NCBI GenBank assembly: GCA_947630285.1
Contig: CANRHD010000010.1
Location: 1-64,000 of the forward strand
Reading direction: 5' to 3'
DNA length: 64,000 bases
Source: an uncultured Clostridia bacterium
GTDB lineage: Bacteria; Bacillota; Clostridia; Oscillospirales; Acutalibacteraceae
Shown here piece after piece: positions 1 through 64,000 of the stretch. The translations under genes and the position numbers were made by a program. The stretch's first letter is position 1, and every line of letters begins with the position of its first letter. Below the pieces are notes generated by a model. It was not told where the DNA came from. It made no database searches and was given only the letters and a program-made list of their open reading frames with translations.

Positions 1-140
1 AAAAACCTCCGAAAACCCTTGATTTTACTACGAATTCCGCACTTTTTCCACACAACAAAAAATTTTTGAATTTTTTGTCGTTTTTGCTCGGGTGTAAGCA
101 GAATTTTGGAGATTTTTGGGATTTACAGTATATCTTTAAA

Positions 141-452
141 AAGCAAACAGCCGCATTTTCATGCGACTGTAAGTGTGTAGAAAAAGTATGTGTCACTTGG
201 CAATAAGCATAAAAGGAGTAAGATTATGGTGAACCCCATGCGTGGGTTCCCCACCGCAAAACAGTCCACCGGACTGTTTTGCGCCCCTCCTGCGCTCTTT
301 GAAGCACAGGTGTTTCGCAGTCTGCGGACTGCGCCGGGGGCTTTGCCCCTCGACCCCACCACCTTTTGAAAAAGGCGGCCGAAAACTTTGGACATTTTGC
401 TATCGCAAAACAGTTTATCGACAAGCAAACAGCCGCATTTTTATGCGACTGT
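141..452 (+). repeat. Hairpin-array repeat, copy A, between duplicated terminator hairpins
   Basis: The core (171-422) is a series of inverted repeats: GAACCC/GGGTTC, CAAAACAGTCC/GGACTGTTTTG, CGCAGTC/GACTGCG, GGGGC/GCCCC and CCTTTT/AAAAGG. Near copies occur at 20489-20723 and 35700-35955 (both reversed) and at 46296-46555. It is bracketed by a 30-base direct repeat (141-170 and 423-452, one mismatch), each containing the hairpin ACAGCCGCAT/ATGCGACTGT. The element lies 3' of the surface-protein gene ending at 536. Positions 1-140 hold AT-rich sequence with no gene or other feature that I can see, and 453-535 hold nothing recognisable. The ORFs across the repeat are not credible proteins because the stems force them. 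Confidence 0.85.
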
Positions 453-535
453 CTGCCTGTGATTTTTATCCCTTTTCCCAAACTATGACAAAAAGCCTTA
501 ACCCTAAAAGCTTTTTATTAAAGGCGATTTGAATT

Positions 536-2623
536 TCAAATACGCTCTTTTTTCTTTAAAGTGATTACGGTAAATGCGGCTATTCCTGCGAGAGCTGAAA
601 GCGCTGTGCCTATAACGGCAAGCGTTACCGCCGTACTGCCTGTCTGTGGGTTCTTGTGAACCTCTGCGGCTGTGTTATCCGCCGTATCCGTTGTGTTCTG
701 ATTGCCGTCGGGCTGAGTTGTATTTTCCCCGTCCGCCGGTCCGTTCGGATCTTCGGGGTCATCGTCGTTATTTAAAAATCCGTTCAATATCTGACCCGGA
801 ATTTGCGAATAACCGTTTGTTCCGTAAATTTTATAGAACCAGTCGCTTATCTGCCTTACAACCGGTGACGAAGCCTTTTCCTCTACAGGCTCTACGGCGC
901 CGATTTTCTCTAAAATTGCACGAAGTCTTGCGGTAACTGCTTCACTTTCCCCCTCTACGCCGACAGTTCTTGAGAGCATTTCGTCCGCATCGGCTATTGC
1001 CGCCGCAAGCTCCTTAGCGTCCGCCCTGGTGAGAGTTGAAGGATCAATTTCTTTTGCGACAGGCAACAGATGCTTACGAAGCTCCTCTGTCTCCCTGCCT
1101 ATGTTAAACTGCGGATAATTGGGGTCGGAATAGACATCTTTGATATTGTTATAAGAGGCCAATTCAACCGCCAGAGAAATCATAATATCATCAGAACCTG
1201 TTGTGGCGTGGTTCTGTCCCCTGAAATAAAATGTTGTGTCGGGGAAAGCGCCTGCCGAAGCGTCAACGGTGCGCTCGGGTGAAATATGATTGTGTTCGGG
1301 ATTACTGCAATAGGTGTTTTTCTGAACATAATCCGCCGGAAGATGTTGCTTAACATTTGCGCTGTATGCGCCCATGGAGGTTGAGCGCAGATGAATAATA
1401 CCGTCGCCGTTTTCGCTGTTCCACGAATTTCCGACATTGTAAAGCGGTACATCATAGCTTACAATATCAAAGACCTGAACGCCCTTATCACGGAGCTTTT
1501 GCAAATTCGCAACGGAATTGCACTGGGCCCTGTAATAGAAATCGGTCTGCCTGCGAACCCCGATTTTTTCCGGAGAGGACAAATAGGTGTCTGCAAGCGC
1601 CGGGTACTCCTCCTTGGGGCAAAGCGCCCACATGCTTGTGCAGTTGATGATTACCTCGTTGAGTATTCTGTCAACCGCCTTGTCAAGGCAGGCCTTTACA
1701 ACATCGTCGGGCAACGCTCTTAAAATCAACTCAATGGTTGCGGCGTCGCTGTCGCTCATAAGCTTTTCCAAAAATCCGTTATATAAGTAATTCAAATCAA
1801 GGAAAGTAAGGTCTTTTTTAAGCAGATCGCTTACGATGGTAGAACCGCTGAGCGCCGGAACGAGGAAGATGATTTTTTCAAGATCGTTGTAAACGGTCGG
1901 ATAGCGCTCGATAAGCCCGTTTGCCAAAGTGCCGCCCATACTGATAGGAACTATATTTACCTTTTTGTGACCTGTTTCCGCCTTAACCTTCTGAATGAAC
2001 TGATACAGCTCGTCAATTTCATCGGGAATATTGCCGAAAGAATTGTAGGCGAAGAAATACACATGGTCCTCGCCGATGTTTTCAAGAAGCTTGTCAACCT
2101 TCATTTTGTTCAGAACAAACTGCTTTTCTTCCGCAGTACATTCCGCCAATGAATAGGGATACTTTTCAACCTCAAAATTACCTGTATTTTTGCCGTTATT
2201 GTCGGTAAAATTGACCTCGAAAACCTTTGAGCAGGCGTCCGCCAATGCGTCGGAAAGACCCATATCACGCTGAGTGGCAAGCGTAAGCGCCAAAGGCTGT
2301 GTCAAATCAGGCAACAAAGCCGGAATGTCGAAAACGCCGGGGAAGCAGTTGATGCGGTTGCCGTTTTCGTCGAGCTTGTAATCGCCCTTTTCGTCCAAAA
2401 GCCAAACATTGGACTGACTGATGCCGGGAATAAGTATTGTAGGCGTGCCGTCCATACCGCCGCAATCGGTTTTAGCCGCATATTTTTCCGAGAGGAAAAT
2501 GTTGTTGAACCAATCGCCTGCGGCGCTTGCCGTGACCGAAAATACGGACGCCAGCATAACGACCGTCAAAAGCAGAGCCAAAGCCCTTTTGCCTACAGAT
2601 TTTTTTTGATTTGCCGTTCTCAT
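536..2623 (-). CDS. Exported alpha/beta-hydrolase (lipase/LCAT-like) with NPQTG sorting signal
   Basis: A 695-residue exported protein. Residues 1-35 are a signal peptide: Lys/Arg start, hydrophobic core, ASAAG cleavage region. ILIPGISQSNVW at 63-74 resembles the oxyanion strand of lipases. VPISMGG places a likely nucleophile at Ser228, a variant of the usual GHSMGG elbow. FYFRGQNHATTG near the end of the domain may hold the catalytic His. An Asp/Thr/Asn-rich linker follows, then NPQTG at 658-662, a hydrophobic helix and KKKERI, which is a sortase-type wall-anchor layout. The role is probably ester or lipid hydrolysis at the cell surface; the substrate is unknown. It appears monocistronic, with a good promoter upstream at 2796-2824. 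The hydrolase fold is secure; the LCAT-like assignment is tentative. Confidence 0.75.
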   Translation of the reverse strand: MRTANQKKSVGKRALALLLTVVMLASVFSVTASAAGDWFNNIFLSEKYAAKTDCGGMDGTPTILIPGISQSNVWLLDEKGDYKLDENGNRINCFPGVFDIPALLPDLTQPLALTLATQRDMGLSDALADACSKVFEVNFTDNNGKNTGNFEVEKYPYSLAECTAEEKQFVLNKMKVDKLLENIGEDHVYFFAYNSFGNIPDEIDELYQFIQKVKAETGHKKVNIVPISMGGTLANGLIERYPTVYNDLEKIIFLVPALSGSTIVSDLLKKDLTFLDLNYLYNGFLEKLMSDSDAATIELILRALPDDVVKACLDKAVDRILNEVIINCTSMWALCPKEEYPALADTYLSSPEKIGVRRQTDFYYRAQCNSVANLQKLRDKGVQVFDIVSYDVPLYNVGNSWNSENGDGIIHLRSTSMGAYSANVKQHLPADYVQKNTYCSNPEHNHISPERTVDASAGAFPDTTFYFRGQNHATTGSDDIMISLAVELASYNNIKDVYSDPNYPQFNIGRETEELRKHLLPVAKEIDPSTLTRADAKELAAAIADADEMLSRTVGVEGESEAVTARLRAILEKIGAVEPVEEKASSPVVRQISDWFYKIYGTNGYSQIPGQILNGFLNNDDDPEDPNGPADGENTTQPDGNQNTTDTADNTAAEVHKNPQTGSTAVTLAVIGTALSALAGIAAFTVITLKKKERI

Positions 2624-2795
2624 AAAACCCTCCTTATTTTGCTGCGTTCTTCACGCAATGCCAAAAAACAGAGCCCCCATAAAACACACATAAGCTTATT
2701 AAGCAGGAAAAAATAAAAACGCACAGCCTTGTTGAATTTGTGAGGAATGTGCGTTTGATGTGCATTACAAAATGCTCTATTTAAGCTTTGGGTAT

Positions 2796-2824
2796 ATTAT
2801 ACAGTAATTATTTGCATTTGTCAA
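2796..2824 (-). promoter_or_regulatory. Sigma-A promoter of the surface hydrolase gene
   Basis: On the minus strand TTGACA (2819-2824) and TATAAT (2796-2801) are 17 bases apart, a full consensus match. It implies a long 5' leader of about 165 bases, which includes the inverted pair AAACGCACA/TGTGCGTTT near 2717-2757. Confidence 0.75.
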
Positions 2825-2892
2825 TTTTTTTATATAATATTTATTATTTTTGCTTTGGTTTTTAGGCGAGGGAAGCCGTAATTTAAACTATG

Positions 2893-4119
2893 TTATTTTT
2901 GCCCGTCGTATTGTTTAACTTTTTCCCTTGCCGTTTGAAGCGAAAATGAATTTTCGTTCGCTATTCTCTTTAAATCCTCGTACTCGTACTTTTCCCTTTC
3001 AACGCCGAAGCCCGATGAAATTTTCTTTCTCACTTCACCGTAAGGGGTTGAAACGGTTTTAGTCGTTCTTTCAAGGGTATATCTGTTTTTTATGCTTTCA
3101 CGCACGCCTATGGTGGTTGAGTTTTTAAAGATAATCGAAAGCATTTTATCCCTGTCCCGTTCATCGCAAATAACGCAAATCAATGTGCCGGGACGGGATT
3201 TTTTCGTTCCTGCGGCCATGGTAAACACTTCTTTTGCGCCGCCGTTGAAAAGAGCTTCCGTCAAAAAGCCTATTTCCTCGCCCGTCATATCGTCCACATT
3301 AAACGAAAGCTCGGTTATCCGTGCGGCCATATCCCGAGATTTTCCCAAAAACGCCCTTAGGCAGTTTGCCGTTTCAAAATCCTTACTGCCCATTCCGTAG
3401 CCGATTTTCTCGACAGCAAACTGAGGTCTGTCGCCGTAATCGGTGCAAAAATATTTAAGAAGCGCCGCACCCGTGGGAGTGCAAAGCTCCGAGCCTATAC
3501 CCGAAGAATAAGAGGGTATGCCCTTTAAAATCAGGGCTGTCGCAGGCGCAGGCACGGGCAATATGCCGTGAGCGCAGTTTACCGTACCGCTCCCCGTATT
3601 TACCGCCGAAGAAATTATTTGCCCTGCCCCTATTTCCTCCATAAGCATACAAACGGCAGTTATATCGGCTATTGCGTCAAGCGCACCGACCTCATGAAAA
3701 TGTATTTCCGCCACGGGTCTTGCGTGAACCGTGCTTTCCGCTTCGGCGATTATCTTGTAAACCCCGATAATTTCATTTTTAATCTTTTCGGAGACTTTCA
3801 ATGCGCTTACGGTTTTTTCTATACTGCTCATAGAGCTGTGAGAATGGCTCTCACGGTGTCCGTGTTCATGTTCATGTTCGTGTTCGTGTTCGTGTCCGTG
3901 TCCGTGTTCATGTTCGGTTTTGCCATTAACAAGCACCTTTAAATGAGTGCCTGTGACAGCGCACTTTTCGCTTGTCTCCTTTATAAACTTAACATTGGGA
4001 ATACCTGTCTCGTTAAGCCTTTTGACAAACTCCTCCCCGTCGTCAACAAGCTCAAGCAAAGCGGAGGCGAGCATATCCCCTGCCGCACCCATTGAACATT
4101 CTAAATAAAGAGTTTTCAT
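2893..4119 (-). CDS. larC: Nickel insertion protein LarC (pyridinium-thiocarboxylate nucleotide nickel chelatase)
   Basis: A 408-residue LarC-family protein, starting with the typical MKTLYLECSMGAAGDMLASALLELV. LarC inserts nickel into the bis-thiocarboxylic pyridinium nucleotide made by LarB and LarE, giving the nickel-pincer cofactor. A His/Glu/Gly-rich stretch at about residues 71-95 is a likely nickel-binding segment. In Lactobacillus plantarum larC is read through a programmed frameshift; here the gene is a single open frame. Its start overlaps the end of larB by four bases (ATGA type), so the two are translationally coupled. No lactate racemase larA is in the window. Confidence 0.93.
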   Translation of the reverse strand: MKTLYLECSMGAAGDMLASALLELVDDGEEFVKRLNETGIPNVKFIKETSEKCAVTGTHLKVLVNGKTEHEHGHGHEHEHEHEHEHGHRESHSHSSMSSIEKTVSALKVSEKIKNEIIGVYKIIAEAESTVHARPVAEIHFHEVGALDAIADITAVCMLMEEIGAGQIISSAVNTGSGTVNCAHGILPVPAPATALILKGIPSYSSGIGSELCTPTGAALLKYFCTDYGDRPQFAVEKIGYGMGSKDFETANCLRAFLGKSRDMAARITELSFNVDDMTGEEIGFLTEALFNGGAKEVFTMAAGTKKSRPGTLICVICDERDRDKMLSIIFKNSTTIGVRESIKNRYTLERTTKTVSTPYGEVRKKISSGFGVEREKYEYEDLKRIANENSFSLQTAREKVKQYDGQK

Positions 4120-4868
4120 TTTTTAGCCTCCATGTGATTTATCCTGCTTGCCAAAAAGCCTGCGCCGAAGCCGTTGTCTATGTTTACAACGCCAACTCCG
4201 CTTGCACAGGAATTAAGCATTGACAAAAGTGCGGAAAGCCCCGAAAACGATGCGCCGTAGCCCACGCTCGTAGGCACGGCAATTACGGGACAGTCTGCAA
4301 GTCCGCCGATTACGGACGCCAACGCCCCCTCCATACCTGCCACCGCAATAATTACACTTGCGGACATTATGTACTCCCTGTTAGCCAAAAGCCTGTGAAT
4401 ACCGGCTACGCCTATATCGTAAAGCCTTACCACCTCGTTACCGAGTATCTCCGCTGTAAGAGCCGCCTCCTCGGCAACAGGTATATCGCTTGTACCGCCC
4501 GTTGCCACAACTATCCTGCCGAGTCCGTCGGCCTCCGCCTTTTTTCCCGTGTAGGCAATACCAGAAACGCTGTCGTAGTTTATATCTATTTGTTCCTTAA
4601 TTATATCGGCCTTTTCACGGGAGAGCCTTGTAATCATAACGGCGCTCTGCGACGAGCCGTTCATGGCCTTTACTATTCCTATTATCTGCTGTGCCGTTTT
4701 TCCCTGTGCGTAAATGACCTCGGCAGTCCCCTGGCGGACCTCCCTGTGCAAATCCACCTTTGCGTAGCCCAAGTCTTCAAAAGGTTGGCTTTTTATTTTA
4801 AGAGCCGCTTCTTCCACGGTTATTTTGCCGTCCTTTAACTGCTTTAAGGTATCTTCAAGCCTGCTCAT
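4116..4868 (-). CDS. larB: Pyridinium-3,5-biscarboxylate mononucleotide synthase LarB
   Basis: A 250-residue protein of the LarB family, a relative of the PurE mutase. LarB carboxylates and hydrolyses nicotinate adenine dinucleotide to give pyridinium-3,5-biscarboxylate mononucleotide, the first step of nickel-pincer synthesis. The C-terminal half carries the PurE-like segments VVATGGTSDIPVAEEAALTA and GVAGIHRLL, and later GMEGALASVIGGLADCPVIA with VPTSVGYGASFSG. The N-terminal helical part is family-specific. It is the middle gene of larE-larB-larC, overlapping both neighbours by a few bases. Confidence 0.93.
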   Translation of the reverse strand: MSRLEDTLKQLKDGKITVEEAALKIKSQPFEDLGYAKVDLHREVRQGTAEVIYAQGKTAQQIIGIVKAMNGSSQSAVMITRLSREKADIIKEQIDINYDSVSGIAYTGKKAEADGLGRIVVATGGTSDIPVAEEAALTAEILGNEVVRLYDIGVAGIHRLLANREYIMSASVIIAVAGMEGALASVIGGLADCPVIAVPTSVGYGASFSGLSALLSMLNSCASGVGVVNIDNGFGAGFLASRINHMEAKK

Positions 4869-5614
4869 CTGAACACCTCTTTATCTATGCTTATCTGGGA
4901 AAAATCATCTTTTAACCATTCCCTGATTTTCCCTATATATTTTTCCGCCTCTGCGTGCTGTTCACGCCTTAACTGTATTTTTGCCCTGTCGGGACTTTCG
5001 ACCCTGAACCTGAAATCCGAAAAACCGAGTGAAAACAAAAGCATTTCCGCCCGTTCGATTTTCTTAAGCATATCCCCGGTAATTGCCATACCCGTCGGTA
5101 TTCTTGTGGCAAGGCAGGAATATGACGGCTTGTTGCAGGTGAAAAGTCCCTCCTCCTTTGAGAGCCTGTAAATATCGTCTTTTGTAAGTCCGCAGGCCCT
5201 GAGCGGAGAGAGCACACCCATTTCCTTGAGCGCACGCATTCCGGGTCTGTCGCTCAGGCTGTCGGAGGCGTTAGTGCCGTCTGCGATTATGTAATATCCG
5301 TCCGCATCGGCCCTCTCTTTTAAGACGCCAAACATATTTTGCTTGCAGTAATAGCAACGAAGCTCGGTATTTTTTAAAATTTCCGTATTTTTGCTCAAAT
5401 CCACATTAATTACGCAGAGCTTAACGGACAGCTCGTCCGCAAGGCGCAGGGCGTCCTCAAGTTCAAATTCGGGCTGAAACGAAGATTTTAAAAAATATGC
5501 TTTTACATCAAGGGCATATTTTTTTGCACAGCTTAACAGGTATGCGGAATCTGCGCCGCCCGAAAAAGCAACGGCTATTTTTTTGTACTGTGAAAAAAAT
5601 TCTTTTAATTCCAT
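4865..5614 (-). CDS. larE: ATP-dependent sulfur transferase LarE, three-cysteine type
   Basis: A 249-residue PP-loop ATPase: the nucleotide motif SGGADSAYLLS is at 18-28 and RPGMRALKEMGVLSPLR follows downstream. LarE converts the two carboxylates of the LarB product to thiocarboxylates. The well-studied L. plantarum enzyme gives up the sulfur of one cysteine. This one has Cys87-Tyr-Tyr-Cys90 together with Cys167 (in PSYSCLATR), the pattern of LarE proteins, such as that of Thermotoga maritima, in which three cysteines hold a [4Fe-4S] cluster and sulfur can be delivered catalytically. First gene of the lar operon. No good Shine-Dalgarno sequence lies close to the ATG, and a terminator-like hairpin ends about 11 bases upstream. 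Confidence 0.92.
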   Translation of the reverse strand: MELKEFFSQYKKIAVAFSGGADSAYLLSCAKKYALDVKAYFLKSSFQPEFELEDALRLADELSVKLCVINVDLSKNTEILKNTELRCYYCKQNMFGVLKERADADGYYIIADGTNASDSLSDRPGMRALKEMGVLSPLRACGLTKDDIYRLSKEEGLFTCNKPSYSCLATRIPTGMAITGDMLKKIERAEMLLFSLGFSDFRFRVESPDRAKIQLRREQHAEAEKYIGKIREWLKDDFSQISIDKEVFR

Positions 5615-5624
5615 ATTTTTAATA

Positions 5625-5655
5625 AAAGCGACTCCGAAATGAACAGAGCCGCTTT
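5625..5655 (-). terminator. Terminator-like hairpin directly before larE
   Basis: Minus-strand RNA can form AAAGCGGCTC paired to GAGTCGCTTT (one G-U pair) followed by TTTTATTAAAAA. It follows the stop of the membrane-protein gene ending at 5669 and ends 11 bases before the larE ATG, so there is no room for a separate promoter downstream of it. Confidence 0.6.
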
Positions 5656-5668
5656 ATAAAATTCGTGA

Positions 5669-5986
5669 TTATTTTTTCTTACCGAAAAGTGAAGCCCTGA
5701 CAGAACCCTTGGGATCTTTTATAAGCAGTATAACCACCCAAATTACAAGCGCAAGGGCAATTACGGAAAGGCCGAGGTAAGCGTCGTTGAGCATATCGGC
5801 AGGCGACGGCCTGAAGAACTCTGCGCCGAGCTCTATATACCCGAACACGGCGTCAACGAACCACATTATCGACGCACCCCAAAACATCCAGCAAAGGGCG
5901 CTCACCTTCATTTTGTCATCGGGAGCGTTTTTATACCAAATGACCGTGCTTATTACCGCCGCAAAAACAGTCAAAAGCAGAGTCAT
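5669..5986 (-). CDS. Small membrane protein, function unknown
   Basis: I do not recognise this 105-residue protein. It has three hydrophobic segments (about residues 1-18, 28-48 and 70-90), short loops with several aromatic residues (MFWGASIMWFVDAVFGY), and a Lys-rich C-terminus ending FGKKK, which is probably cytoplasmic. Its start codon overlaps the stop of the preceding membrane-protein gene by one base (TAATG), so the two should be translated together. It may act with that partner in a membrane complex. A hairpin separates it from larE downstream. No catalytic motif is visible. Confidence 0.7.
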   Translation of the reverse strand: MTLLLTVFAAVISTVIWYKNAPDDKMKVSALCWMFWGASIMWFVDAVFGYIELGAEFFRPSPADMLNDAYLGLSVIALALVIWVVILLIKDPKGSVRASLFGKKK

Positions 5987-6393
5987 TACTCATTTACCTC
6001 CGAGCTTTGAGCGGCGTTTACCCTCTTTTCGGCAATGTGCGCTACTAAGAGCATTACTCCCCAAATTGCGGTTGTGAGCAAAGCCATTGTTACGCCGGCG
6101 GTCGCCATTTCATGTAACATCTCTACAGAGTCCTGAGGATTTGACGCCGCTGTGAGAAACGGAAAATAAGGCACTACTTCGCCGTGCCAAATATGCTCAA
6201 ACAAAAGCAGGGCAGAGCCGCCTAAAAGGAGATTGGTAAGCCAGCGAAGCTTTCTTGAAAACGGTATTTTGAAGCTTTTGCCTGTGTTTTCGCCCTCGCT
6301 TACCGGCAAAGCTTCTTTTTCATTATTTTTTACGATTTTTGCAGCCGCGGCAGTTACAACGGCCTCTACGGCAGGTACTACAAAGCAAGCCAT
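5986..6393 (-). CDS. Small membrane protein, partner of the gene at 5669-5986
   Basis: A 135-residue protein I cannot name. It starts with a hydrophobic Ala/Val-rich helix (MACFVVPAVEAVVTAAAAKI), continues with a charged cytoplasmic stretch, and has two further hydrophobic helices (about 50-66 and 98-118). The segment between them, FEHIWHGEVVPYFPF, has His and Glu residues on the outer side, which could bind a metal or cofactor. It is translationally coupled to the next gene. The pair sits upstream of the lar genes, but nothing in the sequence ties it to nickel. Confidence 0.7.
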   Translation of the reverse strand: MACFVVPAVEAVVTAAAAKIVKNNEKEALPVSEGENTGKSFKIPFSRKLRWLTNLLLGGSALLLFEHIWHGEVVPYFPFLTAASNPQDSVEMLHEMATAGVTMALLTTAIWGVMLLVAHIAEKRVNAAQSSEVNE

Positions 6394-6504
6394 AACAACA
6401 ACTCCTTAATATTTTATATATTAGAAATTATATCAAAGAAAAAATTTTATGTCAAGACGGCGTCCCTGCTAAAGCTTTATTATTGCGTAAAGGGCGCAAA
6501 ATAA

Positions 6505-6530
6505 GCGGCCGCATTTTACACAGCGACCGC
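6505..6530 (-). terminator. Hairpin downstream of the dockerin protein gene
   Basis: GCGGTCGC and GCGGCCGC pair on the minus strand (one G-U pair), followed by TTATTTT. It lies 12 bases after the stop at 6542. Confidence 0.5.
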
Positions 6531-6541
6531 CCGAAGAGATT

Positions 6542-7921
6542 TTAAAACTTTTTTATACCTATTGTCTGCTGTAAAATCCACTTTGCGTCGATTATCGATA
6601 CCTTGCCGTCTTTGTTTACATCGGCGGAGGCAAACTGTACCTTGTTTAAGCTTTTGAGCTTTGCGGCGTGCTGTAAAACATATTTTGCATCGATAATTGA
6701 AATTTTTTCATCGCCGTTTACATCGCCCAAGCTCTGGGAAAAGGCTTTGTCGTACTCGGTTACGGATAACGGTACAAAGCTGTAGCCCTTACTTTCGGCA
6801 TACTCCTCCGCCCGTGAGCCAACGCTGCCTTTAATTGTATTTACGGACGAACGGTCAAACGCCGTATCGCTTATGTATTTTGTTTCCTGCGAAATAATTA
6901 CAGTTTGAATACTGTAGGATTGAAACGCCCTGTCCGCAATTAACTTGGTGCTGTATCTTACGGTAAACTCCTTGTCCGAGCCGCCGGCATAAATCAAATA
7001 ATCGCCGATATAAACTGCGTCGTTTATCAATAAATTTTTAATAAGCGGAGTATTCGCAAACGCATTTTCGCCTATCGAAGTTAAAGTATCAGGCAGGCCG
7101 ACGCTTTCAAGGGAGGTATTTGCAAACGCCTTATCGGCTATTCCTACTACCGTGTACCCGTCAATTTTTTCGGGTATGGTAAGGTTGCTGACATTCTCGG
7201 AGCAACCGGTAACCTCAATGGTTTTGCTGCTTGATGAAATTACATTGTATTCGATTATAGGCTCTACCCCGTATTTTGTATTGATTGTGTCATAGTTTTT
7301 GGCGTGGTAGAGGGTAATGGAGTCATAGTCCTTCATTCCGCTTAATGAACGGTTCAGGGTCTTGACCGCACATTCATAATCCCAACTGCAATCATAAGTG
7401 GAAACCCTCTGAGCCTTTTCATCGTATCCCAAAAAGATTACATAATGGGTGCTTGGCCGCCTGAAAAGTATGGCGTCGCCCACCTTGCAGGTTTTAAAGA
7501 AAGAGTCAAGCTGTTTAATTCTCCCACTTTCGCCCTTACTCTTGTCGAGCGTTAATACCTTGCTTGTTACGGACTCCTGCCAGGTAAATTCAACGCCGAA
7601 AATATATCTGAAAACAAAATGCACAAATCCGCAGCAGGAATAAGCGCTCCACATATTGTCCCAATTATAACCGTGAGCCCTTGCCACGGCAGGATAAAAG
7701 CAATCGTCGGAATTTGAGCTTTTGCTCGGTTTTCCCGAAACGGTAAAATACACCGTGTTTTTATCGCCCTGAGTTTTTACGGGAGGAAATTCCTTCATCA
7801 CTTCGTCCAATTTCGCCTGTACTCCCCCTACTGCGCTTGCAGGAAATGAAAACGGAACAACAAGCATTGAAACCGTCATTATTACCGTCATAATTAATGC
7901 AATAACACTTTTTGATTTCAT
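6542..7921 (-). CDS. Secreted papain-fold (NlpC/P60-like) protein with BspA-type LRRs and a dockerin
   Basis: A 459-residue exported protein. Residues 1-30 are a signal peptide. The first domain (about 35-210) looks like an NlpC/P60 or CHAP-type cysteine hydrolase: SAYSCCGFV gives Cys96/Cys97 next to the helix start, and STHYVIFLGY gives His159 on the next strand. Residues about 225-380 are BspA-like leucine-rich repeats (NLTIPEKIDGYTVVGIADKAF, then SVGLPDTLTSIGENAFANT). The C-terminus (about 393-455) is a type I dockerin with two calcium loops, DVNGDEKISIIDAKYVLQ and DVNKDGKVSIIDAKWILQ. The role is probably wall or peptide hydrolysis on a cohesin-bearing scaffold. The dockerin is certain, the hydrolase fold likely, the substrate unknown. 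Confidence 0.8.
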   Translation of the reverse strand: MKSKSVIALIMTVIMTVSMLVVPFSFPASAVGGVQAKLDEVMKEFPPVKTQGDKNTVYFTVSGKPSKSSNSDDCFYPAVARAHGYNWDNMWSAYSCCGFVHFVFRYIFGVEFTWQESVTSKVLTLDKSKGESGRIKQLDSFFKTCKVGDAILFRRPSTHYVIFLGYDEKAQRVSTYDCSWDYECAVKTLNRSLSGMKDYDSITLYHAKNYDTINTKYGVEPIIEYNVISSSSKTIEVTGCSENVSNLTIPEKIDGYTVVGIADKAFANTSLESVGLPDTLTSIGENAFANTPLIKNLLINDAVYIGDYLIYAGGSDKEFTVRYSTKLIADRAFQSYSIQTVIISQETKYISDTAFDRSSVNTIKGSVGSRAEEYAESKGYSFVPLSVTEYDKAFSQSLGDVNGDEKISIIDAKYVLQHAAKLKSLNKVQFASADVNKDGKVSIIDAKWILQQTIGIKKF

Positions 7922-7991
7922 AATCAGTCCTCCGAAAATTTTACATTTATATTATACTATATCTGCAAAAATTTCTCAAGTCAAGTTTGTT

Positions 7992-8020
7992 GCATATTTT
8001 GTAAATTGTTACCATATTAT
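7992..8020 (+). promoter_or_regulatory. Probable sigma-E promoter of spoIVA
   Basis: GCATATT (7992-7998), 14 bases, then CATATTAT (8013-8020) fits the sigma-E consensus (KMATATT-N14-CATACAAT type). spoIVA is a known sigma-E gene in Bacillus, so the match is expected. Confidence 0.7.
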
Positions 8021-8090
8021 TGTTACTGTAGAAATAAATAAAAAAATAAGCAATACAAATTCTGCAAAGCGGAATTCGGGAGGTAATACA

Positions 8091-9572
8091 ATGACAGCAG
8101 AAAAAAGCATTTATACTGACATTGCCGAGAGGACAAACGGCGATATTTATGTCGGTGTAGTAGGTCCGGTAAGAACAGGTAAGTCAACATTTATCAAAAA
8201 GTTTATGGATACGCTTGTAATTCCGAATATACAAAACGAAGCGCAGCACGCACGGGCTGTTGACGAATTGCCTCAATCTGCGGCCGGAAGAACGATTATG
8301 ACTACCGAGCCTAAGTTTATTCCGGAAAACGCCGTAAAAATCACCTTGGCGGACAATGCAAGCCTTAATGTCAGAATGATCGACTGCGTTGGATATATAG
8401 TTCCGAGTTCCTTAGGATATATTGAAAACGAAACGCCAAGAATGGTACGCACGCCCTGGTTTGATGATGAAATACCCTTTAATATGGCGGCGGAAATCGG
8501 CACGCAAAAGGTAATAACGGAACATTCCACCATAGGTCTTGTTATCACCACCGACGGAAGCATCAGCGATATTCCGAGAGCGGAGTACGAGGAGGCGGAA
8601 GAACGGGTTATAAACGAACTGCGTGAATTGGGCAAGCCGTTTATTGTGCTTTTAAACTGCACTTCGCCGAAAAGCGAGGAGGCAAATCTCACCGCCGCAA
8701 AGCTGACGGAAAAATATTCCGTTCCCGTTATGCCAGTAAACTGCCTTGAGCTTGACGAGGCGGAAATAAAGCAAATCCTTACGCAGATACTGTTTGAATT
8801 CCCCATAAGGGAAATAGCGGTTGATTTCCCCCAATGGCTTGTTTCCCTGCCGAGCGACCACTGGCTGCGCAACAGCGTCTATTCCTGCGTAAACAGCGCA
8901 AGCGATAAGATGTCGCTTGTAAGAGATGTAGGGCTTCTTACGCAGGAGCTTTCCGCAAGCGAATATATTAACGAGGCAAAGGTCACTAAAATGAATTTAG
9001 GCGACGGCAGCGCATGGATTTCCGTAAATATGAGCAGCGGCCTTTTGTATAAAATTATTGCCGAGCAAACCAATATTGAAATAAGCAACGAGCAGGAATT
9101 AATGACCTGCATATGCGAATTGAGCAAGGTCAAAAAGGAATATGACAAGATAAAATCGGCGCTTGACGAGGTTGAAAGCACGGGCTACGGAATAATAATG
9201 CCCGATATTGAGGAGTTGAAATTGCAGGAGCCGGAGATAATAAAGCAGGGCGGAAGATACGGAGTAAGGCTTTGTGCGTCCGCACCGTCCATACATATGA
9301 TGAAAGCGAATATCGAAACGGAGGTTGCGCCCATTGTCGGAACTGAAAACCAATCCGAGGAGCTTATAAAATACCTGCTTGAGGGCTTTGAGGAGGAACC
9401 CGAAAAGATATGGCAGTCAAATATTTTCGGTAAGTCGTTAAACGAGCTTGTAAACGAGGGCCTCAGAAACAAGCTGTACCATATGCCGACCGAAGCGAGA
9501 ATGAAAATGCAGGAGACGCTCGAAAGGGTTATCAACGAGGGCTGTAACGGATTAATTTGTATAATTTTATAA
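8091..9572 (+). CDS. spoIVA: Stage IV sporulation protein A (spore coat morphogenetic ATPase)
   Basis: A 493-residue full-length SpoIVA. This ATPase coats the outer forespore membrane and forms the platform for coat assembly, also affecting the cortex. The P-loop GPVRTGKST lies at about 25-33. The protein ends NGLICIIL, matching the conserved hydrophobic C-terminus that SpoIVA uses for localisation. The Shine-Dalgarno GGGAGG lies 8 bases before the ATG. A sigma-E-type promoter is at 7992-8020 and a terminator directly after the gene, so it is a single-gene unit. It is strong evidence that the organism makes, or descends from makers of, endospores. Confidence 0.97.
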   Translation: MTAEKSIYTDIAERTNGDIYVGVVGPVRTGKSTFIKKFMDTLVIPNIQNEAQHARAVDELPQSAAGRTIMTTEPKFIPENAVKITLADNASLNVRMIDCVGYIVPSSLGYIENETPRMVRTPWFDDEIPFNMAAEIGTQKVITEHSTIGLVITTDGSISDIPRAEYEEAEERVINELRELGKPFIVLLNCTSPKSEEANLTAAKLTEKYSVPVMPVNCLELDEAEIKQILTQILFEFPIREIAVDFPQWLVSLPSDHWLRNSVYSCVNSASDKMSLVRDVGLLTQELSASEYINEAKVTKMNLGDGSAWISVNMSSGLLYKIIAEQTNIEISNEQELMTCICELSKVKKEYDKIKSALDEVESTGYGIIMPDIEELKLQEPEIIKQGGRYGVRLCASAPSIHMMKANIETEVAPIVGTENQSEELIKYLLEGFEEEPEKIWQSNIFGKSLNELVNEGLRNKLYHMPTEARMKMQETLERVINEGCNGLICIIL

Positions 9573-9580
9573 AAAAATTT

Positions 9581-9607
9581 GCCGATGAAAATCGGCTTAT
9601 TTTTTTT
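9581..9607 (+). terminator. spoIVA terminator
   Basis: GCCGAT-GAAA-ATCGGC followed by TTATTTTTTTT; a classic intrinsic terminator just after the stop at 9572. Confidence 0.85.
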
Positions 9608-9665
9608 GGAATAAAAAAAGCATAACTGACAATAATATTGATAAAGAAAAAAAGGAGTGAAAAAA

Positions 9666-9881
9666 ATGCTTGATAGAATTGCTTTGGTTCTCTTAATAAT
9701 CGGCGGACTTAACTGGGGTTCAATAGGCCTGTTCCAGTTTGACATAGTAAGTTGGATTTTCAACGGACAGGACGCAATTTTAAGTAGAATTGTTTACACA
9801 CTTGTTGCATTATCCGCAGTTTGGTGCATTTCTCTTTTATTCAGAGAAAACGAAGTTATTGAAAACAACACTACTGACTAA
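9666..9881 (+). CDS. DUF378 family small membrane protein
   Basis: A 71-residue protein of the DUF378 (YuzA-like) family: LDRIALVLLIIGGLNWGSIGLFQFDIV is the family signature, followed by a second membrane helix (SRIVYTLVALSAVWCISLLF) and an acidic C-terminus. The function is unknown. I chose ATG 9666 because AAAGGAG (9651-9657) lies 8 bases upstream; the in-frame GTG at 9657 overlaps that site and cannot be the start. It stands alone between the spoIVA terminator and a bidirectional terminator. Confidence 0.85.
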   Translation: MLDRIALVLLIIGGLNWGSIGLFQFDIVSWIFNGQDAILSRIVYTLVALSAVWCISLLFRENEVIENNTTD

Positions 9882-9897
9882 GAAAAGGCAAAAAAGA

Positions 9898-9921
9898 ACA
9901 CCGTCGGTTGCCCGACGGTGT
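9898..9921. terminator. Bidirectional terminator between DUF378 and dockerin-protein genes
   Basis: ACACCGTCGG and CCGACGGTGT pair around a 4-base loop, with A-rich sequence on the left and TTTTATTATTT on the right, so it can serve both convergent genes. Confidence 0.85.
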
Positions 9922-9948
9922 TTTATTATTTAACAGAGCTTTAAAAAA

Positions 9949-12708
9949 TTATTTATTAACAATTTTCTGAAGAATCTTCTTAGCGTCAACTATGCTCAAT
10001 TTGCCGTCATAGTTCATATCGCCAAGCTCAAAGTTCTTTCCTTCGATTGTTCTGAGCTGTGCAACTGCCTGAAGAACCATTTTAGCATCTACTATAGATA
10101 CTCTTGTGCTCATATCAACATCGCCCATCTCATACTCGAAGTTGTTGAACTTGTTATATTCGGAAGCCATCTTAGTGTCTGCTTTGATGGTAATGCCGCT
10201 GAATGCTGCGTTAAGCGTGCAATTATAACCAACACCCAAGATTGAAAGTGTGCCGTCGCCGAAAACATTGCTCTCATCAGCATCTGTAAACGCTACATAG
10301 CAGTTAATGTTGGTGTAAGTAACATCGCAGGGTTCGTCGTCACCGGCAAGCGGAATACCGATACCGGCAATCTGAAGACCGAGCGAAGATTTAAGCTCGC
10401 TTGCAGTAGTAAAGTCATTTGTCAAACGGCTGAGAGCATTTGACTCATCTTTTTCGGGATTAACTTCATTTCTGAGTTTGAATGTAATAACGCCTCTGTC
10501 TGCATTGTAAACTATGTTTGTAAGGTCGTTGGGCTCAAGAGCTGTTGCCTTGAGAGCATAGCTCTCGCCGATGTAATCTTTACCGTCTTTGCCTACCGGT
10601 ACATTGTTGTTATAGTCTGTAACATCCATGTCCTCGGTAACAAAGCTTGTGACGGCTTTGCTTACTCTGTCGGTAATTGTTTCATCTGAACCGCCGCCTA
10701 TTATGCCTGCCAAAGCGCTTGAAATCTGGTCAAGTAAGCCTGTGATAGTACCCAAAGTGCTTGCGGAAATATCTGTCTGAGGAGTGCCTGCGAAATTGGC
10801 GTTTCTCTCATAAGAATAACCGGCCTTGTTGTACTCTGCATAGCTTGTTGCCTCGTTGATAGCGTTTGCAAGTTCATAAGGATCGATGTCGTTAGCTTCA
10901 TCAAACTTCTGGATTGACTCGTATTTTACATCAACATTATAAACGCCCGAAACAGGCACGGCTGTTGCGATGTCCGCAAGATATACGGAAGCGGAATACG
11001 AAATCTTATAGGTCAATGTAAGAGAAGTAAGATTGAAGTCATTGTCAAATGTTGCTGTGACGGTAGGCGTTAAGTATTTAACGCTGATGTTTTCGATTGA
11101 CGAACCATAGTGGTCAGCTCTGAAGCTTTCTGCAAGTTCGGTGTCAAAGCCCTCGGGAAGCAAGTTGGTATATACAGAAGCGATATAAGCCTCATTACCG
11201 TCCGAAGGAATGATCTCCTGATCGTTAAATGTGATGTTGGCTGTTCTTGTGCCTGTGTTGTAGTAACTGTATGTCTTAATATCGTCCGTTGTAAGGGTTG
11301 TACCCATAAGAGCGTCGATACCAAGAACCTCTTCGCCGTTGACGCCCTTTGTTATGCTGTACTTTGTACCGTCGTAATTGATGTCGCCGTTAGCCAAAAG
11401 ACCTACCTTACCCATAAGGATAGTGTCATACGCATATTCGCCCTTAGAGTCATCATAGTACTCGCCGTAATGATAGCTGGTTTCATTAGTGTTGAGATAC
11501 TGATTGTACTCCGGATGAGTTTTAAGAACATTATCAAATGAGGGTCTGTACTTATCCTCGATAGTGCTTGAGCTGCCCGTGTGCATATCGGTCTGAACAG
11601 TAACTTTCTTGCTGAATGTGTAGCCGCCTGCATGGTGATCTTCCGTTCCGGCTGAAACATAGGCTGTTTCTTTATTGATAATGTCTACGATTTCATTAGC
11701 AGGCATCGTTGCCGAGTCTGCCCTTCTTTCAACGAAGGAAGTGTATGAATGTGTTATGTTCTGTGATGCGGTTACGGGGAATGCGGTATCACAGAAATCA
11801 AATCTTACATCAAAGTTTAATGCGATTGAATAACTTACTGTAAGACCGGAAAGCTTTGTGAACTGCTCGCCCTTCTTGTATTCAACATCACCGTAATTGG
11901 TATCACTTGAAAGTGTTGTTGATGAAAAAGAAGGTGTTACCGTGATTTTGGTAAGCTTAAATACATAATTTGTGATGTCGCTGACGCCCTCTTTTTCTTT
12001 AAGAGCGGTGAGAATTTCGTCTGCCTTTGAAGAAGCTATAACGGAAACGATCTTAGCAAGAGTAGAATCCTCTGTTGTAGCCGGAACAAACTCCGGGTCT
12101 GTCTGATCTGCAATAACGATGTCGTCAAGCTCAAATCTGCCTGATGAAGTGTTGTAGTTCTTAATATCCTCAGCGTTGATGTCAATTATCTTAAGAGCAT
12201 CGTCGCCGATAGGATTGTTGCCTGTTGTTCCGGGCTGGCATTGTGTTGAGCTAACGGACTGAACGCCCAACTCTTTGAGCATATCGGAAACAGGAATGGT
12301 GTCCGAAACAAGCTTTGTAACATTGATGCTTGACGGAGCTCCGTAAGAATCCCTTGTTATGTAGCTGTCGTATTTGCCGCTATTAAGGATAGGAGTGAGA
12401 ACCTTTGCCTCATACTCCTCCTGACCGCCTACAGCTGTCTTAATAGTTGATTCGGTAGGCAAAGTAACAGTTCTTCCCTCTGTTTTTGAGAAAGTGTAGT
12501 TTGCAGGAATTGACCTGTAACTGCTCTCATTCCATTTGCCGACATTTGTAGTGACAATTGTTTCCTGAGTTGCGTAGGTCGTGGTATCTTTAAGCTGCTT
12601 CGCCATTGTAGCCTCGTCAGCCGGCGCCGCCGCAAAAGATACTAATCCTACTGAGAAGCAGCTGAGAAGCATGGCTGCTGTCAAAAGTACGGATAAAACC
12701 TTTTTCAT
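9949..12708 (-). CDS. Large secreted dockerin protein with three internal repeats, function unknown
   Basis: A 919-residue exported protein. Residues 1-28 form a signal peptide. The body is unfamiliar but repetitive: a motif of the form helix-TxYA...(A/G)(N/G)YxFxK occurs near the start (MAKQLKDTTTYATQ, then ANYTFSKTEGR), in the middle (IVDIINKETAYVSAG, then GGYTFSKKV) and again later (ELANAINEATSYAEY, then AGYSYERNA), each linked to beta-rich segments such as LTVSYSIALNFDV and LTLTYKISYSASV. I read this as about three copies of a roughly 250-residue unit. The C-terminus is a type I dockerin (GDVDMSTRVSIVDAKMVL and GDMNYDGKLSIVDAKKIL). It probably sits on a surface scaffold. No catalytic motif was recognised. 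Its promoter is at 12793-12821. Confidence 0.8.
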   Translation of the reverse strand: MKKVLSVLLTAAMLLSCFSVGLVSFAAAPADEATMAKQLKDTTTYATQETIVTTNVGKWNESSYRSIPANYTFSKTEGRTVTLPTESTIKTAVGGQEEYEAKVLTPILNSGKYDSYITRDSYGAPSSINVTKLVSDTIPVSDMLKELGVQSVSSTQCQPGTTGNNPIGDDALKIIDINAEDIKNYNTSSGRFELDDIVIADQTDPEFVPATTEDSTLAKIVSVIASSKADEILTALKEKEGVSDITNYVFKLTKITVTPSFSSTTLSSDTNYGDVEYKKGEQFTKLSGLTVSYSIALNFDVRFDFCDTAFPVTASQNITHSYTSFVERRADSATMPANEIVDIINKETAYVSAGTEDHHAGGYTFSKKVTVQTDMHTGSSSTIEDKYRPSFDNVLKTHPEYNQYLNTNETSYHYGEYYDDSKGEYAYDTILMGKVGLLANGDINYDGTKYSITKGVNGEEVLGIDALMGTTLTTDDIKTYSYYNTGTRTANITFNDQEIIPSDGNEAYIASVYTNLLPEGFDTELAESFRADHYGSSIENISVKYLTPTVTATFDNDFNLTSLTLTYKISYSASVYLADIATAVPVSGVYNVDVKYESIQKFDEANDIDPYELANAINEATSYAEYNKAGYSYERNANFAGTPQTDISASTLGTITGLLDQISSALAGIIGGGSDETITDRVSKAVTSFVTEDMDVTDYNNNVPVGKDGKDYIGESYALKATALEPNDLTNIVYNADRGVITFKLRNEVNPEKDESNALSRLTNDFTTASELKSSLGLQIAGIGIPLAGDDEPCDVTYTNINCYVAFTDADESNVFGDGTLSILGVGYNCTLNAAFSGITIKADTKMASEYNKFNNFEYEMGDVDMSTRVSIVDAKMVLQAVAQLRTIEGKNFELGDMNYDGKLSIVDAKKILQKIVNK

Positions 12709-12792
12709 TTTTTCAAGCTCCTTTTGATTTTTTTGTATTTTTACTCCCTATTTTGGATATAACAATCCCTTAGGGCGCATAATTACATACTT

Positions 12793-12821
12793 ATAATATC
12801 ACAATAAAAATTCTTTTGCAA
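12793..12821 (-). promoter_or_regulatory. Sigma-A promoter of the 919-residue dockerin protein
   Basis: Minus-strand TTGCAA (12816-12821), 17 bases, TATTAT (12793-12798). The leader to the ATG at 12708 is about 75 bases. Confidence 0.55.
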
Positions 12822-12857
12822 TAAAAATTTTATAAAAAATAACAAAAATAATAACTT

Positions 12858-14246
12858 TTATTGTTTTTCGGGGTTAAATCCCTTCTTTATAAGCGGTATA
12901 AGAGGGATTATTATTAAAATTGCCACCGCCGCCGCCGCAAAAAACATCACCTTTCCGGGTGCGGAGGTTTCAACGCCGTAATCGTTTATGTATGTAACCG
13001 AGGACACCCTGCAAACGATATTGCCTATTACGGGCCCGATTACCATGGGAACCAGTACTACGAAAATCATTCTCACGCCCTGGAAAAGCCCGACCTTGCC
13101 CTCGGGTGTGAAATCCCTTACCGCCGCATTGAGCATTATCATTAAAAGCGCGTAGCCTGCAAGCATGGGAATTACGCATATGATAAATTTTGAAAGATTG
13201 TCGGCAAAGCCTGTGAGAATTAATCCTATTATAAATAGTATAACGGAAACCACTATGAATTTATCCTTGCCTATCTTATCTATGAGCCTGCCCATGAGCA
13301 CTATGAGCGCAATTATCGCAACAAGCACTATGGGTGCACCTATGAGAACGGGCGGCGTGAGATTTGACATAAGGTTGTTTAAATCAAAGCCGAGTCCGTT
13401 TGTAAGGTAAATAAATATATACGGGAAGAATACCTGTACCGCCGTGGAAAATATGCAAACAGCCGCAAGCGAAAGATAGAGCCGTGCGTTCTGCTTTATG
13501 ACATCTGCCCTGAAGCCGTAAAAAAGCTCCTTTAAATAGGGCGTATCCTTTTTTACGCCGTCGCCGGAGTCCTTGAGGGAGAAAATGCCGATAATTCCGC
13601 ATATGCTTACGGTAATGCCGAGAATGATGAAGAATTTGCTGTAATCCGAAGTTGCAATTCCGGCTATACCCATAATCAATACCATTGCCAATACGGGCAA
13701 AATTGCAAGCACGCTCTCCGCAGTCGCCCTGTTTTTGCTGTTTGTAATATCGGTTACCCAGGCGTTAAAGGCGGCGTCGTTGCTTGTTGAGCCCATAAAG
13801 GTCATTACGCAGTCCATAATGATTACAAGCGAAACCGTTACGGTAAGTATTTTTACCTCGTCGCTCAAATTAAAGATTTTCGCCGTGTTTTCCGTCGAAA
13901 TAAAGCCGAAAGCCCCGGTGACAATTCCCCAAAGCACATAGCCCAGGGAAATAAAGATTTTCCTTTTGCCGAGCTTGTCGCTCAATGTTCCTATGAGGAA
14001 AGTGGTTATAACCGCAGTTGCGGCGCTTAAAGCAACCATAAGGCTTATGGCGGACATTACATCAACAGAATTGTTGACGGCGTTCTGCGAAGCCCCGTTA
14101 TAAATCGAATTGTAAAGGAAAGTGTTGAAATACATATTTTCAACATTCCACGCAATCTGCCCCATAAATCCGAAAATTATGAGATTGAACCACAGCCTTG
14201 CGCCAAGTCTGTTTTCCTTTGCGCCGAGTTTGTTCGCTTTCATCAA
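12858..14246 (-). CDS. MFS transporter (sugar/GPH-like)
   Basis: A 462-residue carrier with about 12 hydrophobic helices. Residues 20-60 (LWFNLIIFGFMGQIAWNVENMYFNTFLYNSI) resemble major facilitator proteins of the glycoside-pentoside-hexuronide/SLC45-like group, and IGTLSDKLGKRKIFI matches the MFS loop 2-3 motif (G-x-L-S-D-x-x-G-R-R/K). A second such motif, LMGRLIDKIGKDKFIV, starts the second half. The substrate cannot be told; a sugar or glycoside is likely by family. No sugar enzyme adjoins it. It is transcribed alone, away from the ABC-F gene. Confidence 0.85.
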   Translation of the reverse strand: MMKANKLGAKENRLGARLWFNLIIFGFMGQIAWNVENMYFNTFLYNSIYNGASQNAVNNSVDVMSAISLMVALSAATAVITTFLIGTLSDKLGKRKIFISLGYVLWGIVTGAFGFISTENTAKIFNLSDEVKILTVTVSLVIIMDCVMTFMGSTSNDAAFNAWVTDITNSKNRATAESVLAILPVLAMVLIMGIAGIATSDYSKFFIILGITVSICGIIGIFSLKDSGDGVKKDTPYLKELFYGFRADVIKQNARLYLSLAAVCIFSTAVQVFFPYIFIYLTNGLGFDLNNLMSNLTPPVLIGAPIVLVAIIALIVLMGRLIDKIGKDKFIVVSVILFIIGLILTGFADNLSKFIICVIPMLAGYALLMIMLNAAVRDFTPEGKVGLFQGVRMIFVVLVPMVIGPVIGNIVCRVSSVTYINDYGVETSAPGKVMFFAAAAVAILIIIPLIPLIKKGFNPEKQ

Positions 14247-14454
14247 AAATCCCCTTTTCCCTTTTTTATATTAATAGATTAACATTAAAATAAAAATATT
14301 TCAACAATTATTATAAATTAATATAATTGTATTTGATAAAAACTTGTGTTATATTATTTAGGTACTGCCGTAAAATTACCGACACTCGGATAATTGCGGC
14401 GGCCGCTCAACGGATATGCAATCCGACATCAAACAGACGAATTTCGGGGTTATT

Positions 14455-16353
14455 ATGCTTATAACGCTAACAGATGTTTCAAAGAGCTTTCTTGACGAAA
14501 CGGTACTCGAAAAAGTTAATATCACCGTAAACGAAAACGACCGCATCGGGCTTTTGGGCGTCAATGCGGCCGGCAAAAGCACGCTTTTAAATGTAATGAC
14601 CGGAGCTTTGCCGTATGACGAGGGCACGGTTTCAATGAAAAACGGGCTTAAAATCGGCTACTTAAAGCAAAACGAGGCTCTGGACGGCGAAAACACCCTT
14701 TCGCAGGAAATAAAGCTTGCCCTTAAAAGGACCTACGAGGTAAGGGACGAGCTTGAGGAAATTACAAAAAAGCTGTCCGTTACCGATGTTTCGACCGAGG
14801 GGTACGCAGAGCTTGAAAGCCGTTACGAAAAGCTTAACAACGAGTTTATTGCCCTGGACGGCTATGCCGCCGACACAAAGATAAATATTATACTTAACGG
14901 TCTGGGCTTCGGGGATTTTGACCTTAATATGAAAACGGCTTCGCTTTCGGGCGGAGAAAAAATGAGGTTCGCCATTGCAAAGGTGCTTTTGAAAAATCCC
15001 GAGCTTCTCATATTGGACGAGCCGACAAACCATCTCGATTTTTCCATGCTCGAATGGCTTGAGGGCTACCTTGAAGCGTACAAGGGCGCAGTTTTGGTAG
15101 TTTCTCACGACAGATATTTTCTCGATAAAATCGCCAAGTCCATATGCGAAATAGAAAACGGCAGGCTCTACAGCTACAAAGGAGGCTACTCCTCGTTTTT
15201 AAAGCAAAAAGAGGAAAGGCTGAAGGTACAGCAGAGAGAATACAGCCGCCAACAAAGGGAAATTGAACAGCTTGAAGACTATGTAAGCAAAAATCTCGCC
15301 CGTTCAAGCAGCGCCAACAGCGTCGGCTCAAGGGTAAAGGCGCTTGAAAAAATGGAGGCTGTCAGGAAGCCCAATCCCCGTCCCAAGGATATACATTTTA
15401 AATTTGATTACGATATAGAGCCTTATAAGGTTGTTCTGACCCTCAAAGATGTCGGGGTTTTTGCCGGCGGCAAGCAGACGGGCAGACAGCTTTACAGCGG
15501 ACTGTCGCTCGAAGTGCTCAGCGGCGAAAAAATTGCGATAGTCGGCAGAAACGGGGTCGGAAAATCCTCGCTTTTAAAGGCCGTTATGAAAAAAATCGGC
15601 TTTACGGGTACAATTCGTTTCGGCGGAAATGTAAAAACGGCTTATTTCGACCAGGAGCTTGAACAGCTTGATCTCAACGACACCGTAATTGAGGCGGTAC
15701 ACAAGCTTTTTCCGGGCAAAACGGATTTTGAAATCAGAAGTGCGCTCGGCAGGCTTTTGATAGAGGACGAGGCGGTGTTTAAAAGGGTACGGGACCTTTC
15801 GGGAGCTAACAGAGCCAAGGTTCTGTTTTGCATTATAATGTTTCGGCGTGCAAACCTGCTTATACTCGACGAGCCCACGAACCACCTTGACTATATCGCA
15901 AAGCAGGCTCTTGACGAGGCGCTCAAAAATTTCGGCGGAACGCTTATCACGGTTTCGCACGACAGGTATTTTCTCAACAGCGTCCCCGATAAAATAATCG
16001 AGATGTTCCCCGACGGCCTGAAAATTTACAACGGCAACTATGACTATTACCTTGAACACCGCAGTCTTCCGCAAAAAGAGGAGAAGCCGATAAAAAGCGA
16101 GAGCCGCAACAAGGCGGAATACGCCGCTTCAAAGCTAAACAAGGCCGACGAGAGAAAAAAAAGAGCAAGGCTCAATCTGCTTTCAAAGGAAATTGAAAAT
16201 TCGGAAAAGGAAATTGCCCGTCTCAAGGAGCTTTCCGCAAGCGAAGAGGTTGTTACCGACTATATTAAGCTCGGCGAAATATTGGAGGAAATCAGCGAAA
16301 AGGAAAACGAGCTTGAGGCTCTGGAGCTTGAATGGCTGGAGCTTTCCGAATAG
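14455..16353 (+). CDS. ABC-F family ATPase with altered second signature
   Basis: About 632 residues with two ABC domains and no membrane part, so an ABC-F protein acting on ribosomes. Domain 1: GVNAAGKST Walker A, LSGGEKMRFAIA signature, LLILDEPTNHLD Walker B. Domain 2: GRNGVGKSS Walker A, LLILDEPTNHLD Walker B, and the divergent signature LSGANRAKV in place of LSGGE/Q. Both post-Walker B switches read VSHDRYFL. The C-terminal 80 residues form a charged coiled coil, as in Uup-like members. The ATG at 14455 (MLITLTDVSKSF) fits the family; an in-frame ATG at 14416 would add 13 residues and has no better ribosome site. The likely role is rescue of stalled or misassembled ribosomes, or antibiotic protection; which one cannot be decided. 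Confidence 0.9.
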   Translation: MLITLTDVSKSFLDETVLEKVNITVNENDRIGLLGVNAAGKSTLLNVMTGALPYDEGTVSMKNGLKIGYLKQNEALDGENTLSQEIKLALKRTYEVRDELEEITKKLSVTDVSTEGYAELESRYEKLNNEFIALDGYAADTKINIILNGLGFGDFDLNMKTASLSGGEKMRFAIAKVLLKNPELLILDEPTNHLDFSMLEWLEGYLEAYKGAVLVVSHDRYFLDKIAKSICEIENGRLYSYKGGYSSFLKQKEERLKVQQREYSRQQREIEQLEDYVSKNLARSSSANSVGSRVKALEKMEAVRKPNPRPKDIHFKFDYDIEPYKVVLTLKDVGVFAGGKQTGRQLYSGLSLEVLSGEKIAIVGRNGVGKSSLLKAVMKKIGFTGTIRFGGNVKTAYFDQELEQLDLNDTVIEAVHKLFPGKTDFEIRSALGRLLIEDEAVFKRVRDLSGANRAKVLFCIIMFRRANLLILDEPTNHLDYIAKQALDEALKNFGGTLITVSHDRYFLNSVPDKIIEMFPDGLKIYNGNYDYYLEHRSLPQKEEKPIKSESRNKAEYAASKLNKADERKKRARLNLLSKEIENSEKEIARLKELSASEEVVTDYIKLGEILEEISEKENELEALELEWLELSE

Positions 16354-16436
16354 CCCCGGCGGCGAAATTCTCTTTAAAAAGGTACATTTAGATAAAAAAC
16401 TTCTTTCGGGCGTTTACTTTTTTATTTAATTAAATA

Positions 16437-16472
16437 GTTGCTATTTGCCCCGTAATCTGTTAGAATAGCAAC
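16437..16472 (+). promoter_or_regulatory. Promoter with inverted-repeat operator before the HAD phosphatase gene
   Basis: GTTGCTATT (16437-16445) and AATAGCAAC (16464-16472) are perfect inverted arms 18 bases apart. The left arm covers a possible -35 (TTGCTA) and the right arm overlaps the -10 (TAGAAT, 16461-16466), spaced 17. A repressor site or a leader hairpin are both possible. Confidence 0.5.
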
Positions 16473-16503
16473 ATCTTTGGATAATTTTGTTTGAGGTACG
16501 AAT

Positions 16504-17121
16504 ATGAAAGCGGATATTTACGATTTTGATAAAACGGTAATACCTTTTGACAGCGGTTCTCTGTTTTTGCTGTATTGCTTTGTACGCCACCCCTATCTCA
16601 TATTCCTGCTTCCGTACTATGCCGTTGCAGGTTTGCTTTTGGCTTTGCAAATAATAAATATTGAAAAATTCAAAAAGCACATCTTCTGCTTTGTAAGGTT
16701 TATAAACCTTGAAAAAAATGTCAAGGGCTTTTGGGATAGGTACGAATGTAAGGTTTATGACTGGTTCAGACCCGAAAACAGGGAGAGAACGGCTATTGTT
16801 ATCAGCGCAAGTCCCGATTTCCTTTTGGGCGAAATAAAGGAGAGAATGAAGATAGAATATCTCCTGTGTACCCGTCACGACAGAAAAACGGGCACGCTTT
16901 TGGGCAGGAACTGCCGTTTCCACGAAAAGGTAAGGCGCTATAACGAGGCTTTCGGGGACAAGGGCTTTGAAATTGTCTGCGTCTATTCCGACAGCACCGA
17001 GCATGACGGCCCCATTTTTTCGCTTGGGGAAAGATGCTTCCACATACATTCGGACGGCCGCAGGGAAGAATTCGTCTATGCGGAAAAATATCCGAACGGC
17101 CCGGATAAATTTGTAAAATAA
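16504..17121 (+). CDS. HAD-superfamily subclass IB phosphatase, membrane-associated
   Basis: A 205-residue protein with the HAD motif I DFDKTVIPFDSG at residues 7-18, in the subclass IB style of phosphoserine phosphatase relatives. AIVISASPDFLL is motif II (Ser at about 102), and the later VYSDSTEHDG supplies the Asp-rich motif III/IV. Two hydrophobic segments in the cap region (about 20-60, PYLIFLLPYYAVAGLLLALQII) suggest membrane contact, as in members that act on lipid phosphates. The substrate is unknown. It is a single-gene unit, with an inverted-repeat promoter upstream and a terminator at 17141-17177. Confidence 0.82.
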   Translation: MKADIYDFDKTVIPFDSGSLFLLYCFVRHPYLIFLLPYYAVAGLLLALQIINIEKFKKHIFCFVRFINLEKNVKGFWDRYECKVYDWFRPENRERTAIVISASPDFLLGEIKERMKIEYLLCTRHDRKTGTLLGRNCRFHEKVRRYNEAFGDKGFEIVCVYSDSTEHDGPIFSLGERCFHIHSDGRREEFVYAEKYPNGPDKFVK

Positions 17122-17140
17122 GCATACATAAAGGCGCAAA

Positions 17141-17177
17141 AAGGACAGCAGTACCGTTCTGCCGTCCTTATTTTTTT
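17141..17177 (+). terminator. Terminator after the HAD gene
   Basis: AAGGACAGCAG pairs with CTGCCGTCCTT (one mismatch), followed by ATTTTTTT. Confidence 0.8.
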
Positions 17178-17193
17178 AGCTTTTGCCGCCGTT

Positions 17194-17775
17194 TTAATCA
17201 TCAAAGTATAAAACCGCCAATGTTTCCGTCTCCTCGGTTTCGTAATCGGTGGGGTGATCGTATGTCAGCTTACAGCAGTCGTCCTCCCATTGGACATTAA
17301 TTTCAACATTCAAATCCGCATCCGAGTTATTCAGGAAATCGGAATTTACATAGGACTTTACCGAGGCGAAAAGCCTTTTGTAAACCGTTGCGTCAAGGCC
17401 GCCGAAGGTGTTGTCCTCAACGATATAAAGCTCGTATTTTTTATCGGGAGAAACGCTCCTTTTTACAAGCTTTTCGTGCATAAACGAGGTAAGAACCACG
17501 CCGATAAAGACAAAAATCACGGAAAAGACAACGCAAACGCTTTTGATAAGCACCCTTAATTTTTTGTTTATTCTGTCCTCCCTGCCCTCAAAGAGCGAAA
17601 ATGTGAGAAAGGCGAACGAAAGGACGCTAATAATCAGGAAAACACCTATATAATCTATAAGCTCGTTGGAAAATATAAACGGTATAAAGCCCAAAAACTC
17701 AAAAACTATGGCGAAAATTATCATCAGCAGAAAGAATGTACCCGTGAGCAATAAAATTATTTCTTTCCTGTTCAT
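17194..17775 (-). CDS. Four-helix membrane protein with extracytoplasmic domain, unknown
   Basis: A 193-residue protein, not recognised. Three to four hydrophobic helices fill residues 5-105, and the last about 85 residues are soluble, acidic and beta-rich (SPDKKYELYIVEDNTFGGLDATVYKRLFASV). SPDKKYELYIVED resembles the conserved start of small DUF5412-like membrane proteins of Firmicutes, but I cannot confirm that. ATG 17775 is chosen because CGGAG lies 8 bases before it; the upstream in-frame GTG overlaps that site. It is convergent with the HAD gene. Confidence 0.7.
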   Translation of the reverse strand: MNRKEIILLLTGTFFLLMIIFAIVFEFLGFIPFIFSNELIDYIGVFLIISVLSFAFLTFSLFEGREDRINKKLRVLIKSVCVVFSVIFVFIGVVLTSFMHEKLVKRSVSPDKKYELYIVEDNTFGGLDATVYKRLFASVKSYVNSDFLNNSDADLNVEINVQWEDDCCKLTYDHPTDYETEETETLAVLYFDD

Positions 17776-17874
17776 ACAAAGCACTCCGAATTATGATTTT
17801 TTGTTCTTTATATATTATAATTGTTTGGGATTTAGCCGTCAACAAAAAAATAAATTCGGCGGCGCAAAAAAATA

Positions 17875-17903
17875 TTGACATTAAAAACAAACTGTAGTAT
17901 TAT
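17875..17903 (+). promoter_or_regulatory. Sigma-A promoter of the surface protein at 17967
   Basis: TTGACA (17875-17880), 17 bases, TATTAT (17898-17903). The gene's ATG follows 64 bases later. Confidence 0.7.
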
Positions 17904-17966
17904 AAAAAAGTAAATAGGCGTATTATATTTATTTGCCGAAAAAATAAAAAACACGAGGTAATTACT

Positions 17967-18794
17967 ATGAAAAAAATTCTTGCTGTCTTAATAGCTGTTT
18001 GCCTTATTTCGGTTAATTGCTTTGCGGCATTTGCCGCCGACGCTTCCGATTACGGTATTCCGTCTTTTGAAAGCAAAGCCGCCGCAGGCGACGACTCGAC
18101 TACAGGCGAAGAGCCCACGGTTTATGAAGAGGCTATGGGCTGGATCGAAAACATCAGGAACGAAGGCGCTGTTACCGACGAGGAAATTCTCGAAGCCGCC
18201 GATAACTATTACAACGACACAACCATCAGCGAAGAGGTTTATGCCGAGATTTACAGAATTGTCGAAAACGGTTTACATAGAACCGATGAACCGACAACCG
18301 ACGCTTCAACGGAGGACATCATAGCTGAAATCACCGCTATAATCAACGACGACACTTTGGCTATCGGCGACAAGGTTACAAAGATTGTCGATTTGCTCAG
18401 AGCCCGTCCCGTAGAGGAGGTTGAAAATATCCTCAACGAATTGAATGCGTCAGGCATTATTGACGATAACACCTATGCAATGATTTCCGACGCAATTAAC
18501 GGCGGCGGCAGCAACGATAACGGGGATTCTCCGGTAAGCGGTATTCAGGATTTCATTTCCGGCATACTTGATATGCTCGGTATCGGCGGTGGCGGCGACA
18601 ACACCGACCCTGCTAATCCGTCCGGCGGCTCAACAAACAACAACTCCTCAAGCACAAGCTCCGATTCGGGCAACTTTGAGGGCGACAATGCCAAAACAGG
18701 CGATTATGCCATTGCTTCCGTTGCCGGTATAGCTGTTGTTGCAGGTCTTGCGCTTGTTCTTACCAAGATTAAGAAAAACGACAAAAACGATTGA
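17967..18794 (+). CDS. Exported acidic surface protein with C-terminal anchor
   Basis: A 275-residue exported protein of unknown function. Signal peptide 1-24 (MKKILAVLIAVCLISVNCFA). The mature part is acidic and helical, with two related stretches (EEILEAADNYYNDTTISEEV and VENILNELNASGIIDDNTYA) that look like repeats of one helical unit. A Gly/Asn/Ser-rich linker follows, then AKTGD, a hydrophobic helix (IASVAGIAVVAGLALVL) and KIKKNDKND. NAKTG is close to the NPQTG-type sorting motif of the surface hydrolase at 536-2623, so it is likely anchored in wall or membrane. It stands alone with its own promoter and terminator. Confidence 0.75.
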   Translation: MKKILAVLIAVCLISVNCFAAFAADASDYGIPSFESKAAAGDDSTTGEEPTVYEEAMGWIENIRNEGAVTDEEILEAADNYYNDTTISEEVYAEIYRIVENGLHRTDEPTTDASTEDIIAEITAIINDDTLAIGDKVTKIVDLLRARPVEEVENILNELNASGIIDDNTYAMISDAINGGGSNDNGDSPVSGIQDFISGILDMLGIGGGGDNTDPANPSGGSTNNNSSSTSSDSGNFEGDNAKTGDYAIASVAGIAVVAGLALVLTKIKKNDKND

Positions 18795-18823
18795 TAATTA
18801 CCTTTATATTACCTTTATATATA

Positions 18824-18856
18824 AAAACGGCTTCGTAATGAGGCCGTTTTTATTAT
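18824..18856 (+). terminator. Terminator after the surface protein gene
   Basis: AAAACGGC and GCCGTTTT pair around a short loop, followed by TTATTATTTTT. Confidence 0.75.
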
Positions 18857-18973
18857 TTTTACACATTGAAATACGCTTTTTTTTATGTTACAATTATAAA
18901 AAGATTTAAGCTTAAAAAAGCAGACGGCAGGCTCACTCTTGCCCGTGAACACATTTTCTCAGGCGGTGATAAA

Positions 18974-19738
18974 ATGATTTTTACTATTGATATAGGCAAC
19001 ACGAATATTACAATAGGCGTTTTTGATAAGGAAGAAATTATCTTTACCTCTCGCCTTGTGACCGAGAGGAACAAAACTCCCGACCAATACGCTATTGAAT
19101 TTACCAATATACTTTCGCTCCATAAAATCCCGTCCGATGAAATAAGCGGCTCTATTATAAGCTCTGTTGTTCCCGAGCTTACGAACACAATCAAGCAGGC
19201 TGTAAGTCCGTTTGGCCAAAGGTGCATAGTTCTCGGCCCGGGCGTTAAAACAGGGCTTGACATAGCTATTGACAATCCTGCTCAGCTCGGTGCAGACCTT
19301 GCGGCAGGCGCTGTCGGGGTAATCGAAAACTATCCCCTCCCTGCGTTTGTTGTAGACCTCGGCACGGCCTCGAAAATATATGTTGTAAGCGATAAAAAGG
19401 AATTTTGCGGCGGTCTTATCGCACCGGGAATTAATATTTCGCTTGATGCTCTCACGGGAACAAGCTCACAGCTTCCCACCATCGCATTAAACGCCCCGAG
19501 CAGGGCCTGTGGAAGAAATACGGTTGAATGTATGCAGTCGGGCGTTATACTCGGAACGGCGTCTATGATAGACGGAATGATCGGCAGATTTATCGAGGAG
19601 GTCGGAGAACCTGCTTCAATAGTCGCAACGGGCGGCCTTTCCGCCTTTATAATCAAAGAATGTAAATACGATATTATTTACGATAACGACCTCATTTTAA
19701 AGGGTCTTAAAGCAATTTACAACAAAAACTCAAGGTAA
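18974..19738 (+). CDS. coaX: Type III pantothenate kinase
   Basis: A 254-residue CoaX: phosphate-binding motif DIGNTNITIGVF at 5-16, VVDLGTASKIYVV at about 117-129, and GGLIAPGINISLDAL downstream. It phosphorylates pantothenate in the first step of coenzyme A synthesis; type III enzymes need a monovalent cation and are not inhibited by CoA. ATG 18974 is chosen over an earlier in-frame ATG (18866) because homologs start at M-x-F-x-x-D-I-G-N-T and AGGCGGTG lies just upstream. The ECF S-component gene follows 76 bases downstream, suggesting uptake and activation of pantothenate together. Confidence 0.93.
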   Translation: MIFTIDIGNTNITIGVFDKEEIIFTSRLVTERNKTPDQYAIEFTNILSLHKIPSDEISGSIISSVVPELTNTIKQAVSPFGQRCIVLGPGVKTGLDIAIDNPAQLGADLAAGAVGVIENYPLPAFVVDLGTASKIYVVSDKKEFCGGLIAPGINISLDALTGTSSQLPTIALNAPSRACGRNTVECMQSGVILGTASMIDGMIGRFIEEVGEPASIVATGGLSAFIIKECKYDIIYDNDLILKGLKAIYNKNSR

Positions 19739-19814
19739 AAATTTAATAGTCCATATATGTCTATATTATTGCGTCCTATCTGTTTTTGCAGAGGGACAGC
19801 AAGGAGGAATATAT

Positions 19815-20441
19815 ATGTCAAACACAAAAAAAATGACAAGTAAAACTGTTTTGCTTGTCGAAACGGCCATGCTCGTGGCGATTATACTCGTCATGGCATT
19901 CACGCACCTGGGCTACATAAACATCGGCCCGTTATCACTCACTCTGTTGATGGTTCCCGTCATTATAGGAGGAGTGAACTGCGGCAAAGGTGTAGGAGCA
20001 TTTCTCGGTGCGGTATTCGGTGCAACAAGCTTTGCACAATGTTTTATGGGCGATGTTTTAGGCTCAATTCTTGTTTCCTTCAGCATTGCCAAAACATTTA
20101 TTGTCTGCGTTGTGACAAGGACGCTTGCAGGCTTTCTCTGCGGACTTATTTTTGAAGTCTGCGCAAAGCATGACAGCAAAAAAGGCTGGTCATATGTTGT
20201 GGCAAGCATATCGGGTTCGCTTCTGAACACGGTGCTTTTCCTGGGTTCGCTTGCGCTTCTCTTTTGGAACACACAGTTCACGGCCGAACAGTCGGCGGCT
20301 CTCGGCGTGGAGTCGGCGTTAAAAACGGCTATCGCCATAGCTTCGGGAATAAACGCCCCCATTGAGCTTTTGGTATGCGCCGTAATCGCTTCTGCGGTCA
20401 GCAAAGCGCTTTCGGTTGCGCTGAAAAAGCTTGCAAAATAA
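19815..20441 (+). CDS. ECF transporter S-component, probable pantothenate (PanT-like)
   Basis: A 208-residue membrane protein with about six helices. NIGPLSLTLLMVPVIIGGVNCGKGVGAFLGAVFGATSFAQ is typical of substrate-binding subunits of energy-coupling-factor transporters, which share the EcfA/A'/T module encoded elsewhere. Specificity is inferred from the neighbour: it follows coaX in the same direction, so the substrate is probably pantothenate. The gap (19739-19814) has a small hairpin, GTCC-TCTG to CAGA-GGAC, just before the ribosome site AAGGAGG. A hairpin at the start of repeat copy B (20456-20488) acts as the terminator. Confidence 0.82.
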   Translation: MSNTKKMTSKTVLLVETAMLVAIILVMAFTHLGYINIGPLSLTLLMVPVIIGGVNCGKGVGAFLGAVFGATSFAQCFMGDVLGSILVSFSIAKTFIVCVVTRTLAGFLCGLIFEVCAKHDSKKGWSYVVASISGSLLNTVLFLGSLALLFWNTQFTAEQSAALGVESALKTAIAIASGINAPIELLVCAVIASAVSKALSVALKKLAK

Positions 20442-20455
20442 TTAAGGCAGTAAAA

Positions 20456-20757
20456 GACGGTTCGGTACAAATTTAGTACCGAACCGTCAGTCTATTTGTA
20501 AAATATCAAAAGTTTTTGTCCGCCTTTTTTCAAAAAGACGGTGGGGTCGAGGGGCAACGCCCCCGGCGCAGTCCGCAGACTGCGAAACACCTGTGCTTCA
20601 TAAAGCGCAGGAGGGGCGCAAAACAGTCCGGCGGACTGTTTTGCGGAGGGGAACCCTCGCCGGGGGTTCCCATAATTTTTTCTTTATTACTTTTGCCCTT
20701 AACCGATAGCGACTATAAATTTGAACGGTGCGGTACAAATCAGTGTACCGCACCGTT
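20456..20757 (-). repeat. Hairpin-array repeat, copy B, between two related terminator hairpins
   Basis: The reversed and most diverged copy of the 171-422 element: it keeps CAAAACAGTCC/GGACTGTTTTG, CGCAGTC/GACTGCG, GGGGC/GCCCC and the poly-T/poly-A stem but has lost similarity at the ends. The flanking hairpins are GACGGTTCGGTAC/GTACCGAACCGTC (20456-20488) and AACGGTGCGGTAC/GTACCGCACCGTT (20724-20757), related to each other but not to those of other copies. Each probably terminates one of the convergent genes (ECF S-component, trxB). No gene lies in 20442-20809. Confidence 0.85.
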
Positions 20758-20809
20758 ACTTATTTCAGAAATTTTTACTTTTTCAAGCGTCTTTCCGAAA
20801 AATAATACT

Positions 20810-21724
20810 TTATTCCATTTCGTCAATGTAATTGCACGCCGCAAGCGCCGCAACAGCGCCGTCCGCTGCGGCAGTTGTAATCTGACGGATTTTTTTTGTC
20901 CTGCAATCCCCTGCCGTAAAAATTCCTGCGGTTTTGGTTGTGCAGGTTTCGTCTGAATTTATGTATCCGTATCCGTCAAGCTGTGCCATATCCTCAAAGC
21001 TTTTATTATCGGGAGCAAGGCCTATTGCGACAAAAGCTCCGTCAAAGCGGATTTCGCTCTCCTCGCCGCTTACGGTATTTTTAATCACCGCACCCTTTAT
21101 ATCCTCGTCCGTTCCGACAAATTCCTTAATTACCGTGTTGAAAATGTAATCGGTATTGTCCTTTGATTTAAGCACATCGACAAGCTTTTTTTCGCCCGTA
21201 AAATCGGCAAGATTTTGTATAACCGTTACCTTACTGCAAGTGTCGGAAAGCAAAATTGCCTCCTGCAAAGCGGAATTTCCGCCGCCGATAACGATAACCT
21301 CCTTGCCCTGATAAAAAGCTCCGTCGCACACGGCGCAAAATGAAATGCCGTTGCCGATGTATTTTTCCTCGTTGGGAGTACCCAAAAGCCTGTGCTTTGC
21401 GCCCGTTGCAATTATTACAGCCTTACATTCGTGCTGTGAAGAATCTGTCACAACGGTCTTTGTGCCGCCGTTATCCTTAATCTTAACGGCCTCTTCAAGT
21501 TCAAACTCCGCACCCTGTGCGAGAACCTGCTCAAAAAGCTCGTTTGCAAGCGCCGTACCGCTTATTTCTTTGTAGCCCGGATAGTTTTCTATCTTGGGGG
21601 AAAAAGTCATCTGGCCGCCGAAATTTTCCTTCTCAAGCAACAATATTTTTTTATTTGCCCTTAAAGCATACAAGGCCGCCGTTAAACCGGCAGGCCCTGC
21701 GCCTATGATTATAACATCATACAT
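20810..21724 (-). CDS. trxB: Thioredoxin-disulfide reductase
   Basis: A 304-residue flavoprotein of the low-molecular-weight thioredoxin reductase type: FAD motif GAGPAGLTAALYA at 8-20, redox pair Cys130-Ala-Val-Cys133 in SFCAVCDGAFY, NADPH motif GGGNSALQEA, and the C-terminal FAD contact GIFTAGDCR. It passes electrons from NADPH to thioredoxin-like proteins. The gene lies 6 bases downstream of nrdD, which ends in a glutaredoxin-like domain, so this reductase may supply electrons directly to ribonucleotide reduction. It is probably co-transcribed with nrdD under the NrdR-controlled promoter. Confidence 0.95.
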   Translation of the reverse strand: MYDVIIIGAGPAGLTAALYALRANKKILLLEKENFGGQMTFSPKIENYPGYKEISGTALANELFEQVLAQGAEFELEEAVKIKDNGGTKTVVTDSSQHECKAVIIATGAKHRLLGTPNEEKYIGNGISFCAVCDGAFYQGKEVIVIGGGNSALQEAILLSDTCSKVTVIQNLADFTGEKKLVDVLKSKDNTDYIFNTVIKEFVGTDEDIKGAVIKNTVSGEESEIRFDGAFVAIGLAPDNKSFEDMAQLDGYGYINSDETCTTKTAGIFTAGDCRTKKIRQITTAAADGAVAALAACNYIDEME

Positions 21725-21730
21725 TATTGG

Positions 21731-24103
21731 TTATGCCTCAGTATATTTTTTAATGTTTGAGAGATTAACGATTTTTTCCGTAGTCCCGGCGTTCTTTACC
21801 ACAAGCGTCGGAGCCTGTTTAAGGCCTAACTGCTTTGCAAGCTCGGGATTGTCCTCAACATAAATCTTTGTGTATTTTATTCCTGCCCTGTCAAGCAGAG
21901 AGGAAGCCGCCATACAGTTAGGGCAGGTCTTGGTTGCAAAGAGAAGCGTCTCGTTGTTTGTTGCCAAAGGCGATTCCTGCTTGCAATCGTCACAGCCGCA
22001 GGCGTCCTTTTGGGCCGGTGTTTTAACCTCGGTCTTGTTCATAACATCGTAAACGAGCCTGTCCTTGTACTCCTGAGCCTTGCCGTCGTTCCAGTTCTGA
22101 ACGGGACGGTAATAGCCTGTTATACGGCTGTAAACCTCCGCCTTTTCACCGCACTCGGGGCAGGTGAAATGCTCGCCTGCAAGATAGCCGTGGTTTTTAC
22201 AGATTGAATAGGTCGGCGACATTGTGTAGTACGGGAGCTTATGATTTTCGGCAATTTTCCTTACAAGGTCAGCGGCGGCCTTCCATGAGGGAAGCTTTTC
22301 GCCGAGGAATGCGTGGAATACCGTACCCGAAGTGTAGAGGGTCTGAATATCGTCCTGGATTGAAAGAGCCTCAAAAATATCGTCCGTGAAGCCGACGGGA
22401 AGATTTGAAGAGTTGGTGTAGTAAGGAGTGCCGTTCTCATTGGCGGTGATGATGTCGGGGAATCTCTTAACATCGTGCTTTGCAAGCCTGTAAGAGGTTG
22501 ACTCCGCCGGAGTGGCCTCAAGATTGTAGAGGTCGCCGTACTGCTCCTGATAGTCCGAAAGGCGCTCTCTCATATGGTTAAGAGTCTTGATTGTAAACTC
22601 CTGAGTTTCCTTGTGGGTCATATCCGCACGAAGCCATTTTGCATTAAGTCCCGCTTCGTTCATACCGAGAAGTCCGATAGTGGAGAAGTGGTTGTTGAAT
22701 GTGCCGAGATACCTCTTGGTATAGGGATAAAGTCCCTCGTCAAGGAGCTTTGTGATAATTGTCCTCTTAACCTTAAGCGAACGGGCCGCAATGTCCATCA
22801 TATGGTCAAGGCGTTTAAAGAACTCGTCCTCATCGGCAGAAAGATAGGCAAGCCTCGGCATATTGATTGTAACAACGCCGACAGAGCCTGTTGACTCGCC
22901 GCTTCCGAAGAAGCCGCCGGACTTTTTGCGAAGCTCACGCAGGTCAAGACGGAGACGGCAGCACATTGAACGGACATCAGACGGCTCCATATCGGAATTG
23001 ATATAGTTCGAGAAATAAGGTGTGCCGTACTTAGAGGTCATCTCAAAGAGAAGCTTATTGTTCTCTGTCTCCGACCAGTCAAAGTCCCTTGTAATGGAAT
23101 AGGTTGGGATAGGATACTGGAAGCCCCTGCCGTTGGCGTCGCCCTCGATCATAATTTCGATAAACGCCTTGTTTACCATATCCATTTCTTTTTTGCAGTC
23201 TTTGTATTTAAAGTCCATTTCCTTGCCGCCTACGATAGCGTTGAGCTCTGCAAGGTCGTTGGGAACAGTCCAGTCAAGAGTTACATTTGTAAACGGTGCC
23301 TGAGTACCCCATCTTGAGGGTGTGTTTACGCCGTAAATGAAAGACTGTATGCACTGTTTTACCTCTTTATATGAGAGATTGTCTACCTTTACGAAAGGTG
23401 CAAGATATGTATCGAATGAAGAGAAAGCCTGTGCGCCTGCCCACTCGTTCTGCATAATGCCGAGGAAGTTTACCATCTGATTGCAGAGCGTTGAAAGGTG
23501 CGAAGCCGGAGCAGATGTGATTTTGCCGGGAATACCGCCCAAGCCCTCTTTAATAAGCTGTTTTAACGACCAGCCTGCGCAGTAGCCGGTGAGCATTGAA
23601 AGGTCGTGGATATGAATATCGGCGTTCTTGTGTGCCTGTGCGATTTCATCGTCATATATTTCGGAAAGCCAATAGTTAGCCGTGATTGCGCCCGAGTTTG
23701 AAAGGATAAGGCCGCCTACAGAGTATGTAACGGTTGAGTTTTCCTTAACTCTCCAGTCGGTGACATTGACATAGCTGTTTACTATCTCTTTGTAGTCAAG
23801 GATAGTTGACTTCATATTTCTGAGCTTTTCACGCTGGCGTCTGTAAAGGATATATGCCTTTGCAACATCTGCATAGCCTGCCTTGATGAGAACATCTTCG
23901 ACAGAGTCCTGAATATCCTCAACCGCAATAAGGTTGTTGGCAACCTTTTCCTCAAAGTCCGCCGTTACCTTGAGCGCAAGCAAGTCGATTATGCTCGGAT
24001 GATACTGCTTTTCACAAGCGTCAAAGGCCTTTGATATGGCAACGCTTATTTTTGACAAGTCAAAATCTGCAACCGAATTGTCTCTTTTTACTACCTGATA
24101 CAT
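21731..24103 (-). CDS. nrdD: Anaerobic ribonucleoside-triphosphate reductase with fused glutaredoxin domain
   Basis: A 790-residue class III reductase that makes deoxynucleotides without oxygen by a glycyl radical. Residues 1-90 are an ATP cone (MYQVVKRDNSVADFDLSKIS). The catalytic barrel follows. Zinc-site cysteines include those in CKNHGYLAGEHFTCPEC, and the radical loop ITGYYRPVQNWND places the glycine at about 663. An unusual C-terminal extension follows: CGCDDC, then a thioredoxin-fold domain (716-790) with Cys727-Pro-Asn-Cys730 and cis-Pro in QAPT. The domain looks like a glutaredoxin/NrdH redoxin and could reduce the active site instead of formate. nrdG is 268 bases upstream and trxB directly downstream. 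Confidence 0.95.
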   Translation of the reverse strand: MYQVVKRDNSVADFDLSKISVAISKAFDACEKQYHPSIIDLLALKVTADFEEKVANNLIAVEDIQDSVEDVLIKAGYADVAKAYILYRRQREKLRNMKSTILDYKEIVNSYVNVTDWRVKENSTVTYSVGGLILSNSGAITANYWLSEIYDDEIAQAHKNADIHIHDLSMLTGYCAGWSLKQLIKEGLGGIPGKITSAPASHLSTLCNQMVNFLGIMQNEWAGAQAFSSFDTYLAPFVKVDNLSYKEVKQCIQSFIYGVNTPSRWGTQAPFTNVTLDWTVPNDLAELNAIVGGKEMDFKYKDCKKEMDMVNKAFIEIMIEGDANGRGFQYPIPTYSITRDFDWSETENNKLLFEMTSKYGTPYFSNYINSDMEPSDVRSMCCRLRLDLRELRKKSGGFFGSGESTGSVGVVTINMPRLAYLSADEDEFFKRLDHMMDIAARSLKVKRTIITKLLDEGLYPYTKRYLGTFNNHFSTIGLLGMNEAGLNAKWLRADMTHKETQEFTIKTLNHMRERLSDYQEQYGDLYNLEATPAESTSYRLAKHDVKRFPDIITANENGTPYYTNSSNLPVGFTDDIFEALSIQDDIQTLYTSGTVFHAFLGEKLPSWKAAADLVRKIAENHKLPYYTMSPTYSICKNHGYLAGEHFTCPECGEKAEVYSRITGYYRPVQNWNDGKAQEYKDRLVYDVMNKTEVKTPAQKDACGCDDCKQESPLATNNETLLFATKTCPNCMAASSLLDRAGIKYTKIYVEDNPELAKQLGLKQAPTLVVKNAGTTEKIVNLSNIKKYTEA

Positions 24104-24172
24104 TTTCCTACCTCACTTTATCAGAGAATTAATTTATATAATTACTTTCGCTTTTTGTGCGACGCTGGATAT

Positions 24173-24201
24173 ATATTACACCCTATATATTGTGTTGTCA
24201 A
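24173..24201 (-). promoter_or_regulatory. nrdD promoter, spacer occupied by an NrdR box
   Basis: Minus-strand TTGACA (24196-24201), 17 bases, TAATAT (24173-24178). An NrdR-box-like sequence (24180-24195) fills the spacer, so repressor binding would block RNA polymerase. Confidence 0.75.
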
Positions 24202-24406
24202 TAGAAAAATTCAAAAAAATCACAAAATATTGTATTATTTAAAAATCAGAACACAATATTTTGTGATAATCAACTATAAAGCCGTTAAATTTTTGTGCAA
24301 AATTCACCTAAATGCCACTTTATGCGATAAAATTCAGCACAAGATATTGTGCCCAAAAGCCATAAATTTTCTCAAACGCCGCGCAGTTCAACACAAGATA
24401 TTGTGT
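24180..24406 (-). promoter_or_regulatory. Array of five NrdR-box-like palindromes
   Basis: Compared with the NrdR box acaCwATATaTwGTgt I see five sites: 24180-24195 (ACCCTATATATTGTGT), 24220-24235, 24251-24266 (ACACAATATTTTGTGA), 24337-24352 (GCACAAGATATTGTGC) and 24391-24406 (ACACAAGATATTGTGT). The last lies inside the 3' end of nrdG. Offsets between the first three are 40 and 31 bases, near whole helical turns. NrdR represses nrd genes with ATP/dATP. The sites explain the whole 24104-24371 gap; no gene is seen there. Confidence 0.8.
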
Positions 24407-25061
24407 TTGCGACTATATTTTTAAACTCTTCCATGGTTTCCCTGTCATATGCCGACATACCCTCCGAAATAATATCCCCGGAGTCAACAAACTGCTGTAA
24501 AAAGTAATGCTGACAGCCCTTAATCAACTGCGCTATTTTTTCAAAATCCCCGGCTTCGTGCAGAGGGTTTACCACGGTTGTCCTGAATTCATACTCAACC
24601 TTGTCCCGTTTCAGAAGCTCTATTGTCCTGTTTATCTGTGTAAAGTCAAAGTCCTTTACACCTGTTAAGAGCGGATATTTTTCGGGCGGAGCCTTAATAT
24701 CCACCGCAACATAGTCCAAAAGGCCGTCTTCTATAAGCTCCTCCAGCTTATCGGGATTTGAGCCGTTTGTATCAAGCTTTACAAGATAGCCCATTGACTT
24801 TACCTTTACTATAAAATCCTTTAAATCCTTTTGCAGGGTAGGTTCTCCGCCCGTTACCGCCACGCCGTCAATAAGCCCTTTTCTCTTTTCAAGGAAGGCA
24901 AACACCTCTTCCTCGCTTATATGCCCGTTATCCTGCGATACCACAAGCGAGGCATTATGGCAAAAAGGACAGCGGTAATTACAGCCGTGCGTAAACACCG
25001 TACAGGCTATTTTGCCCGGAAAATCCAAAAGCGTAAGCTTTTGAAGGCCGTCTATTATCAT
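24372..25061 (-). CDS. nrdG: Anaerobic ribonucleotide reductase activating enzyme (radical SAM)
   Basis: A 229-residue radical-SAM protein with the cluster motif Cys27-x3-Cys31-x2-Cys34 (GCNYRCPFCHN) and the SAM-binding stretch AVTGGEPTLQ. It uses S-adenosylmethionine to form the glycyl radical on NrdD. The start MIIDGLQKLTLLDFPGKIACTVF is typical of the NrdG2/pflA-like group found with formate-independent NrdD. It lies upstream of nrdD on the same strand, with an NrdR-box array between them and its own 3' end inside that array. The small membrane protein gene ending at 25064 abuts it. Confidence 0.93.
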   Translation of the reverse strand: MIIDGLQKLTLLDFPGKIACTVFTHGCNYRCPFCHNASLVVSQDNGHISEEEVFAFLEKRKGLIDGVAVTGGEPTLQKDLKDFIVKVKSMGYLVKLDTNGSNPDKLEELIEDGLLDYVAVDIKAPPEKYPLLTGVKDFDFTQINRTIELLKRDKVEYEFRTTVVNPLHEAGDFEKIAQLIKGCQHYFLQQFVDSGDIISEGMSAYDRETMEEFKNIVANTISCVELRGV

Positions 25062-25063
25062 TT

Positions 25064-25342
25064 TTATTCCTCCCTGTTCTTTCTGATTTTTGAAGCCGCC
25101 GTATCGGCAAGGTACATAAGCCCCACCATGGCCGCCGCTATGGCCGACGATGCAAGTCTTGAAAAGTGATATTTTTCTTCAAGCACCGTCATACCGAGCA
25201 ACACCCCTACAAGCGCCAAAACATATACTGCCGTCAAAACCGTTTTTATTTTGGGCGATTTGTTTTCATTAAGCGATAGGAAAAACACCGCCGTTATAAC
25301 TGCCGCCGCAGTCAAAATATAAAAAATTAAAAAGTACCGCAT
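25064..25342 (-). CDS. Small membrane protein, unknown
   Basis: A 92-residue protein with three hydrophobic helices (MRYFLIFYILTAAAVITAVFFL, then TVLTAVYVLALVGVLLGM, then a Ser/Ala-rich helix) and a basic end. It is not recognised. I start it at ATG 25342 because the longer frame would run back into prmA and is just the out-of-frame end of that gene. It lies between prmA and nrdG on the same strand with almost no gap, so it is probably in one operon with them. Confidence 0.6.
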   Translation of the reverse strand: MRYFLIFYILTAAAVITAVFFLSLNENKSPKIKTVLTAVYVLALVGVLLGMTVLEEKYHFSRLASSAIAAAMVGLMYLADTAASKIRKNREE

Positions 25343-25352
25343 ATCATTTACC

Positions 25353-26279
25353 CTAAGCCCTGCGGCAGACAAAGCAAAGCCAATCGCCGCTTCTTTTTTC
25401 GTCTGTAATTTCAAAATGATTTTTTGAAAGCGCCTGCCTGACCTCCGCCTCCCTGGGAGCAATAATTCCGGAGGTTATAAAGACGGAATTTTCTTTCATA
25501 AAATCTCCGACAAAGTCGGAAAACAAAATTATAACATCGGCTACGATATTTGCAAGCACAATATCAAATTTACCGCTGACCTTGTCCGTAAGGTTTCCGT
25601 GCAGGACCTTAAACTCCGGCTCGTTAAAGCCGTTTACCCTGCCGTTTTCTATAGCCGTCTTTACCGCAAGCTCGTCAATATCCACCCCTACGACGCTTTT
25701 TGCACCGAGAAGCAGCGAGGCTATGCCCAAAATGCCGCTTCCGCAGCCGGTATCAAGCACGCTGTCGCCGGGTTTTATATATTTTTCGCACATTTCCATA
25801 CAGAGCCTTGTGGTATCGTGTCCGCCGGTGCCGAAAGCAAGTCCGGGTTCGATTGAAAGCACTTTTCTGTTGTCTGGATTTTCAAGCTTATCTATCCAAA
25901 GCGGTCTTATAAGCAGTTTTTTGCCTATATTCACGGGCTTGAAAAACTCTTTCCAATTATTCTCCCAATCCTCGTTTCTGCATTTGCCTGTGTCAATTTT
26001 ATGTTCGATGCCGCAGGCCGTTAAGCGCTCAGAAAGGAATGCGACCGCCTCCGACGGATTTTCCTGCGGCGAAACATATATATGTATATATCCCTTAGTC
26101 CTGTCCTTATTTAAAAGCTCCTCGTCGATTAAGTCTATATTGGCTATTTCCATGGTTTCCTTTTCAAGAGTTCGGTAATCCTCTATATAAATTCCGCCCG
26201 GAGCAACCATATTTGCTATATCCGCCGCCGCATCGATGTCGTCGGCGTTTATTTGAGTTAAAACTTCAGTCCATTCCAT
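25353..26279 (-). CDS. prmA: Ribosomal protein L11 methyltransferase
   Basis: A 308-residue PrmA. The substrate-recognition domain comes first (MEWTEVLTQINADDIDAAADIANM), then a Rossmann methyltransferase domain with LDTGCGSGILGIASLLLGA (SAM motif I), VDIDELAV and the catalytic-loop motif LANIVADVII. It methylates L11, encoded here at 49592-50017, at several lysines and the N-terminus. ATG 26279 is preferred to the TTG at 26300: GGGGA lies 7 bases before it and the TTG would overlap the yhaM stop. The usual neighbour dnaJ is not present. Confidence 0.92.
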   Translation of the reverse strand: MEWTEVLTQINADDIDAAADIANMVAPGGIYIEDYRTLEKETMEIANIDLIDEELLNKDRTKGYIHIYVSPQENPSEAVAFLSERLTACGIEHKIDTGKCRNEDWENNWKEFFKPVNIGKKLLIRPLWIDKLENPDNRKVLSIEPGLAFGTGGHDTTRLCMEMCEKYIKPGDSVLDTGCGSGILGIASLLLGAKSVVGVDIDELAVKTAIENGRVNGFNEPEFKVLHGNLTDKVSGKFDIVLANIVADVIILFSDFVGDFMKENSVFITSGIIAPREAEVRQALSKNHFEITDEKRSGDWLCFVCRRA

Positions 26280-26292
26280 TTTACATTCCCCG

Positions 26293-27261
26293 TCAGTCAA
26301 GATTAACTCTTATATCCTTTTCCTTTTCTGCGTGGTTGAAAATTTTTCTGTCGTTTAACGCCCAGAGCCTTGAGGAAAACTCGTTTTTATCAATATTTTC
26401 TATTGCGTGTGAAATCTGATAAACCCTTGCGTCCATTAAATCGAGCTCCGACAAAAGCTCCGCTTCGAGGAACATCGGCCTGACCGCCGCCCCGTATTCG
26501 GGTTCCCCGTGGTGGGAAATGAGCATATGCTCAACAAGCATCGCCTTTTCTCTCGGTATGCCAAGGCTTGCGGCGGCCTCGTCAACGAGCATAGCCCCTT
26601 TTACAAGATGGCCTATCAGGTTGCCCTCTACCGTATAGCCCGAAGCTATACCCGACGCACCCACCTCGTATTCCGCCGTTTTGGCTATGTCGTGAAGCAT
26701 GGCGCCCGTCAAAAGCAAATCCTTATTTATAAAGGGATAGACCTCGCAAACCCCCTCGCAAAGCTTTACTATTGAAAGAGTGTGCATTAAAAGTCCGCCG
26801 CGCAGGGCGTGGTGAAGCTTATACGCCGCAGGCCAGGAAAGAAGCTCCTCCTTTTTCTGCTCATACATATGAAGCACGAGCTTTTTAAGGTCCTCGTCGG
26901 AAAAGCCGTTTACCCTTTCGATTATTTTTCGGTACATATATTCGCCGCTGTAATCTGCGCTGTGTATAAGGTCCTCGTATTTTACCTCATCGGAGTCGGA
27001 AGTGAGGCGGATTTTAGTTATTTTAAGCTGGTCGTTACCTGCAAACTTGGTCATCTCTCCCCTGACCTTAACTATTGACTCGGCAGGAAATTCGCCGTGG
27101 ATTAACGGGCTGTAATCCCATAATTTGGCGTTGATTTCTCCGCTTTTATCGCCCAGCTTTATATCAAGGTACTCACTGCCCTTGCTTGTCGTCTTTGCCT
27201 CGCACTGCTTTACTATTGCGTAGCCCTCATACTGTCCGTTTGATAACTGAGTAAAATTCAT
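26293..27261 (-). CDS. yhaM: 3'-5' exoribonuclease YhaM family (OB fold + HD domain)
   Basis: A 322-residue protein: the N-terminal OB-fold nucleic-acid-binding domain (GEINAKLWDYSPLI, then VRGEMTKFAGNDQLKI) is followed by an HD metal-dependent domain (LHHALRGGLLMHTLS, TGAMLHDIAKT, and MLISHHGEPEYG). This is the YhaM arrangement: a manganese/cobalt-dependent exonuclease that trims RNA and single-stranded DNA. The start is ATG 27261, with AGGGGA 5 bases upstream. It lies 14 bases before prmA, probably in one operon. Confidence 0.9.
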   Translation of the reverse strand: MNFTQLSNGQYEGYAIVKQCEAKTTSKGSEYLDIKLGDKSGEINAKLWDYSPLIHGEFPAESIVKVRGEMTKFAGNDQLKITKIRLTSDSDEVKYEDLIHSADYSGEYMYRKIIERVNGFSDEDLKKLVLHMYEQKKEELLSWPAAYKLHHALRGGLLMHTLSIVKLCEGVCEVYPFINKDLLLTGAMLHDIAKTAEYEVGASGIASGYTVEGNLIGHLVKGAMLVDEAAASLGIPREKAMLVEHMLISHHGEPEYGAAVRPMFLEAELLSELDLMDARVYQISHAIENIDKNEFSSRLWALNDRKIFNHAEKEKDIRVNLD

Positions 27262-27325
27262 ATATATCCCCTGCTTTTTCATTTGATATATATATTATAT
27301 ATCATCGGGCAAAAATAGTAAACCG

Positions 27326-27535
27326 TTATTTGAAAAGCTCGCCGAGACTGTTTTTAACCTCGTTGATTATAAAGGTTTCGTCGATTTTATTTATTTCGGT
27401 TCCTTTGAGGGATCTTTCCGTATTGTTCTTTGACACAACAATCCCCAAAAAGAACAGAAACGAGCAAACCGCCGCCGCAGTAAGCGCCAAAAACCTTTTT
27501 AAAATATTATCCTTTCTTTTTACTTCCTTTTTCAT
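27326..27535 (-). CDS. Small single-pass membrane protein downstream of spoIIP
   Basis: A 69-residue protein: basic N-terminus (MKKEVKRKDNILKRFL), one membrane helix (ALTAAAVCSFLFFLGIVV), then a short outer tail (NTERSLKGTEINKIDETFI). It is not recognised. It resembles a cut-down divisome or septum-type bitopic protein only in topology. Its ATG lies 1 base after the spoIIP stop, so it is translationally coupled and may belong to sporulation. The longer in-frame ORF upstream is a shadow of spoIIP. Confidence 0.6.
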   Translation of the reverse strand: MKKEVKRKDNILKRFLALTAAAVCSFLFFLGIVVSKNNTERSLKGTEINKIDETFIINEVKNSLGELFK

Positions 27536-27536
27536 A

Positions 27537-28700
27537 TCATTCACCTGCTTTTTCCTGAATATATGCCGACAGCGCCCTGCCGAAAAGATGTCCCGAATAT
27601 TCCGCTTCGGCAAGGGTGTTGGAGTCGCTTCCGAACTCAAGCAAAACCGAACACGGCACAACATCCATATTGTATTTTCTCGCCGAAAAAAGTATCGGGC
27701 GCATCATCTTGGGGAACATGGTTTCCGTTTTTTCGTGAAGCTGTAGGGCAAAGGTCAGGTTTTGCTCCCAGTTCGGGAAGTCCTTTACCTTGCCGTCCTG
27801 ACAGCCGGCAATTATCATAAGCTGTGCCGCCTTTTTCCCGTTATAAGTGAAGGTCGGCTTTATTTTTGTGCCGTCGCTCTGCTCTATTGCGTCCCTGTGA
27901 ACATCAAGCACTATCTGTACGGTGGGGTTTTCTTTAAGTATTTTTTCGACGGTTTTTCTTGAATTGTCATATGCGCCTGTGTATTTTAGGTCGTGTATCT
28001 CGGTGTCGTGAATAACGCCTATTCCGCTCTTTTCAAGCTCTTGGCATATAGCGTCGCCCACCCTTACCATATTTTGATTTTTTTCATTGTGCCTTGTGGG
28101 GTAGCTCCTTGTATACCAGCCCTCGTTTGTCATCTGATAGCTTTCTGTTGTATGGGTGTGGAAAATAAGCACCGTGGGCTGTGATTTATCGCTTATATTT
28201 AATTTCGCCTTTTCATTAAGGGACTTTTCTATATTGATAGAATGTGAGGAGGTCGTGTTGCGGACGGTTATATTTTTAAAAACGGAGGTGGCGCTCGTTT
28301 TGTCATATGTTTTTTCGACTATTTTGCCGTCGTGCTTCTTTTGCGAGTACTCATTTGTATAAGCCTGTGCAAGCTCCAAAATATCCTTGGGGGTTGCGTA
28401 TATGTCGGAGCTTGCCTCAACGGAGGGCTCTTCACGGCTGTCCGTTATCGGTATATCGTTTATCCCGTTTGACTTGGAGGAATTTTCGGTTGTAATTTTT
28501 TTGATTTCGGCTTTAGAGTATATTTTTATTTTAGGGGTAAGAATGTTTGCGCAGGCGAACGCCGTGTTTACCGCCGCCTGCTTAAAATTAATATTTAAAA
28601 CGGCCAAAACCGACGCTATAACAGCCAAAGCGCAGAATGCGCCGCCGTCCCCCTTAAAAAATTTCGGTTCCCTGCTCACGGCTTCATATCCCTTCGGCAT
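27537..28700 (-). CDS. spoIIP: Stage II sporulation protein P (peptidoglycan hydrolase of engulfment)
   Basis: A 387-residue SpoIIP. A membrane helix near residues 22-50 anchors it, a variable linker follows, and the amidase/endopeptidase domain has TVLIFHTHTTESY (zinc-type His-x-His), NMVRVGDAICQEL, YDNSRKTVEKIL and VQIVLDVHRDAI. With SpoIID and SpoIIM it dissolves septal peptidoglycan during engulfment of the forespore. It is 36 bases downstream of gpr; the rpsT/gpr/spoIIP neighbourhood is conserved in Bacillus and Clostridia. Confidence 0.95.
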   Translation of the reverse strand: MPKGYEAVSREPKFFKGDGGAFCALAVIASVLAVLNINFKQAAVNTAFACANILTPKIKIYSKAEIKKITTENSSKSNGINDIPITDSREEPSVEASSDIYATPKDILELAQAYTNEYSQKKHDGKIVEKTYDKTSATSVFKNITVRNTTSSHSINIEKSLNEKAKLNISDKSQPTVLIFHTHTTESYQMTNEGWYTRSYPTRHNEKNQNMVRVGDAICQELEKSGIGVIHDTEIHDLKYTGAYDNSRKTVEKILKENPTVQIVLDVHRDAIEQSDGTKIKPTFTYNGKKAAQLMIIAGCQDGKVKDFPNWEQNLTFALQLHEKTETMFPKMMRPILFSARKYNMDVVPCSVLLEFGSDSNTLAEAEYSGHLFGRALSAYIQEKAGE

Positions 28701-28736
28701 AAAGTATCATAAATATTTATGCCGTAAATCCGAAAA

Positions 28737-29606
28737 TTATACAACGCCCAAAAGCAGTTGAGGCTCTATATCGGGCTGAAGCGCACAGTTTACCGCCAGC
28801 GCCAAAAGCTTTGCCGCACGGTCAATAACGGTGTCTATTTCACGGGGAGTCACTATCATATTCTCGCTGTCGTCTCTGTTTTTATTAAACTCCGCCGTCC
28901 TTGTGATGTCCTTTGTAAGCGTCACGGCGTCAACCACGGTGGGAACGCCGACGGCTATTACGGGTACGCCGAGGGTCTTTTCGCTGATTTCCGATCTGGA
29001 ATTTCCCACACCGGAGCCGGGAGTAATCCCCGTATCGGTGAGCTGAACGGTTCTTCCGAGCCTGTTTAGCTGTGCCGCCGCCAGAGCGTCTATCACAATT
29101 ACCGCCTTGGGCTTTACCACGCCTGCCACGCTTTTAATTATCTCGCCCGTTTCGATACCCGTCTGCCCGAGTACTCCCGTTGCCAGCGCACATACAGGAT
29201 TTAATTGCTCAAGCCCTATTTCCTGCTTTAGCTTCGAGTCTATATGTCTTGTTGAAAAAATAAGCCTTGCGCACCTGGGGCCGAGGGCGTCGGGAGTTAT
29301 GCTTTCGTTGCCTATGCCCACCACGAGAACCGTGCCGCCTCCCTCCGGCAAAAGCTTCATTATCTCGTTTGAAAGGCTTGTAAGCCTGTCGTCAAGCAGT
29401 TCGCTGTCATAGGAAAGCTCGTCCATCTCTACCGTAATATATTTACCCATGGGTTTCCCTATTCTTTCCTGCGCCCGGCTGTCGGTTATTTCAATCTCGG
29501 TTATCTTAGTCTTTTCGGTGGTTCTTTCGCTTTTTAATACGCCCTGCGTCTTTTCGCCCGTTATAAATTCTTCCTTTTCTATTGCAAGGTCGGTTCTGAA
29601 GTTCAA
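28737..29606 (-). CDS. gpr: Germination protease GPR
   Basis: A 289-residue GPR, the aspartic-type protease that degrades small acid-soluble spore proteins at germination. Typical segments: MNFRTDLAIEKEEF at the start (the N-terminal pro-region is removed during maturation), VLVVGIGNESITPDALGPR, GIETGEIIKSVAGVVKP, ALAAAQLNRLGRTVQLTDTGITPGSGVGN. TTG 29606 is the start, with AGGAGAT 8 bases upstream. It runs divergently from rpsT and leads into spoIIP. Confidence 0.96.
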   Translation of the reverse strand: MNFRTDLAIEKEEFITGEKTQGVLKSERTTEKTKITEIEITDSRAQERIGKPMGKYITVEMDELSYDSELLDDRLTSLSNEIMKLLPEGGGTVLVVGIGNESITPDALGPRCARLIFSTRHIDSKLKQEIGLEQLNPVCALATGVLGQTGIETGEIIKSVAGVVKPKAVIVIDALAAAQLNRLGRTVQLTDTGITPGSGVGNSRSEISEKTLGVPVIAVGVPTVVDAVTLTKDITRTAEFNKNRDDSENMIVTPREIDTVIDRAAKLLALAVNCALQPDIEPQLLLGVV

Positions 29607-29757
29607 ATAAATCTATCTCCTTGAGCTTTTGAGCTGAAAAATTGTATTATCTCTATATAGTATTGATAAAAAGTGGATTAAAATTACAAAAAAAACTTGC
29701 TTTTTTTTAAATATAATGGTATTATATACTTCGCTAATGTAAAAGGGAGGTGTGACA

Positions 29758-30015
29758 ATGCCTAATATTAAATCAGCTAAAAAGCGCGTTATCGTTAACA
29801 ACAACCGTGCAAAGCGCAACAAATCAATGAATTCCGCTTTAAAAACTGCTATAAAAAAAGCAAATTCGGCTATCGAAAGCGGTTCTGCAGACAAGGAAGT
29901 ACTTGTTACTGCTGCTGTTAAGAAGATCGACCAGGCCACAGCCAAGGGACTTCTTCATAAGAACAATGCTGCTCGTAAAAAGTCCGCCCTCGTTAAGAAA
30001 TTGAACAAGGCTTAA
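29758..30015 (+). CDS. rpsT: 30S ribosomal protein S20
   Basis: An 85-residue S20: MPNIKSAKKRVIVNNNRAKRNKSMNS, lysine/arginine-rich and helical throughout, ending KSALVKKLNKA. It binds 16S rRNA early in small-subunit assembly. ATG 29758 follows GGGAGGTG at a good distance; the GTG at 29752 belongs to that ribosome site. A terminator follows at 30038-30070. Confidence 0.97.
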   Translation: MPNIKSAKKRVIVNNNRAKRNKSMNSALKTAIKKANSAIESGSADKEVLVTAAVKKIDQATAKGLLHKNNAARKKSALVKKLNKA

Positions 30016-30037
30016 TTTCGGTTAATGTTAAATGTTG

Positions 30038-30070
30038 CGCTGTTGACTTTTTGTCAGCAGCGTTTTGCTT
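30038..30070 (+). terminator. rpsT terminator
   Basis: CGCTGTTGAC pairs with GTCAGCAGCG around a T loop, followed by TTTTGCTTTTT. Confidence 0.7.
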
Positions 30071-30102
30071 TTTAAAAATATTTTAACTTTACAGTTTATT
30101 CA

Positions 30103-30131
30103 TTGACTTTTGGGCTTTAATTTACTATAAT
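30103..30131 (+). promoter_or_regulatory. Strong sigma-A promoter of the 59-residue protein
   Basis: TTGACT (30103-30108), 17 bases, TATAAT (30126-30131): near-perfect consensus, 32 bases before the ATG. Confidence 0.8.
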
Positions 30132-30163
30132 ATTTACACAATAAGTAAACGGAGGTTTTTTAT

Positions 30164-30343
30164 ATGAAAAAGGCACTCAAAATTTTAGGCATTCTTATAG
30201 CCGTTGCAGGCGCTGCATATGCGGCTTATGTTATTGTAACAAAATACATTGACAGCAAAAAGGTAGTTATCGGCAACGAAGCCGCCAACTATGTTTCCTG
30301 CTCCTGCTGCGACGACACATTCGTTTCCGAAACAGTCGCTTAA
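30164..30343 (+). CDS. 59-residue membrane protein with CSCC motif
   Basis: A short gene: 59 residues, MKKALKILGILIAVAGAA onward. It has a basic start, one membrane helix to about residue 26, then YIDSKKVVIGNEAANYV and an outer or cytoplasmic tail with SCSCCDDTF and VSETVA. The cluster Cys47, Cys49, Cys50 followed by two Asp suggests a metal or redox site, though that is inference. Support for a real gene is good: a near-perfect promoter at 30103-30131, GGAGG 8 bases before the ATG, and a strong terminator directly after the stop. It stands alone between rpsT and the SpoVAE gene. Confidence 0.8.
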   Translation: MKKALKILGILIAVAGAAYAAYVIVTKYIDSKKVVIGNEAANYVSCSCCDDTFVSETVA

Positions 30344-30360
30344 ATTCTTAACAACAAGGA

Positions 30361-30396
30361 ACAGTTACCGAAAAAACGGTAACTGTTTTTTTGTTT
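30361..30396. terminator. Terminator of the 59-residue protein gene
   Basis: ACAGTTACCG pairs with CGGTAACTGT around AAAAAA, followed by TTTTTTGTTTTT. It may also serve the convergent SpoVAE gene. Confidence 0.9.
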
Positions 30397-30750
30397 TTAT
30401 TTACCTTTTGGCTTTGTCACAAAGGAAACGACAAGCCCCGAAAAAACCGCCGCCATAATTCCTGCCGCTCCGGCGGTAAACGGGCCCGTAAGTATTCCCA
30501 GCCAGCCCTTTTCGGCTATCGCCTTTTTTGTGCCCTCAACGAGCATATTGCCGAAGCCCGTAAGCGGAACATTTGCGCCTGCCTGCGCCCATTCGCTCAA
30601 AGGCTGATAAAGCCCGAGCGCACCGAGTACAACGCCGGCTACAACGAACGCCACAAGTATCCTTGCAGGGGTAAGCTTGGTATAATCAAGCAAAAGCTGA
30701 CCTATTACGCATATGATTCCGCCTATAATAAACGCTCTTAAAAAAATCAT
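30397..30750 (-). CDS. spoVAE: Stage V sporulation protein AE-type (SpoVAEb) membrane protein
   Basis: A 117-residue membrane protein with about four helices and the SpoVA-family segments GGIICVIGQLLLDYTKLTPARILV, LPLTGFGN-type NVPLTGFGNMLVEGTKKAI, and GWLGILTGPFTAGAAGIMAA. SpoVA proteins form the channel that loads dipicolinic acid into the forespore and releases it on germination. No spoVAC or spoVAD lies next to it, so it is separated from the usual operon. Family assignment is strong; the b subtype is by length. Confidence 0.87.
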   Translation of the reverse strand: MIFLRAFIIGGIICVIGQLLLDYTKLTPARILVAFVVAGVVLGALGLYQPLSEWAQAGANVPLTGFGNMLVEGTKKAIAEKGWLGILTGPFTAGAAGIMAAVFSGLVVSFVTKPKGK

Positions 30751-30846
30751 AATTATTCACCCGAACATATTGTTTGCATGAATAATTTACTTATTCTAAA
30801 AAATATGATAAAATAATTTTACATTATTTTTACGGAGATGATTTGT

Positions 30847-31713
30847 TTGAAATCGTTAAGCGATTGCTATGAGCTTATAAATTCGGTCAAAGTCCCCTGC
30901 GTCGGCTTCGGGACTTGGAAAATGCCGCAGGAAATTGCGCAAAACGCCGTTAAGTGCGCCATAAACTCCGGTTACAGGCATATAGACACGGCTGCGGCGT
31001 ACCAAAACGAGGAATATGTGGGCAAGGGAATAAAGGACAGCGGAATTTCAAGAGGCGAAATATTCCTTGTTTCAAAGCTTCCGAACGACGACCACGGCTA
31101 TGAAAACACAATAAAATCGTGTGAAAATTCGCTTAAAAAATTGGGCGTTGACTATCTGGACTCCTATCTGATACATTGGCCCGTGCTTGACAGCAATATT
31201 GACCGCCTGGAGGACGACCTGTGCGACACCTGGAGAGCCTTTGAAAAGCTTTACAGCGAGGGAAAGCTCCGCTCAATAGGCACAAGCAATTTTTTGCAGG
31301 AGCATATTGAAATTATAAAGAGAAATTTCTCAACCTATCCCATGATAAATCAGGTTCAGATGCACCCTCAAAATCCGCAGGAGGAAATGATAGAGTATTG
31401 CAGGCAAAATAAAATCCTCCCCGAAGCCTGGAGTCCGCTTATTCAGGGGCAGGCGTTCAAGAGAGAACTGCTGATTGATATGGCGAAAAAATATAGGGTT
31501 AGCGTAGCACAGCTTTGCGTAAGGTTCATTGTGCAAAAGGGAGCCGTACCGCTCCCGAAATCGGCAAACCCGGAGAGAATCAAAAACAACGCCGATGTTT
31601 TCTCCTTTAACATTTCAAACGAGGATATGGCCGAAATCGCTACGCTCAGCAAATTCGGTATGATAGGCAATCCTCCGTCCGTGCCGAGAACGCATCAGGT
31701 AGTCGGATTTTAA
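30847..31713 (+). CDS. Aldo/keto reductase
   Basis: A 288-residue AKR. Motifs: GYRHIDTAAAYQNEEYVGKGI holds the catalytic Asp and Tyr, LVSKLPNDDHGYE the Lys, DSYLIHWPV the His, and PLPKSANPERIKNNADVF the NADPH-phosphate contact. The substrate is unknown; relatives reduce 2,5-diketogluconate, methylglyoxal or other small aldehydes. I prefer TTG 30847 (MKSLSDCYEL) because GGAG lies 9 bases before it; the in-frame ATG at 30838 follows that site by a single base. It is convergent with plsY with only 9 bases between the stops. Confidence 0.9.
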   Translation: MKSLSDCYELINSVKVPCVGFGTWKMPQEIAQNAVKCAINSGYRHIDTAAAYQNEEYVGKGIKDSGISRGEIFLVSKLPNDDHGYENTIKSCENSLKKLGVDYLDSYLIHWPVLDSNIDRLEDDLCDTWRAFEKLYSEGKLRSIGTSNFLQEHIEIIKRNFSTYPMINQVQMHPQNPQEEMIEYCRQNKILPEAWSPLIQGQAFKRELLIDMAKKYRVSVAQLCVRFIVQKGAVPLPKSANPERIKNNADVFSFNISNEDMAEIATLSKFGMIGNPPSVPRTHQVVGF

Positions 31714-31722
31714 AAGGCCGCT

Positions 31723-32382
31723 TCATTTTTCCCCTTTGGCATTTTTGCCGATTTTTCTTTCCTCGCCCTTTAAAATCCTCTGTATATTCGTTCTGTGCAT
31801 AAAGATTACAAGCAGGGAAACCGCAAGCGCAACAGCCGAAGCGAACAGAGGCTTTGCAACAAGCGCCCCGGGGCAAAGAAATTCAAAGTAGCTGTAAATT
31901 AAAAATGTGCTTACGGGGAAAAACAGGCTTGCGATTATTGAGGAGAGCGACACCGTTTTTGAAATAAGCAGGCACAAAAAAAACGGAACGGCCATTATAA
32001 CGGCGGCGCAGGGGCAGAGCGCCAACGCCATACCGAACATCGTAGCAACACCCTTGCCGCCCTTAAAGCCGAAAAAGACGGGGAAAACATGCCCGATTAC
32101 CGTTGCAAGCCCTGCTATATATCCGCAAACCGTAATATTTTTGCCGCCGCTGAGCAAAAACATTGCAACAAGGCAGGCTGCAATCGGTTTGATAAAATCG
32201 CCCGTAAACACAAGGGCGCCGGCATTTTTGCCGAAGGTTCTTGCGGTATTGGTCATACCGGCATTTTTAGAGCCGTAATTGCGGACATCTTTTTTATAGA
32301 GAAGTCTTGAAACTATTATACCGAAATTAAGCGAGCCCAGCAGATAACCCGTCAGCACGCAGAGAAAATATCTTAACGCCAT
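31723..32382 (-). CDS. plsY: Acyl-phosphate:glycerol-3-phosphate acyltransferase PlsY
   Basis: A 219-residue membrane enzyme with five helices. Three conserved motifs: GSLNFGIIVSRLLYKKDVRNYGSKNAGMTNTAR, then VIGHVFPVFFGFKGGKGVATMFG, and the C-terminal HRTNIQRILKGEERK. It transfers an acyl group from acyl phosphate, made by PlsX, to glycerol 3-phosphate in the first step of phospholipid synthesis. It stands alone on its strand, convergent with the aldo/keto reductase and divergent from pyrR. Confidence 0.96.
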   Translation of the reverse strand: MALRYFLCVLTGYLLGSLNFGIIVSRLLYKKDVRNYGSKNAGMTNTARTFGKNAGALVFTGDFIKPIAACLVAMFLLSGGKNITVCGYIAGLATVIGHVFPVFFGFKGGKGVATMFGMALALCPCAAVIMAVPFFLCLLISKTVSLSSIIASLFFPVSTFLIYSYFEFLCPGALVAKPLFASAVALAVSLLVIFMHRTNIQRILKGEERKIGKNAKGEK

Positions 32383-32551
32383 TTTTTACTCCTTGATTTT
32401 TACAGTAAGAAAATTATACATTATTTTAATTGAAAGTCAAATACTTTTTTGTCTGCGGAAAAGCTTTATAAAATGAAAAACAGGCATTTTCCTATTTACT
32501 TTTGTCGCATTTTGTGGTATTGTAATATAAATTAATAATTTACCTTTAATT

Positions 32552-32620
32552 CGGTACGAGATACCGGCAAGGTTATATATCAAAACTCTAAGCGCCTTGC
32601 CGATTTGCAAAGGCGCTTTT
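32552..32620 (+). promoter_or_regulatory. pyr leader attenuator upstream of pyrR
   Basis: Three competing structures are visible: CGGTA/TACCG hairpin (32552-32566), a likely PyrR-stabilised anti-antiterminator; CGGCAAGG (32565-32572) pairing with CCTTGCCG (32595-32602), an antiterminator; and AGCGCCTTGC (32591-32600) pairing with GCAAAGGCGCT (32607-32617) followed by TTTATTTT, a terminator. With UMP, PyrR would favour termination. The rest of 32383-32551 holds AT-rich promoter sequence and no gene. Confidence 0.75.
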
Positions 32621-32638
32621 ATTTTAGCAGGTGTTTTT

Positions 32639-33172
32639 ATGGAAAGCAAGGTTATAATCGACAGGCAGACTATGCTTAGAACTCTTGCACGCCTTTCGCA
32701 TGAAATTATTGAAAGAAACCCCGACAGCCAAACGGTGTATCTGGTGGGAATAAGGCGCAGGGGCGTTCCCATAGCAAAAATTTTAAAGGAAAATATCGAA
32801 AAATTTTCCGATATGGAGGTTAAGCTCGGCGAGCTTGACATAACGCTCCACAGGGACGATTTGACGAGGCCGCATTTTTCCTCGGATATTAACGAGACGA
32901 TTATTAATTTTGATGTAAACGAAAAAAATATTATACTCGTCGATGATGTGCTTTTTACGGGCAGAACCGCAAGGGCGGCTATGGACGCACTTATTAAAAT
33001 GGGGCGACCCTCGATAATACAGCTTGCTGTTATGATAGACAGGGGCCACAGGGAATTGCCTATATGCGCCAATTATGTAGGCAAAAATGTGCCGACCTCG
33101 AAGGACGAATTTATCAAGGTTTGCGTAGATGAATTTGACGGCAAAACCGAAGTTGTGATTATGAAAAGGTAA
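32639..33172 (+). CDS. pyrR: Bifunctional pyr operon attenuator / uracil phosphoribosyltransferase
   Basis: A 177-residue PyrR of the phosphoribosyltransferase fold: VGIRRRGVPIAK, the PRPP-binding loop IILVDDVLFTGRTARAA, and LAVMIDRGHRELPICANYVGKNVPTS. It binds pyr leader RNA with UMP to cause early termination, and has weak UPRT activity. ATG 32639 follows AGCAGGTG. The longer ORF from 32597 would start inside the attenuator hairpin. It is followed 38 bases later by the uracil permease gene. Confidence 0.95.
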   Translation: MESKVIIDRQTMLRTLARLSHEIIERNPDSQTVYLVGIRRRGVPIAKILKENIEKFSDMEVKLGELDITLHRDDLTRPHFSSDINETIINFDVNEKNIILVDDVLFTGRTARAAMDALIKMGRPSIIQLAVMIDRGHRELPICANYVGKNVPTSKDEFIKVCVDEFDGKTEVVIMKR

Positions 33173-33210
33173 CAAAGGCTAACGCCTTAAAATATAAGGA
33201 GGAAAAGTAA

Positions 33211-34563
33211 ATGAATCTCGTTTACAACATCAAGGACAAGCCCAAATTCGGACAGCTTATTGTTTTCGCATTTCAGCAGTTACTTGCCATACTTGCCGCT
33301 ACAATAGCAGTTCCGACTATCGTAGGAAACGGTATGAGCCAATCCGCCGCACTTTTCGGCGCAGGAGTCGGCACAATAGTTTATCTTCTTTTCACAAAGT
33401 TTAAAAGCCCCGTTTTCCTCGGCTCGTCATTCGCTTTTATAAGCTCAATGCTTGCGGCTTTCGCAGGGGCGGTTTCGGCAGAGGCCGGTTATGCAGGCAT
33501 AATACTCGGCGCGCTGTTTGCAGGCCTTGTATATGTCATAATCGCCTTAATCGTAAAATTTGCGGGCGTGGCATGGATCGATAAGCTTATGCCGGCGGTT
33601 GTTATCGGCCCGACAGTATCAATTATAGGGCTTTCGCTTGCAGGCAACGCCGTAGGCGATCTGACGGTGGGCAAGGTTCTTGACCCCGAGGGAGCAAGCA
33701 CCGCCAATCCGCATATTGCGCTTATCTGCGGCCTTGTAACATTGTTTGTTGTTATGATTTGCTCGGTTTACGGCAAAAAAATGACAAAGCTTATTCCTTT
33801 TATAATAGGAATTCTTGCAGGTTATGCGGTTGCGGCTGTCTTTACGCTGATAGGAATAAAGACAAATAACGCTTCGCTTCAAATTATTGATTTCAGCGTT
33901 TTCAGCAATATGAAAATCTTTTCCGTTCCCGACTTTTCATTTATAATGGCGGCAAAGGGAATTTCCGCTTTAAACGCCAAATACATAGCTACGGTTGCGA
34001 TTGCCTATGTGCCCGTTGCGTTTGTTGTTTTTGCGGAACACATTGCCGACCACAAAAACCTTTCTTCGGTAATAGGTCAGGAGCTTCTTAAAGACCCGGG
34101 ACTTCACAACACGCTTCTCGGCGACGGCGTAGGCTCAATGGCAGGCGCATTCTTCGGCGGCTGTCCCAACACGACATACGGCGAATCGGTAGGCTGTGTA
34201 GCCATCACAGGAAACGCTTCGGTTGTAACAATACTTGCAACCGCCGTAATGGCAATGATTATTTCGTTCTTCGGGCCGTTCGTAACATTCCTTTCAACTA
34301 TTCCCAACTGCGTAATGGGCGGCGTTTGCGTTACCCTTTACGGATTTATCGCCGTAAGCGGTCTTAAAATGATTCAGTCGGTTGACCTCGGCGATAACAA
34401 AAACCTCTTTGTCGTTGCGGTTATTCTTATTTGCGGCATAGGCGGACTTGTAATAAGCTTCGGTCAGGTTACGCTTACAGAGGTTGCATGTGCGCTTATA
34501 CTCGGTATTATCACGAACCTTGTACTCAGCGCAGGAGGCAAGAAGGACAAAAAAGCGGAATAA
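33211..34563 (+). CDS. Uracil permease (NCS2 family)
   Basis: A 450-residue carrier with 12-14 helices. Features of the nucleobase:cation symporter-2 family: QLLAILAATIAVPTIVGNG at the start, FLGSSFAFISSM, VAFVVFAEHIADHKNLS (the conserved Glu in helix 8), and PNTTYGESVGCVAITGNASV. Its position after pyrR points to uracil (PyrP/UraA role). Expression would respond to pyrimidine supply through the shared attenuator. A strong terminator follows at 34598-34636. Confidence 0.92.
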   Translation: MNLVYNIKDKPKFGQLIVFAFQQLLAILAATIAVPTIVGNGMSQSAALFGAGVGTIVYLLFTKFKSPVFLGSSFAFISSMLAAFAGAVSAEAGYAGIILGALFAGLVYVIIALIVKFAGVAWIDKLMPAVVIGPTVSIIGLSLAGNAVGDLTVGKVLDPEGASTANPHIALICGLVTLFVVMICSVYGKKMTKLIPFIIGILAGYAVAAVFTLIGIKTNNASLQIIDFSVFSNMKIFSVPDFSFIMAAKGISALNAKYIATVAIAYVPVAFVVFAEHIADHKNLSSVIGQELLKDPGLHNTLLGDGVGSMAGAFFGGCPNTTYGESVGCVAITGNASVVTILATAVMAMIISFFGPFVTFLSTIPNCVMGGVCVTLYGFIAVSGLKMIQSVDLGDNKNLFVVAVILICGIGGLVISFGQVTLTEVACALILGIITNLVLSAGGKKDKKAE

Positions 34564-34597
34564 GCTTTTATTCGGCTTTTCGCAACATAAAAAAGAC

Positions 34598-34636
34598 GGC
34601 GCTGTACGGAAATTAAAGTACAGCGCCTGTTTTTTC
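34598..34636 (+). terminator. Terminator of the pyrR-uracil permease operon
   Basis: GGCGCTGTAC pairs with GTACAGCGCC, followed by TGTTTTTT. The rest of 34637-34792 has no visible feature other than AT-rich promoter-like sequence. Confidence 0.88.
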
Positions 34637-34792
34637 GTAAATATTTCCCGATACGGTAAGCCCTTTTAACGCAAAAATATAAGGGCGATACCGGCGAGTA
34701 TAAGCGGATACATACATATAAGCGCAGGAATTTTTCTTTTGTGGACTTTTTAATGGATTTTTGATATAATTATCAGACAAGGAGCTGAGAAA

Positions 34793-35650
34793 ATGACAAG
34801 TACAATCGGTAACAATGAGCTTGAAATATCGGTAAAGCACTTTGGCGCCGTTCTTACAAGCGTAAAGTCCGTAAAAACGGGGTATGAATTTTTGTGGCAG
34901 GGAGATCCGAAAATCTGGAGCGGTCAATCCCCTATTCTCTTCCCCGTTATAGGCAAAATGCTTGATGACAAATATCTGCTCAACGGCAGGCAATACGGTA
35001 TGATACGGCACGGCCTTGCACGGCATTATGATTTTAATTTGTATTCAAAATCCGAAAACGAGCTTGTTTTTTTGCAGAGCGAAAATGTGGAAACGCTTAA
35101 ATCATACCCTTATAAATACAAGCTGTTTGTATCGTTCAAGGCGGAGGGAACCGCCCTTACGGTTACGCACACCGTAAAAAACGAGAACGATACGGAGATG
35201 TATTTTTCGATAGGCGCACACCCTGCCTTTAACTGCGATATAGGCGATGAGCTTGTTTTTGAAAAAAACGAAACGCTTTACAGCGAAAGAATAGACGAAA
35301 ATTCCGTTCTGACCGAGGAAAAGGATTTGATTTTATCAGACGAAAATACGCTGAAATTAAGTGAAAACAGCTTTGACAAGGACGCAATGATATTCTCCGG
35401 CTTAAACTCAAAAAGCGTTATTTTGAACAATTTAAAGCGGAACAAAAAAATACTTTTCCGCTTTGGGGACGCTCCGTTTTTTGCAATTTGGGCAAAGCCG
35501 AACGCCCCCTATGTCTGCCTTGAGCCGTGGTACGGAATTAACGACAGCTACGAGAGAAAACCCGACCTTTCCCAAAAACGGGGAATACAGAGGCTTAACA
35601 AAAACGAAAGCTTTTCATTTTCATGGTCGGCAGAATTTAATGAAATTTGA
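34793..35650 (+). CDS. Aldose 1-epimerase family protein (LacX/YeaD-like)
   Basis: A 285-residue galactose-mutarotase-fold protein: GAVLTSVKSVKTGYEFLWQGDPKIWSGQSPILFPVIG at the start, MIRHGLARHYDFNL (one active-site His), FSIGAHPAFNC (the second His), and LEPWYGINDSYERKPDLSQKRGIQRLNKNE near the end. Family members interconvert anomers of aldoses or hexose 6-phosphates. LacX-like proteins are common in Firmicutes, but their exact sugar is not known. AAGGAGC precedes the ATG. The hairpin at 35678-35699 is its terminator. Confidence 0.88.
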   Translation: MTSTIGNNELEISVKHFGAVLTSVKSVKTGYEFLWQGDPKIWSGQSPILFPVIGKMLDDKYLLNGRQYGMIRHGLARHYDFNLYSKSENELVFLQSENVETLKSYPYKYKLFVSFKAEGTALTVTHTVKNENDTEMYFSIGAHPAFNCDIGDELVFEKNETLYSERIDENSVLTEEKDLILSDENTLKLSENSFDKDAMIFSGLNSKSVILNNLKRNKKILFRFGDAPFFAIWAKPNAPYVCLEPWYGINDSYERKPDLSQKRGIQRLNKNESFSFSWSAEFNEI

Positions 35651-35677
35651 TTTTGCGACGGTTTACGGATAAAAACG

Positions 35678-35955
35678 GCTCCGCCTTATAAAGCGGAGCT
35701 GTCAGCCTGTCGATAAACTGTTTTTCAATAGCAAAATGTCCAAAAGTTTTCGACCGCCTTTTTCAAAAGGCGGTGGGGTCGAGGGGCAAAGCCCCCGGCG
35801 CAGTCCGCAGACTGCGAAACACCTGTGCTTCAAAGAGCGCAGGAGGGGCGCAAAACAGTTCAGTGAACTGTTTTGCGGTGGGGAACCCACGCATGGGGTT
35901 CACCATAATCTTAATTCCTTTTGTGCATATTGCCAAGTGACACATACTTTTTCTA
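35678..35955 (-). repeat. Hairpin-array repeat, copy C
   Basis: The reversed copy of the 171-422 element, complete at both ends (ending at the rc of AGAAAAAGTATGTGTCAC). It carries paired changes that keep the stems: CAAAACAGTTC/GAACTGTTTTG and CCGCCTTTT/AAAAGGCGG. It follows the terminator GCTCCGC/GCGGAGC (35678-35699) of the epimerase gene. Unlike the other copies it has no second copy of that hairpin on the far side; instead AAATGCAGTCTTAAGTG (35966-35982) and CACTTAGGCTGCATTT (36031-36046) form a separate long-loop inverted repeat. No gene in 35651-36209. Confidence 0.85.
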
Positions 35956-36209
35956 AATAAAGATAAAATGCAGTCTTAAGTGCGACACACGAAAGCCAAA
36001 AAAACAATAAAAAAACTTTCAACAATTCGTCACTTAGGCTGCATTTACAAAAAGTTCTTTAGTTCTTAAAAATTATACTATATTATTCAAAAAAAATCAA
36101 GAGGTTTTTATATAAATTATATAACAATTTTTACTATTGACCGAAAACAAGTTATGATGTAAAATATAGATGTGAAACGGATATACTTAATAGAAACGGA
36201 GGTTTTAAA

Positions 36210-36509
36210 TTGGCAGAGGAATACGGACCCGATATTGTTTCCGTCACAGATGAGGACGGAGTTGAGCATATGTTTGAGGAGCTTGACAGAATAGAAACCG
36301 ACGACGCCCGTTATGTTGCGTTGACGCCTTATTACGACGAAACTGCCGAAATACTTGACGACGACGGCGAGCTTATTATATTAAAGGTTGTTGAGGAGGA
36401 CGGCGAAACCTACCTTGAACCTATTGAGGACGAGGACGAGTTCGACGAAATAAGCGAGATTTTTGAAAAAAGGCTTTCGGAGCTTTATGATTTTGACGAA
36501 GAGGAATAA
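36210..36509 (+). CDS. DUF1292 family acidic protein
   Basis: A 99-residue, very acidic protein of the DUF1292 (YrzB) family: DIVSVTDEDGVEHMFEELDRIETDDARYVAL, then PYYDETAEILDDDGELIILKVVEEDGETYLEPIED. Members are found with the yrrK/yrzL genes in many Firmicutes; the function is unknown. The start is TTG 36210 with GGAGG 10 bases upstream. It stands alone here, 5' of the probable 6S RNA. Confidence 0.88.
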   Translation: MAEEYGPDIVSVTDEDGVEHMFEELDRIETDDARYVALTPYYDETAEILDDDGELIILKVVEEDGETYLEPIEDEDEFDEISEIFEKRLSELYDFDEEE

Positions 36510-36600
36510 CGGTTTATTCCGTACAATTTAATCTTTTATGCCTGCCCGATGCGATAAAATGTTCGGTTGATATTAACCCAACACTTATTTATAGGGAACC

Positions 36601-36763
36601 GTTATACCGAGACTGTGGAGCAGACCTCCCGTTTTAAAGACGGACGCTGGGAGCATACGGTAAGTCAAGGTGAGGTACCCACCTGCTTTTTGACGCAGGT
36701 TATTATTCACCGACTACGGTCGGGTGGGTGTTAAGGAAGCGCATATACGCTTCCTTTTTTTTT
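36601..36763 (+). ncRNA. ssrS: Probable 6S RNA (ssrS) with terminator
   Basis: The gap after DUF1292 has a structured unit: hairpin CTCC-CCGT/ACGG-GGGAG (about 36626-36652), then a long arm GGTGA/TCACC and ACCTGC/GCAGGT around 36669-36710, then CCGAC/GTCGG, and the terminator GGAAGCGC/GCGCTTCC-like stem 36735-36754 with nine T. AAGGTGAGGTACCCACCT and CACCGACTACGGTCGGGTGGGTG look like the 3' half of clostridial 6S RNAs. A promoter TTGATA (36567)-N17-TATAGG fits. 6S RNA binds and restrains sigma-A RNA polymerase. Identification is from memory of the family, without a covariance search. Confidence 0.6.
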
Positions 36764-36815
36764 GAAATATTTTACTTTCAAAAATTAAAACAAGAAATAA
36801 AATGCAAAAAGAAAA

Positions 36816-36839
36816 GCGGTCACAGTAAACTGTGACCGC
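36816..36839 (-). terminator. Terminator of the cohesin-like protein gene
   Basis: GCGGTCACAG pairs with CTGTGACCGC around TTTA (minus strand), followed by TTTTCTTTTT. Confidence 0.85.
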
Positions 36840-36874
36840 AATCTTTTAAATTGAGTTAGAACTTAGAGTTTAAA

Positions 36875-37492
36875 TTAGTCCTCGTTCTTTTTCTTCATTG
36901 TATAAGCAACTGCTGCTGCCATAACAACTACTGCTGTTGCGCTTGCTGCAACTGAAACTGTGCCGCCTGTCTTTTTGTTCTCTTTTGTTGTCTTGAGAGC
37001 GCCGCCGTTGTTTGCAGCCGGCTTAGTTGTCTTTGCAGGAACAGGATCTGTGCCTGAAGCTTCAACTACTGTAGCTGTGCTGCCGGCAACTGCTGTTTCA
37101 ACATCTTCATCGCCGATCAAAACAGTAACATCGTCAAGAGCAATTTTGCCTTCGCCGCCCTTATACTTAAGGGTGATAACTGCAACTGTACCGGAAACAA
37201 CTTCTGTGCCGGCACCTGCCATAAGAACCTGGCCGGGAACTTCAGTGTTGAAAATAAGTGTTAAACCGCCCTGAGCCTTAGCACTAACAAGTTCAAATGC
37301 GTCGGTGTTGTAAGTTACTGTTGCGTTAACGCCTGTAACTTTATCAGCATTAACTTTAACAGTTACTGTCTGACCAACTTTAACCTGTGTCTTGTCAACT
37401 GACATTGTTACAGTCTTAGCTGCTGCAAATGCGGGAACGCAAAGTGCTGCAAGCATAACTGCTGCTACGAGAACTGAAAGAACCTTTCTCAT
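36875..37492 (-). CDS. Cell-surface cohesin-domain protein
   Basis: A 205-residue exported protein. Signal peptide 1-24 (MRKVLSVLVAAVMLAALCVPAF). Residues 25-145 form one cohesin-type beta sandwich: VDKTQVKVGQTVTVKVNADKVTGVNATVTYN, then FELVSAKAQGG and GTVAVITLKYKG are the standard strands. A short Pro/Thr/Lys linker follows, then KKTGG, a hydrophobic helix and KKKNED, so it is held at the membrane or wall. A single cohesin with an anchor would dock dockerin-bearing proteins such as those at 6542-7921 and 9949-12708. Binding specificity cannot be read from the sequence. It has its own promoter and terminator. Confidence 0.8.
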   Translation of the reverse strand: MRKVLSVLVAAVMLAALCVPAFAAAKTVTMSVDKTQVKVGQTVTVKVNADKVTGVNATVTYNTDAFELVSAKAQGGLTLIFNTEVPGQVLMAGAGTEVVSGTVAVITLKYKGGEGKIALDDVTVLIGDEDVETAVAGSTATVVEASGTDPVPAKTTKPAANNGGALKTTKENKKTGGTVSVAASATAVVVMAAAVAYTMKKKNED

Positions 37493-37606
37493 GTTTTTTT
37501 ACCGCCTTTTTTAAAATATTTGCCGCAAAAGCCGCGGCTGTTTTGAAATTTATAGCGAACAGTATAGTTACAAAATTGCGTAATTATCCCCTCGCTATAT
37601 GAGCAT

Positions 37607-37635
37607 ATAATAGCACAATTAAAAAGCGTTGTCAA
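37607..37635 (-). promoter_or_regulatory. Sigma-A promoter of the cohesin-like gene
   Basis: Minus-strand TTGACA (37630-37635), 17 bases, TATTAT (37607-37612), about 115 bases before the ATG. Confidence 0.7.
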
Positions 37636-37749
37636 CAGTAATTTTTGTAATTTTAAGAAAAAAAACATTGTTTTTTAAAACAAAATACAAAACGAATTAC
37701 CGTTTAAAATCAATACCGCTCGGCTCTTGTGGTGTAAAGTAATATCGCT

Positions 37750-39498
37750 TTACACACTTTCCGTAGGTAAATTATCGGCAGGCGTTACATATATTGTGTT
37801 ATAAATATGATATATTACTTTTCCCGGTCTTGAATTTTTCGGTTTTTTTAAATTTTTTACAAGGGTGTAATCCACAGGCACTTTTTGGGCCTGCGAGGCG
37901 GAGCTGAAATGAGCGGCGATTTCGGCGGCCTCGCTAATAGCTTTTTCGGTTATTTCCCTGTTATCGGAAACAATTATTGTATGCGAGCCGGCAAAGCCCT
38001 GCGTGTGAAGCCACATATCATAATTTTTTGCAATTTTTAATGATAGACGGTCGTTTTGGGCATTATTTCTGCCTACCAGCACCTTAAAGCCGTCGGAGGT
38101 GGTAAATTCATACGGCGGCAAAAGCTTGGGAAGCTTAATTTTATCCTTTGCCCTTTTTCTTATATATCCGGCCTCGGTCAGTTCAAGCCTTATTTCCGTG
38201 AGCTCTGCGTCCGTATCCGCCCTTGAAAGCTCATCGAGAACGGTGTCGATGTAGCTTATTTCCTGCTCGCCGCTCTCAATCAAATCGGCAAGCATTTTTT
38301 CGGCGGTCACCGTTTTTCTGTACTCTTTATAATATTTTTGGGAATTTTGTACGGGAGTCAGCGCCGGATTGGCAGGAATACGCACAATATTATTATTGTC
38401 GTAATAATTTTCTATATCATAAAAAAGCGCACCCTTTTCAAGCCTGTATAAATTGGAGCTTATAAGCTCCGCATAAACCCTGAGCCGCTCCTTATCACCG
38501 CATTTTTCAAGCTGAAGCTTTTGAAGATTTACCTTTTTTGTAATTCTCTCCGAAGCAGTATTTAAGGTTCTGAGCATATCGCCTGCCCTGCGCTTTATTC
38601 TTAACAATCTGTCCTTTTCAAAGCAGAAAAAATCAAGCAATTCGGAAAAGGTTTCAAAATTTTTCTTTTTAAGGCTTTCACCGTATTGATTAATTTCCAT
38701 AAACGAAAAATCAAGCGGCTTTTCCTCAAAGTCCAAAATTACCTGCGGTCTTGGGGCGTTGTTTTCAAGCATAGCTTTAATATCTTTTAATATTTGCGTG
38801 AGCTTGGATTTTTCATACCCCGACAAAAGCCCCGTTTGAATATCGTCGCCTGCGCAAAAGTAAGCTATCTCACGGCATACAACAGGAGAAACGCCCATCA
38901 GGGTCGAAAGCACGGCGGAAGACAGCTTTTGCTCTTTTTTTGCGAGTATAAGCTGTGCCGCTTCCTCTGCCGACCTTTCCAAAATGCTGATTTTATCCTG
39001 AGTCGGGGGCAAAACATATGTGCCGCCGGGCAGTATTTCCCTGTATGTTGACTTGGTTTCGTCAACACGCTTTACGGCGTCGATAATTTTACCGTCCTCG
39101 CCGACAAGCACTATATTGCTCCTCTGCGCCATAATCTCCATATAAATATACAGCTTTACCCTGTCGCCTATCTCGTTAAAGGCGTCAAAGCCGAGACGGA
39201 GCACCCTGTCGAGGGAAAACTGCTCTATTTCGGTTAGCGTTGCGCCCGTCAGCCTTTTGCGAAAAAGCATACACAGCATAGGCGGCTTTGCAGGATTTTC
39301 CGCAGAGTTTTCGGTAAGATGTATCCTCGGAGACACGGCCTCTGCTGACAGGCAGAGCTTATACACTCCCTTTTTGGAGCGCATAAGGAAAACGAGCCCG
39401 CATTTTGAGGGCTGATATATTTTCTCAACCCTGGAGCCCACTATATACCCGCTTATTTCGTTAATAATAAATCTTAATGTAATTCCGTCAAGCGCCAT
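37750..39498 (-). CDS. rqcH: RqcH / fibronectin-binding-like NFACT protein
   Basis: A 582-residue NFACT-family protein: MALDGITLRFIINEISGYIVGSRVEKIYQP is the NFACT-N start, a long coiled coil occupies the middle (about 270-420), and the NFACT-R domain near the C-terminus has SDGFKVLVGRNNAQNDRLSLK and DMWLHTQGFAGSHTII. RqcH recruits alanyl-tRNA to stalled 50S subunits and adds alanine tails that mark nascent chains for decay. ATG 39498 is preceded by GAGGAAA. It follows nif3 by 8 bases in a trmK-nif3-rqcH operon. Confidence 0.93.
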   Translation of the reverse strand: MALDGITLRFIINEISGYIVGSRVEKIYQPSKCGLVFLMRSKKGVYKLCLSAEAVSPRIHLTENSAENPAKPPMLCMLFRKRLTGATLTEIEQFSLDRVLRLGFDAFNEIGDRVKLYIYMEIMAQRSNIVLVGEDGKIIDAVKRVDETKSTYREILPGGTYVLPPTQDKISILERSAEEAAQLILAKKEQKLSSAVLSTLMGVSPVVCREIAYFCAGDDIQTGLLSGYEKSKLTQILKDIKAMLENNAPRPQVILDFEEKPLDFSFMEINQYGESLKKKNFETFSELLDFFCFEKDRLLRIKRRAGDMLRTLNTASERITKKVNLQKLQLEKCGDKERLRVYAELISSNLYRLEKGALFYDIENYYDNNNIVRIPANPALTPVQNSQKYYKEYRKTVTAEKMLADLIESGEQEISYIDTVLDELSRADTDAELTEIRLELTEAGYIRKRAKDKIKLPKLLPPYEFTTSDGFKVLVGRNNAQNDRLSLKIAKNYDMWLHTQGFAGSHTIIVSDNREITEKAISEAAEIAAHFSSASQAQKVPVDYTLVKNLKKPKNSRPGKVIYHIYNTIYVTPADNLPTESV

Positions 39499-39506
39499 AG
39501 TTTTCC

Positions 39507-40250
39507 TCAAATATATTTTATAACAGAGCTTTCCTCGGCAAGAATAAAGCAAATTTCGGGGAACTCTTTTTCAAGCTTTACTTTAAGAGGTCCCATAGCT
39601 ATTACTTCCGTTTCAAAATGCCCTGCCGTAATAAGACCGATATTTTCGCCTGCGGCGTCAAGAAATTCGTGGTAGCCGCACTCCCCCGTAACGAAGGCGT
39701 CGGCGCCGTTTTCCTTTGCGTCAAAGGCAAAATCAAAGCCTGCGCCGCCGCAGACGGCTACGGTTTCGACCTCAATACCGCCGTTGCAAAAGCTGACCCT
39801 TGCGTTTAATTTTTCCTTTACCTTTTTTGCAAAAGCAGAAACGGTTGTTTTCTCGGTATCGCCGAGCGTATATTCGCCTGTGGGAGATTTTCTGATATTT
39901 TTAAGCCCCAAAGCGCCTGCAAGAATATCGCTGACCCCGTCGGGAGCAAAATCATAGCAGGTATGGGTGCTTATAACCGAAATATCGTTTTTGGCGGCAA
40001 GGTAGGCAGGACTGTTGCCGGGCAGGGTTTTAAGAGGGGTAAAAATTATCGGGTGGTGCGATATAATCAGCTCGCACGAAAGCTCCGCCGCCTTTTCCGC
40101 CGCCTGTGCGGTGCAGTCAAGGCAGATGTAAGCCCTTTTCACCTGCTTTCGGCCGCTTCCTGCCAAAAGGCCGCTGTTGTCCCATTTTTCCTGCGTATCA
40201 AAAGGCGCAAGGCTGTTTAAAAAATTATATATATCAATTACTTTCGCCAT
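39507..40250 (-). CDS. Nif3-like dinuclear metal-centre protein (DUF34)
   Basis: A 247-residue NIF3/YqfO-family protein: WDNSGLLAGSGRKQVKRAYICLDCT, ELIISHHPIIFTPLKTL (metal-binding His pair), NDISVISTHTCYDFAPDGVSD, and FVTGECGYHEFLDA plus LITAGHFETE (further metal ligands). The fold binds two metals; family members have been linked to GTP cyclohydrolase I-like or hydrolase roles, unproven. It lacks the central PII-like insert of longer Bacillus homologs. Its start overlaps trmK by 17 bases, as in many Firmicutes. Confidence 0.92.
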   Translation of the reverse strand: MAKVIDIYNFLNSLAPFDTQEKWDNSGLLAGSGRKQVKRAYICLDCTAQAAEKAAELSCELIISHHPIIFTPLKTLPGNSPAYLAAKNDISVISTHTCYDFAPDGVSDILAGALGLKNIRKSPTGEYTLGDTEKTTVSAFAKKVKEKLNARVSFCNGGIEVETVAVCGGAGFDFAFDAKENGADAFVTGECGYHEFLDAAGENIGLITAGHFETEVIAMGPLKVKLEKEFPEICFILAEESSVIKYI

Positions 40251-40893
40251 TTTCCATACTCCTTAAAACCTCTTTGATTTCTTCGTCAGAGGTAAATTCG
40301 CCTTTCAAAAAAAGCGTTTTTTTCACTTTTTTAACTATCGCCGCATCGCTTTCGCTTTTGCCCTTTAAAAGCTCCCCGAAATAGAACCAATAGGGCGGTT
40401 TTTCGGAAACCTTGCCCGTATACACGGCGGACATGGCGAGATATGCCCTTTCGCCCTCGCTGACAGTGCGCTCTTTTTCAATTTCAAATCCGTTTGAATT
40501 AAGCGCTTTCCTTACAAGTTCAAAATGGGTCATGGGCTGCAAAACAAGGCGAAGCCCCGATTTTTTAAGCCAGGGGGTATTTTCAATCATTTCCGCTATC
40601 ATAATGCCGCCCATTCCGGCAACGGCAATTTGCTGTGCCTCATTTTCCCTTATGTTTTCAAAGCCTGCGGAAATACGAAGCTCTATTTTGCCCTCAAGTC
40701 CCTCCTCTTCAACGGTTTTAAGGGCGTTTTTGAGAGGGTTTTCGTTAATATCGGAAGCTATTGCGCGCTTTGCAATTCCGTTCTCCACTATGTAGGCAGG
40801 CAGATATGCGTGGTCGGTGCCAATGTCCAAAAAACATTCGCATTTTTCAATCATATCCGCTACCGTTTTAAGCCTTGGCGTAAGTTTTATCAT
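40234..40893 (-). CDS. trmK: tRNA (adenine-22-N1)-methyltransferase
   Basis: A 219-residue TrmK: LTPRLKTVADMIEKCECFLDIGTDHAYLPAYIV (SAM motif I region), AIASDINENPLKNA (motif II Asp), VAGMGGIMIAEMIE and LVLQPMTHFELVRKAL. It methylates adenosine 22 in the D-loop of some tRNAs. It is the first gene of trmK-nif3-rqcH. The terminator of the upstream DUF1858 gene lies just before it, so the operon promoter must be very close. Confidence 0.94.
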   Translation of the reverse strand: MIKLTPRLKTVADMIEKCECFLDIGTDHAYLPAYIVENGIAKRAIASDINENPLKNALKTVEEEGLEGKIELRISAGFENIRENEAQQIAVAGMGGIMIAEMIENTPWLKKSGLRLVLQPMTHFELVRKALNSNGFEIEKERTVSEGERAYLAMSAVYTGKVSEKPPYWFYFGELLKGKSESDAAIVKKVKKTLFLKGEFTSDEEIKEVLRSMENGESN

Positions 40894-40913
40894 ACCGCAC
40901 CCGTAATTTAAAA

Positions 40914-40937
40914 GAAGGCTGAATTTTGTCAGCCTTC
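40914..40937 (-). terminator. Hairpin after the DUF1858 gene
   Basis: GAAGGCTGA pairs with TCAGCCTTC on the minus strand, followed by TTTTAAATT. It lies between DUF1858 and trmK, so it may act as a partial terminator. Confidence 0.6.
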
Positions 40938-40946
40938 CCGAAAGGT

Positions 40947-41147
40947 TTATTTGCCTGCAAGAAAATCGTTGATTTTTTTGACAAGCTCATCGGCGTCAAC
41001 GCCGTGAACACTGCAAGCTTCCTCAACCGTTTCGCCCCTCGAAGCCGGACAGCCCAGGCAGTGCATACCCATCTCAAGGAAAAACGGAACCGTTTCCCTC
41101 TCCTTATCAAGAATATCGCCTATAGTCATATCCTTTGTAATCTGCAT
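40947..41147 (-). CDS. DUF1858 small redox-type protein
   Basis: A 66-residue protein of the DUF1858 (hydrid-cluster-associated redox-disulfide) type: MQITKDMTIGDILDKERETVPFFLEMGMHCLGCPASRGETVEEAC. The CLGC pair is the family's mark. Members are stand-alone or fused to redox proteins; the partner is unknown. Start ATG 41147, with GGAGGT 7 bases upstream. It sits 34 bases downstream of the glycosyltransferase gene and before the trmK operon. Confidence 0.88.
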   Translation of the reverse strand: MQITKDMTIGDILDKERETVPFFLEMGMHCLGCPASRGETVEEACSVHGVDADELVKKINDFLAGK

Positions 41148-41181
41148 AACTTTTACCTCCGTTATTTTATTTATATTTTTA

Positions 41182-42132
41182 TTATTTTTTATCCTCTTCG
41201 GGTAAGATATTCGTTTCATCAATCAGGTAATTCGGCCTGTTTTTTACTTCCATATATGTCCTTGCGATATATTCGCCCGTAATGCCCAGCGAAATAAGAA
41301 TAAGACCGCCTATGATGAACACAGCGCATATAATCGACGGGTAACCCTTTACATCGCTTCCGAAGCACAGGGTTTTTACTATGGTGTAAAGCGCATAAAT
41401 GAAGCCTGCGAAGCTTGTTACGGCACCTACAAAAAACGAAATTTTGAGCGGTGCAGTCGAAAAGCCGATGATCCCGTCAACGGCATAGGTAAAAAGCTTC
41501 CAAAACGACCATTTTGACGAGCCTGCGAACCTCTCTTGATTTTCGTGCTCGAACCATTTTGTTTTGTAACCGACCCAGCTGAATATGCCCTTTGAAAAGC
41601 GGTTGTACTCCGGCATTGAAATTACGGCGTTGACAACCTTTCTTTTCATTATTCTGAAATCCTGTGCGCCGTCTTCGATATTGGCGTCCGATATTTTGTT
41701 TATAATCTTGTAAAAGCCCCTCGAAAATGCGCTTTTAAGCTTTGCCTCGCCCGTTCTGTCGGTACGCCTTGCGGCGGCTATATCGTAGCCCTCCCTGCTT
41801 ACCGCATTTACCATATCGGGAATAAGCGAGGGGGAGTGCTGTAAATCGGCGTCTATTATCCCGACAAAATCCGCCCTTGACATTCTCATACCGGCAAGCA
41901 TTGCCGCTTCCTTGCCGAAATTTCTTGAAAAAGAAATGTATTTTACCCTGTTGTCGCTTTGGGCAAGCTGTTTAATAACTTGAATGGTTTTGTCGCCGCT
42001 TCCGTCGTCCACGAAAATAAAGGAAGTGGAAATATCCTCAAGAGAATTGACCGTTTCAGCAACCGTTTTATAGAACTGCGGCAGTGAGTCCTCCTCGTTG
42101 AAGCACGGAACTATCAGCTCAAGCGTATTCAA
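41182..42132 (-). CDS. Family 2 glycosyltransferase with two C-terminal membrane helices (GtrB/DPM1-like)
   Basis: A 316-residue GT2 enzyme: ELIVPCFNEEDSLPQFY at the start, FVDDGSGDKT, the metal-binding Asp94-Ala-Asp96 in IIDADLQHSPSLIPDMV, and NRFSKGIFSWVGYKT. The C-terminal 90 residues have two long helices (FFVGAVTSFAGFIYALYTIV and IICAVFIIGGLILISLGITGEYIAR). This layout transfers a sugar from a nucleotide donor to a polyprenyl phosphate on the inner membrane face. The sugar is unknown. It lies 30 bases after the glycosidase gene on the same strand, perhaps for convenience. Confidence 0.92.
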   Translation of the reverse strand: MNTLELIVPCFNEEDSLPQFYKTVAETVNSLEDISTSFIFVDDGSGDKTIQVIKQLAQSDNRVKYISFSRNFGKEAAMLAGMRMSRADFVGIIDADLQHSPSLIPDMVNAVSREGYDIAAARRTDRTGEAKLKSAFSRGFYKIINKISDANIEDGAQDFRIMKRKVVNAVISMPEYNRFSKGIFSWVGYKTKWFEHENQERFAGSSKWSFWKLFTYAVDGIIGFSTAPLKISFFVGAVTSFAGFIYALYTIVKTLCFGSDVKGYPSIICAVFIIGGLILISLGITGEYIARTYMEVKNRPNYLIDETNILPEEDKK

Positions 42133-42162
42133 ATTATCACTTCCTTTTAAGATATTATACAG

Positions 42163-44862
42163 TTAAACCTCGTCAAACGCAAGGGCTTTGTCACGAATTA
42201 TAAAGCTTTTTACCGAATTGTTTTGCTTTATGGGCGCAGAGGCTATTGCCGGACTTTTGATTTTTTCTTCATAAGCCGAACCCGAAAGCACGCCGTTTAT
42301 ATAAATTTTTATCATCGAGTTTCTCTCACGGACAAGGGTGATACTGCAATCCTCTCCCAAGGGTATGGAATTATCGGAAACGGCCTTTAGCTGACAGCAG
42401 TTAAATCTGATTTTACCGTTTGACAGGGAAACCGCCAAATCGTTGCCCTGTGAAAACAGCATTGCGTCCTTTGCGCCCGAATTAAAGTTGATTGTAAGCG
42501 TAAAATCGCCCTTAATTTCACGGGGCTCTTCCTTTGAACGGGTAATTACTCCGTCGGGGTAATTATTGACGCACTCACGACCCTCGCAAACATTTGAATA
42601 CAAATCTTTTACCTTATATTCTATATTTAAGCTGTCGGGCAAGGGGGCGTTTTCAAAGCCGAGCCTTACGCTTCTGTAATCGGCAAGCAGCTCACACCCG
42701 AAGCCGTAACCGTCCGCATAAAAGCTTTCGTGCGAAACGGCTATACGCTTGTCAAAATTCATTTCAATCTCGTTTTCGCTGACAAACTTTGCCCTTAAAA
42801 GCTTCGGCGGATTTTCCTGCGGCTTTGAGAACTTGTAAATTGCAATCCCGTGGGGGTCAAGCTCAACATCAAGCGTGTCGCCGTAAGAGTAAAGCCTTTC
42901 GCATTTTTCGGCGCTGTAGGGAATTACATTGACCCTTGTAAGGCCGCAAAACTTTTCGTGAGCGCCTATGGATTTATCAAGCTTCAGGGAATATCCGAGC
43001 TTTTTATCGGAGGGGTTTCGCAAAGAGACTATGCCCTCCTCGCCGTTCCATGCGCTGTAGCCGTAAATTTCCCCTGCGTCGGCGGACTTGCCGATAAGAA
43101 CGGAATTTTTTAGTATATGGAAATTTTCTTCGGTAAACTTGAGGACATCGGCATTTATCCTCCATGCGTCGGGAGAAAACAAATTGAAGCTGTAATATAA
43201 TTCCCAAAAGGCAGTACCCCTTGAAGAAATCATATACATATATTTTCTGAACTCGTCCTCGGTCATACTTATTTTTGCGGTATTCCCGTAAATCGGCTCA
43301 TGATTATAAATATTTGAATTCGGGAACTGGTACATTCTGACCTTGTGGAAATCGTAGTAGAGGCTGTCCCGATAGGTGAGCATTTTGTCGAAATCCCTGC
43401 CGTTAAGCGCCTCGCCCGAAAGAGATTTATCGGTAAAGCCTATATCGTTGCTGTTTTGCATCCATATGCTGTTTACCCACTTGAGGAACCAGGGGCTCGG
43501 CACGGCGTAGCAGGTAAGATTTATCCATAAATCCTTGCCCTCTTTTTCCCTCTGCTCACGCATTTTTTCAAAAATTTTGAGCCATTTTTCCCAGGCGTCG
43601 GTAAGGGTGTATATTCCCTTATATCCGCCGACGGGGTGGCCGTGCTTTTTGCTTTTGCACGGCTTTAGCATAAAACCGTCAAGCTTAAAATAGCTTATGT
43701 CAAACCTCTCGATATAGTCCTCAAAAAGTCCGGCTATATTTTTTAGATAATTTCTGTCTGAAACGCAAATATCCCTTGACTGCCTGTTATATCCGCCTTT
43801 GCCTGCCCTCTCCATTCTTTTTGCAAAAGGCATATTGTAGTTGTAACCGCCCCTCGGCCCTAACCAAAGCCCGAATGTTGAAGAAAAGTTTTTACTTAGC
43901 TTTGAGCAGTCGTAAAGCTCGTTGGGAAATTTTGAATTAAAGCGCCAAAAATCGCTTTTGTAATCGTTCCAGCCGTCATCGACAACATATGAGTCAAGGG
44001 GTTTAACTGCGTTCTGCGTCAATCCCTTTTCAATTTCGTAAAACGATGAGGTGATATTTTCCGCACTTATATCGAGCATATGGTCGTACCAGGAATTGTA
44101 TTGGGTACGCAAATAGGTTTTTTGAGAAATTCTTTCGATATATTTCAGAAAATCCGCCCTGACGGTTTCGTAATCCGCCGAACGGGCAGAGCCTGCAACG
44201 GATTTGTGGAGCTTAAACTCGTCCGAGCCGTCAAGCAACTCGCCCAAAGACTTGCCGCAATGGTAACGGAGCCTTGCGACAGACGAAACGATGTCGTTAT
44301 CATTTAACGGAAATTCCGAGCCGAAAAACACAGAGTTGATGTAGACTGGCTGACCCAAACACGCATGTGCGCCGTCTATAAACGCCTTATCCATTTTGGG
44401 GTGCGACCATATTTCGGTAACGCCGTCCCCCAAGACGAGGCTTTCCGTATCAATAAAGTCAATTTTGGTTTTGAGGTTTCCGTCTGCGGAAAGACAGAGC
44501 TGTTTTTCTATATAAAAATCATTTTCACGCAGTACATAAATAAGCCTGAATTTATATTCGGTATTTTTAAGCACCGCCGTTTTAAAGACTATCTCTATAA
44601 GCGCAGAGCCGTCTTTTTCAAATTCATTGATTTTATCTACGCCGAGCATAGACGCCCTGATTTGAGTCTTGCTCCCGAACCTGCCCAAGACGCTTACTGC
44701 AAACTCCTCGCTCGAAGCGCAGGGTATAAGCTCGACGGCGTTTTTCGTCCTTTTGTTTATAATGCTTTTAGTCGCAAAGCGGTTATTTGAAATGTCAAAC
44801 CGCCTTGCGATAAACTCGTTTCCTATTTCAATTATATCCTTATCTCTTTTAATGTAACTCAT
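42163..44862 (-). CDS. Clan GH-D glycoside hydrolase (GH36-like) with C-terminal LamG-type domain
   Basis: An 899-residue enzyme without a signal peptide. An N-terminal beta-sandwich precedes an (alpha/beta)8 barrel: YVVDDGWND (293-300), FGLWLGPRGGYN, then DISYFKLDGF with Asp395 as likely nucleophile, and WMQNSNDIGF with Asp473 as likely acid/base. This is the pattern of alpha-galactosidase and related clan-D retaining enzymes. A beta domain follows the barrel, and the last about 130 residues look like a LamG/concanavalin fold (FTLTINFNSGAKDAML, then IKIYINGVLSG), used for sugar binding. The substrate is an alpha-linked glycan; its identity is not clear. It lies 2 bases after the C_GCAxxG gene. 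Confidence 0.82.
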   Translation of the reverse strand: MSYIKRDKDIIEIGNEFIARRFDISNNRFATKSIINKRTKNAVELIPCASSEEFAVSVLGRFGSKTQIRASMLGVDKINEFEKDGSALIEIVFKTAVLKNTEYKFRLIYVLRENDFYIEKQLCLSADGNLKTKIDFIDTESLVLGDGVTEIWSHPKMDKAFIDGAHACLGQPVYINSVFFGSEFPLNDNDIVSSVARLRYHCGKSLGELLDGSDEFKLHKSVAGSARSADYETVRADFLKYIERISQKTYLRTQYNSWYDHMLDISAENITSSFYEIEKGLTQNAVKPLDSYVVDDGWNDYKSDFWRFNSKFPNELYDCSKLSKNFSSTFGLWLGPRGGYNYNMPFAKRMERAGKGGYNRQSRDICVSDRNYLKNIAGLFEDYIERFDISYFKLDGFMLKPCKSKKHGHPVGGYKGIYTLTDAWEKWLKIFEKMREQREKEGKDLWINLTCYAVPSPWFLKWVNSIWMQNSNDIGFTDKSLSGEALNGRDFDKMLTYRDSLYYDFHKVRMYQFPNSNIYNHEPIYGNTAKISMTEDEFRKYMYMISSRGTAFWELYYSFNLFSPDAWRINADVLKFTEENFHILKNSVLIGKSADAGEIYGYSAWNGEEGIVSLRNPSDKKLGYSLKLDKSIGAHEKFCGLTRVNVIPYSAEKCERLYSYGDTLDVELDPHGIAIYKFSKPQENPPKLLRAKFVSENEIEMNFDKRIAVSHESFYADGYGFGCELLADYRSVRLGFENAPLPDSLNIEYKVKDLYSNVCEGRECVNNYPDGVITRSKEEPREIKGDFTLTINFNSGAKDAMLFSQGNDLAVSLSNGKIRFNCCQLKAVSDNSIPLGEDCSITLVRERNSMIKIYINGVLSGSAYEEKIKSPAIASAPIKQNNSVKSFIIRDKALAFDEV

Positions 44863-44864
44863 AT

Positions 44865-45323
44865 TTACTCTTCCACATTGAAAATTATTTTATCCGCTAT
44901 CTTTGCGGTTGACTCTATTATTTTTAAGCAGGGGCGCTTTTTGTAGAATTCATCGGTTCGCTCTTGCGGAACATACGACTGCTTTTCCTGCGCCGTAAGC
45001 TTTAACATATCCCTGCAAATCAAACTGCCGTTCTGCTTTTTAAATTCGTCTGCAATCTGCTGGACGATTTTATAGGTCATCGCCTTTTGATCCTGCCGTG
45101 AACCCTCCGTTGCGCCGTAAACCATACCTGCCGCCATCGCCGCACCCGAAAGAGCGCCGCAAACCTCACGGAGTCTTCCCACTCCTCCGCCGAGACCTGC
45201 CGAAGCTTTCAAGGCGGTTTTTTCGTCCATTTCATATTCGTCTGCAAACGCCGCAAACACCGCTTGCGAACAGTTAAAGCCCTGTTTAAAAAGCTCAACG
45301 GCTCTGTCGGAATGTTTAGACAT
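44865..45323 (-). CDS. C_GCAxxG_C_C family redox protein
   Basis: A 152-residue protein of the C_GCAxxG_C_C family: FKQGFNCSQAVFAAFADEYEMD, then GLGGGVGRLREVCGALSGAAMAAGMVYG, where the Gly-rich stretch and two or three cysteines are conserved. CRDMLKL further on holds another conserved Cys. Members are suspected to bind metal or carry out redox chemistry in anaerobes; the reaction is unknown. It is first of three genes (with the glycosidase and glycosyltransferase) on this strand. A strong terminator follows the upstream membrane gene. Confidence 0.87.
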   Translation of the reverse strand: MSKHSDRAVELFKQGFNCSQAVFAAFADEYEMDEKTALKASAGLGGGVGRLREVCGALSGAAMAAGMVYGATEGSRQDQKAMTYKIVQQIADEFKKQNGSLICRDMLKLTAQEKQSYVPQERTDEFYKKRPCLKIIESTAKIADKIIFNVEE

Positions 45324-45393
45324 ACCGTACCCCCGAACAAAAAATTTTATAAATATATAATATCACACTTTTATATTTATGGCAAATAAAATA

Positions 45394-45409
45394 CCCTGCA
45401 AAAGCAGGG
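45394..45409 (-). terminator. Terminator after the divergent membrane-protein gene
   Basis: CCCTGC-TTTT-GCAGGG on the minus strand, followed by TATTTTATTT. Confidence 0.7.
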
Positions 45410-45464
45410 CAAATGAAAAGGAATTAAAAGGTTTACAATTGTTTTATTGCAAGAAGCTCGGTAT

Positions 45465-45899
45465 TTAATTTTTCGCTTTTGTAAAAAACAACAGCGCCGT
45501 TAAAGAGTCCGCAAACGCCAAAAGCATGGGAAAGAATGTAACGGAGTTGACAAGCACCGTTATTTCACCGATTTTGAGCGGCAGGAAAAATATAATGTAA
45601 AATATAATCAATATCTCGCATAAAGTTATAAAAAAGCACGGGACAAGCGCCGCCCTGCCCTTTACGAGCAACAGCAACGGAATTGAGAGGATTGAAAACA
45701 GCGCCGCCGCAAGACCCAAAATGCAGAGCGTGGGAAAATTCGGGCTTTTATTTAAAAGGCAGTCGCATAAAGAAAACGCCGTCCCCTGCCCCCGACCGCC
45801 GTTTAAAAGGGTAAACTGTCTGCAAAAGAGTATTGCCGAGGTGCTTATTATGTTTATGAGTGTGAGGCATAATATTTTTAAGCCGTTTTTTGTTTTCAT
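45465..45899 (-). CDS. Four-helix membrane protein, divergent from the XRE regulator
   Basis: A 144-residue membrane protein, not recognised. Four hydrophobic helices lie at about 8-26, 53-78, 83-103 and 108-140. The loop FTLLNGGRGQGTAFSLCDCLL between the first two is outside or inside with a Cys pair. It starts 92 bases from an operator pair (45991-46039) that precedes the xre gene in the other direction. The regulator therefore probably controls this gene, as in small repressor/membrane-effector pairs. The function may be stress or antimicrobial response; this is inference. Confidence 0.65.
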   Translation of the reverse strand: MKTKNGLKILCLTLINIISTSAILFCRQFTLLNGGRGQGTAFSLCDCLLNKSPNFPTLCILGLAAALFSILSIPLLLLVKGRAALVPCFFITLCEILIIFYIIFFLPLKIGEITVLVNSVTFFPMLLAFADSLTALLFFTKAKN

Positions 45900-45990
45900 C
45901 GTTTACAACCTCTCCGTGTGAATTTCAACTATTAATAAAGACGAAAATATTTTGTAAAATGTCTTATAATTCTATATTACTTTTAAATTA

Positions 45991-46039
45991 TATGACAAAT
46001 TGTCATATTTGTCAACAGTAATTATGACATACTGTCATA
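45991..46039. promoter_or_regulatory. Pair of TATGACA palindromes (probable XRE operators)
   Basis: TATGACAAATTGTCATA (45991-46007) and TATGACATACTGTCATA (46023-46039) share the arms TATGACA/TGTCATA. Their centres are 32 bases apart, about three helical turns, so two repressor dimers could bind the same face. They lie between the xre gene and the divergent membrane gene and abut the xre ribosome site. Confidence 0.8.
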
Positions 46040-46058
46040 TAAGAGGAGTGATTGACAT

Positions 46059-46271
46059 ATGGATAACAGATTGAAAACACTTCGCAAGGACAGGGGTCTG
46101 ACGCAAATTTCCCTGCAAATGAAAACAGGCATTGAGCAATCTCTGCTGTCAAAATACGAAACGGGTGAACGCATACCCCCTACTGAGACGCTGATACTGT
46201 TGGCGGATTTTTACGGCGTGAGCATGGACTATATTATGCTCAGAACAGACAAACCCGAAATTAACAAATGA
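46059..46271 (+). CDS. XRE-family helix-turn-helix regulator
   Basis: A 70-residue single-domain Cro/CI-type repressor: MDNRLKTLRKDRGLTQISLQMKTGIEQSLLSKYETGERIPPTETLILLADFYGVSMDYIM. It lacks a sensor domain, so it may respond to a partner or to dosage. Start ATG 46059; AAGAGGAG is 10 bases upstream. Two palindromes lie upstream, which suggests autoregulation and control of the divergent membrane gene. Its stop overlaps the first hairpin of repeat copy D. Confidence 0.92.
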   Translation: MDNRLKTLRKDRGLTQISLQMKTGIEQSLLSKYETGERIPPTETLILLADFYGVSMDYIMLRTDKPEINK

Positions 46272-46581
46272 GCCTTTGGGAAAATCCAAAGGCTCAGCGT
46301 GTAGAAAAAAGTATGTGTCACTTGGCAATATGCATAAAAGGAGTAAGATTATGGTGAACCCCCGGCGAGGGTTCCCCACCGCAAAACAGTCCACCGGACT
46401 GTTTTGCGCCCCTCCTGCGCTTTTTGAAGCACAGGTGTTTCGCAGTCTGCGGACTGCGCCGGGGGCTTTGCCCCTCGACCCCACCGTCTTTTTGAAAAAA
46501 GACGGACAAAAACTTTTGGACATTTTGCTATCGCAAAACAGTTTATCGACAAGCTGAGCCTTTGGAAAACTCCAAAGGCTC
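46270..46581 (+). repeat. Hairpin-array repeat, copy D, between duplicated terminator hairpins
   Basis: The core (46296-46555) matches 171-422 nearly throughout, with all five stems, including CGTCTTTTT/AAAAAGACG. It is bracketed by two copies of one terminator hairpin, GAGCCTTTGG/CCAAAGGCTC, at 46270-46295 and 46556-46581; they differ only in the loop, and the second is followed by TGTTTTTG. This hairpin is not found at the other copies. An ATG preceded by AAAAGGAG opens a 68-codon frame across the element (from 46351), but the reading frame is more likely a by-product of the stems. Confidence 0.88.
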
Positions 46582-46601
46582 TGTTTTTGTTGCTTTACTG
46601 T

Positions 46602-47231
46602 TTAAAAATAATCCTCGTATCTTCTCTGCTCCCTCATTTCGGGAATGGAGGGTATATAATATTTTTGACCGAGCATAATTGCGGCCTTTGCGGCTATGTA
46701 ATTATATCCGTCGTTGTGCTGACCGTCCGAGGACGCCCGTTTAATATCGCCGCTGTCCGAAACATAACAGAGATATTTAAGCTCCTCCTCGGTTGTAATC
46801 AGGTTGCCGCCCGAATCCCTCTTGCCCGAAAACTCCAGCACGGTTGCGCCCGGATCGGAGGAATTTTTTGTAATAAAGGCAATTAAATTTTGGGGGTCGC
46901 TTCCGTATTTCTCCGAAACCTTAACTATGTAATAATTGTCGGGATTTTCGGAAATATAGGTTACCGCCTTTTGCTCCTGCGTCTGCTCGGTTTGCACGGA
47001 GGCGGTAGTACCTGCCGACTGCGCCCGTTTCGGCTCGGTACTGTTTTCTTTTTTATCGGTAGTTTTCGGGACGGCCGCCTGCACGGTTGACGCAGGCTGT
47101 GTGGAGCCGCTTTGTTCCGATTGAGATGAAGATGTATTATTAACCGCATTGCTGTCGATTTTACCCCTTTTGCAGGAAGCAAAAACGGTGATTAACAGGA
47201 CAAATGCCAGTATAACGGAAATTTTTTTCAT
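46602..47231 (-). CDS. Lipoprotein of unknown function
   Basis: A 209-residue protein. LLITVFASCKRG at 11-22 is a lipobox with Cys20 as the lipidated residue. A Ser/Thr/Gln/Lys-rich disordered linker (about 25-85) leads to a compact C-terminal domain (about 90-209) with NPDNYYIVKVSEKYGSDPQNL and YKCLCYVSDSG-like segments (KYLCYVSDSGDIKRAS), ending PEMREQRRYEDYF. It is not recognised. The gene starts after the 48-residue protein's terminator, with a weak ribosome site (GGTATC). An ATG at 47279 would place the lipobox too far in, so 47231 is chosen. Confidence 0.65.
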   Translation of the reverse strand: MKKISVILAFVLLITVFASCKRGKIDSNAVNNTSSSQSEQSGSTQPASTVQAAVPKTTDKKENSTEPKRAQSAGTTASVQTEQTQEQKAVTYISENPDNYYIVKVSEKYGSDPQNLIAFITKNSSDPGATVLEFSGKRDSGGNLITTEEELKYLCYVSDSGDIKRASSDGQHNDGYNYIAAKAAIMLGQKYYIPSIPEMREQRRYEDYF

Positions 47232-47267
47232 ATTGATACCATATAATAAAGTTTTTACTAAAAAATA

Positions 47268-47294
47268 AATCCCACTCAAGGGAAGAGTGGGATT
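47268..47294 (-). terminator. Terminator of the 48-residue protein gene
   Basis: AATCCCACTC pairs with GAGTGGGATT (minus strand), followed by TATTTTTTAG, 13 bases after the stop. Confidence 0.85.
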
Positions 47295-47306
47295 ACATTT
47301 TTGCCA

Positions 47307-47453
47307 TTAAGCACCGAAACCGGCGATAATGTTCTGAATGAACTGCTGGATAGTCTCAAGAATTGTTGAAGGATCAAAACCTTCTCCGCCACCATTAATT
47401 AAGCCTGTAATTCCATCAATGATAGGCTGTAAAATTGTCATAATCTGATCCAT
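47307..47453 (-). CDS. 48-residue amphipathic small protein
   Basis: A short gene: 48 residues, MDQIMTILQPIIDGITGLI, a Gly/Glu/Asp stretch (NGGGEGFDP), then STILETIQQFIQNIIAGFGA. Both ends look like amphipathic or hydrophobic helices joined by a flexible Gly link, with no cysteine and a low net charge. I do not recognise a family. Reality of the gene is well supported: a near-consensus promoter at 47490-47518, GGGAGG 7 bases before the ATG, and a terminator directly after. It could be a membrane-active peptide, a phenol-soluble-modulin-like peptide or a bacteriocin; these are guesses. Confidence 0.72.
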   Translation of the reverse strand: MDQIMTILQPIIDGITGLINGGGEGFDPSTILETIQQFIQNIIAGFGA

Positions 47454-47489
47454 TACTACGCCTCCCTTCTTTTGCTTATCATCGGTAAT

Positions 47490-47518
47490 ACTATATCATA
47501 ATTTCAAAAAAATGTCAA
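47490..47518 (-). promoter_or_regulatory. Strong sigma-A promoter of the 48-residue protein
   Basis: Minus-strand TTGACA (47513-47518), 17 bases, TATAGT (47490-47495), 37 bases before the ATG. Confidence 0.78.
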
Positions 47519-47548
47519 TCGTTTTAAAAATTTTTTTCAAAATAAAAA

Positions 47549-47573
47549 ATGCCCACCCGTTACGGGCAGGCAT
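47549..47573 (-). terminator. rplL terminator
   Basis: ATGCCTGCCCG pairs with CGGGTGGGCAT (one G-U pair), followed by TTTTTTATTTT. It ends the rplJ-rplL unit here. Confidence 0.9.
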
Positions 47574-47591
47574 AAAAAGTCGTTTTTTAAA

Positions 47592-47972
47592 TTATTTAAG
47601 TGTAACTTTTGCGCCGACTTCTTCAAGCTTAGCCTTAGCTGCCTCAGCGTCATCCTTTGAAGCGGCTTCCTTGATTACCTTGGGTGCGCCGTCAACAAGA
47701 GCCTTTGCCTCTGCAAGGCCGAGACCTGTAATTTCACGAACAGCCTTGATAACCTTGATCTTCTCTGCGCCTACTTCTGTAAGCTCAACATCGAATTCTG
47801 TCTTTTCCTCTGCTGCGCTTGCCGCACCGCCGTCAACAGGAGCTGCAACTGCAACTGCCGCTGCGGCTGAAACGCCGAATTCTTCTTCTACTGCATGAAC
47901 AAGTTCTGAAAGCTCAAGAACTGAAAGAGCCTTGATTTCTTCAATCATAGCTGCGATTTTTTCTGCTGCCAT
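47592..47972 (-). CDS. rplL: 50S ribosomal protein L7/L12
   Basis: A 126-residue L7/L12: [34 protein letters not shown] (dimer domain), an Ala-rich hinge, then [40 protein letters not shown] (factor-binding domain). It recruits translation GTPases to the ribosome stalk. ATG 47972 follows GGAGG; the earlier in-frame ATG at 47987 is upstream of that site. It is 40 bases after rplJ and is followed by a strong terminator rather than by rpoB. Confidence 0.97.
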
Positions 47973-48012
47973 TATATTTTCCTCCAAATCCGTAATTTAA
48001 AAAGTTTAATAA

Positions 48013-48636
48013 TTATTCCTGAGGGGCTTCCTCAGCAGGTGTTGCTTCCTCGGCAGGAGCTGTCTCCTCGGCAGGAGCTGTCTCCTCGGCAGGAGCCGCT
48101 TCTTCGGCAGGAGCTGTCTCCTCAGCCGGAGCGGATACCTCTGCGCCGCCCTTGTCAACTATAGCCTGAATTGCACGGGCAAAAGCCGCAATAGGTGCGT
48201 TGAAAGCGTTGCAAACAGTTGCGAGCAATACCTCTCTTGAGGGAAGCTTTGCAAGACTGTTAAGCTTGTCTAAACCGATAACCTCGTTGTCGAGGAAACC
48301 GCTTTTGATAACAAAATTCTTGTTAGCGTCGGCATATTTTGAGAGTATTCTTGCGGCCGCCGTGTAATCATCTTCCGATGTTGCGATGGCGGTTGTGCCG
48401 GAAAGAACCTCATCAAGACCCGAAAGGTCTGTACCGTCGATTGCAAGATGAATAAGTGTGTTCTTAGTTACCGTGTACTTGACGCCGGCCTCACGAAGCT
48501 CTTTACGAAGCTTGGTGTCATCGGCAACGGTGATACCCTCATAATTAACAACCACACCTGCACAGGCATTACTGAGCCTTTCCTTGAGCTCGGCTACCTG
48601 TTGCTTTTTTAATTCTAATACTTTCTCACTTGGCAA
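48013..48636 (-). CDS. rplJ: 50S ribosomal protein L10 with long acidic tail
   Basis: A 207-residue L10. The core resembles other L10 proteins: MPSEKVLELKKQQVAELKERLSNACAGVVVNYEGITVADDTKLRKELREAG, and VLSGTTAIATSEDDYTAAARIL. The last about 40 residues are repeats of APAEE(T/A), longer than the usual short tail, at the site where L12 dimers bind. The start is TTG 48636, with AGGAGG 8 bases upstream; the GTG at 48645 overlaps that site. It is the first gene of rplJ-rplL, behind an L10 leader. Confidence 0.96.
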   Translation of the reverse strand: MPSEKVLELKKQQVAELKERLSNACAGVVVNYEGITVADDTKLRKELREAGVKYTVTKNTLIHLAIDGTDLSGLDEVLSGTTAIATSEDDYTAAARILSKYADANKNFVIKSGFLDNEVIGLDKLNSLAKLPSREVLLATVCNAFNAPIAAFARAIQAIVDKGGAEVSAPAEETAPAEEAAPAEETAPAEETAPAEEATPAEEAPQE

Positions 48637-48680
48637 ACGAATCACCTCCTATTAAAATGTTACGCTTGCTTTATGAGATT

Positions 48681-48803
48681 AAAAAACCTCTCTGACGCAA
48701 AGACAGAGAGGTGTAAACCTTAAAAATAAGTTTGTTCTCCCTCGGCAGGCAAGCTGTGAAAGCTTTTACGCATTAAATGCACCCACTGTCTTCGGCAAGC
48801 AGA
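48681..48803 (-). promoter_or_regulatory. Ribosomal protein L10 leader with attenuator
   Basis: The minus-strand leader contains GCCGAAGACAGTGGGTGC and GCCTGCCGAGG, the conserved strands of the L10 leader, bound by L10(L12)4 in autoregulation. It ends with ACCTCTCTG/CAGAGAGGT plus TTTTTT (48681-48713), an intrinsic terminator, about 45 bases before the rplJ start. Confidence 0.88.
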
Positions 48804-48807
48804 TATT

Positions 48808-48836
48808 ATATTAACATACCCTTACGGGTTTGTCAA
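48808..48836 (-). promoter_or_regulatory. Promoter of rplJ-rplL
   Basis: Minus-strand TTGACA (48831-48836), 17 bases, TAATAT (48808-48813). It starts 6 bases after the rplA stop. Confidence 0.85.
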
Positions 48837-48842
48837 GCGAAA

Positions 48843-49535
48843 TTAAGCGCCGTATTTTGCAGAGTTAATTCTGACGCCGGGGCCCATGGTTGTTGCAACA
48901 ACGCATGACTTAATGTACTGTCCTTTAAGTGCGGCCGGTCTTGCCTTAACGATAGCGTCCATAAGGGTGTTGAAGTTTTCAACAAGCTTTTCTGCGCCAA
49001 ACGAGGCTTTGCCGATGGGGCAGTGTATGATGTTTGTCTTGTCAAGACGGTACTCGATTTTACCTGCCTTAGCTTCCGTAACAGCCTTTGCAACATCGGG
49101 CGTAACCGTTCCTGCCTTGGGCGAAGGCATCAATCCGCGAGGACCGAGCACCTTACCTAAACGGCCTACAAGACCCATCATATCGGGCGAAGCTATACAT
49201 ACATCAAAGTCAAGCATACCGCCCTGAACCTGAGCGAGGAGATCCTCTGCGCCTACAATTTCAGCGCCTGCGGCTGCTGCGGCGTCAGCGGCGTCGCCCT
49301 TTGCGAAAACCGCAACCCTTACATTCTTACCTGTTCCGTTAGGAAGAACAACAGCGCCTCTTACCTGCTGATCGGCGTGACGGGAGTCAACGCCGAGGCG
49401 GATATGAGCCTCAACCGTTTCGTCAAACTTAGCCGTTGCCGATTTTACTGCAAGTGCAAGAGCCTCTTCAGAATCATAGAGCTTTGATCTGTCGATCAAT
49501 TTTGCGCTCTCGTTATATTTTTTACCGTGTTTCAT
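48843..49535 (-). CDS. rplA: 50S ribosomal protein L1
   Basis: A 230-residue L1: [59 protein letters not shown], and [23 protein letters not shown], all typical. It binds 23S rRNA at the tRNA exit and often its own mRNA. It lies 56 bases after rplK. Its stop is followed at once by the promoter of rplJ-rplL. Confidence 0.97.
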
Positions 49536-49591
49536 AATTAAAATTTCCTCCCATTAAGTGGTTATCGGATTTTTCCTCCCACGAAGGAGCA

Positions 49592-50017
49592 TCAATCTTC
49601 AACAGTGATGCCCATTGAACGAGCCGTACCGGCAATCATGCTCATAGCCGATTCTACGGTAGCCGCATTAAGGTCGGGCATTTTCTGCTCTGCGATTTTT
49701 CTTATCTGCTCACTCGTAATCTTTGCAACCTTAGTCTTGTTCGGAACGCCCGAACCGCTCTCTATGCCGCAAGCCTTTTTAAGAAGAACTGCCGCAGGGG
49801 GAGTTTTTGTTACAAAGGTAAACGAATGGTCTGCGTAAACTGTGATAACGACGGGGATTATAAGTCCCATATCGTTCTTTGTGCGCTCGTTAAATTCTTT
49901 TGTGAACGCCATAATATTAACGCCGTGCTGACCGAGTGCCGGTCCAACGGGCGGCGCCGGTGTTGCCTTTCCGGCAGGGATCTGAAGCTTAATAAAGCCT
50001 ATTACTTTCTGAGCCAT
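49592..50017 (-). CDS. rplK: 50S ribosomal protein L11
   Basis: A 141-residue L11: [43 protein letters not shown] at the start and [25 protein letters not shown] at the end. It forms the GTPase-associated centre with 23S rRNA. ATG 50017 is preceded by GGAGG; the longer ORF from 50077 lies in the leader. The 114-base gap to nusG carries two small hairpins (AGCGT/ACGCT types near 50080-50115), whose role is unclear. The modifying enzyme PrmA is at 25353-26279. Confidence 0.97.
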
Positions 50018-50131
50018 TTTAGCACCTCCAAAATTCGTGGTAGTGGCGGAATAAGTGGCCTGACTTACCCCTCCCACAGCGTGCGTAAAACACGCTATAA
50101 AAAGCGTAAAAACGCTTGATACCGTAATTAA

Positions 50132-50692
50132 TTATTTGTTCATTGACTCAACCTGGTCAAGTTCAAGCTCTACGGGAGTTTCACGGCCGAGCATTGAAAT
50201 AATTACCCTGACCATATTGTTTTGAGTGTCGATCTCATCAACAACGCCTATGATACCGTCAAATGCGCCGTCGATAATGGTAACCATATCTCCCTTTTCG
50301 TAATTAACCTCAATAACACGCTTCTCAACCCCGAGAGCGGCTATTTCCTTTTCCGAAAGAGGAACGGGTTTTCCCTCGGGTCCTACGAAGCCGGTAACGC
50401 CCCTTGTGTTACGGATAACATACCAGGTGTCGTCGGTCATTTCGTATTCGCCGCTGTCCTCATCTTCAAAAACGGCAAGCTTGACTATTACATAACCGGG
50501 GAAAAGTTTTCTCTCAACTTCCTTTTTGGTTCCGTCGTCCTTAACCTCAACAACCGTTTCGGTAGGAACCTGCACATCAAGAATTAAATCCTGCATTTTG
50601 CGGTTTTCAACAACCGTTTCGATGTTTGCGGCTACCTTATTCTCGTACCCGGAATAAGTGTGGACAACATACCATCTGGAGATTTCTGACAT
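50132..50692 (-). CDS. nusG: Transcription termination/antitermination factor NusG
   Basis: A 186-residue NusG: WYVVHTYSGYENKVAANIE at the start, RKLFPGYVIVKL, VIRNTRGVTGFVGPEGKPVPL, then the C-terminal KOW motif KGDMVTIIDGAFDGIIGVVDEID. It couples RNA polymerase with Rho or the ribosome. It follows secE by 12 bases and precedes rplK. Confidence 0.97.
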   Translation of the reverse strand: MSEISRWYVVHTYSGYENKVAANIETVVENRKMQDLILDVQVPTETVVEVKDDGTKKEVERKLFPGYVIVKLAVFEDEDSGEYEMTDDTWYVIRNTRGVTGFVGPEGKPVPLSEKEIAALGVEKRVIEVNYEKGDMVTIIDGAFDGIIGVVDEIDTQNNMVRVIISMLGRETPVELELDQVESMNK

Positions 50693-50704
50693 TAGATATC
50701 CCCC

Positions 50705-51097
50705 TTATATACCAAAGAATCCGTGAATAAAACCTGTTGCTACGGTCTTTGTCGCTTCAAGAGCGGATTCGGAATTTGCAGAACTGTTTTCCGCCAAATT
50801 GATAAGGAGCTTGATAATTTCCGAAAGCCCTGTGTCGATAAGCCAAATTACTACGCCTACAACCGCTACACAGGCAAGAACTACTCCCGAGCTTTTAAGG
50901 ACTGTTTTGGCGTTTGGCCAAACGACCTTTTTGCACTCGCCTCTTATATCCTTAAAGAACTTTTTAACGGCTCTCCACGCACGGACAAAGATATTCGGTT
51001 TTTTATCCTTGGGAGCGTCGGCCTTCTTTTTGGAATCGGCTTTTTTCTTTTCTTTTGCGGGAGTTTCGGCAGAATCCTTTTTGATTTCGTCAGCCAT
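50705..51097 (-). CDS. secE: Preprotein translocase subunit SecE
   Basis: A 130-residue SecE. The N-terminal about 45 residues are a Lys/Asp/Ala-rich tail not found in short SecE proteins. The conserved part is RAVKKFFKDIRGECKKVVWPNAKTVLKSSGVVLACVAVVG followed by the single membrane helix. It stabilises SecY in the translocon. It lies between rpmG and nusG in the usual order. Confidence 0.95.
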   Translation of the reverse strand: MADEIKKDSAETPAKEKKKADSKKKADAPKDKKPNIFVRAWRAVKKFFKDIRGECKKVVWPNAKTVLKSSGVVLACVAVVGVVIWLIDTGLSEIIKLLINLAENSSANSESALEATKTVATGFIHGFFGI

Positions 51098-51112
51098 TAT
51101 TTTTACCTCCGC

Positions 51113-51262
51113 TTACTTTGTTTCCCTATGGAGAGTATGCTTCTTGCAGAATCTGCAATACTTGTTCATCTCCAACCTGTCGGGTGTGTTTTTCTTGTTC
51201 TTCATCGTGTTGTAATTGCGCTGCTTACACTCCGTGCAAGCCAATGTAATTTTCACTCTCAT
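51113..51262 (-). CDS. rpmG: 50S ribosomal protein L33
   Basis: A 49-residue L33: [40 protein letters not shown] and HTLHRETK. The two CxxC pairs (CTEC and CRFC) make it the zinc-binding type. Start ATG 51262 with GGAGG 8 bases upstream. First gene of rpmG-secE-nusG-rplK-rplA. The order matches many Firmicutes. Confidence 0.96.
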
Positions 51263-51355
51263 TTTTCGGCACCTCCGTTATTAGCGATAATCGCCTATTT
51301 AGCCTGCCTCCAAAAAGCGGGCGCAAAAAAAGAACCCTCTTTCAGAGGTACAAGT

Positions 51356-51384
51356 AATATAACATAAAGGGAAAAATAAGTCAA
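51356..51384 (-). promoter_or_regulatory. Promoter of rpmG-secE-nusG-rplK-rplA
   Basis: Minus-strand TTGACT (51379-51384), 17 bases, TATATT (51356-51361). CCTCT/AGAGG plus seven T (51324-51348) would sit at the very 5' end of the transcript, too early for a terminator; it may protect the RNA end. Confidence 0.7.
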
Positions 51385-51414
51385 GAGTTTTTCAATATTA
51401 TTTCTAAATTCAAA

Positions 51415-51438
51415 GAACGCAGCCGACCGACTGCGTTC
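51415..51438 (-). terminator. Hairpin after parC
   Basis: GAACGCAG pairs with CTGCGTTC; the following T-run is short. It lies 12 bases after the parC stop. Confidence 0.5.
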
Positions 51439-51449
51439 CCAAAAAGATT

Positions 51450-53690
51450 TTACAGCTTAAGCTGTTCGCCTATATCCTCGCCGGACAGCAGACTTCCTGC
51501 GGCAGGGAGGTTTTTTGTCCTGTACCTTGCAGGCTTGACGAACATACCTTCCCTGTAGTCCTCCACACTCTCGACCCTGTGGTTTTTCTTTTGGGTCATT
51601 ACCGCAACGCCCTGGGTATCCTTTGTCGTTTTCGGGGCAACGGCGCCGGTGTTCAAAAGCAAAATTCTTCCGCTGCTTGATTTGACAACGATTTCGGTAT
51701 CCTCGGCAATCTGTTTTACCGCCGCAAGCGGAAATTTATCGCAGTAAGCTTTTATTAGCTTTTTCCTGTTGGTCTTGGTTTCGTATGCGCTCAGATCCAC
51801 CTTGGCGACCTTGCCGTTTTCAAAGAAGAAAAGCATATATCCCTTGTAATCGGTTGTAACCGCCATGTAGACCGCAGTTTCGTCCTGCTCCATACCCAGT
51901 GTGCTTGCCACAAAGTCGCCGAGAACGCTCGCCTTGGAGTCCGCAAAGTCATACGCCTTTGCCTTATAGACCTGACAGCGGTTTGTAAAGAAAAGAAGCT
52001 CGGCGCTGTTTACGGACTCGATTTTCTCAATTACATAGTCGCCCTCTTTGGTTTTCTGCTCGCTGTTCATACGCAGAGACGCCGGGGTTATTTTCTTGAA
52101 ATAGCCCTCTTTTGTAAAGAAAAGGGTGACGGGATAATCGGGTACGCTCTCTTCCTCCTCGAACTGCTCCTCAACATCGGAATAAATAATTTCCGTGCGC
52201 CTGGGCTTATCGTACTTTTCGACAACTTCCTTAAGCTGTGCTATGATTATCTTTTTAATCCTTGATTTTGAAGAGAGTATATCCTCCATATCCTCGATTT
52301 CGCTTCGCAGCTGCTCAATATCCGCCGTGCGTTTTAAAATGTACTCACGGTTCAAGTGGCGCAGTTTGATTTCCGCAACATACTCCGCCTGAATTTTATC
52401 AATGCCGAAGCCTATCATAAGGTTGGGGATTACCTCCGCCTCCTCGTCGGTTGAGCGGATAATTTTAATGGCCTTGTCGATGTCAAGGAGTATTTTCTGC
52501 AAGCCCTCAAGCAAATGCAGTCTGTCCTTGGCCTTTTGCAGGTCAAAATACACCCTGCGGTTGACGCACTCCGTTCTGAAGGCTATCCATTCAAGCAAAA
52601 GCTCACGGACCCCCAGCACCCTCGGCGTGCCTGCTATAAGCACATTGAAATTACAGCCGAACGAGTCCTCAAGAGGGGTGGATTTAAACAGCTTTTTCAT
52701 AAGCTTGTCGGGGTCGGTGCCCCTTTTTATATCTATGGTTATTTTAAGACCCTTTTTGTCGGTTTCGTCCCTGATGTCGGATATTTCCCTGACCTTTCCC
52801 GACTTTGCAAGCTCTATTATTTTGTCAATAATGGCCTCGCTTGTCGTGGTTGCCGGAATTTCGTAAACATCAATACAATTACTTTTCCTGTCGTAATTAT
52901 ATTTTGCCCTAAGCTTAAAGCTCCCCCTGCCGGTGGCATATATATCCCGCATCTGCGCTTCATTATATAAAATCTGGCCTCCGCCTATAAAATCGGGCGC
53001 TTTAAGAGTCTCCATAATATCGGCGTCGGGGTTCTTGATAAGCTCTATTGCTGTATTGCAGACCTCTCCCAAATTAAACGAGCATATGTTTGAAGCCATT
53101 CCGACCGCTATGCCGGTGTTGGCGTTTACCAGTACCGAGGGAAAGGTTACCGGGAAAAGCGTGGGCTCCTGCATCGTGTTGTCGTAATTGGGCACAAAAT
53201 CGACCGTGTCCTTGTCGATTTCCTTAAAAAGCTCTGCCGATATGGGCGCTAACTTTGCCTCGGTATAACGGGAAGCCGCATACTGCATATTTTTTGAGTA
53301 CGCCTTACCGAAGTTTCCCTTTGACTCAACATACGGGTGAAGCAGGCACTCGTTGCCCCTTGCAAGGCGTATCATCGTCTCGTAAATTGCGGCGTCGCCG
53401 TGGGGGTTCAACTGCATTGTACGACCCACTATATTTGCGCTTTTAATTGTGCCGCCGGTCAAAAGCCCCATTTTATACATGGTATAGAGCAATTTCCTGT
53501 GCGAGGGCTTAAAGCCGTCGATTTCGGGAATAGCTCTGGACATAATACTGCTCATGGCGTAGGGCATATAGTTTAACTCAAGCGTGTCGGTAATATATTG
53601 ATTAACCACATCGCCTGCGCCCGATATATGGGCGTTTAAATTTATTTCCTCCTGCGAATGGTCAATCTCGGTTTTCTTTTTCTTCGCCAT
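51450..53690 (-). CDS. parC: DNA topoisomerase IV subunit A-type (ParC/GyrA family)
   Basis: A 746-residue type IIA topoisomerase cleavage subunit. Catalytic Tyr142 lies in MQYAASRYTEAKLAP. The QRDR segment is FKPSHRKLLYTMYKMGLLTGG to GDAAIYETMIRLA. The C-terminus lacks an obvious GyrA box (QRRGGKG), so I call it ParC-like rather than GyrA. It separates daughter chromosomes and relaxes DNA with ParE. It lies 19 bases after parE. Clostridia often carry such a pair in addition to gyrAB, which is not in this window. Confidence 0.9.
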   Translation of the reverse strand: MAKKKKTEIDHSQEEINLNAHISGAGDVVNQYITDTLELNYMPYAMSSIMSRAIPEIDGFKPSHRKLLYTMYKMGLLTGGTIKSANIVGRTMQLNPHGDAAIYETMIRLARGNECLLHPYVESKGNFGKAYSKNMQYAASRYTEAKLAPISAELFKEIDKDTVDFVPNYDNTMQEPTLFPVTFPSVLVNANTGIAVGMASNICSFNLGEVCNTAIELIKNPDADIMETLKAPDFIGGGQILYNEAQMRDIYATGRGSFKLRAKYNYDRKSNCIDVYEIPATTTSEAIIDKIIELAKSGKVREISDIRDETDKKGLKITIDIKRGTDPDKLMKKLFKSTPLEDSFGCNFNVLIAGTPRVLGVRELLLEWIAFRTECVNRRVYFDLQKAKDRLHLLEGLQKILLDIDKAIKIIRSTDEEAEVIPNLMIGFGIDKIQAEYVAEIKLRHLNREYILKRTADIEQLRSEIEDMEDILSSKSRIKKIIIAQLKEVVEKYDKPRRTEIIYSDVEEQFEEEESVPDYPVTLFFTKEGYFKKITPASLRMNSEQKTKEGDYVIEKIESVNSAELLFFTNRCQVYKAKAYDFADSKASVLGDFVASTLGMEQDETAVYMAVTTDYKGYMLFFFENGKVAKVDLSAYETKTNRKKLIKAYCDKFPLAAVKQIAEDTEIVVKSSSGRILLLNTGAVAPKTTKDTQGVAVMTQKKNHRVESVEDYREGMFVKPARYRTKNLPAAGSLLSGEDIGEQLKL

Positions 53691-53709
53691 ATTCTTTCTC
53701 CCGGTTTTA

Positions 53710-55695
53710 TTATGACAAATCCGTCATATCAATATATTTATATCCGTTTTCGGCTATATAGTCTTTTCTGCCCTGAAGATTATCGCCCAAAAGCAAATCG
53801 AACTTGTCCGCAACGGTCTGAGGGTCAAAGTCGGGCTCGACCTTTATAAGGCGGCGTGTTTTGGGATTCATTGTAGTAAGCCACATCATCTCCGGCTCGT
53901 TTTCACCGAGTCCCTTTGAGCGCTGAATTGTATATTTTTTATCGCCTATCTCCTCAAGAGCCTGCGCCTTTTCTTTCTCGGTGTAGCAAAACCAGGTTTC
54001 GTCCTTGGTGTTTATTTCATAGAGCGGAGACTCGGCTATAAACACCTTGCCCTCCCTTATAAGGGTGGGCATAAGCCTGTAAATCATGGTGAGAATAAGC
54101 GCCCTTATCTGAAAGCCGTCAACATCTGCGTCGGTACAGATTATGACCTTGCTCCAGCGCAGATTTTCCATACTGAACAGCGACAGATTTTTATTTGCCT
54201 TTGTGCTTACCTCAACGCCGCAGCCGAGTACTTTAATCAAATCGGTTATTATATCCGACTTAAACACCTTTGAATATTCCGCCTTAAGGCAATTAAGTAT
54301 TTTACCCCTGACGGGCATAACCGCCTGGAAGCCGGAGTCCCTCGCCTGCTTGCACGCACCGAGAGCCGAGTCGCCCTCCACAATAAAAATTTCCCTCTCG
54401 TTTACATCTTTTGAACGGCAGTCTACGAATTTTTCTATTCTGTCGGTCATGCTGTTGCCGGTCTGGAGCGTTTTTTTGATATTGAGTCTTGTGCTCTCCG
54501 CCTTGACACGGGAACGCATATTAATAAGCACCTGGTCGGAAATTTTATCCGCCTCTATTTTATTCTCGATAAAATAGACCTCCAAATTGTGCTTCAGGAA
54601 ATCGGTCATTGCCTCCTGAATAAACTTGTTGGTTATAGCCTTTTTGGTCTGATTTTCATAAGAGGTTTGTGTTGAAAATGAGGATATGACAATCGCAAGG
54701 CAGTCCTCTATGTCCTGGAATGTGATTTTTGAATCCGTCTTTGTATATTTGCCGTTCGCCTTTAAATAAGCGTCTATTTGAGATACCAATGCGCTCTTTA
54801 CGGCTTTTTCGGGTGCGCCGCCGTGTTCAAGATAGCTTGAATTGTGGTAATATTCCTTGAGCTGTACCCTGTTTGAAAAGCAGACGGCGGCGTTTATTTT
54901 TACTTTGTAATCGGGCATATCTTCCCTGTCCCTGCCCTTGCGCTCCGCCTGCCAGAACTGAACGGAAGAAAAGGCGTCGTCGCCGACGGTTTCCTTTACA
55001 TAGTCGGTAATTCCGTTCTCGTAAAGATACTCGTATTTTTCAAAAGAGCCTGCGCTTATCTGATCCTTTAAAATAAACTTAATTCCGGCGTTTACCACCG
55101 ACTGGCGCTTTATGGTCTGCTGATAGTACTCAAGCGGAATTTTAATATCGGTAAAGACCTTAATATCCGGCTTCCAGCGTATCCTTGTGCCGGTATCCCT
55201 TTTATTGTACGGTTCTTTGATAAGACTGCCGTCCGGCTCGCCGTTTTTAAAGCTCATTTTATAGCAAAGGCCGTTGTAATGCACCTCCGCCTCCATATAC
55301 TCCGAAGCGTACTGCGTGGCGCAAAGGCCCAAGCCGTTAAGGCCGAGGGAATATTCATAGCTTCCGCCGTTGTTGGTGTTGTACTTACTGCCGGCATACA
55401 GCTCGCAGAAAAGCAGTTCCCAATTATACCTGCCCTCGTTTTCGTTGTAATCCATGGGCATACCTCTGCCGTGGTCAAGCACCTCTATTGAGCCGTCAAG
55501 AAAACGGGTCACGGTAATTTCGCTGCCGTAGCCCTCTCTCGCCTCGTCTATTGAATTGGAAAGAATTTCAAACACCGCATGCTCGCAGCCCTCAATACCG
55601 TCAGAGCCGAAAATAACCGCAGGTCTTTTACGAACACGGTCGGCGCCCTTTAACTGGGAAATGCTTTCTTCCGTATATTCCGCTTTTTTCGCCAT
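53710..55695 (-). CDS. parE: DNA topoisomerase IV subunit B-type (ParE/GyrB family)
   Basis: A 661-residue GHKL ATPase and Toprim subunit: RVRKRPAVIFGSDGIEGCEHAVFEILSNSIDEAREG (ATP site), LDHGRGMPMDYN, LNGLGLCATQYAS, and the Toprim motif FIVEGDSALGACKQARDS with later CTDADVDGFQIRALILTMI. It powers strand passage with ParC. ATG 55695 (MAKKAEYTEE) has GAGGA 11 bases upstream; the earlier in-frame codon at 55713 is less likely. The pair is divergent from cca and preceded by an A/T-rich gap. Confidence 0.92.
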   Translation of the reverse strand: MAKKAEYTEESISQLKGADRVRKRPAVIFGSDGIEGCEHAVFEILSNSIDEAREGYGSEITVTRFLDGSIEVLDHGRGMPMDYNENEGRYNWELLFCELYAGSKYNTNNGGSYEYSLGLNGLGLCATQYASEYMEAEVHYNGLCYKMSFKNGEPDGSLIKEPYNKRDTGTRIRWKPDIKVFTDIKIPLEYYQQTIKRQSVVNAGIKFILKDQISAGSFEKYEYLYENGITDYVKETVGDDAFSSVQFWQAERKGRDREDMPDYKVKINAAVCFSNRVQLKEYYHNSSYLEHGGAPEKAVKSALVSQIDAYLKANGKYTKTDSKITFQDIEDCLAIVISSFSTQTSYENQTKKAITNKFIQEAMTDFLKHNLEVYFIENKIEADKISDQVLINMRSRVKAESTRLNIKKTLQTGNSMTDRIEKFVDCRSKDVNEREIFIVEGDSALGACKQARDSGFQAVMPVRGKILNCLKAEYSKVFKSDIITDLIKVLGCGVEVSTKANKNLSLFSMENLRWSKVIICTDADVDGFQIRALILTMIYRLMPTLIREGKVFIAESPLYEINTKDETWFCYTEKEKAQALEEIGDKKYTIQRSKGLGENEPEMMWLTTMNPKTRRLIKVEPDFDPQTVADKFDLLLGDNLQGRKDYIAENGYKYIDMTDLS

Positions 55696-55815
55696 ATAAA
55701 CAGCCGTCCTCAATTAATTATAAAATAAAATGTAAAATTAAAATACAATATATTTTACACTATATATTGCGATTAAGTCAAGTTTTGTCAACTAAATTTT
55801 GGATAAGCGCATTTT

Positions 55816-56019
55816 TTATTTTCTTTTGCGTATCTTTCTTTTGTTGCCGTTTTCGTCTACAATATAGGTGTTCTCAAGCCGGGCTTCAAGATTCTTTTTA
55901 AATGCGGCGACATATTCCCTGCGGAGCTTTTCCTGCTCTTCAATTTCCTCCCGGGTAAGCCCCGTTTCCCTCTGCTTGCGGGCAAGCTCGTTTAATCGTT
56001 TTAATCTCGGTGTTTCCAT
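55816..56019 (-). CDS. DUF896 family protein (YnzC-like)
   Basis: A 67-residue helical, highly charged protein of the DUF896/UPF0291 family: RLKRLNELARKQRETGLTREEIEEQEKLRREYVAAFKKNLEARL is the family helix-hairpin. Bacillus homologs are small SOS-linked or growth-linked proteins (YnzC, YozC) of unknown role. It is a single gene, divergent from cca, near parE. Confidence 0.9.
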   Translation of the reverse strand: METPRLKRLNELARKQRETGLTREEIEEQEKLRREYVAAFKKNLEARLENTYIVDENGNKRKIRKRK

Positions 56020-56144
56020 AGTATTTTCCTTTTTAATATTATTTACTTATATAATAACACAAAATATTATTGCTTTACAAGCAAACGAAAATATATTAAA
56101 ATAAATTGCAAACTTAAACGAAAATAAATTTTTGAGGGCGGACT

Positions 56145-57467
56145 ATGGAGCTTCATCTTCCCGAAAAAGTGAACAGGGCGATTAAGCTGTTAAACGATAA
56201 CGGCTTTGAAGCCTATGCCGTCGGGGGCTGCGTGCGTGATATGGTAATGGGAATTGCGCCGCATGACTTTGACATTACCACCTCCGCCCTGCCCGAGGAA
56301 ACCGAAAAAGTGTTTGGGGGCTACAGGATAATCGAAACGGGAATTAAGCACGGCACGGTTACGGTTATCATGGAAAACGAGCCGATAGAAATTACGACAT
56401 ACAGGATAGACGGCGATTATCTTGACAACCGCCACCCGGAAAGCGTAAATTTTTCGAGAAATCTGAAAGACGATTTATCCCGTAGGGATTTTACCGTAAA
56501 CACCCTGTGCTTTAATGAAAACGACGGGCTTATTGACCTGTTCGGCGGTATAGATGACATTAAAAGCGGAATTATCCGCTGTGTCGGCGAGCCTGACAAA
56601 AGGTTTAACGAGGACGCCCTTCGCATTATGCGTGCAATCCGTTTTTCCTGCACGCTCGGGTTTAATATTGAAGAGGGCACGGCTGAAAGCATAATAAGAA
56701 ACAGGGAACTGTTAAGGCATATCGCCGTCGAACGCATACGGGAGGAATTTACAAAGCTTTTGTGCGGAAAAAGCGTAAGGGAAACCGTAAGCAAATACCG
56801 CTGTGTTATAGAGGTTTTTATTCCCGAATACGCCGCCCTTTTCGGCTGTGAGCAGAACACGCCGTACCATATTTACGATGTTGCGAGTCACAGCCTTGTG
56901 GCTACCGATTTTATTGAAAACGATAAAGATTTAAGGCTTACGATGTTTTTCCACGATATAGCAAAGCCCGTTTGCAGGACTACGGACGAAAACGGCACGG
57001 ATCATTTTAAAGGCCATGCTCTAACGGGCGAAATTATGAGCAGGGAAATTCTAAAGCGTTTGAGGTACGACAACAAGACGGTCGAAAAGGTTTCAACGCT
57101 TATCAAGATACACTCCGCCGCTTCGCCAAAGAGCAAGGCGGAAGCTAAATTTTTGCTGTCAAATATCGGCGAGGACCGCTACAGGGATTTTATGAAGGTT
57201 CGCCGTGCCGACTGCTTTGCAAAGGCAAATCCCCATTCACACGATGAAAAGCTTAAAAATATGCAAAGCTTTCTTGATGAAATAAAAAAGAACAACGAGT
57301 GTTATTCCCTGAAACAGCTTGCCGCCGACGGCAACGATTTAAAGGCCGTGGGAATAACGGGCGGAAAAATAAATTTTGTTTTAAAATCCCTGCTGTCCCT
57401 TGTTATCAACGGAGAGTGTGAAAACGACAGGGAAAAATTAATCGCAAAGGCAAAAGAGCTGAAGTAG
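56145..57467 (+). CDS. cca: CCA tRNA nucleotidyltransferase
   Basis: A 440-residue enzyme: AVGGCVRDMVMGIAPHDFDITTSALPEE gives the Gly-Gly motif at 27-28 and catalytic Asp41/Asp43; RRDFTVNTLCFNENDGLIDLFGGIDDI, RFNEDALRIMRAIRFS and RIREEFTKLLCG follow. A C-terminal HD-type part (MFFHDIAKPVCRT) is present, which in some bacteria gives phosphatase activity. It adds and repairs the CCA end of tRNAs. The RluA gene follows 8 bases later. Confidence 0.94.
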   Translation: MELHLPEKVNRAIKLLNDNGFEAYAVGGCVRDMVMGIAPHDFDITTSALPEETEKVFGGYRIIETGIKHGTVTVIMENEPIEITTYRIDGDYLDNRHPESVNFSRNLKDDLSRRDFTVNTLCFNENDGLIDLFGGIDDIKSGIIRCVGEPDKRFNEDALRIMRAIRFSCTLGFNIEEGTAESIIRNRELLRHIAVERIREEFTKLLCGKSVRETVSKYRCVIEVFIPEYAALFGCEQNTPYHIYDVASHSLVATDFIENDKDLRLTMFFHDIAKPVCRTTDENGTDHFKGHALTGEIMSREILKRLRYDNKTVEKVSTLIKIHSAASPKSKAEAKFLLSNIGEDRYRDFMKVRRADCFAKANPHSHDEKLKNMQSFLDEIKKNNECYSLKQLAADGNDLKAVGITGGKINFVLKSLLSLVINGECENDREKLIAKAKELK

Positions 57468-57475
57468 GGAAGAAT

Positions 57476-58342
57476 ATGCCGAGGAAAATCAGTTATAAAA
57501 TCACAGAAAAATACGATAGCCGCAAAGTGCTTGATTTTTTAAAGGCAAGCGGCTATTCGCATCGTCTTATTACAAAGCTTAAACAGACTCCCGACGGTAT
57601 TCTTTTAAACGGTGCGCACGCCCGAACCGTTGATTTTATGAAAAAGGGCGACGCACTTGAAATCAACATTCCCTCCGACGATAAGCAGAGCGTTTCCATA
57701 CCCGTAAAGATGCCGCTTGACATTGTATATGAGGACGACGACCTGATAGTTATAAACAAGCCCGCCAATCTTTCGGTGCACGAGAGCCATAACCATTTGG
57801 GAGATACGCTTTCAAATGCGCTCTCATACCATCTTAAAGAAAAGGGAAAGCAAGCGGTTTTCAGGGCGGTCGGCAGGCTCGACAAAGGCACTTCGGGGCT
57901 TATGGTCTGCGCCCTTAACAAATACACGGCTTCAAAGCTTTCGGGAAAAATTCAAAAGCAGTACCTTGCGATAGCCTCGGCGGTTTTTGAGGGCGAGGGC
58001 ACTATAGACGAGCCCATATTCAGACCCGACCCCATAATTACGCTGAGAACGGTTGACAGCCGCGGCGAACGGGCAGTCACTCATTGGCAGGCGCTTAAAA
58101 GCGACGGGGAAAACACGCTTTTGAAAATTGAGCTTGAAACCGGCAGAACGCATCAGATAAGGGTACATTTTGCGCACATCGGCGCACCGCTTGTAGGAGA
58201 TACGATGTACGGCAAGCCCGACGAACGGCTGTGCCATCAGGCTCTGCACTGCTGTTATTGCGGATTTACGCACCCCGTGACCGATGAAAAAATGGAATTT
58301 TACAGGGATATGCCGGAGGATATGAAACGCCTTTTAAATTAA
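57476..58342 (+). CDS. RluA-family pseudouridine synthase
   Basis: A 288-residue RluA/RluD-type enzyme: an S4-like N-terminus (ILLNGAHARTVDFMKKGDALEI), then VINKPANLSVHES and the catalytic motif AVGRLDKGTSGLMV with Asp136. RTHQIRVHFAHIGAPLVGDTMYG lies near the end. It converts uridines in 23S rRNA or tRNA; the exact target cannot be told. It follows cca in one operon, and a bidirectional terminator comes after. Confidence 0.93.
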   Translation: MPRKISYKITEKYDSRKVLDFLKASGYSHRLITKLKQTPDGILLNGAHARTVDFMKKGDALEINIPSDDKQSVSIPVKMPLDIVYEDDDLIVINKPANLSVHESHNHLGDTLSNALSYHLKEKGKQAVFRAVGRLDKGTSGLMVCALNKYTASKLSGKIQKQYLAIASAVFEGEGTIDEPIFRPDPIITLRTVDSRGERAVTHWQALKSDGENTLLKIELETGRTHQIRVHFAHIGAPLVGDTMYGKPDERLCHQALHCCYCGFTHPVTDEKMEFYRDMPEDMKRLLN

Positions 58343-58355
58343 AAGGGAATTATAA

Positions 58356-58385
58356 AACGGGAGAGCTTGTAAGAGTTCTCCCGTT
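58356..58385. terminator. Bidirectional terminator between RluA-family and araD genes
   Basis: AACGGGAGA pairs with TCTCCCGTT; ATTTTACTTTATTTTT on the right and T-rich on the reverse. Confidence 0.82.
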
Positions 58386-58393
58386 ATTTTACT

Positions 58394-59101
58394 TTATTTT
58401 TGCTGTCCGTAATAGGCGTTTGCGCCGTGCTTGCGGTTATAGTGCTTATCAAGCAGATAACCCTCTATCCCTGCCTGCTTATTCTCCACCGCTGCAATTT
58501 CCTCTGTGCGGAAGGCCATTTTTGCAATCTCCTCAAGTATAAGGGCGTTTTCCACAGCCTTAAAGCAATCCCTGCCCCAGCAGAACGGCCCGTGACGGTG
58601 AATCAGCACCGCCGGACAGTCCGTGGGATTTATGGAGTTTTCTTTAAAGCACTCGACTATTACCCTGCCCGTGTTGAGCTCGTACTCGCCCTTAACCTCC
58701 TGCTCGGTAAGTCCCCTTGTGCAGGGAATACTGCGGTTGGCAAAATCCGCATGGGTTGTTCCGTAGGCCTTAATTTCCCTGCCTGCCTGTGCAAAAGAGG
58801 TCGCCCAGGCGGAATGGGTGTGAACGACTGCGCCTATATCCTCAAACTGCCTGTAAAGCTCAAGATGCGTCGGCGTATCGGAGGAGGGATTTAACTTGCC
58901 CTCGACCTTGTTGCCCTGCAAATCCACAACTACCATATCGTCCCGGCTCATCGTTTCATAAGGCACGCCTGAGGGCTTGATTACAACCAAACCCGTCTGC
59001 CTGTCAATCGCAGAGACATTGCCCCAGGTCAAAACAACCAGCCCGAACTGCTTTAGCTGTAAATTCGCCTTAAAAACATCTTGCTTTAACTTTTCAAGCA
59101 T
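58394..59101 (-). CDS. araD: L-ribulose-5-phosphate 4-epimerase
   Basis: A 235-residue class II aldolase-fold epimerase: [72 protein letters not shown] (zinc His pair and further His) and [12 protein letters not shown]. It turns L-ribulose 5-phosphate into D-xylulose 5-phosphate. Its ATG overlaps the araA stop by one base. With araA it makes most of the arabinose path; the kinase araB is not in this window. Confidence 0.96.
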
Positions 59102-60570
59102 TATTTGTTCCTCCAGATAACATCGTTGTATTCAAGCTCACGCCTGAATTCCGGTATTTTTGTATCTTTATTGATATAGACAAATTCAATTCCCATAATC
59201 TCGGCAAAATCACGCATATGCTCCGCAGTAAGGTCGTATGAAAGCACGGAATGATGCGCTCCGCCGGCATAAATCCATGCCGCCGCCGAGGTTTTAAAAT
59301 CAGGCAACGGCTTCCAAAGCACGCCTGCAACGGGAAGCTTCGGCATATCGTTTTCCTGAGTTTGACATTCAATATCGTTTACTATCATTCTGAAGCGGTC
59401 GCCCATATCGATAAGCGAAACGACTATAGCAGAGCCTTTCTTTGCCTTAAATACAAGCCTTGCAGGGTCTTCCCTGTCCCCTATTCCGAGCGGATGAACC
59501 TGAATTTTCGGCTTTTCGCAGGCTATCGACGGACAGACCTCAAGCATATGTGCGCCGAGTATCATCTCGTTGCCATCTTCAAGGTGGAGCGTGTAATCTT
59601 CCATAAACGCCGTGCCCTTATCTATGCCCTGAGCCATAACTTTCATTATTCTTGTCATTGCGGCAACCTTCCAGTCGCCCTCTGCGCCGAAGCCGTAGCC
59701 CTTTTTCATAAGGTCCTGCGAGGCGAGGCCGGGAAGCTGGCGAAGCCCCTGCAAATCCTCAAAATTCGTGTGGAACGCCTTGAAATTGCCCCTGTCAAGG
59801 AATTTTTTAAGGGCAACCTCCTCCTTTGCCTGATAGCGGACGGCGTCAATATTTTCGGTGTCCATAATATATTCTTTTTCGTACTCCGCCATCTGGGCGT
59901 CGATTTCCTGCTCGGTTACCTTTTCGACCTCGGAAATTATATCGCCTACGCCGTAATGGTCAACCGACCAGCCGAGCTTTATGAGAGCCTCGACCTTGTC
60001 GCCCTCGGTGACTGCAACATTTCTCATATTGTCGGAAATACGAAGCACCCTGAGCTTTCTCGATTCTGCGGCGCCTACGGCGGCCCTCATCCAAACGCCC
60101 ATCTGACTGGTAAAATCCGCATCCTGCCAATAGCCTACGATTACTTTCCTGTTAAGGCGCAGACGGGCGGCGATGTAGCCGTGTTCACGGTCGCCGTGAG
60201 CCGACTGGTTAAGGTTCATAAAATCCATATCAATATCATTCCACGGAATTTCACGGTTAAACTGCGTGTTCAGGTGAAGATATGGTTTTCTTAAGGCCGT
60301 AAGGCCCTTTACCCACATTTTTGAGGGTGAAAAGGTGTGCATCCAGGTGATAACGCCGGCGCAGTTGTCGTCGTTATTGGCCCGGTTCATAATGTCATAA
60401 ATTTCCTCGCTCGTCTTTACGCAGGGGAACCACTTTACCGTGCAGGGTATGTTTTCGTCGGCATTGAAGCCGTCAACCATTATCTTGGAGTGCTTGTCGA
60501 TTTCAACAAGTGTTTCCTCGCCGTAAAGGAACTGCGAGCCTACTACAAAATAGAAAACGGAATTTTTCAT
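59101..60570 (-). CDS. araA: L-arabinose isomerase
   Basis: A 489-residue Ara[82 protein letters not shown] and [14 protein letters not shown], with the metal ligands Glu/His in those stretches. It isomerises L-arabinose to L-ribulose. It is the first gene of araA-araD behind a promoter and palindrome at 60583-60620, so expression is likely repressed without arabinose. The usual length is about 495-500. Confidence 0.97.
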
Positions 60571-60582
60571 AATTTTACCACC

Positions 60583-60620
60583 TTTATATTAGTTATAATA
60601 ATTATATCAACATTGATATA
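60583..60620 (-). promoter_or_regulatory. araA promoter overlapping palindromic operator
   Basis: TATATCAACATTGATATA (60603-60620) is a perfect palindrome. Minus-strand TTGATA (60605-60610) within it, 16 bases, TATAAA (60583-60588) form a promoter. A repressor here would cover the -35 region. The pattern does not match the Bacillus AraR box. Confidence 0.6.
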
Positions 60621-60741
60621 TATTTTCAACCTAAAAATATATAGGACGGTTGACAATAAATTTTATAAAATATAAAATTTTTACGGACAGTTTTGGATTT
60701 TTATCAGTCTTAGTAAATAAATGAAAAAAGGAGCTGTTAAT

Positions 60742-61401
60742 ATGGCAAAAAGGAAAATCGCAAATGTACCGAAGCTTGATTTAAGGAAATTTTCTCCCGA
60801 GGCGCTGAGAAAAATAGAGTCAATAAAAAATGTCGCCGTTCTGATTGTGGCGGACGACGAGGAGGCTCTTGAAGCGTTCGGCGAAATAGAGGTTTCAAAT
60901 GTAGCGACAATCCGTTATATACCCAGGGACAGGGAATTTAAAGAGATGAACGGTACCTTTATTCTTACGGGCAATATGGTACAAAAGGACACCGAGTACT
61001 TTTTAAACGGCATCTGCATCGTATGCGATTTGCCAAAGGATTTGGAGATAAGCCTAAGCTTTAACGGGATTTTGCTTATTCAAAAGAGTTCAAATGTTAT
61101 TATCACCTGTGCAAACGGCCTATCGTTTTACGACGATTTTGAAGCGGATATGATTAAAATTTTCTCCAACACCGTTACCGTTAGCCCCGATTTTGTAAAC
61201 GAAGCGAAGCCCGGCACATATATCATCGCAGGCAACAGTATAACCGTGAGCAACGATGTCACCGCAGATATGCTCAGAGAAAAAGGTATCCGTTTTGTTG
61301 CCGGCAATATAATTTCCTGCGGAAAGCATCTTGTGGGCTATGTTGAAAACAACTCAAAGGTCGGCAACTGCATAGAGATTATAAAGGGCAAAAAGTCATA
61401 A
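60742..61401 (+). CDS. Unknown protein with beta-helix-like repeats, upstream of ECF sigma factor
   Basis: A 219-residue cytoplasmic protein not recognised. After a basic start, related segments recur: FILTGNMVQ, FNGILLIQKSS, YIIAGNSITVSND and RFVAGNIISCGKH, plus IEVSNVATI. They look like turns of a right-handed beta-helix (bactofilin-like polymer or capping protein); this is inference. There is no signal peptide or membrane helix. ATG 60742 is preceded by AAGGAG at 8 bases; the ATG at 60721 is upstream of that site. The ECF sigma gene starts 24 bases after its stop, so they form an operon. It could be a structural or sensing partner of the sigma factor. Confidence 0.65.
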   Translation: MAKRKIANVPKLDLRKFSPEALRKIESIKNVAVLIVADDEEALEAFGEIEVSNVATIRYIPRDREFKEMNGTFILTGNMVQKDTEYFLNGICIVCDLPKDLEISLSFNGILLIQKSSNVIITCANGLSFYDDFEADMIKIFSNTVTVSPDFVNEAKPGTYIIAGNSITVSNDVTADMLREKGIRFVAGNIISCGKHLVGYVENNSKVGNCIEIIKGKKS

Positions 61402-61425
61402 ACAATCCGGAGGGGTGTTTACAGC

Positions 61426-61893
61426 TTGAACGGCAAGGATACATTTGAAGAGCTTTATAAAAAATATTATTCCGCCGTCAGGTCGTATTTTGCAAAAAAG
61501 GCTCCTGCCGACGATGTTGACGACCTGACCCAGCAAACCTTTTTAAAGATATGGGCGTTTACGCTTACCGAAAGCCCCATACGCTCGTACAAGCCGTTTT
61601 TGTTTGCCTGCGCCAAAAATGTACTTATCGACTTTTACAAAAAACGGGCAAATTTCATCTCCATTGAAGACCTGCCGGCCGTATTTGAAATTAAAGGAGA
61701 GGGCGATTTTGTAAGCTATGCGGAAATGATGTCTGTTTTATCCTGCCTTTCTTACGAGGACAGAACCGTAATAACCATGAAGAGCGACGGATATACAAGC
61801 AGGGAAATATCAAAGGTAATAGGTATTTCCGCTTCCGCCGTCAGGTCAAGGATTCAGGCAATAAAAAACATTTTAAAAAGCAAAATGAAATAA
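61426..61893 (+). CDS. RNA polymerase ECF sigma factor
   Basis: A 155-residue sigma-70 family factor. Region 2 is FEELYKKYYSAVRSYFAKKAPADDVDDLTQQTFLKIWAF, with DDVDDLTQQTFLKIW for core binding and the -10 region; region 4 is LSYEDRTVITMKSDGYTSREISKVIGISASAVRSRIQAIKNIL. Start TTG 61426 after GGAGGGG. No anti-sigma gene follows; a terminator comes directly after the stop. The upstream unknown gene is the only neighbour in the operon. The target promoter is unknown. Confidence 0.9.
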   Translation: MNGKDTFEELYKKYYSAVRSYFAKKAPADDVDDLTQQTFLKIWAFTLTESPIRSYKPFLFACAKNVLIDFYKKRANFISIEDLPAVFEIKGEGDFVSYAEMMSVLSCLSYEDRTVITMKSDGYTSREISKVIGISASAVRSRIQAIKNILKSKMK

Positions 61894-61931
61894 CCCCTGC
61901 CGTGCTTTTTAAGTGCCGACAGGGGGATTTT
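61894..61931 (+). terminator. Terminator of the sigma-factor operon
   Basis: CCCCTGCCG pairs with CGACAGGGG (wobble) and is followed by ATTTTTATG. It directly follows the stop. Confidence 0.75.
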
Positions 61932-61955
61932 TATGTATTTTTATATAAAGCCTTT

Positions 61956-62456
61956 TTATTTGCCGGGACGGTGGAAGCGTATTTCGCAGATGTCATCGCC
62001 CCTTGCGATTGTTTTCGGCAAATCGAGCACACAGCCGAAGCTTTCGGCAATGCCCCTGTCGCCGCACATGGCGTGGTCGCAGAGCACCCTGATTTCCTCA
62101 TCGGTACAGCCCTGCTTCTGCCACGCTTTGACAAGCGGACAGTAGTGAAAATCTATAAACAGGTGGTCGTCGTCGCATTGTCTGATTTTCATTTCAAAAA
62201 TCACCTGTGCGAAAACGGTAAACAAGGACCTTTTTAAGCCCTTTAACGAGTCGCCCATTTTGCCTTTCTCACGAAACAGCGCACCCTGATACAGTCCGCA
62301 GCGTCTGATTGCGTCGGGGGCGTATTCGGTTGACTCAAGTCCCTTTTTCTTTGCCTCGTCGCACAGCAGATACATCCACAGAGCTCGGTGCTCAAGCTGT
62401 TCTCTGATTGCAACGGTTATGGGGGTTTTGATTTTTGGCTCGTTATTAATGCTCAT
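61956..62456 (-). CDS. L-2-amino-thiazoline-4-carboxylate hydrolase-like protein
   Basis: A 166-residue protein of the ATC-hydrolase family (Pfam ATC_hydrolase): FIDFHYCPLVKAWQKQGCTDEEIRVLCDHAMCGDRGIAESFGC is the family block, with HYCP, CDHAMCGD conserved cysteines and histidines that may bind metal or do chemistry. The first member was found in Pseudomonas acting on cyclic cysteine precursors; most others, including this, have no proven substrate. The M20 peptidase gene lies 14 bases upstream on the same strand. Confidence 0.85.
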   Translation of the reverse strand: MSINNEPKIKTPITVAIREQLEHRALWMYLLCDEAKKKGLESTEYAPDAIRRCGLYQGALFREKGKMGDSLKGLKRSLFTVFAQVIFEMKIRQCDDDHLFIDFHYCPLVKAWQKQGCTDEEIRVLCDHAMCGDRGIAESFGCVLDLPKTIARGDDICEIRFHRPGK

Positions 62457-62470
62457 TTTTTTCCCTCTCC

Positions 62471-63859
62471 TTATTTTAAAGCTGAAATATATTTATTAAT
62501 CAACTGCTTGTAAAAGCACACGCACTGACCGACATTTTTAATTTTAATGTGTTCGTTTGCGCCGTGGACGGAGGCGTATTGCTCGGCGTCCAAATCGATC
62601 GGGGCGAAGCGGAATATATTGTCCGCAACCTCGCCGAAGCGTCTGGCGTCGGTGCCTGCAACCAAAAGGAACGGCGATACGATTACATCGGGAAAAACAT
62701 CGTTTATTACGCTTTCAAGCAATTTAAACTGCGGAGTTCTATAATCGGTCGGCGGACAGTAATCCCGTTCGATTTCCTCAATTTCAACCCCGTGCTTTGA
62801 AGCGATGGCTTTAATTTTTTCAAGTCCCTCGTATAAATCGTCCTCCCTGACACAGCGCAGGAACATTGTCGCCTCAACCTCCTGTGCCGCAATCTGGGGG
62901 TCAAGCCTGGAGCCGCCCGAAATTGTGGTAAACGCTATGCTTGTTGAAAGCATCGGCCTTGCCTGCGGTATTTTTTGCATAACCTTTTTGATTACGGGCG
63001 CAAACAGGCCGATATTACCCATAGCGATATTCAGGGGGAACGGCATATACGGCGCATGGGTTTCAAAGGTTCCCCGTACCTCGTTTGAAAAACTGCCCTT
63101 ATAAATCTTACTGTTTTCAACCTCGTGAATAAAGGCAGACATCTGCGAAACGGTGTTGTTTGCCGACTGATTTAAGCCGCCGTGTCCCTTTTGAACTCTC
63201 TTAGCGGTACAGCGGTACATATACCTGCTTTTTTCGTGGACGGCGATCATTGCGCTCTTTTCCTTAACGCCGGGCACCATACCCGCGGTAATAGCTCCGC
63301 CCTCGTCAAAAACGGCGTCAAAATGAATACCGTTTTCCTTAAAATACCGAGTTGCAAGCACCATTCCGTCTCCGCAAAGCTCCTCGTTATTTGAAGAACC
63401 TATGTAGAGGTCTATACCGTCAAAGGAAAAATCCTCGCTTAACAGCTCCTCGCACGCCTGAAGCTCGGCAAAAAGCGGAGTTTTTGTATCAATGGTTCCC
63501 CTGCCGTACATTGAGCCGTCCTTTATCATGGCGTCAAACGGGTCGGTGTTCCAGCCCTCGCCGCCGTCAACAACATCGTGATGCGACATAAGCATAATAT
63601 TTTTTTGGGCGTTATTGCCCCTGATTACATAGACAAAACAGCCATCGCCGAATGTTAAGCGCTCCGCCCTTTTTGAAAGCAGGGGAAAACGCTCCCCGAC
63701 TGTCTTATAAAACCTGTCAAATTCCGCCCTGTTTCGGCCGTCGTGAGTAAATACCGTTTTGCAGTTTATCATCTTAGAAAGCGTATCGGTATAGCCGTTT
63801 AGAACCTGAGCGGAAACATTTTTTCTGTTTTCCTCGCCGGTCAAAGCCCGTTTTTTCAT
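62471..63859 (-). CDS. M20 family metallopeptidase
   Basis: A 462-residue M20 protein. MLMSHHDVVDGGEGWNTDPFDA (metal His and Asp95), MYGRGTIDTKTPL (bridging Asp124), and YIGSSNNEELCGDG (general base and metal Glu, 159/160) are the motif set. A dimerisation domain is inserted, and HGANEHI near the end supplies the last metal His. It is close to CPG70/PM20D1-like carboxypeptidases that act on N-acylated amino acids or small peptides. It overlaps the upstream membrane gene (ATGA) and is followed by the ATC-hydrolase-like gene; the three are probably one operon for an N-acyl amino acid or peptide. Confidence 0.92.
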   Translation of the reverse strand: MKKRALTGEENRKNVSAQVLNGYTDTLSKMINCKTVFTHDGRNRAEFDRFYKTVGERFPLLSKRAERLTFGDGCFVYVIRGNNAQKNIMLMSHHDVVDGGEGWNTDPFDAMIKDGSMYGRGTIDTKTPLFAELQACEELLSEDFSFDGIDLYIGSSNNEELCGDGMVLATRYFKENGIHFDAVFDEGGAITAGMVPGVKEKSAMIAVHEKSRYMYRCTAKRVQKGHGGLNQSANNTVSQMSAFIHEVENSKIYKGSFSNEVRGTFETHAPYMPFPLNIAMGNIGLFAPVIKKVMQKIPQARPMLSTSIAFTTISGGSRLDPQIAAQEVEATMFLRCVREDDLYEGLEKIKAIASKHGVEIEEIERDYCPPTDYRTPQFKLLESVINDVFPDVIVSPFLLVAGTDARRFGEVADNIFRFAPIDLDAEQYASVHGANEHIKIKNVGQCVCFYKQLINKYISALK

Positions 63860-64000
63860 TGTTTATCTCCCTTATCGCTATACTTTTTGATACCCTGCGT
63901 AACTTTTTTGTCATTATAAACGGCAAACAAAATTAACGAAAGCAGGCTGAACACGCCGGCATATACGCCCGTAAGCTTAACTCCCTGCATACCGACGGAC
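63856..64000 (-). CDS. Partial membrane protein, C-terminal end only
   Basis: The last 47 codons of a gene that continues beyond the window end. They contain one hydrophobic helix (VYAGVFSLLSLILFAVY) and a basic tail ending KKYSDKGDKQ, which suggests a transporter or other membrane protein. The stop overlaps the M20 ATG by two bases (ATGA), so they are co-translated. By position it might carry the M20 substrate. Confidence 0.6.
   Translation of the reverse strand, partial: SVGMQGVKLTGVYAGVFSLLSLILFAVYNDKKVTQGIKKYSDKGDKQ

Follow-up and report, generated by a model that had tools for sequence, protein, structure and literature searches.

The window, i.e. the whole stretch of 64,000 nt that was analysed, contains four copies (A to D) of a short repeated element, which are associated with terminator-like hairpins. 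The body of copy A (171..428, plus strand), whose CAG/CTG tips are degenerate and whose ends read GTGTAGAAAAAG .. TTTATCGACA, lies between two hairpins recognized by direct reading (no strand is assigned to any of the hairpins), a left one at 147..170 (ACAGCCGCAT..ATGCGACTGT) and a right one at 429..452. Copy D (46296..46555, plus strand), identified by sequence reading and by the genome search, is bracketed by a hairpin at 46270..46295, situated 3′ of an open reading frame (ORF) that on reading resembles a helix-turn-helix regulator, and by a second one at 46556..46581, which is followed by the T-tract. Copy B (20489..20723, minus strand) is a divergent member sharing the hairpin-array core and having degenerate ends. 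Its hairpins reside at 20456..20488 and 20724..20757 (flank score 17.5), the two being distinguished by paired changes in the stem. Copy C (35703..35955, minus strand) is 5′-truncated, and a duplication was looked for around it and not found; a sole surviving hairpin (35678..35699) adjoins its intact CTG end. Thus, the pairs of stem-loops described in the original prediction for copies A, B and D were recovered by direct reading at exactly these positions. Mechanically predicted ORFs overlapping copies A and D do not exceed 96 and 124 amino acids, respectively. The window also contains a tandem array with a period of 18 bp (48011-48154) and a ribosomal protein L10 leader (48672-48813, minus strand).

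The element belongs to the MITEs (non-autonomous DNA transposons) and has terminal inverted repeats. Its host genome (2.03 Mb, 33 contigs) was searched in three ways, by DNA comparison (40 near-full-length matches scored of 124 candidates), with a 5′-end pattern (46 matches) and with a core pattern (78), and merging of the results yielded 90 clusters genome-wide, two long copies being counted twice (C1:249975/250388 and C2:63151/63564). An alignment of 30 copies disclosed a length of approximately 255-265 bp, a mean column identity of 89% and an interior made up of an array of small hairpins. The aligned ends, CAG.GTGTAGAAAAAGTATGT on the left (also written CAG..TGTAGAAAAAG, CAG.GTGTAGAAAAA or CAG.GTGTAGAAAAAG) and TTTATCGACAG.CTG on the right, form an imperfect inverted repeat. 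In 40 of 50 copies CTG is followed by A, and in 29 of 50 CAG is preceded by T. The element is thus short, multicopy and devoid of a transposase gene, it carries terminal inverted repeats and, as set out below, it is accompanied by target-site duplications and empty sites. In three copies, an internal deletion has left 99 bp between the end motifs, while three others are enlarged (525-566 bp). In enlarged copies (C1:250388, C2:63151, C23:11118, C28:239 and others) an extra conserved insert, AAGGCGAGGGGAGCCGAAC..., was seen within the hairpin array. Judged by its letters, AAAGGAGTAAGATTATG in the 5′ part of the element looks like a ribosome-binding site with a start codon and might be a gene remnant.

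Rfam, searched at gathering thresholds with the window and 15 element loci (including L184 and L193), did not reveal a family for the element. Within the genus, some match to it was obtained in 31 of 39 genomes, in several of them merely to its 23-bp hairpin. Loci L050-L059 of same-genus genomes contain a different repeat with AAAACAGTCCACCGGACTGTTTT; by eye, several of them resemble insertions at the 3′-ends of tRNA genes, and in several the tRNA-like 3′-end sequence recurs on the opposite side.

Most copies share one arrangement: they reside at a terminator-like hairpin and stand between direct duplications that comprise the whole hairpin and usually 1-4 A/T bp on each side of it. Among the 43 near-full-length copies, 37 gave a flanking direct repeat score of at least 12.5 and six a score of 9 or less. 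For 172 cross-locus pairings of flanks, which served as control, the 95th percentile was 10.2 and the maximum 14, a value surpassed by 35 of the 43 copies. The hairpins hence match inside a locus but not from one locus to another, as had been anticipated. Of 36 divergent copies recognized by their core only, ten scored at least 15.5, compared to a maximum of 15 for 108 cross-locus pairings, and the other 26 lack a clear duplication. The two hairpin copies of a pair are often non-identical, full identity being observed in only 14 of 70 pairs. An inverted loop was found in two of 56 differing pairs and a paired double change in three of 41 pairs of the same length, too few cases to use them as a signature of template switching. 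At two loci (L228 and L247), the loops of the flanking hairpins are near reverse complements of each other. An ORF of at least 70 codons terminates within 200 nt at 37 of 38 sites in the host genome, though some of these ORFs may be spurious.

The sister genome G035, whose SecA fragment is 94% identical to that of the host genome, provided empty sites. Downstream of secA, the element lies in the host genome between two hairpins differing at one base, and a single orthologous hairpin is present in G035. For 30 secA loci, the 420 nt past the stop codon were inspected; the stop could be placed in 26 of them, among which the element was present only in the locus of the host genome itself, the other four being unreadable. 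Furthermore, the flanks of the clusters were searched for in 389 kb of G035 sequence, which corresponds to roughly one fifth of the genome. Both flanks were found side by side at ten sites (C1:16962, C1:44003, C1:93691, C2:86560, C2:151947, C6:10246, C6:17271, C22:26528, C22:27827 and C23:11118; the left flank of C6:17271, at the edge of its stretch, measures just 47 bp), and the element is missing from all ten in G035. Nine of these empty sites carry a single hairpin. At seven of the nine, the host genome exhibits a clear duplication (scores 18-34), and at the other two, C6:10246 (score 13) and C2:86560 (score 7), the second hairpin copy is weak or partial. The tenth site, C23:11118, has no hairpin in G035 and a short A/T duplication in the host genome. 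For C2:166952 and C13:24041, the two flanks were found in G035 kilobases apart. Six sites for which one flank was found were also viewed; a single hairpin is present at four of them, and the other two are ambiguous.

The original prediction had assigned the hairpin to the host terminator and assumed its duplication as target site. Both the locus-specific pairing and the single hairpins at empty sites, the latter having been expected in sister strains, support this assignment. Of the proposed simple target-site duplication of 24-33 bases, the duplication itself was borne out, while its length has to be corrected to 19-40 bp (67 sites). The prediction did not include the terminal inverted repeats, the dependence of the duplication length on the hairpin, the presence of the same ends on MITEs of other Clostridia or the short A/T duplications, the last three of which are described below.

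Long duplications are not the only type. Under a mismatch limit, 48 of 54 rows of the host genome were kept as having both ends readable (C6:17271, C11:64809 and C28:239 are among the rows left out); 37 of these copies possess a long duplication and 11 were classed as lacking it. Seven of the 11 are directly abutted by an exact duplication of 4-11 bp consisting of A/T only (AATT, AATTAATT, AATATTT, AAAAATT, TTTT, AAATAA and ATTATTTAAAA). By chance, judged from cross-locus comparisons, a match of at least 4 bp occurs in 0.7% of all pairs and in 5.5% of the pairs among those 11 copies. Of the remaining four, C11:47843 had been mis-anchored at its 5′-end and does contain a long duplication (score 22.5), and around C10:35698, C17:18015 and C21:7533 neither a long nor a short duplication was found.

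The left end of the element, TCAGCGTGTAGAAAAAG, is also present in other Clostridia. It was detected in six of 398 genomes of the family, belonging to four of 135 genera, and in at least 115 stretches of a genome collection, mostly from Clostridia assemblies, with chance matches in genes of other phyla. For the cross-species set, 81 occurrences in 80 of these at least 115 stretches were analysed. Two of them lie too close to a contig end, 37 gave no candidate and 42 gave candidate elements. Among the 37 are chance matches within genes of other phyla, elements truncated at contig ends and, by eye, at least one real-looking element (L189). A duplication score of at least 13 was reached by 33 of the 42 candidates (33 of the 81 occurrences), all of them in records titled Clostridia or subgroups thereof. 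They are short MITEs of 75-386 bp, which share the right end with the element of the window and are again flanked by a hairpin. At least three of the 33 (L198, L229 and L253) have a 5′ interior of the window type, and most interiors look different by eye, judged from the first 50 bases. In viral contigs, 31 stretches contained the left end, none of which was element-like on reading; they serve as negative control. Close to their left end, five MITEs of other genera (L147, L153, L161, L184 and L193) share a conserved block that is non-coding (TTTCTACACGCTGG..GA..GAGAAA). In genome G396 the left end occurs 27 times, and in the viewed loci (L152, L160, L164, L168, L171, L173 and L175) it forms an inverted palindrome. 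Several of these palindromes are located at contig ends, which suggests a repeated element breaking the assembly.

To study the dimensions of the duplications, we pooled the sites with a score of at least 13, 37 from the host genome and 33 from other species, and obtained a usable helix for 67 of the 70. With the hairpin defined as a contiguous helix anchored at its outermost G-C pair, the length of the duplication tracked the span of that pair (r=0.66, p=9e-10, n=67), and none of 20000 permutations was as tight; omission of two outliers raised the value to r=0.81 (n=65). The correlation depends on this definition, since r was only 0.35 (p=0.004, n=68) when mismatches were tolerated in the stem, and the outermost enclosing pair of an RNA fold gave a non-significant Spearman coefficient of 0.26 (p=0.12, n=36). 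The duplication exceeds the G-C hairpin span by a median of 4 bp (67 sites), the difference being 2, 4, 6 or 8 bp in 50 of the 67. Its first base is A in 57 and its last base T in 56 of the 70 sites. Moreover, among the 61 sites with distances of 0-5, the stem lies equally far from the left and the right end of the duplication in 50, compared to a mean of 15.6 and a maximum of 29 in 20000 permutations. Taking all sites, equal distances were determined in 53 of 67 with the G-C-anchored helix and in 54 of 68 with the mismatch-tolerant stem; symmetry is thus less sensitive to the definition than the length correlation. As the limits of the duplication are set by the element's own ends, the symmetry is not an artefact of measuring. 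Two sites bearing duplications, C8:65905 and C12:61460, are exceptional in having a weak stem. The length of the duplication appears to be set by the hairpin, which is the new part of the finding. This points to an insertion enzyme that recognizes the fold of its target rather than cutting at a fixed distance.

The explanation that we favour, and that as a whole we consider probable, is a MITE moved in trans by a DNA transposase, with its ends joined at the feet of an extruded cruciform and the hairpin copied in consequence. The palindrome would be extruded as a cruciform, and around its four-way junction the transposase would join the two element ends to the 5′ feet of the arms. The stagger of the enzyme itself may be short, the extruded hairpin lying within it without being counted, so that gap filling would copy the whole stem-loop. 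In a cruciform a single variable, the branch point, fixes both feet, which would explain equal distances in spite of varying length. The short A/T duplications at plain sites and the short-plus-hairpin duplications at terminators likewise fit one short-stagger enzyme, provided that the hairpin is extruded. Since the distal copy keeps both the hairpin and the T-tract, the gene should retain its terminator, and hardly any harm is expected from the insertion. A broader statement combines a target duplication of no fixed length, due to joining of the ends at the four-way junction where an extruded terminator hairpin has its foot, and the resulting preservation of the host terminator with a system that moves MITEs with different interiors across several Clostridia genera; for this combination we judge the prospects of being right and wrong to be balanced.

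Long, dyad-centred duplications could also arise without extrusion, if a transposase with a long flexible stagger acted on linear DNA and bound palindromes as a dimer. A symmetric dimer likewise predicts the dyad symmetry of the duplication ends, and duplications of 16-28 bp are described for one group of the IS1202 family in the available part of the source (PMC10132070). However, if the stagger were fixed or set by sequence, one would expect neither a duplication length that follows that of the hairpin nor the duplications of 4-11 bp which other copies of the same element have at plain sites, and we regard this possibility as unlikely. Quite unlikely, too, is a hairpin formed on single-stranded DNA, on the lagging strand or in a transcription bubble, with the enzyme acting there and the second strand being joined later. 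The mostly foldable targets, the proximity of the sites to ORF ends (with the reservation on spurious ORFs made above) and the inverted loops, which template switching would give, are in line with it, but a clean duplication next to inverted-repeat ends requires the joining of both strands.

Slightly less credible again are independent nicks in an A-tract on one side and a T-tract on the other; as terminators are located between tracts of this kind, the hairpin would simply be included. The prevailing A and T at the two limits of the duplications and the seven short duplications made up of A/T only agree with such nicks, which nevertheless predict independent distances and not the equality observed. 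Finally, there might be no target duplication at all, the element having inserted between two pre-existing hairpins or carrying the hairpin itself; no observation in favour of this was found. The hairpins are locus-specific, however, and each of the ten side-by-side sites of G035 shows one hairpin or none, which makes this reading extremely improbable.

Attempts were also made to identify the enzyme. No enzyme gene was seen inside element copies in the ORFs read at 14 + 4 loci, and an autonomous partner searched by its end sequence was found neither in 250 and 398 genomes of the family nor in 80 of the at least 115 collection stretches nor in the 31 viral stretches. As the inspected loci did not include an enzyme-bearing copy, the enzyme may be encoded by a chromosomal gene and act in trans. 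A transposase associated with these ends was not found in the 33-contig assembly with the families searched, PF13751, PF01609, PF00665, PF00872 and PF05598. PF13751 and PF05598, which we take to be the domains assigned to the transposase of the IS1182 family (IS1272-like), had no match in the host genome; PF13751 matched in one of 39 genomes of the genus and PF05598 in one of 11 genomes checked, G003 in both cases. PF01609 gave one match in the 39 genomes and none in the host genome. Matches to PF00665 were obtained in six of 11 genomes; the two of the host genome are partial, reside at contig ends and read IS3-like. Near the PF00665 matches no paired element ends were seen, only isolated degenerate end matches, two loci being cut by contig ends. 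PF00872 gave one partial match in the host genome. Partial sequences of the rve and Transposase_mut types are located at the ends of C9 and C6, both at contig ends, and at C12:1769-1996.

Normally, the length of a target duplication is regarded as a property of the transposase and serves for the classification of insertion sequences, whereas in the present case it seems to be dictated by the secondary structure of the target. The arrangement also suggests that terminators may serve mobile DNA as safe harbours, because the distal hairpin and its T-tract should keep the gene terminated, and cruciform extrusion in living chromosomes would become testable from sequence alone. MITEs with inverted repeats and target duplications are already known, as is the targeting of stem-loops. 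In the open-licence literature searched, we found no report of the duplication of a whole terminator, nor of a variable-length duplication of whole hairpins. Group IIC introns insert at intrinsic terminators as well and are RNA-based; they are not known to produce a target duplication. An identity with such an intron was rejected, since Rfam at gathering thresholds gave no intron RNA match in the window and the 15 element loci.

The element resembles RUP, SPRITE and BrickBuilt in being short, multicopy, non-coding, mostly intergenic and equipped with inverted-repeat ends, but a duplication of hairpin length is not reported for them in the accessible sections of the two papers (PMC10969869, PMC4596501). 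According to the same sections, predicted terminators or polyadenylation sites flank 10 of 19 instances of BrickBuilt, and its duplications (three of four copies) are short and differ between copies (PMC10969869, PMC4596501). With the IS1202 group that makes long duplications, the element of the window has the long target duplications in common. As far as the available part of the source goes, no target was recognized for that group, whose ends are TGT/ACA (PMC10132070), whereas the outer ends of our element are CAG/CTG, with TGT and ACA 5 bases inside, and its usual target is a terminator-like hairpin. A parallel in the choice of target is IS1272 of the IS1182 family, for which the accessible part of the paper by Wan et al. 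describes a stem-loop-replacing transposition into inverted repeats without a common sequence (PMC5678879). The element of the window also targets inverted repeats or stem-loops; it differs from IS1272, which possesses its own transposase and removes the hairpin without any duplication, by duplicating the hairpin. Wan et al. (2017) drew a cruciform model for IS1272, in which the entire stem-loop would become duplicated if the 5′ feet were attacked, an outcome that in this part of the paper is sketched and not observed (PMC5678879). Natural examples of such a stem-loop duplication, dozens in number, are provided by the copies described here.
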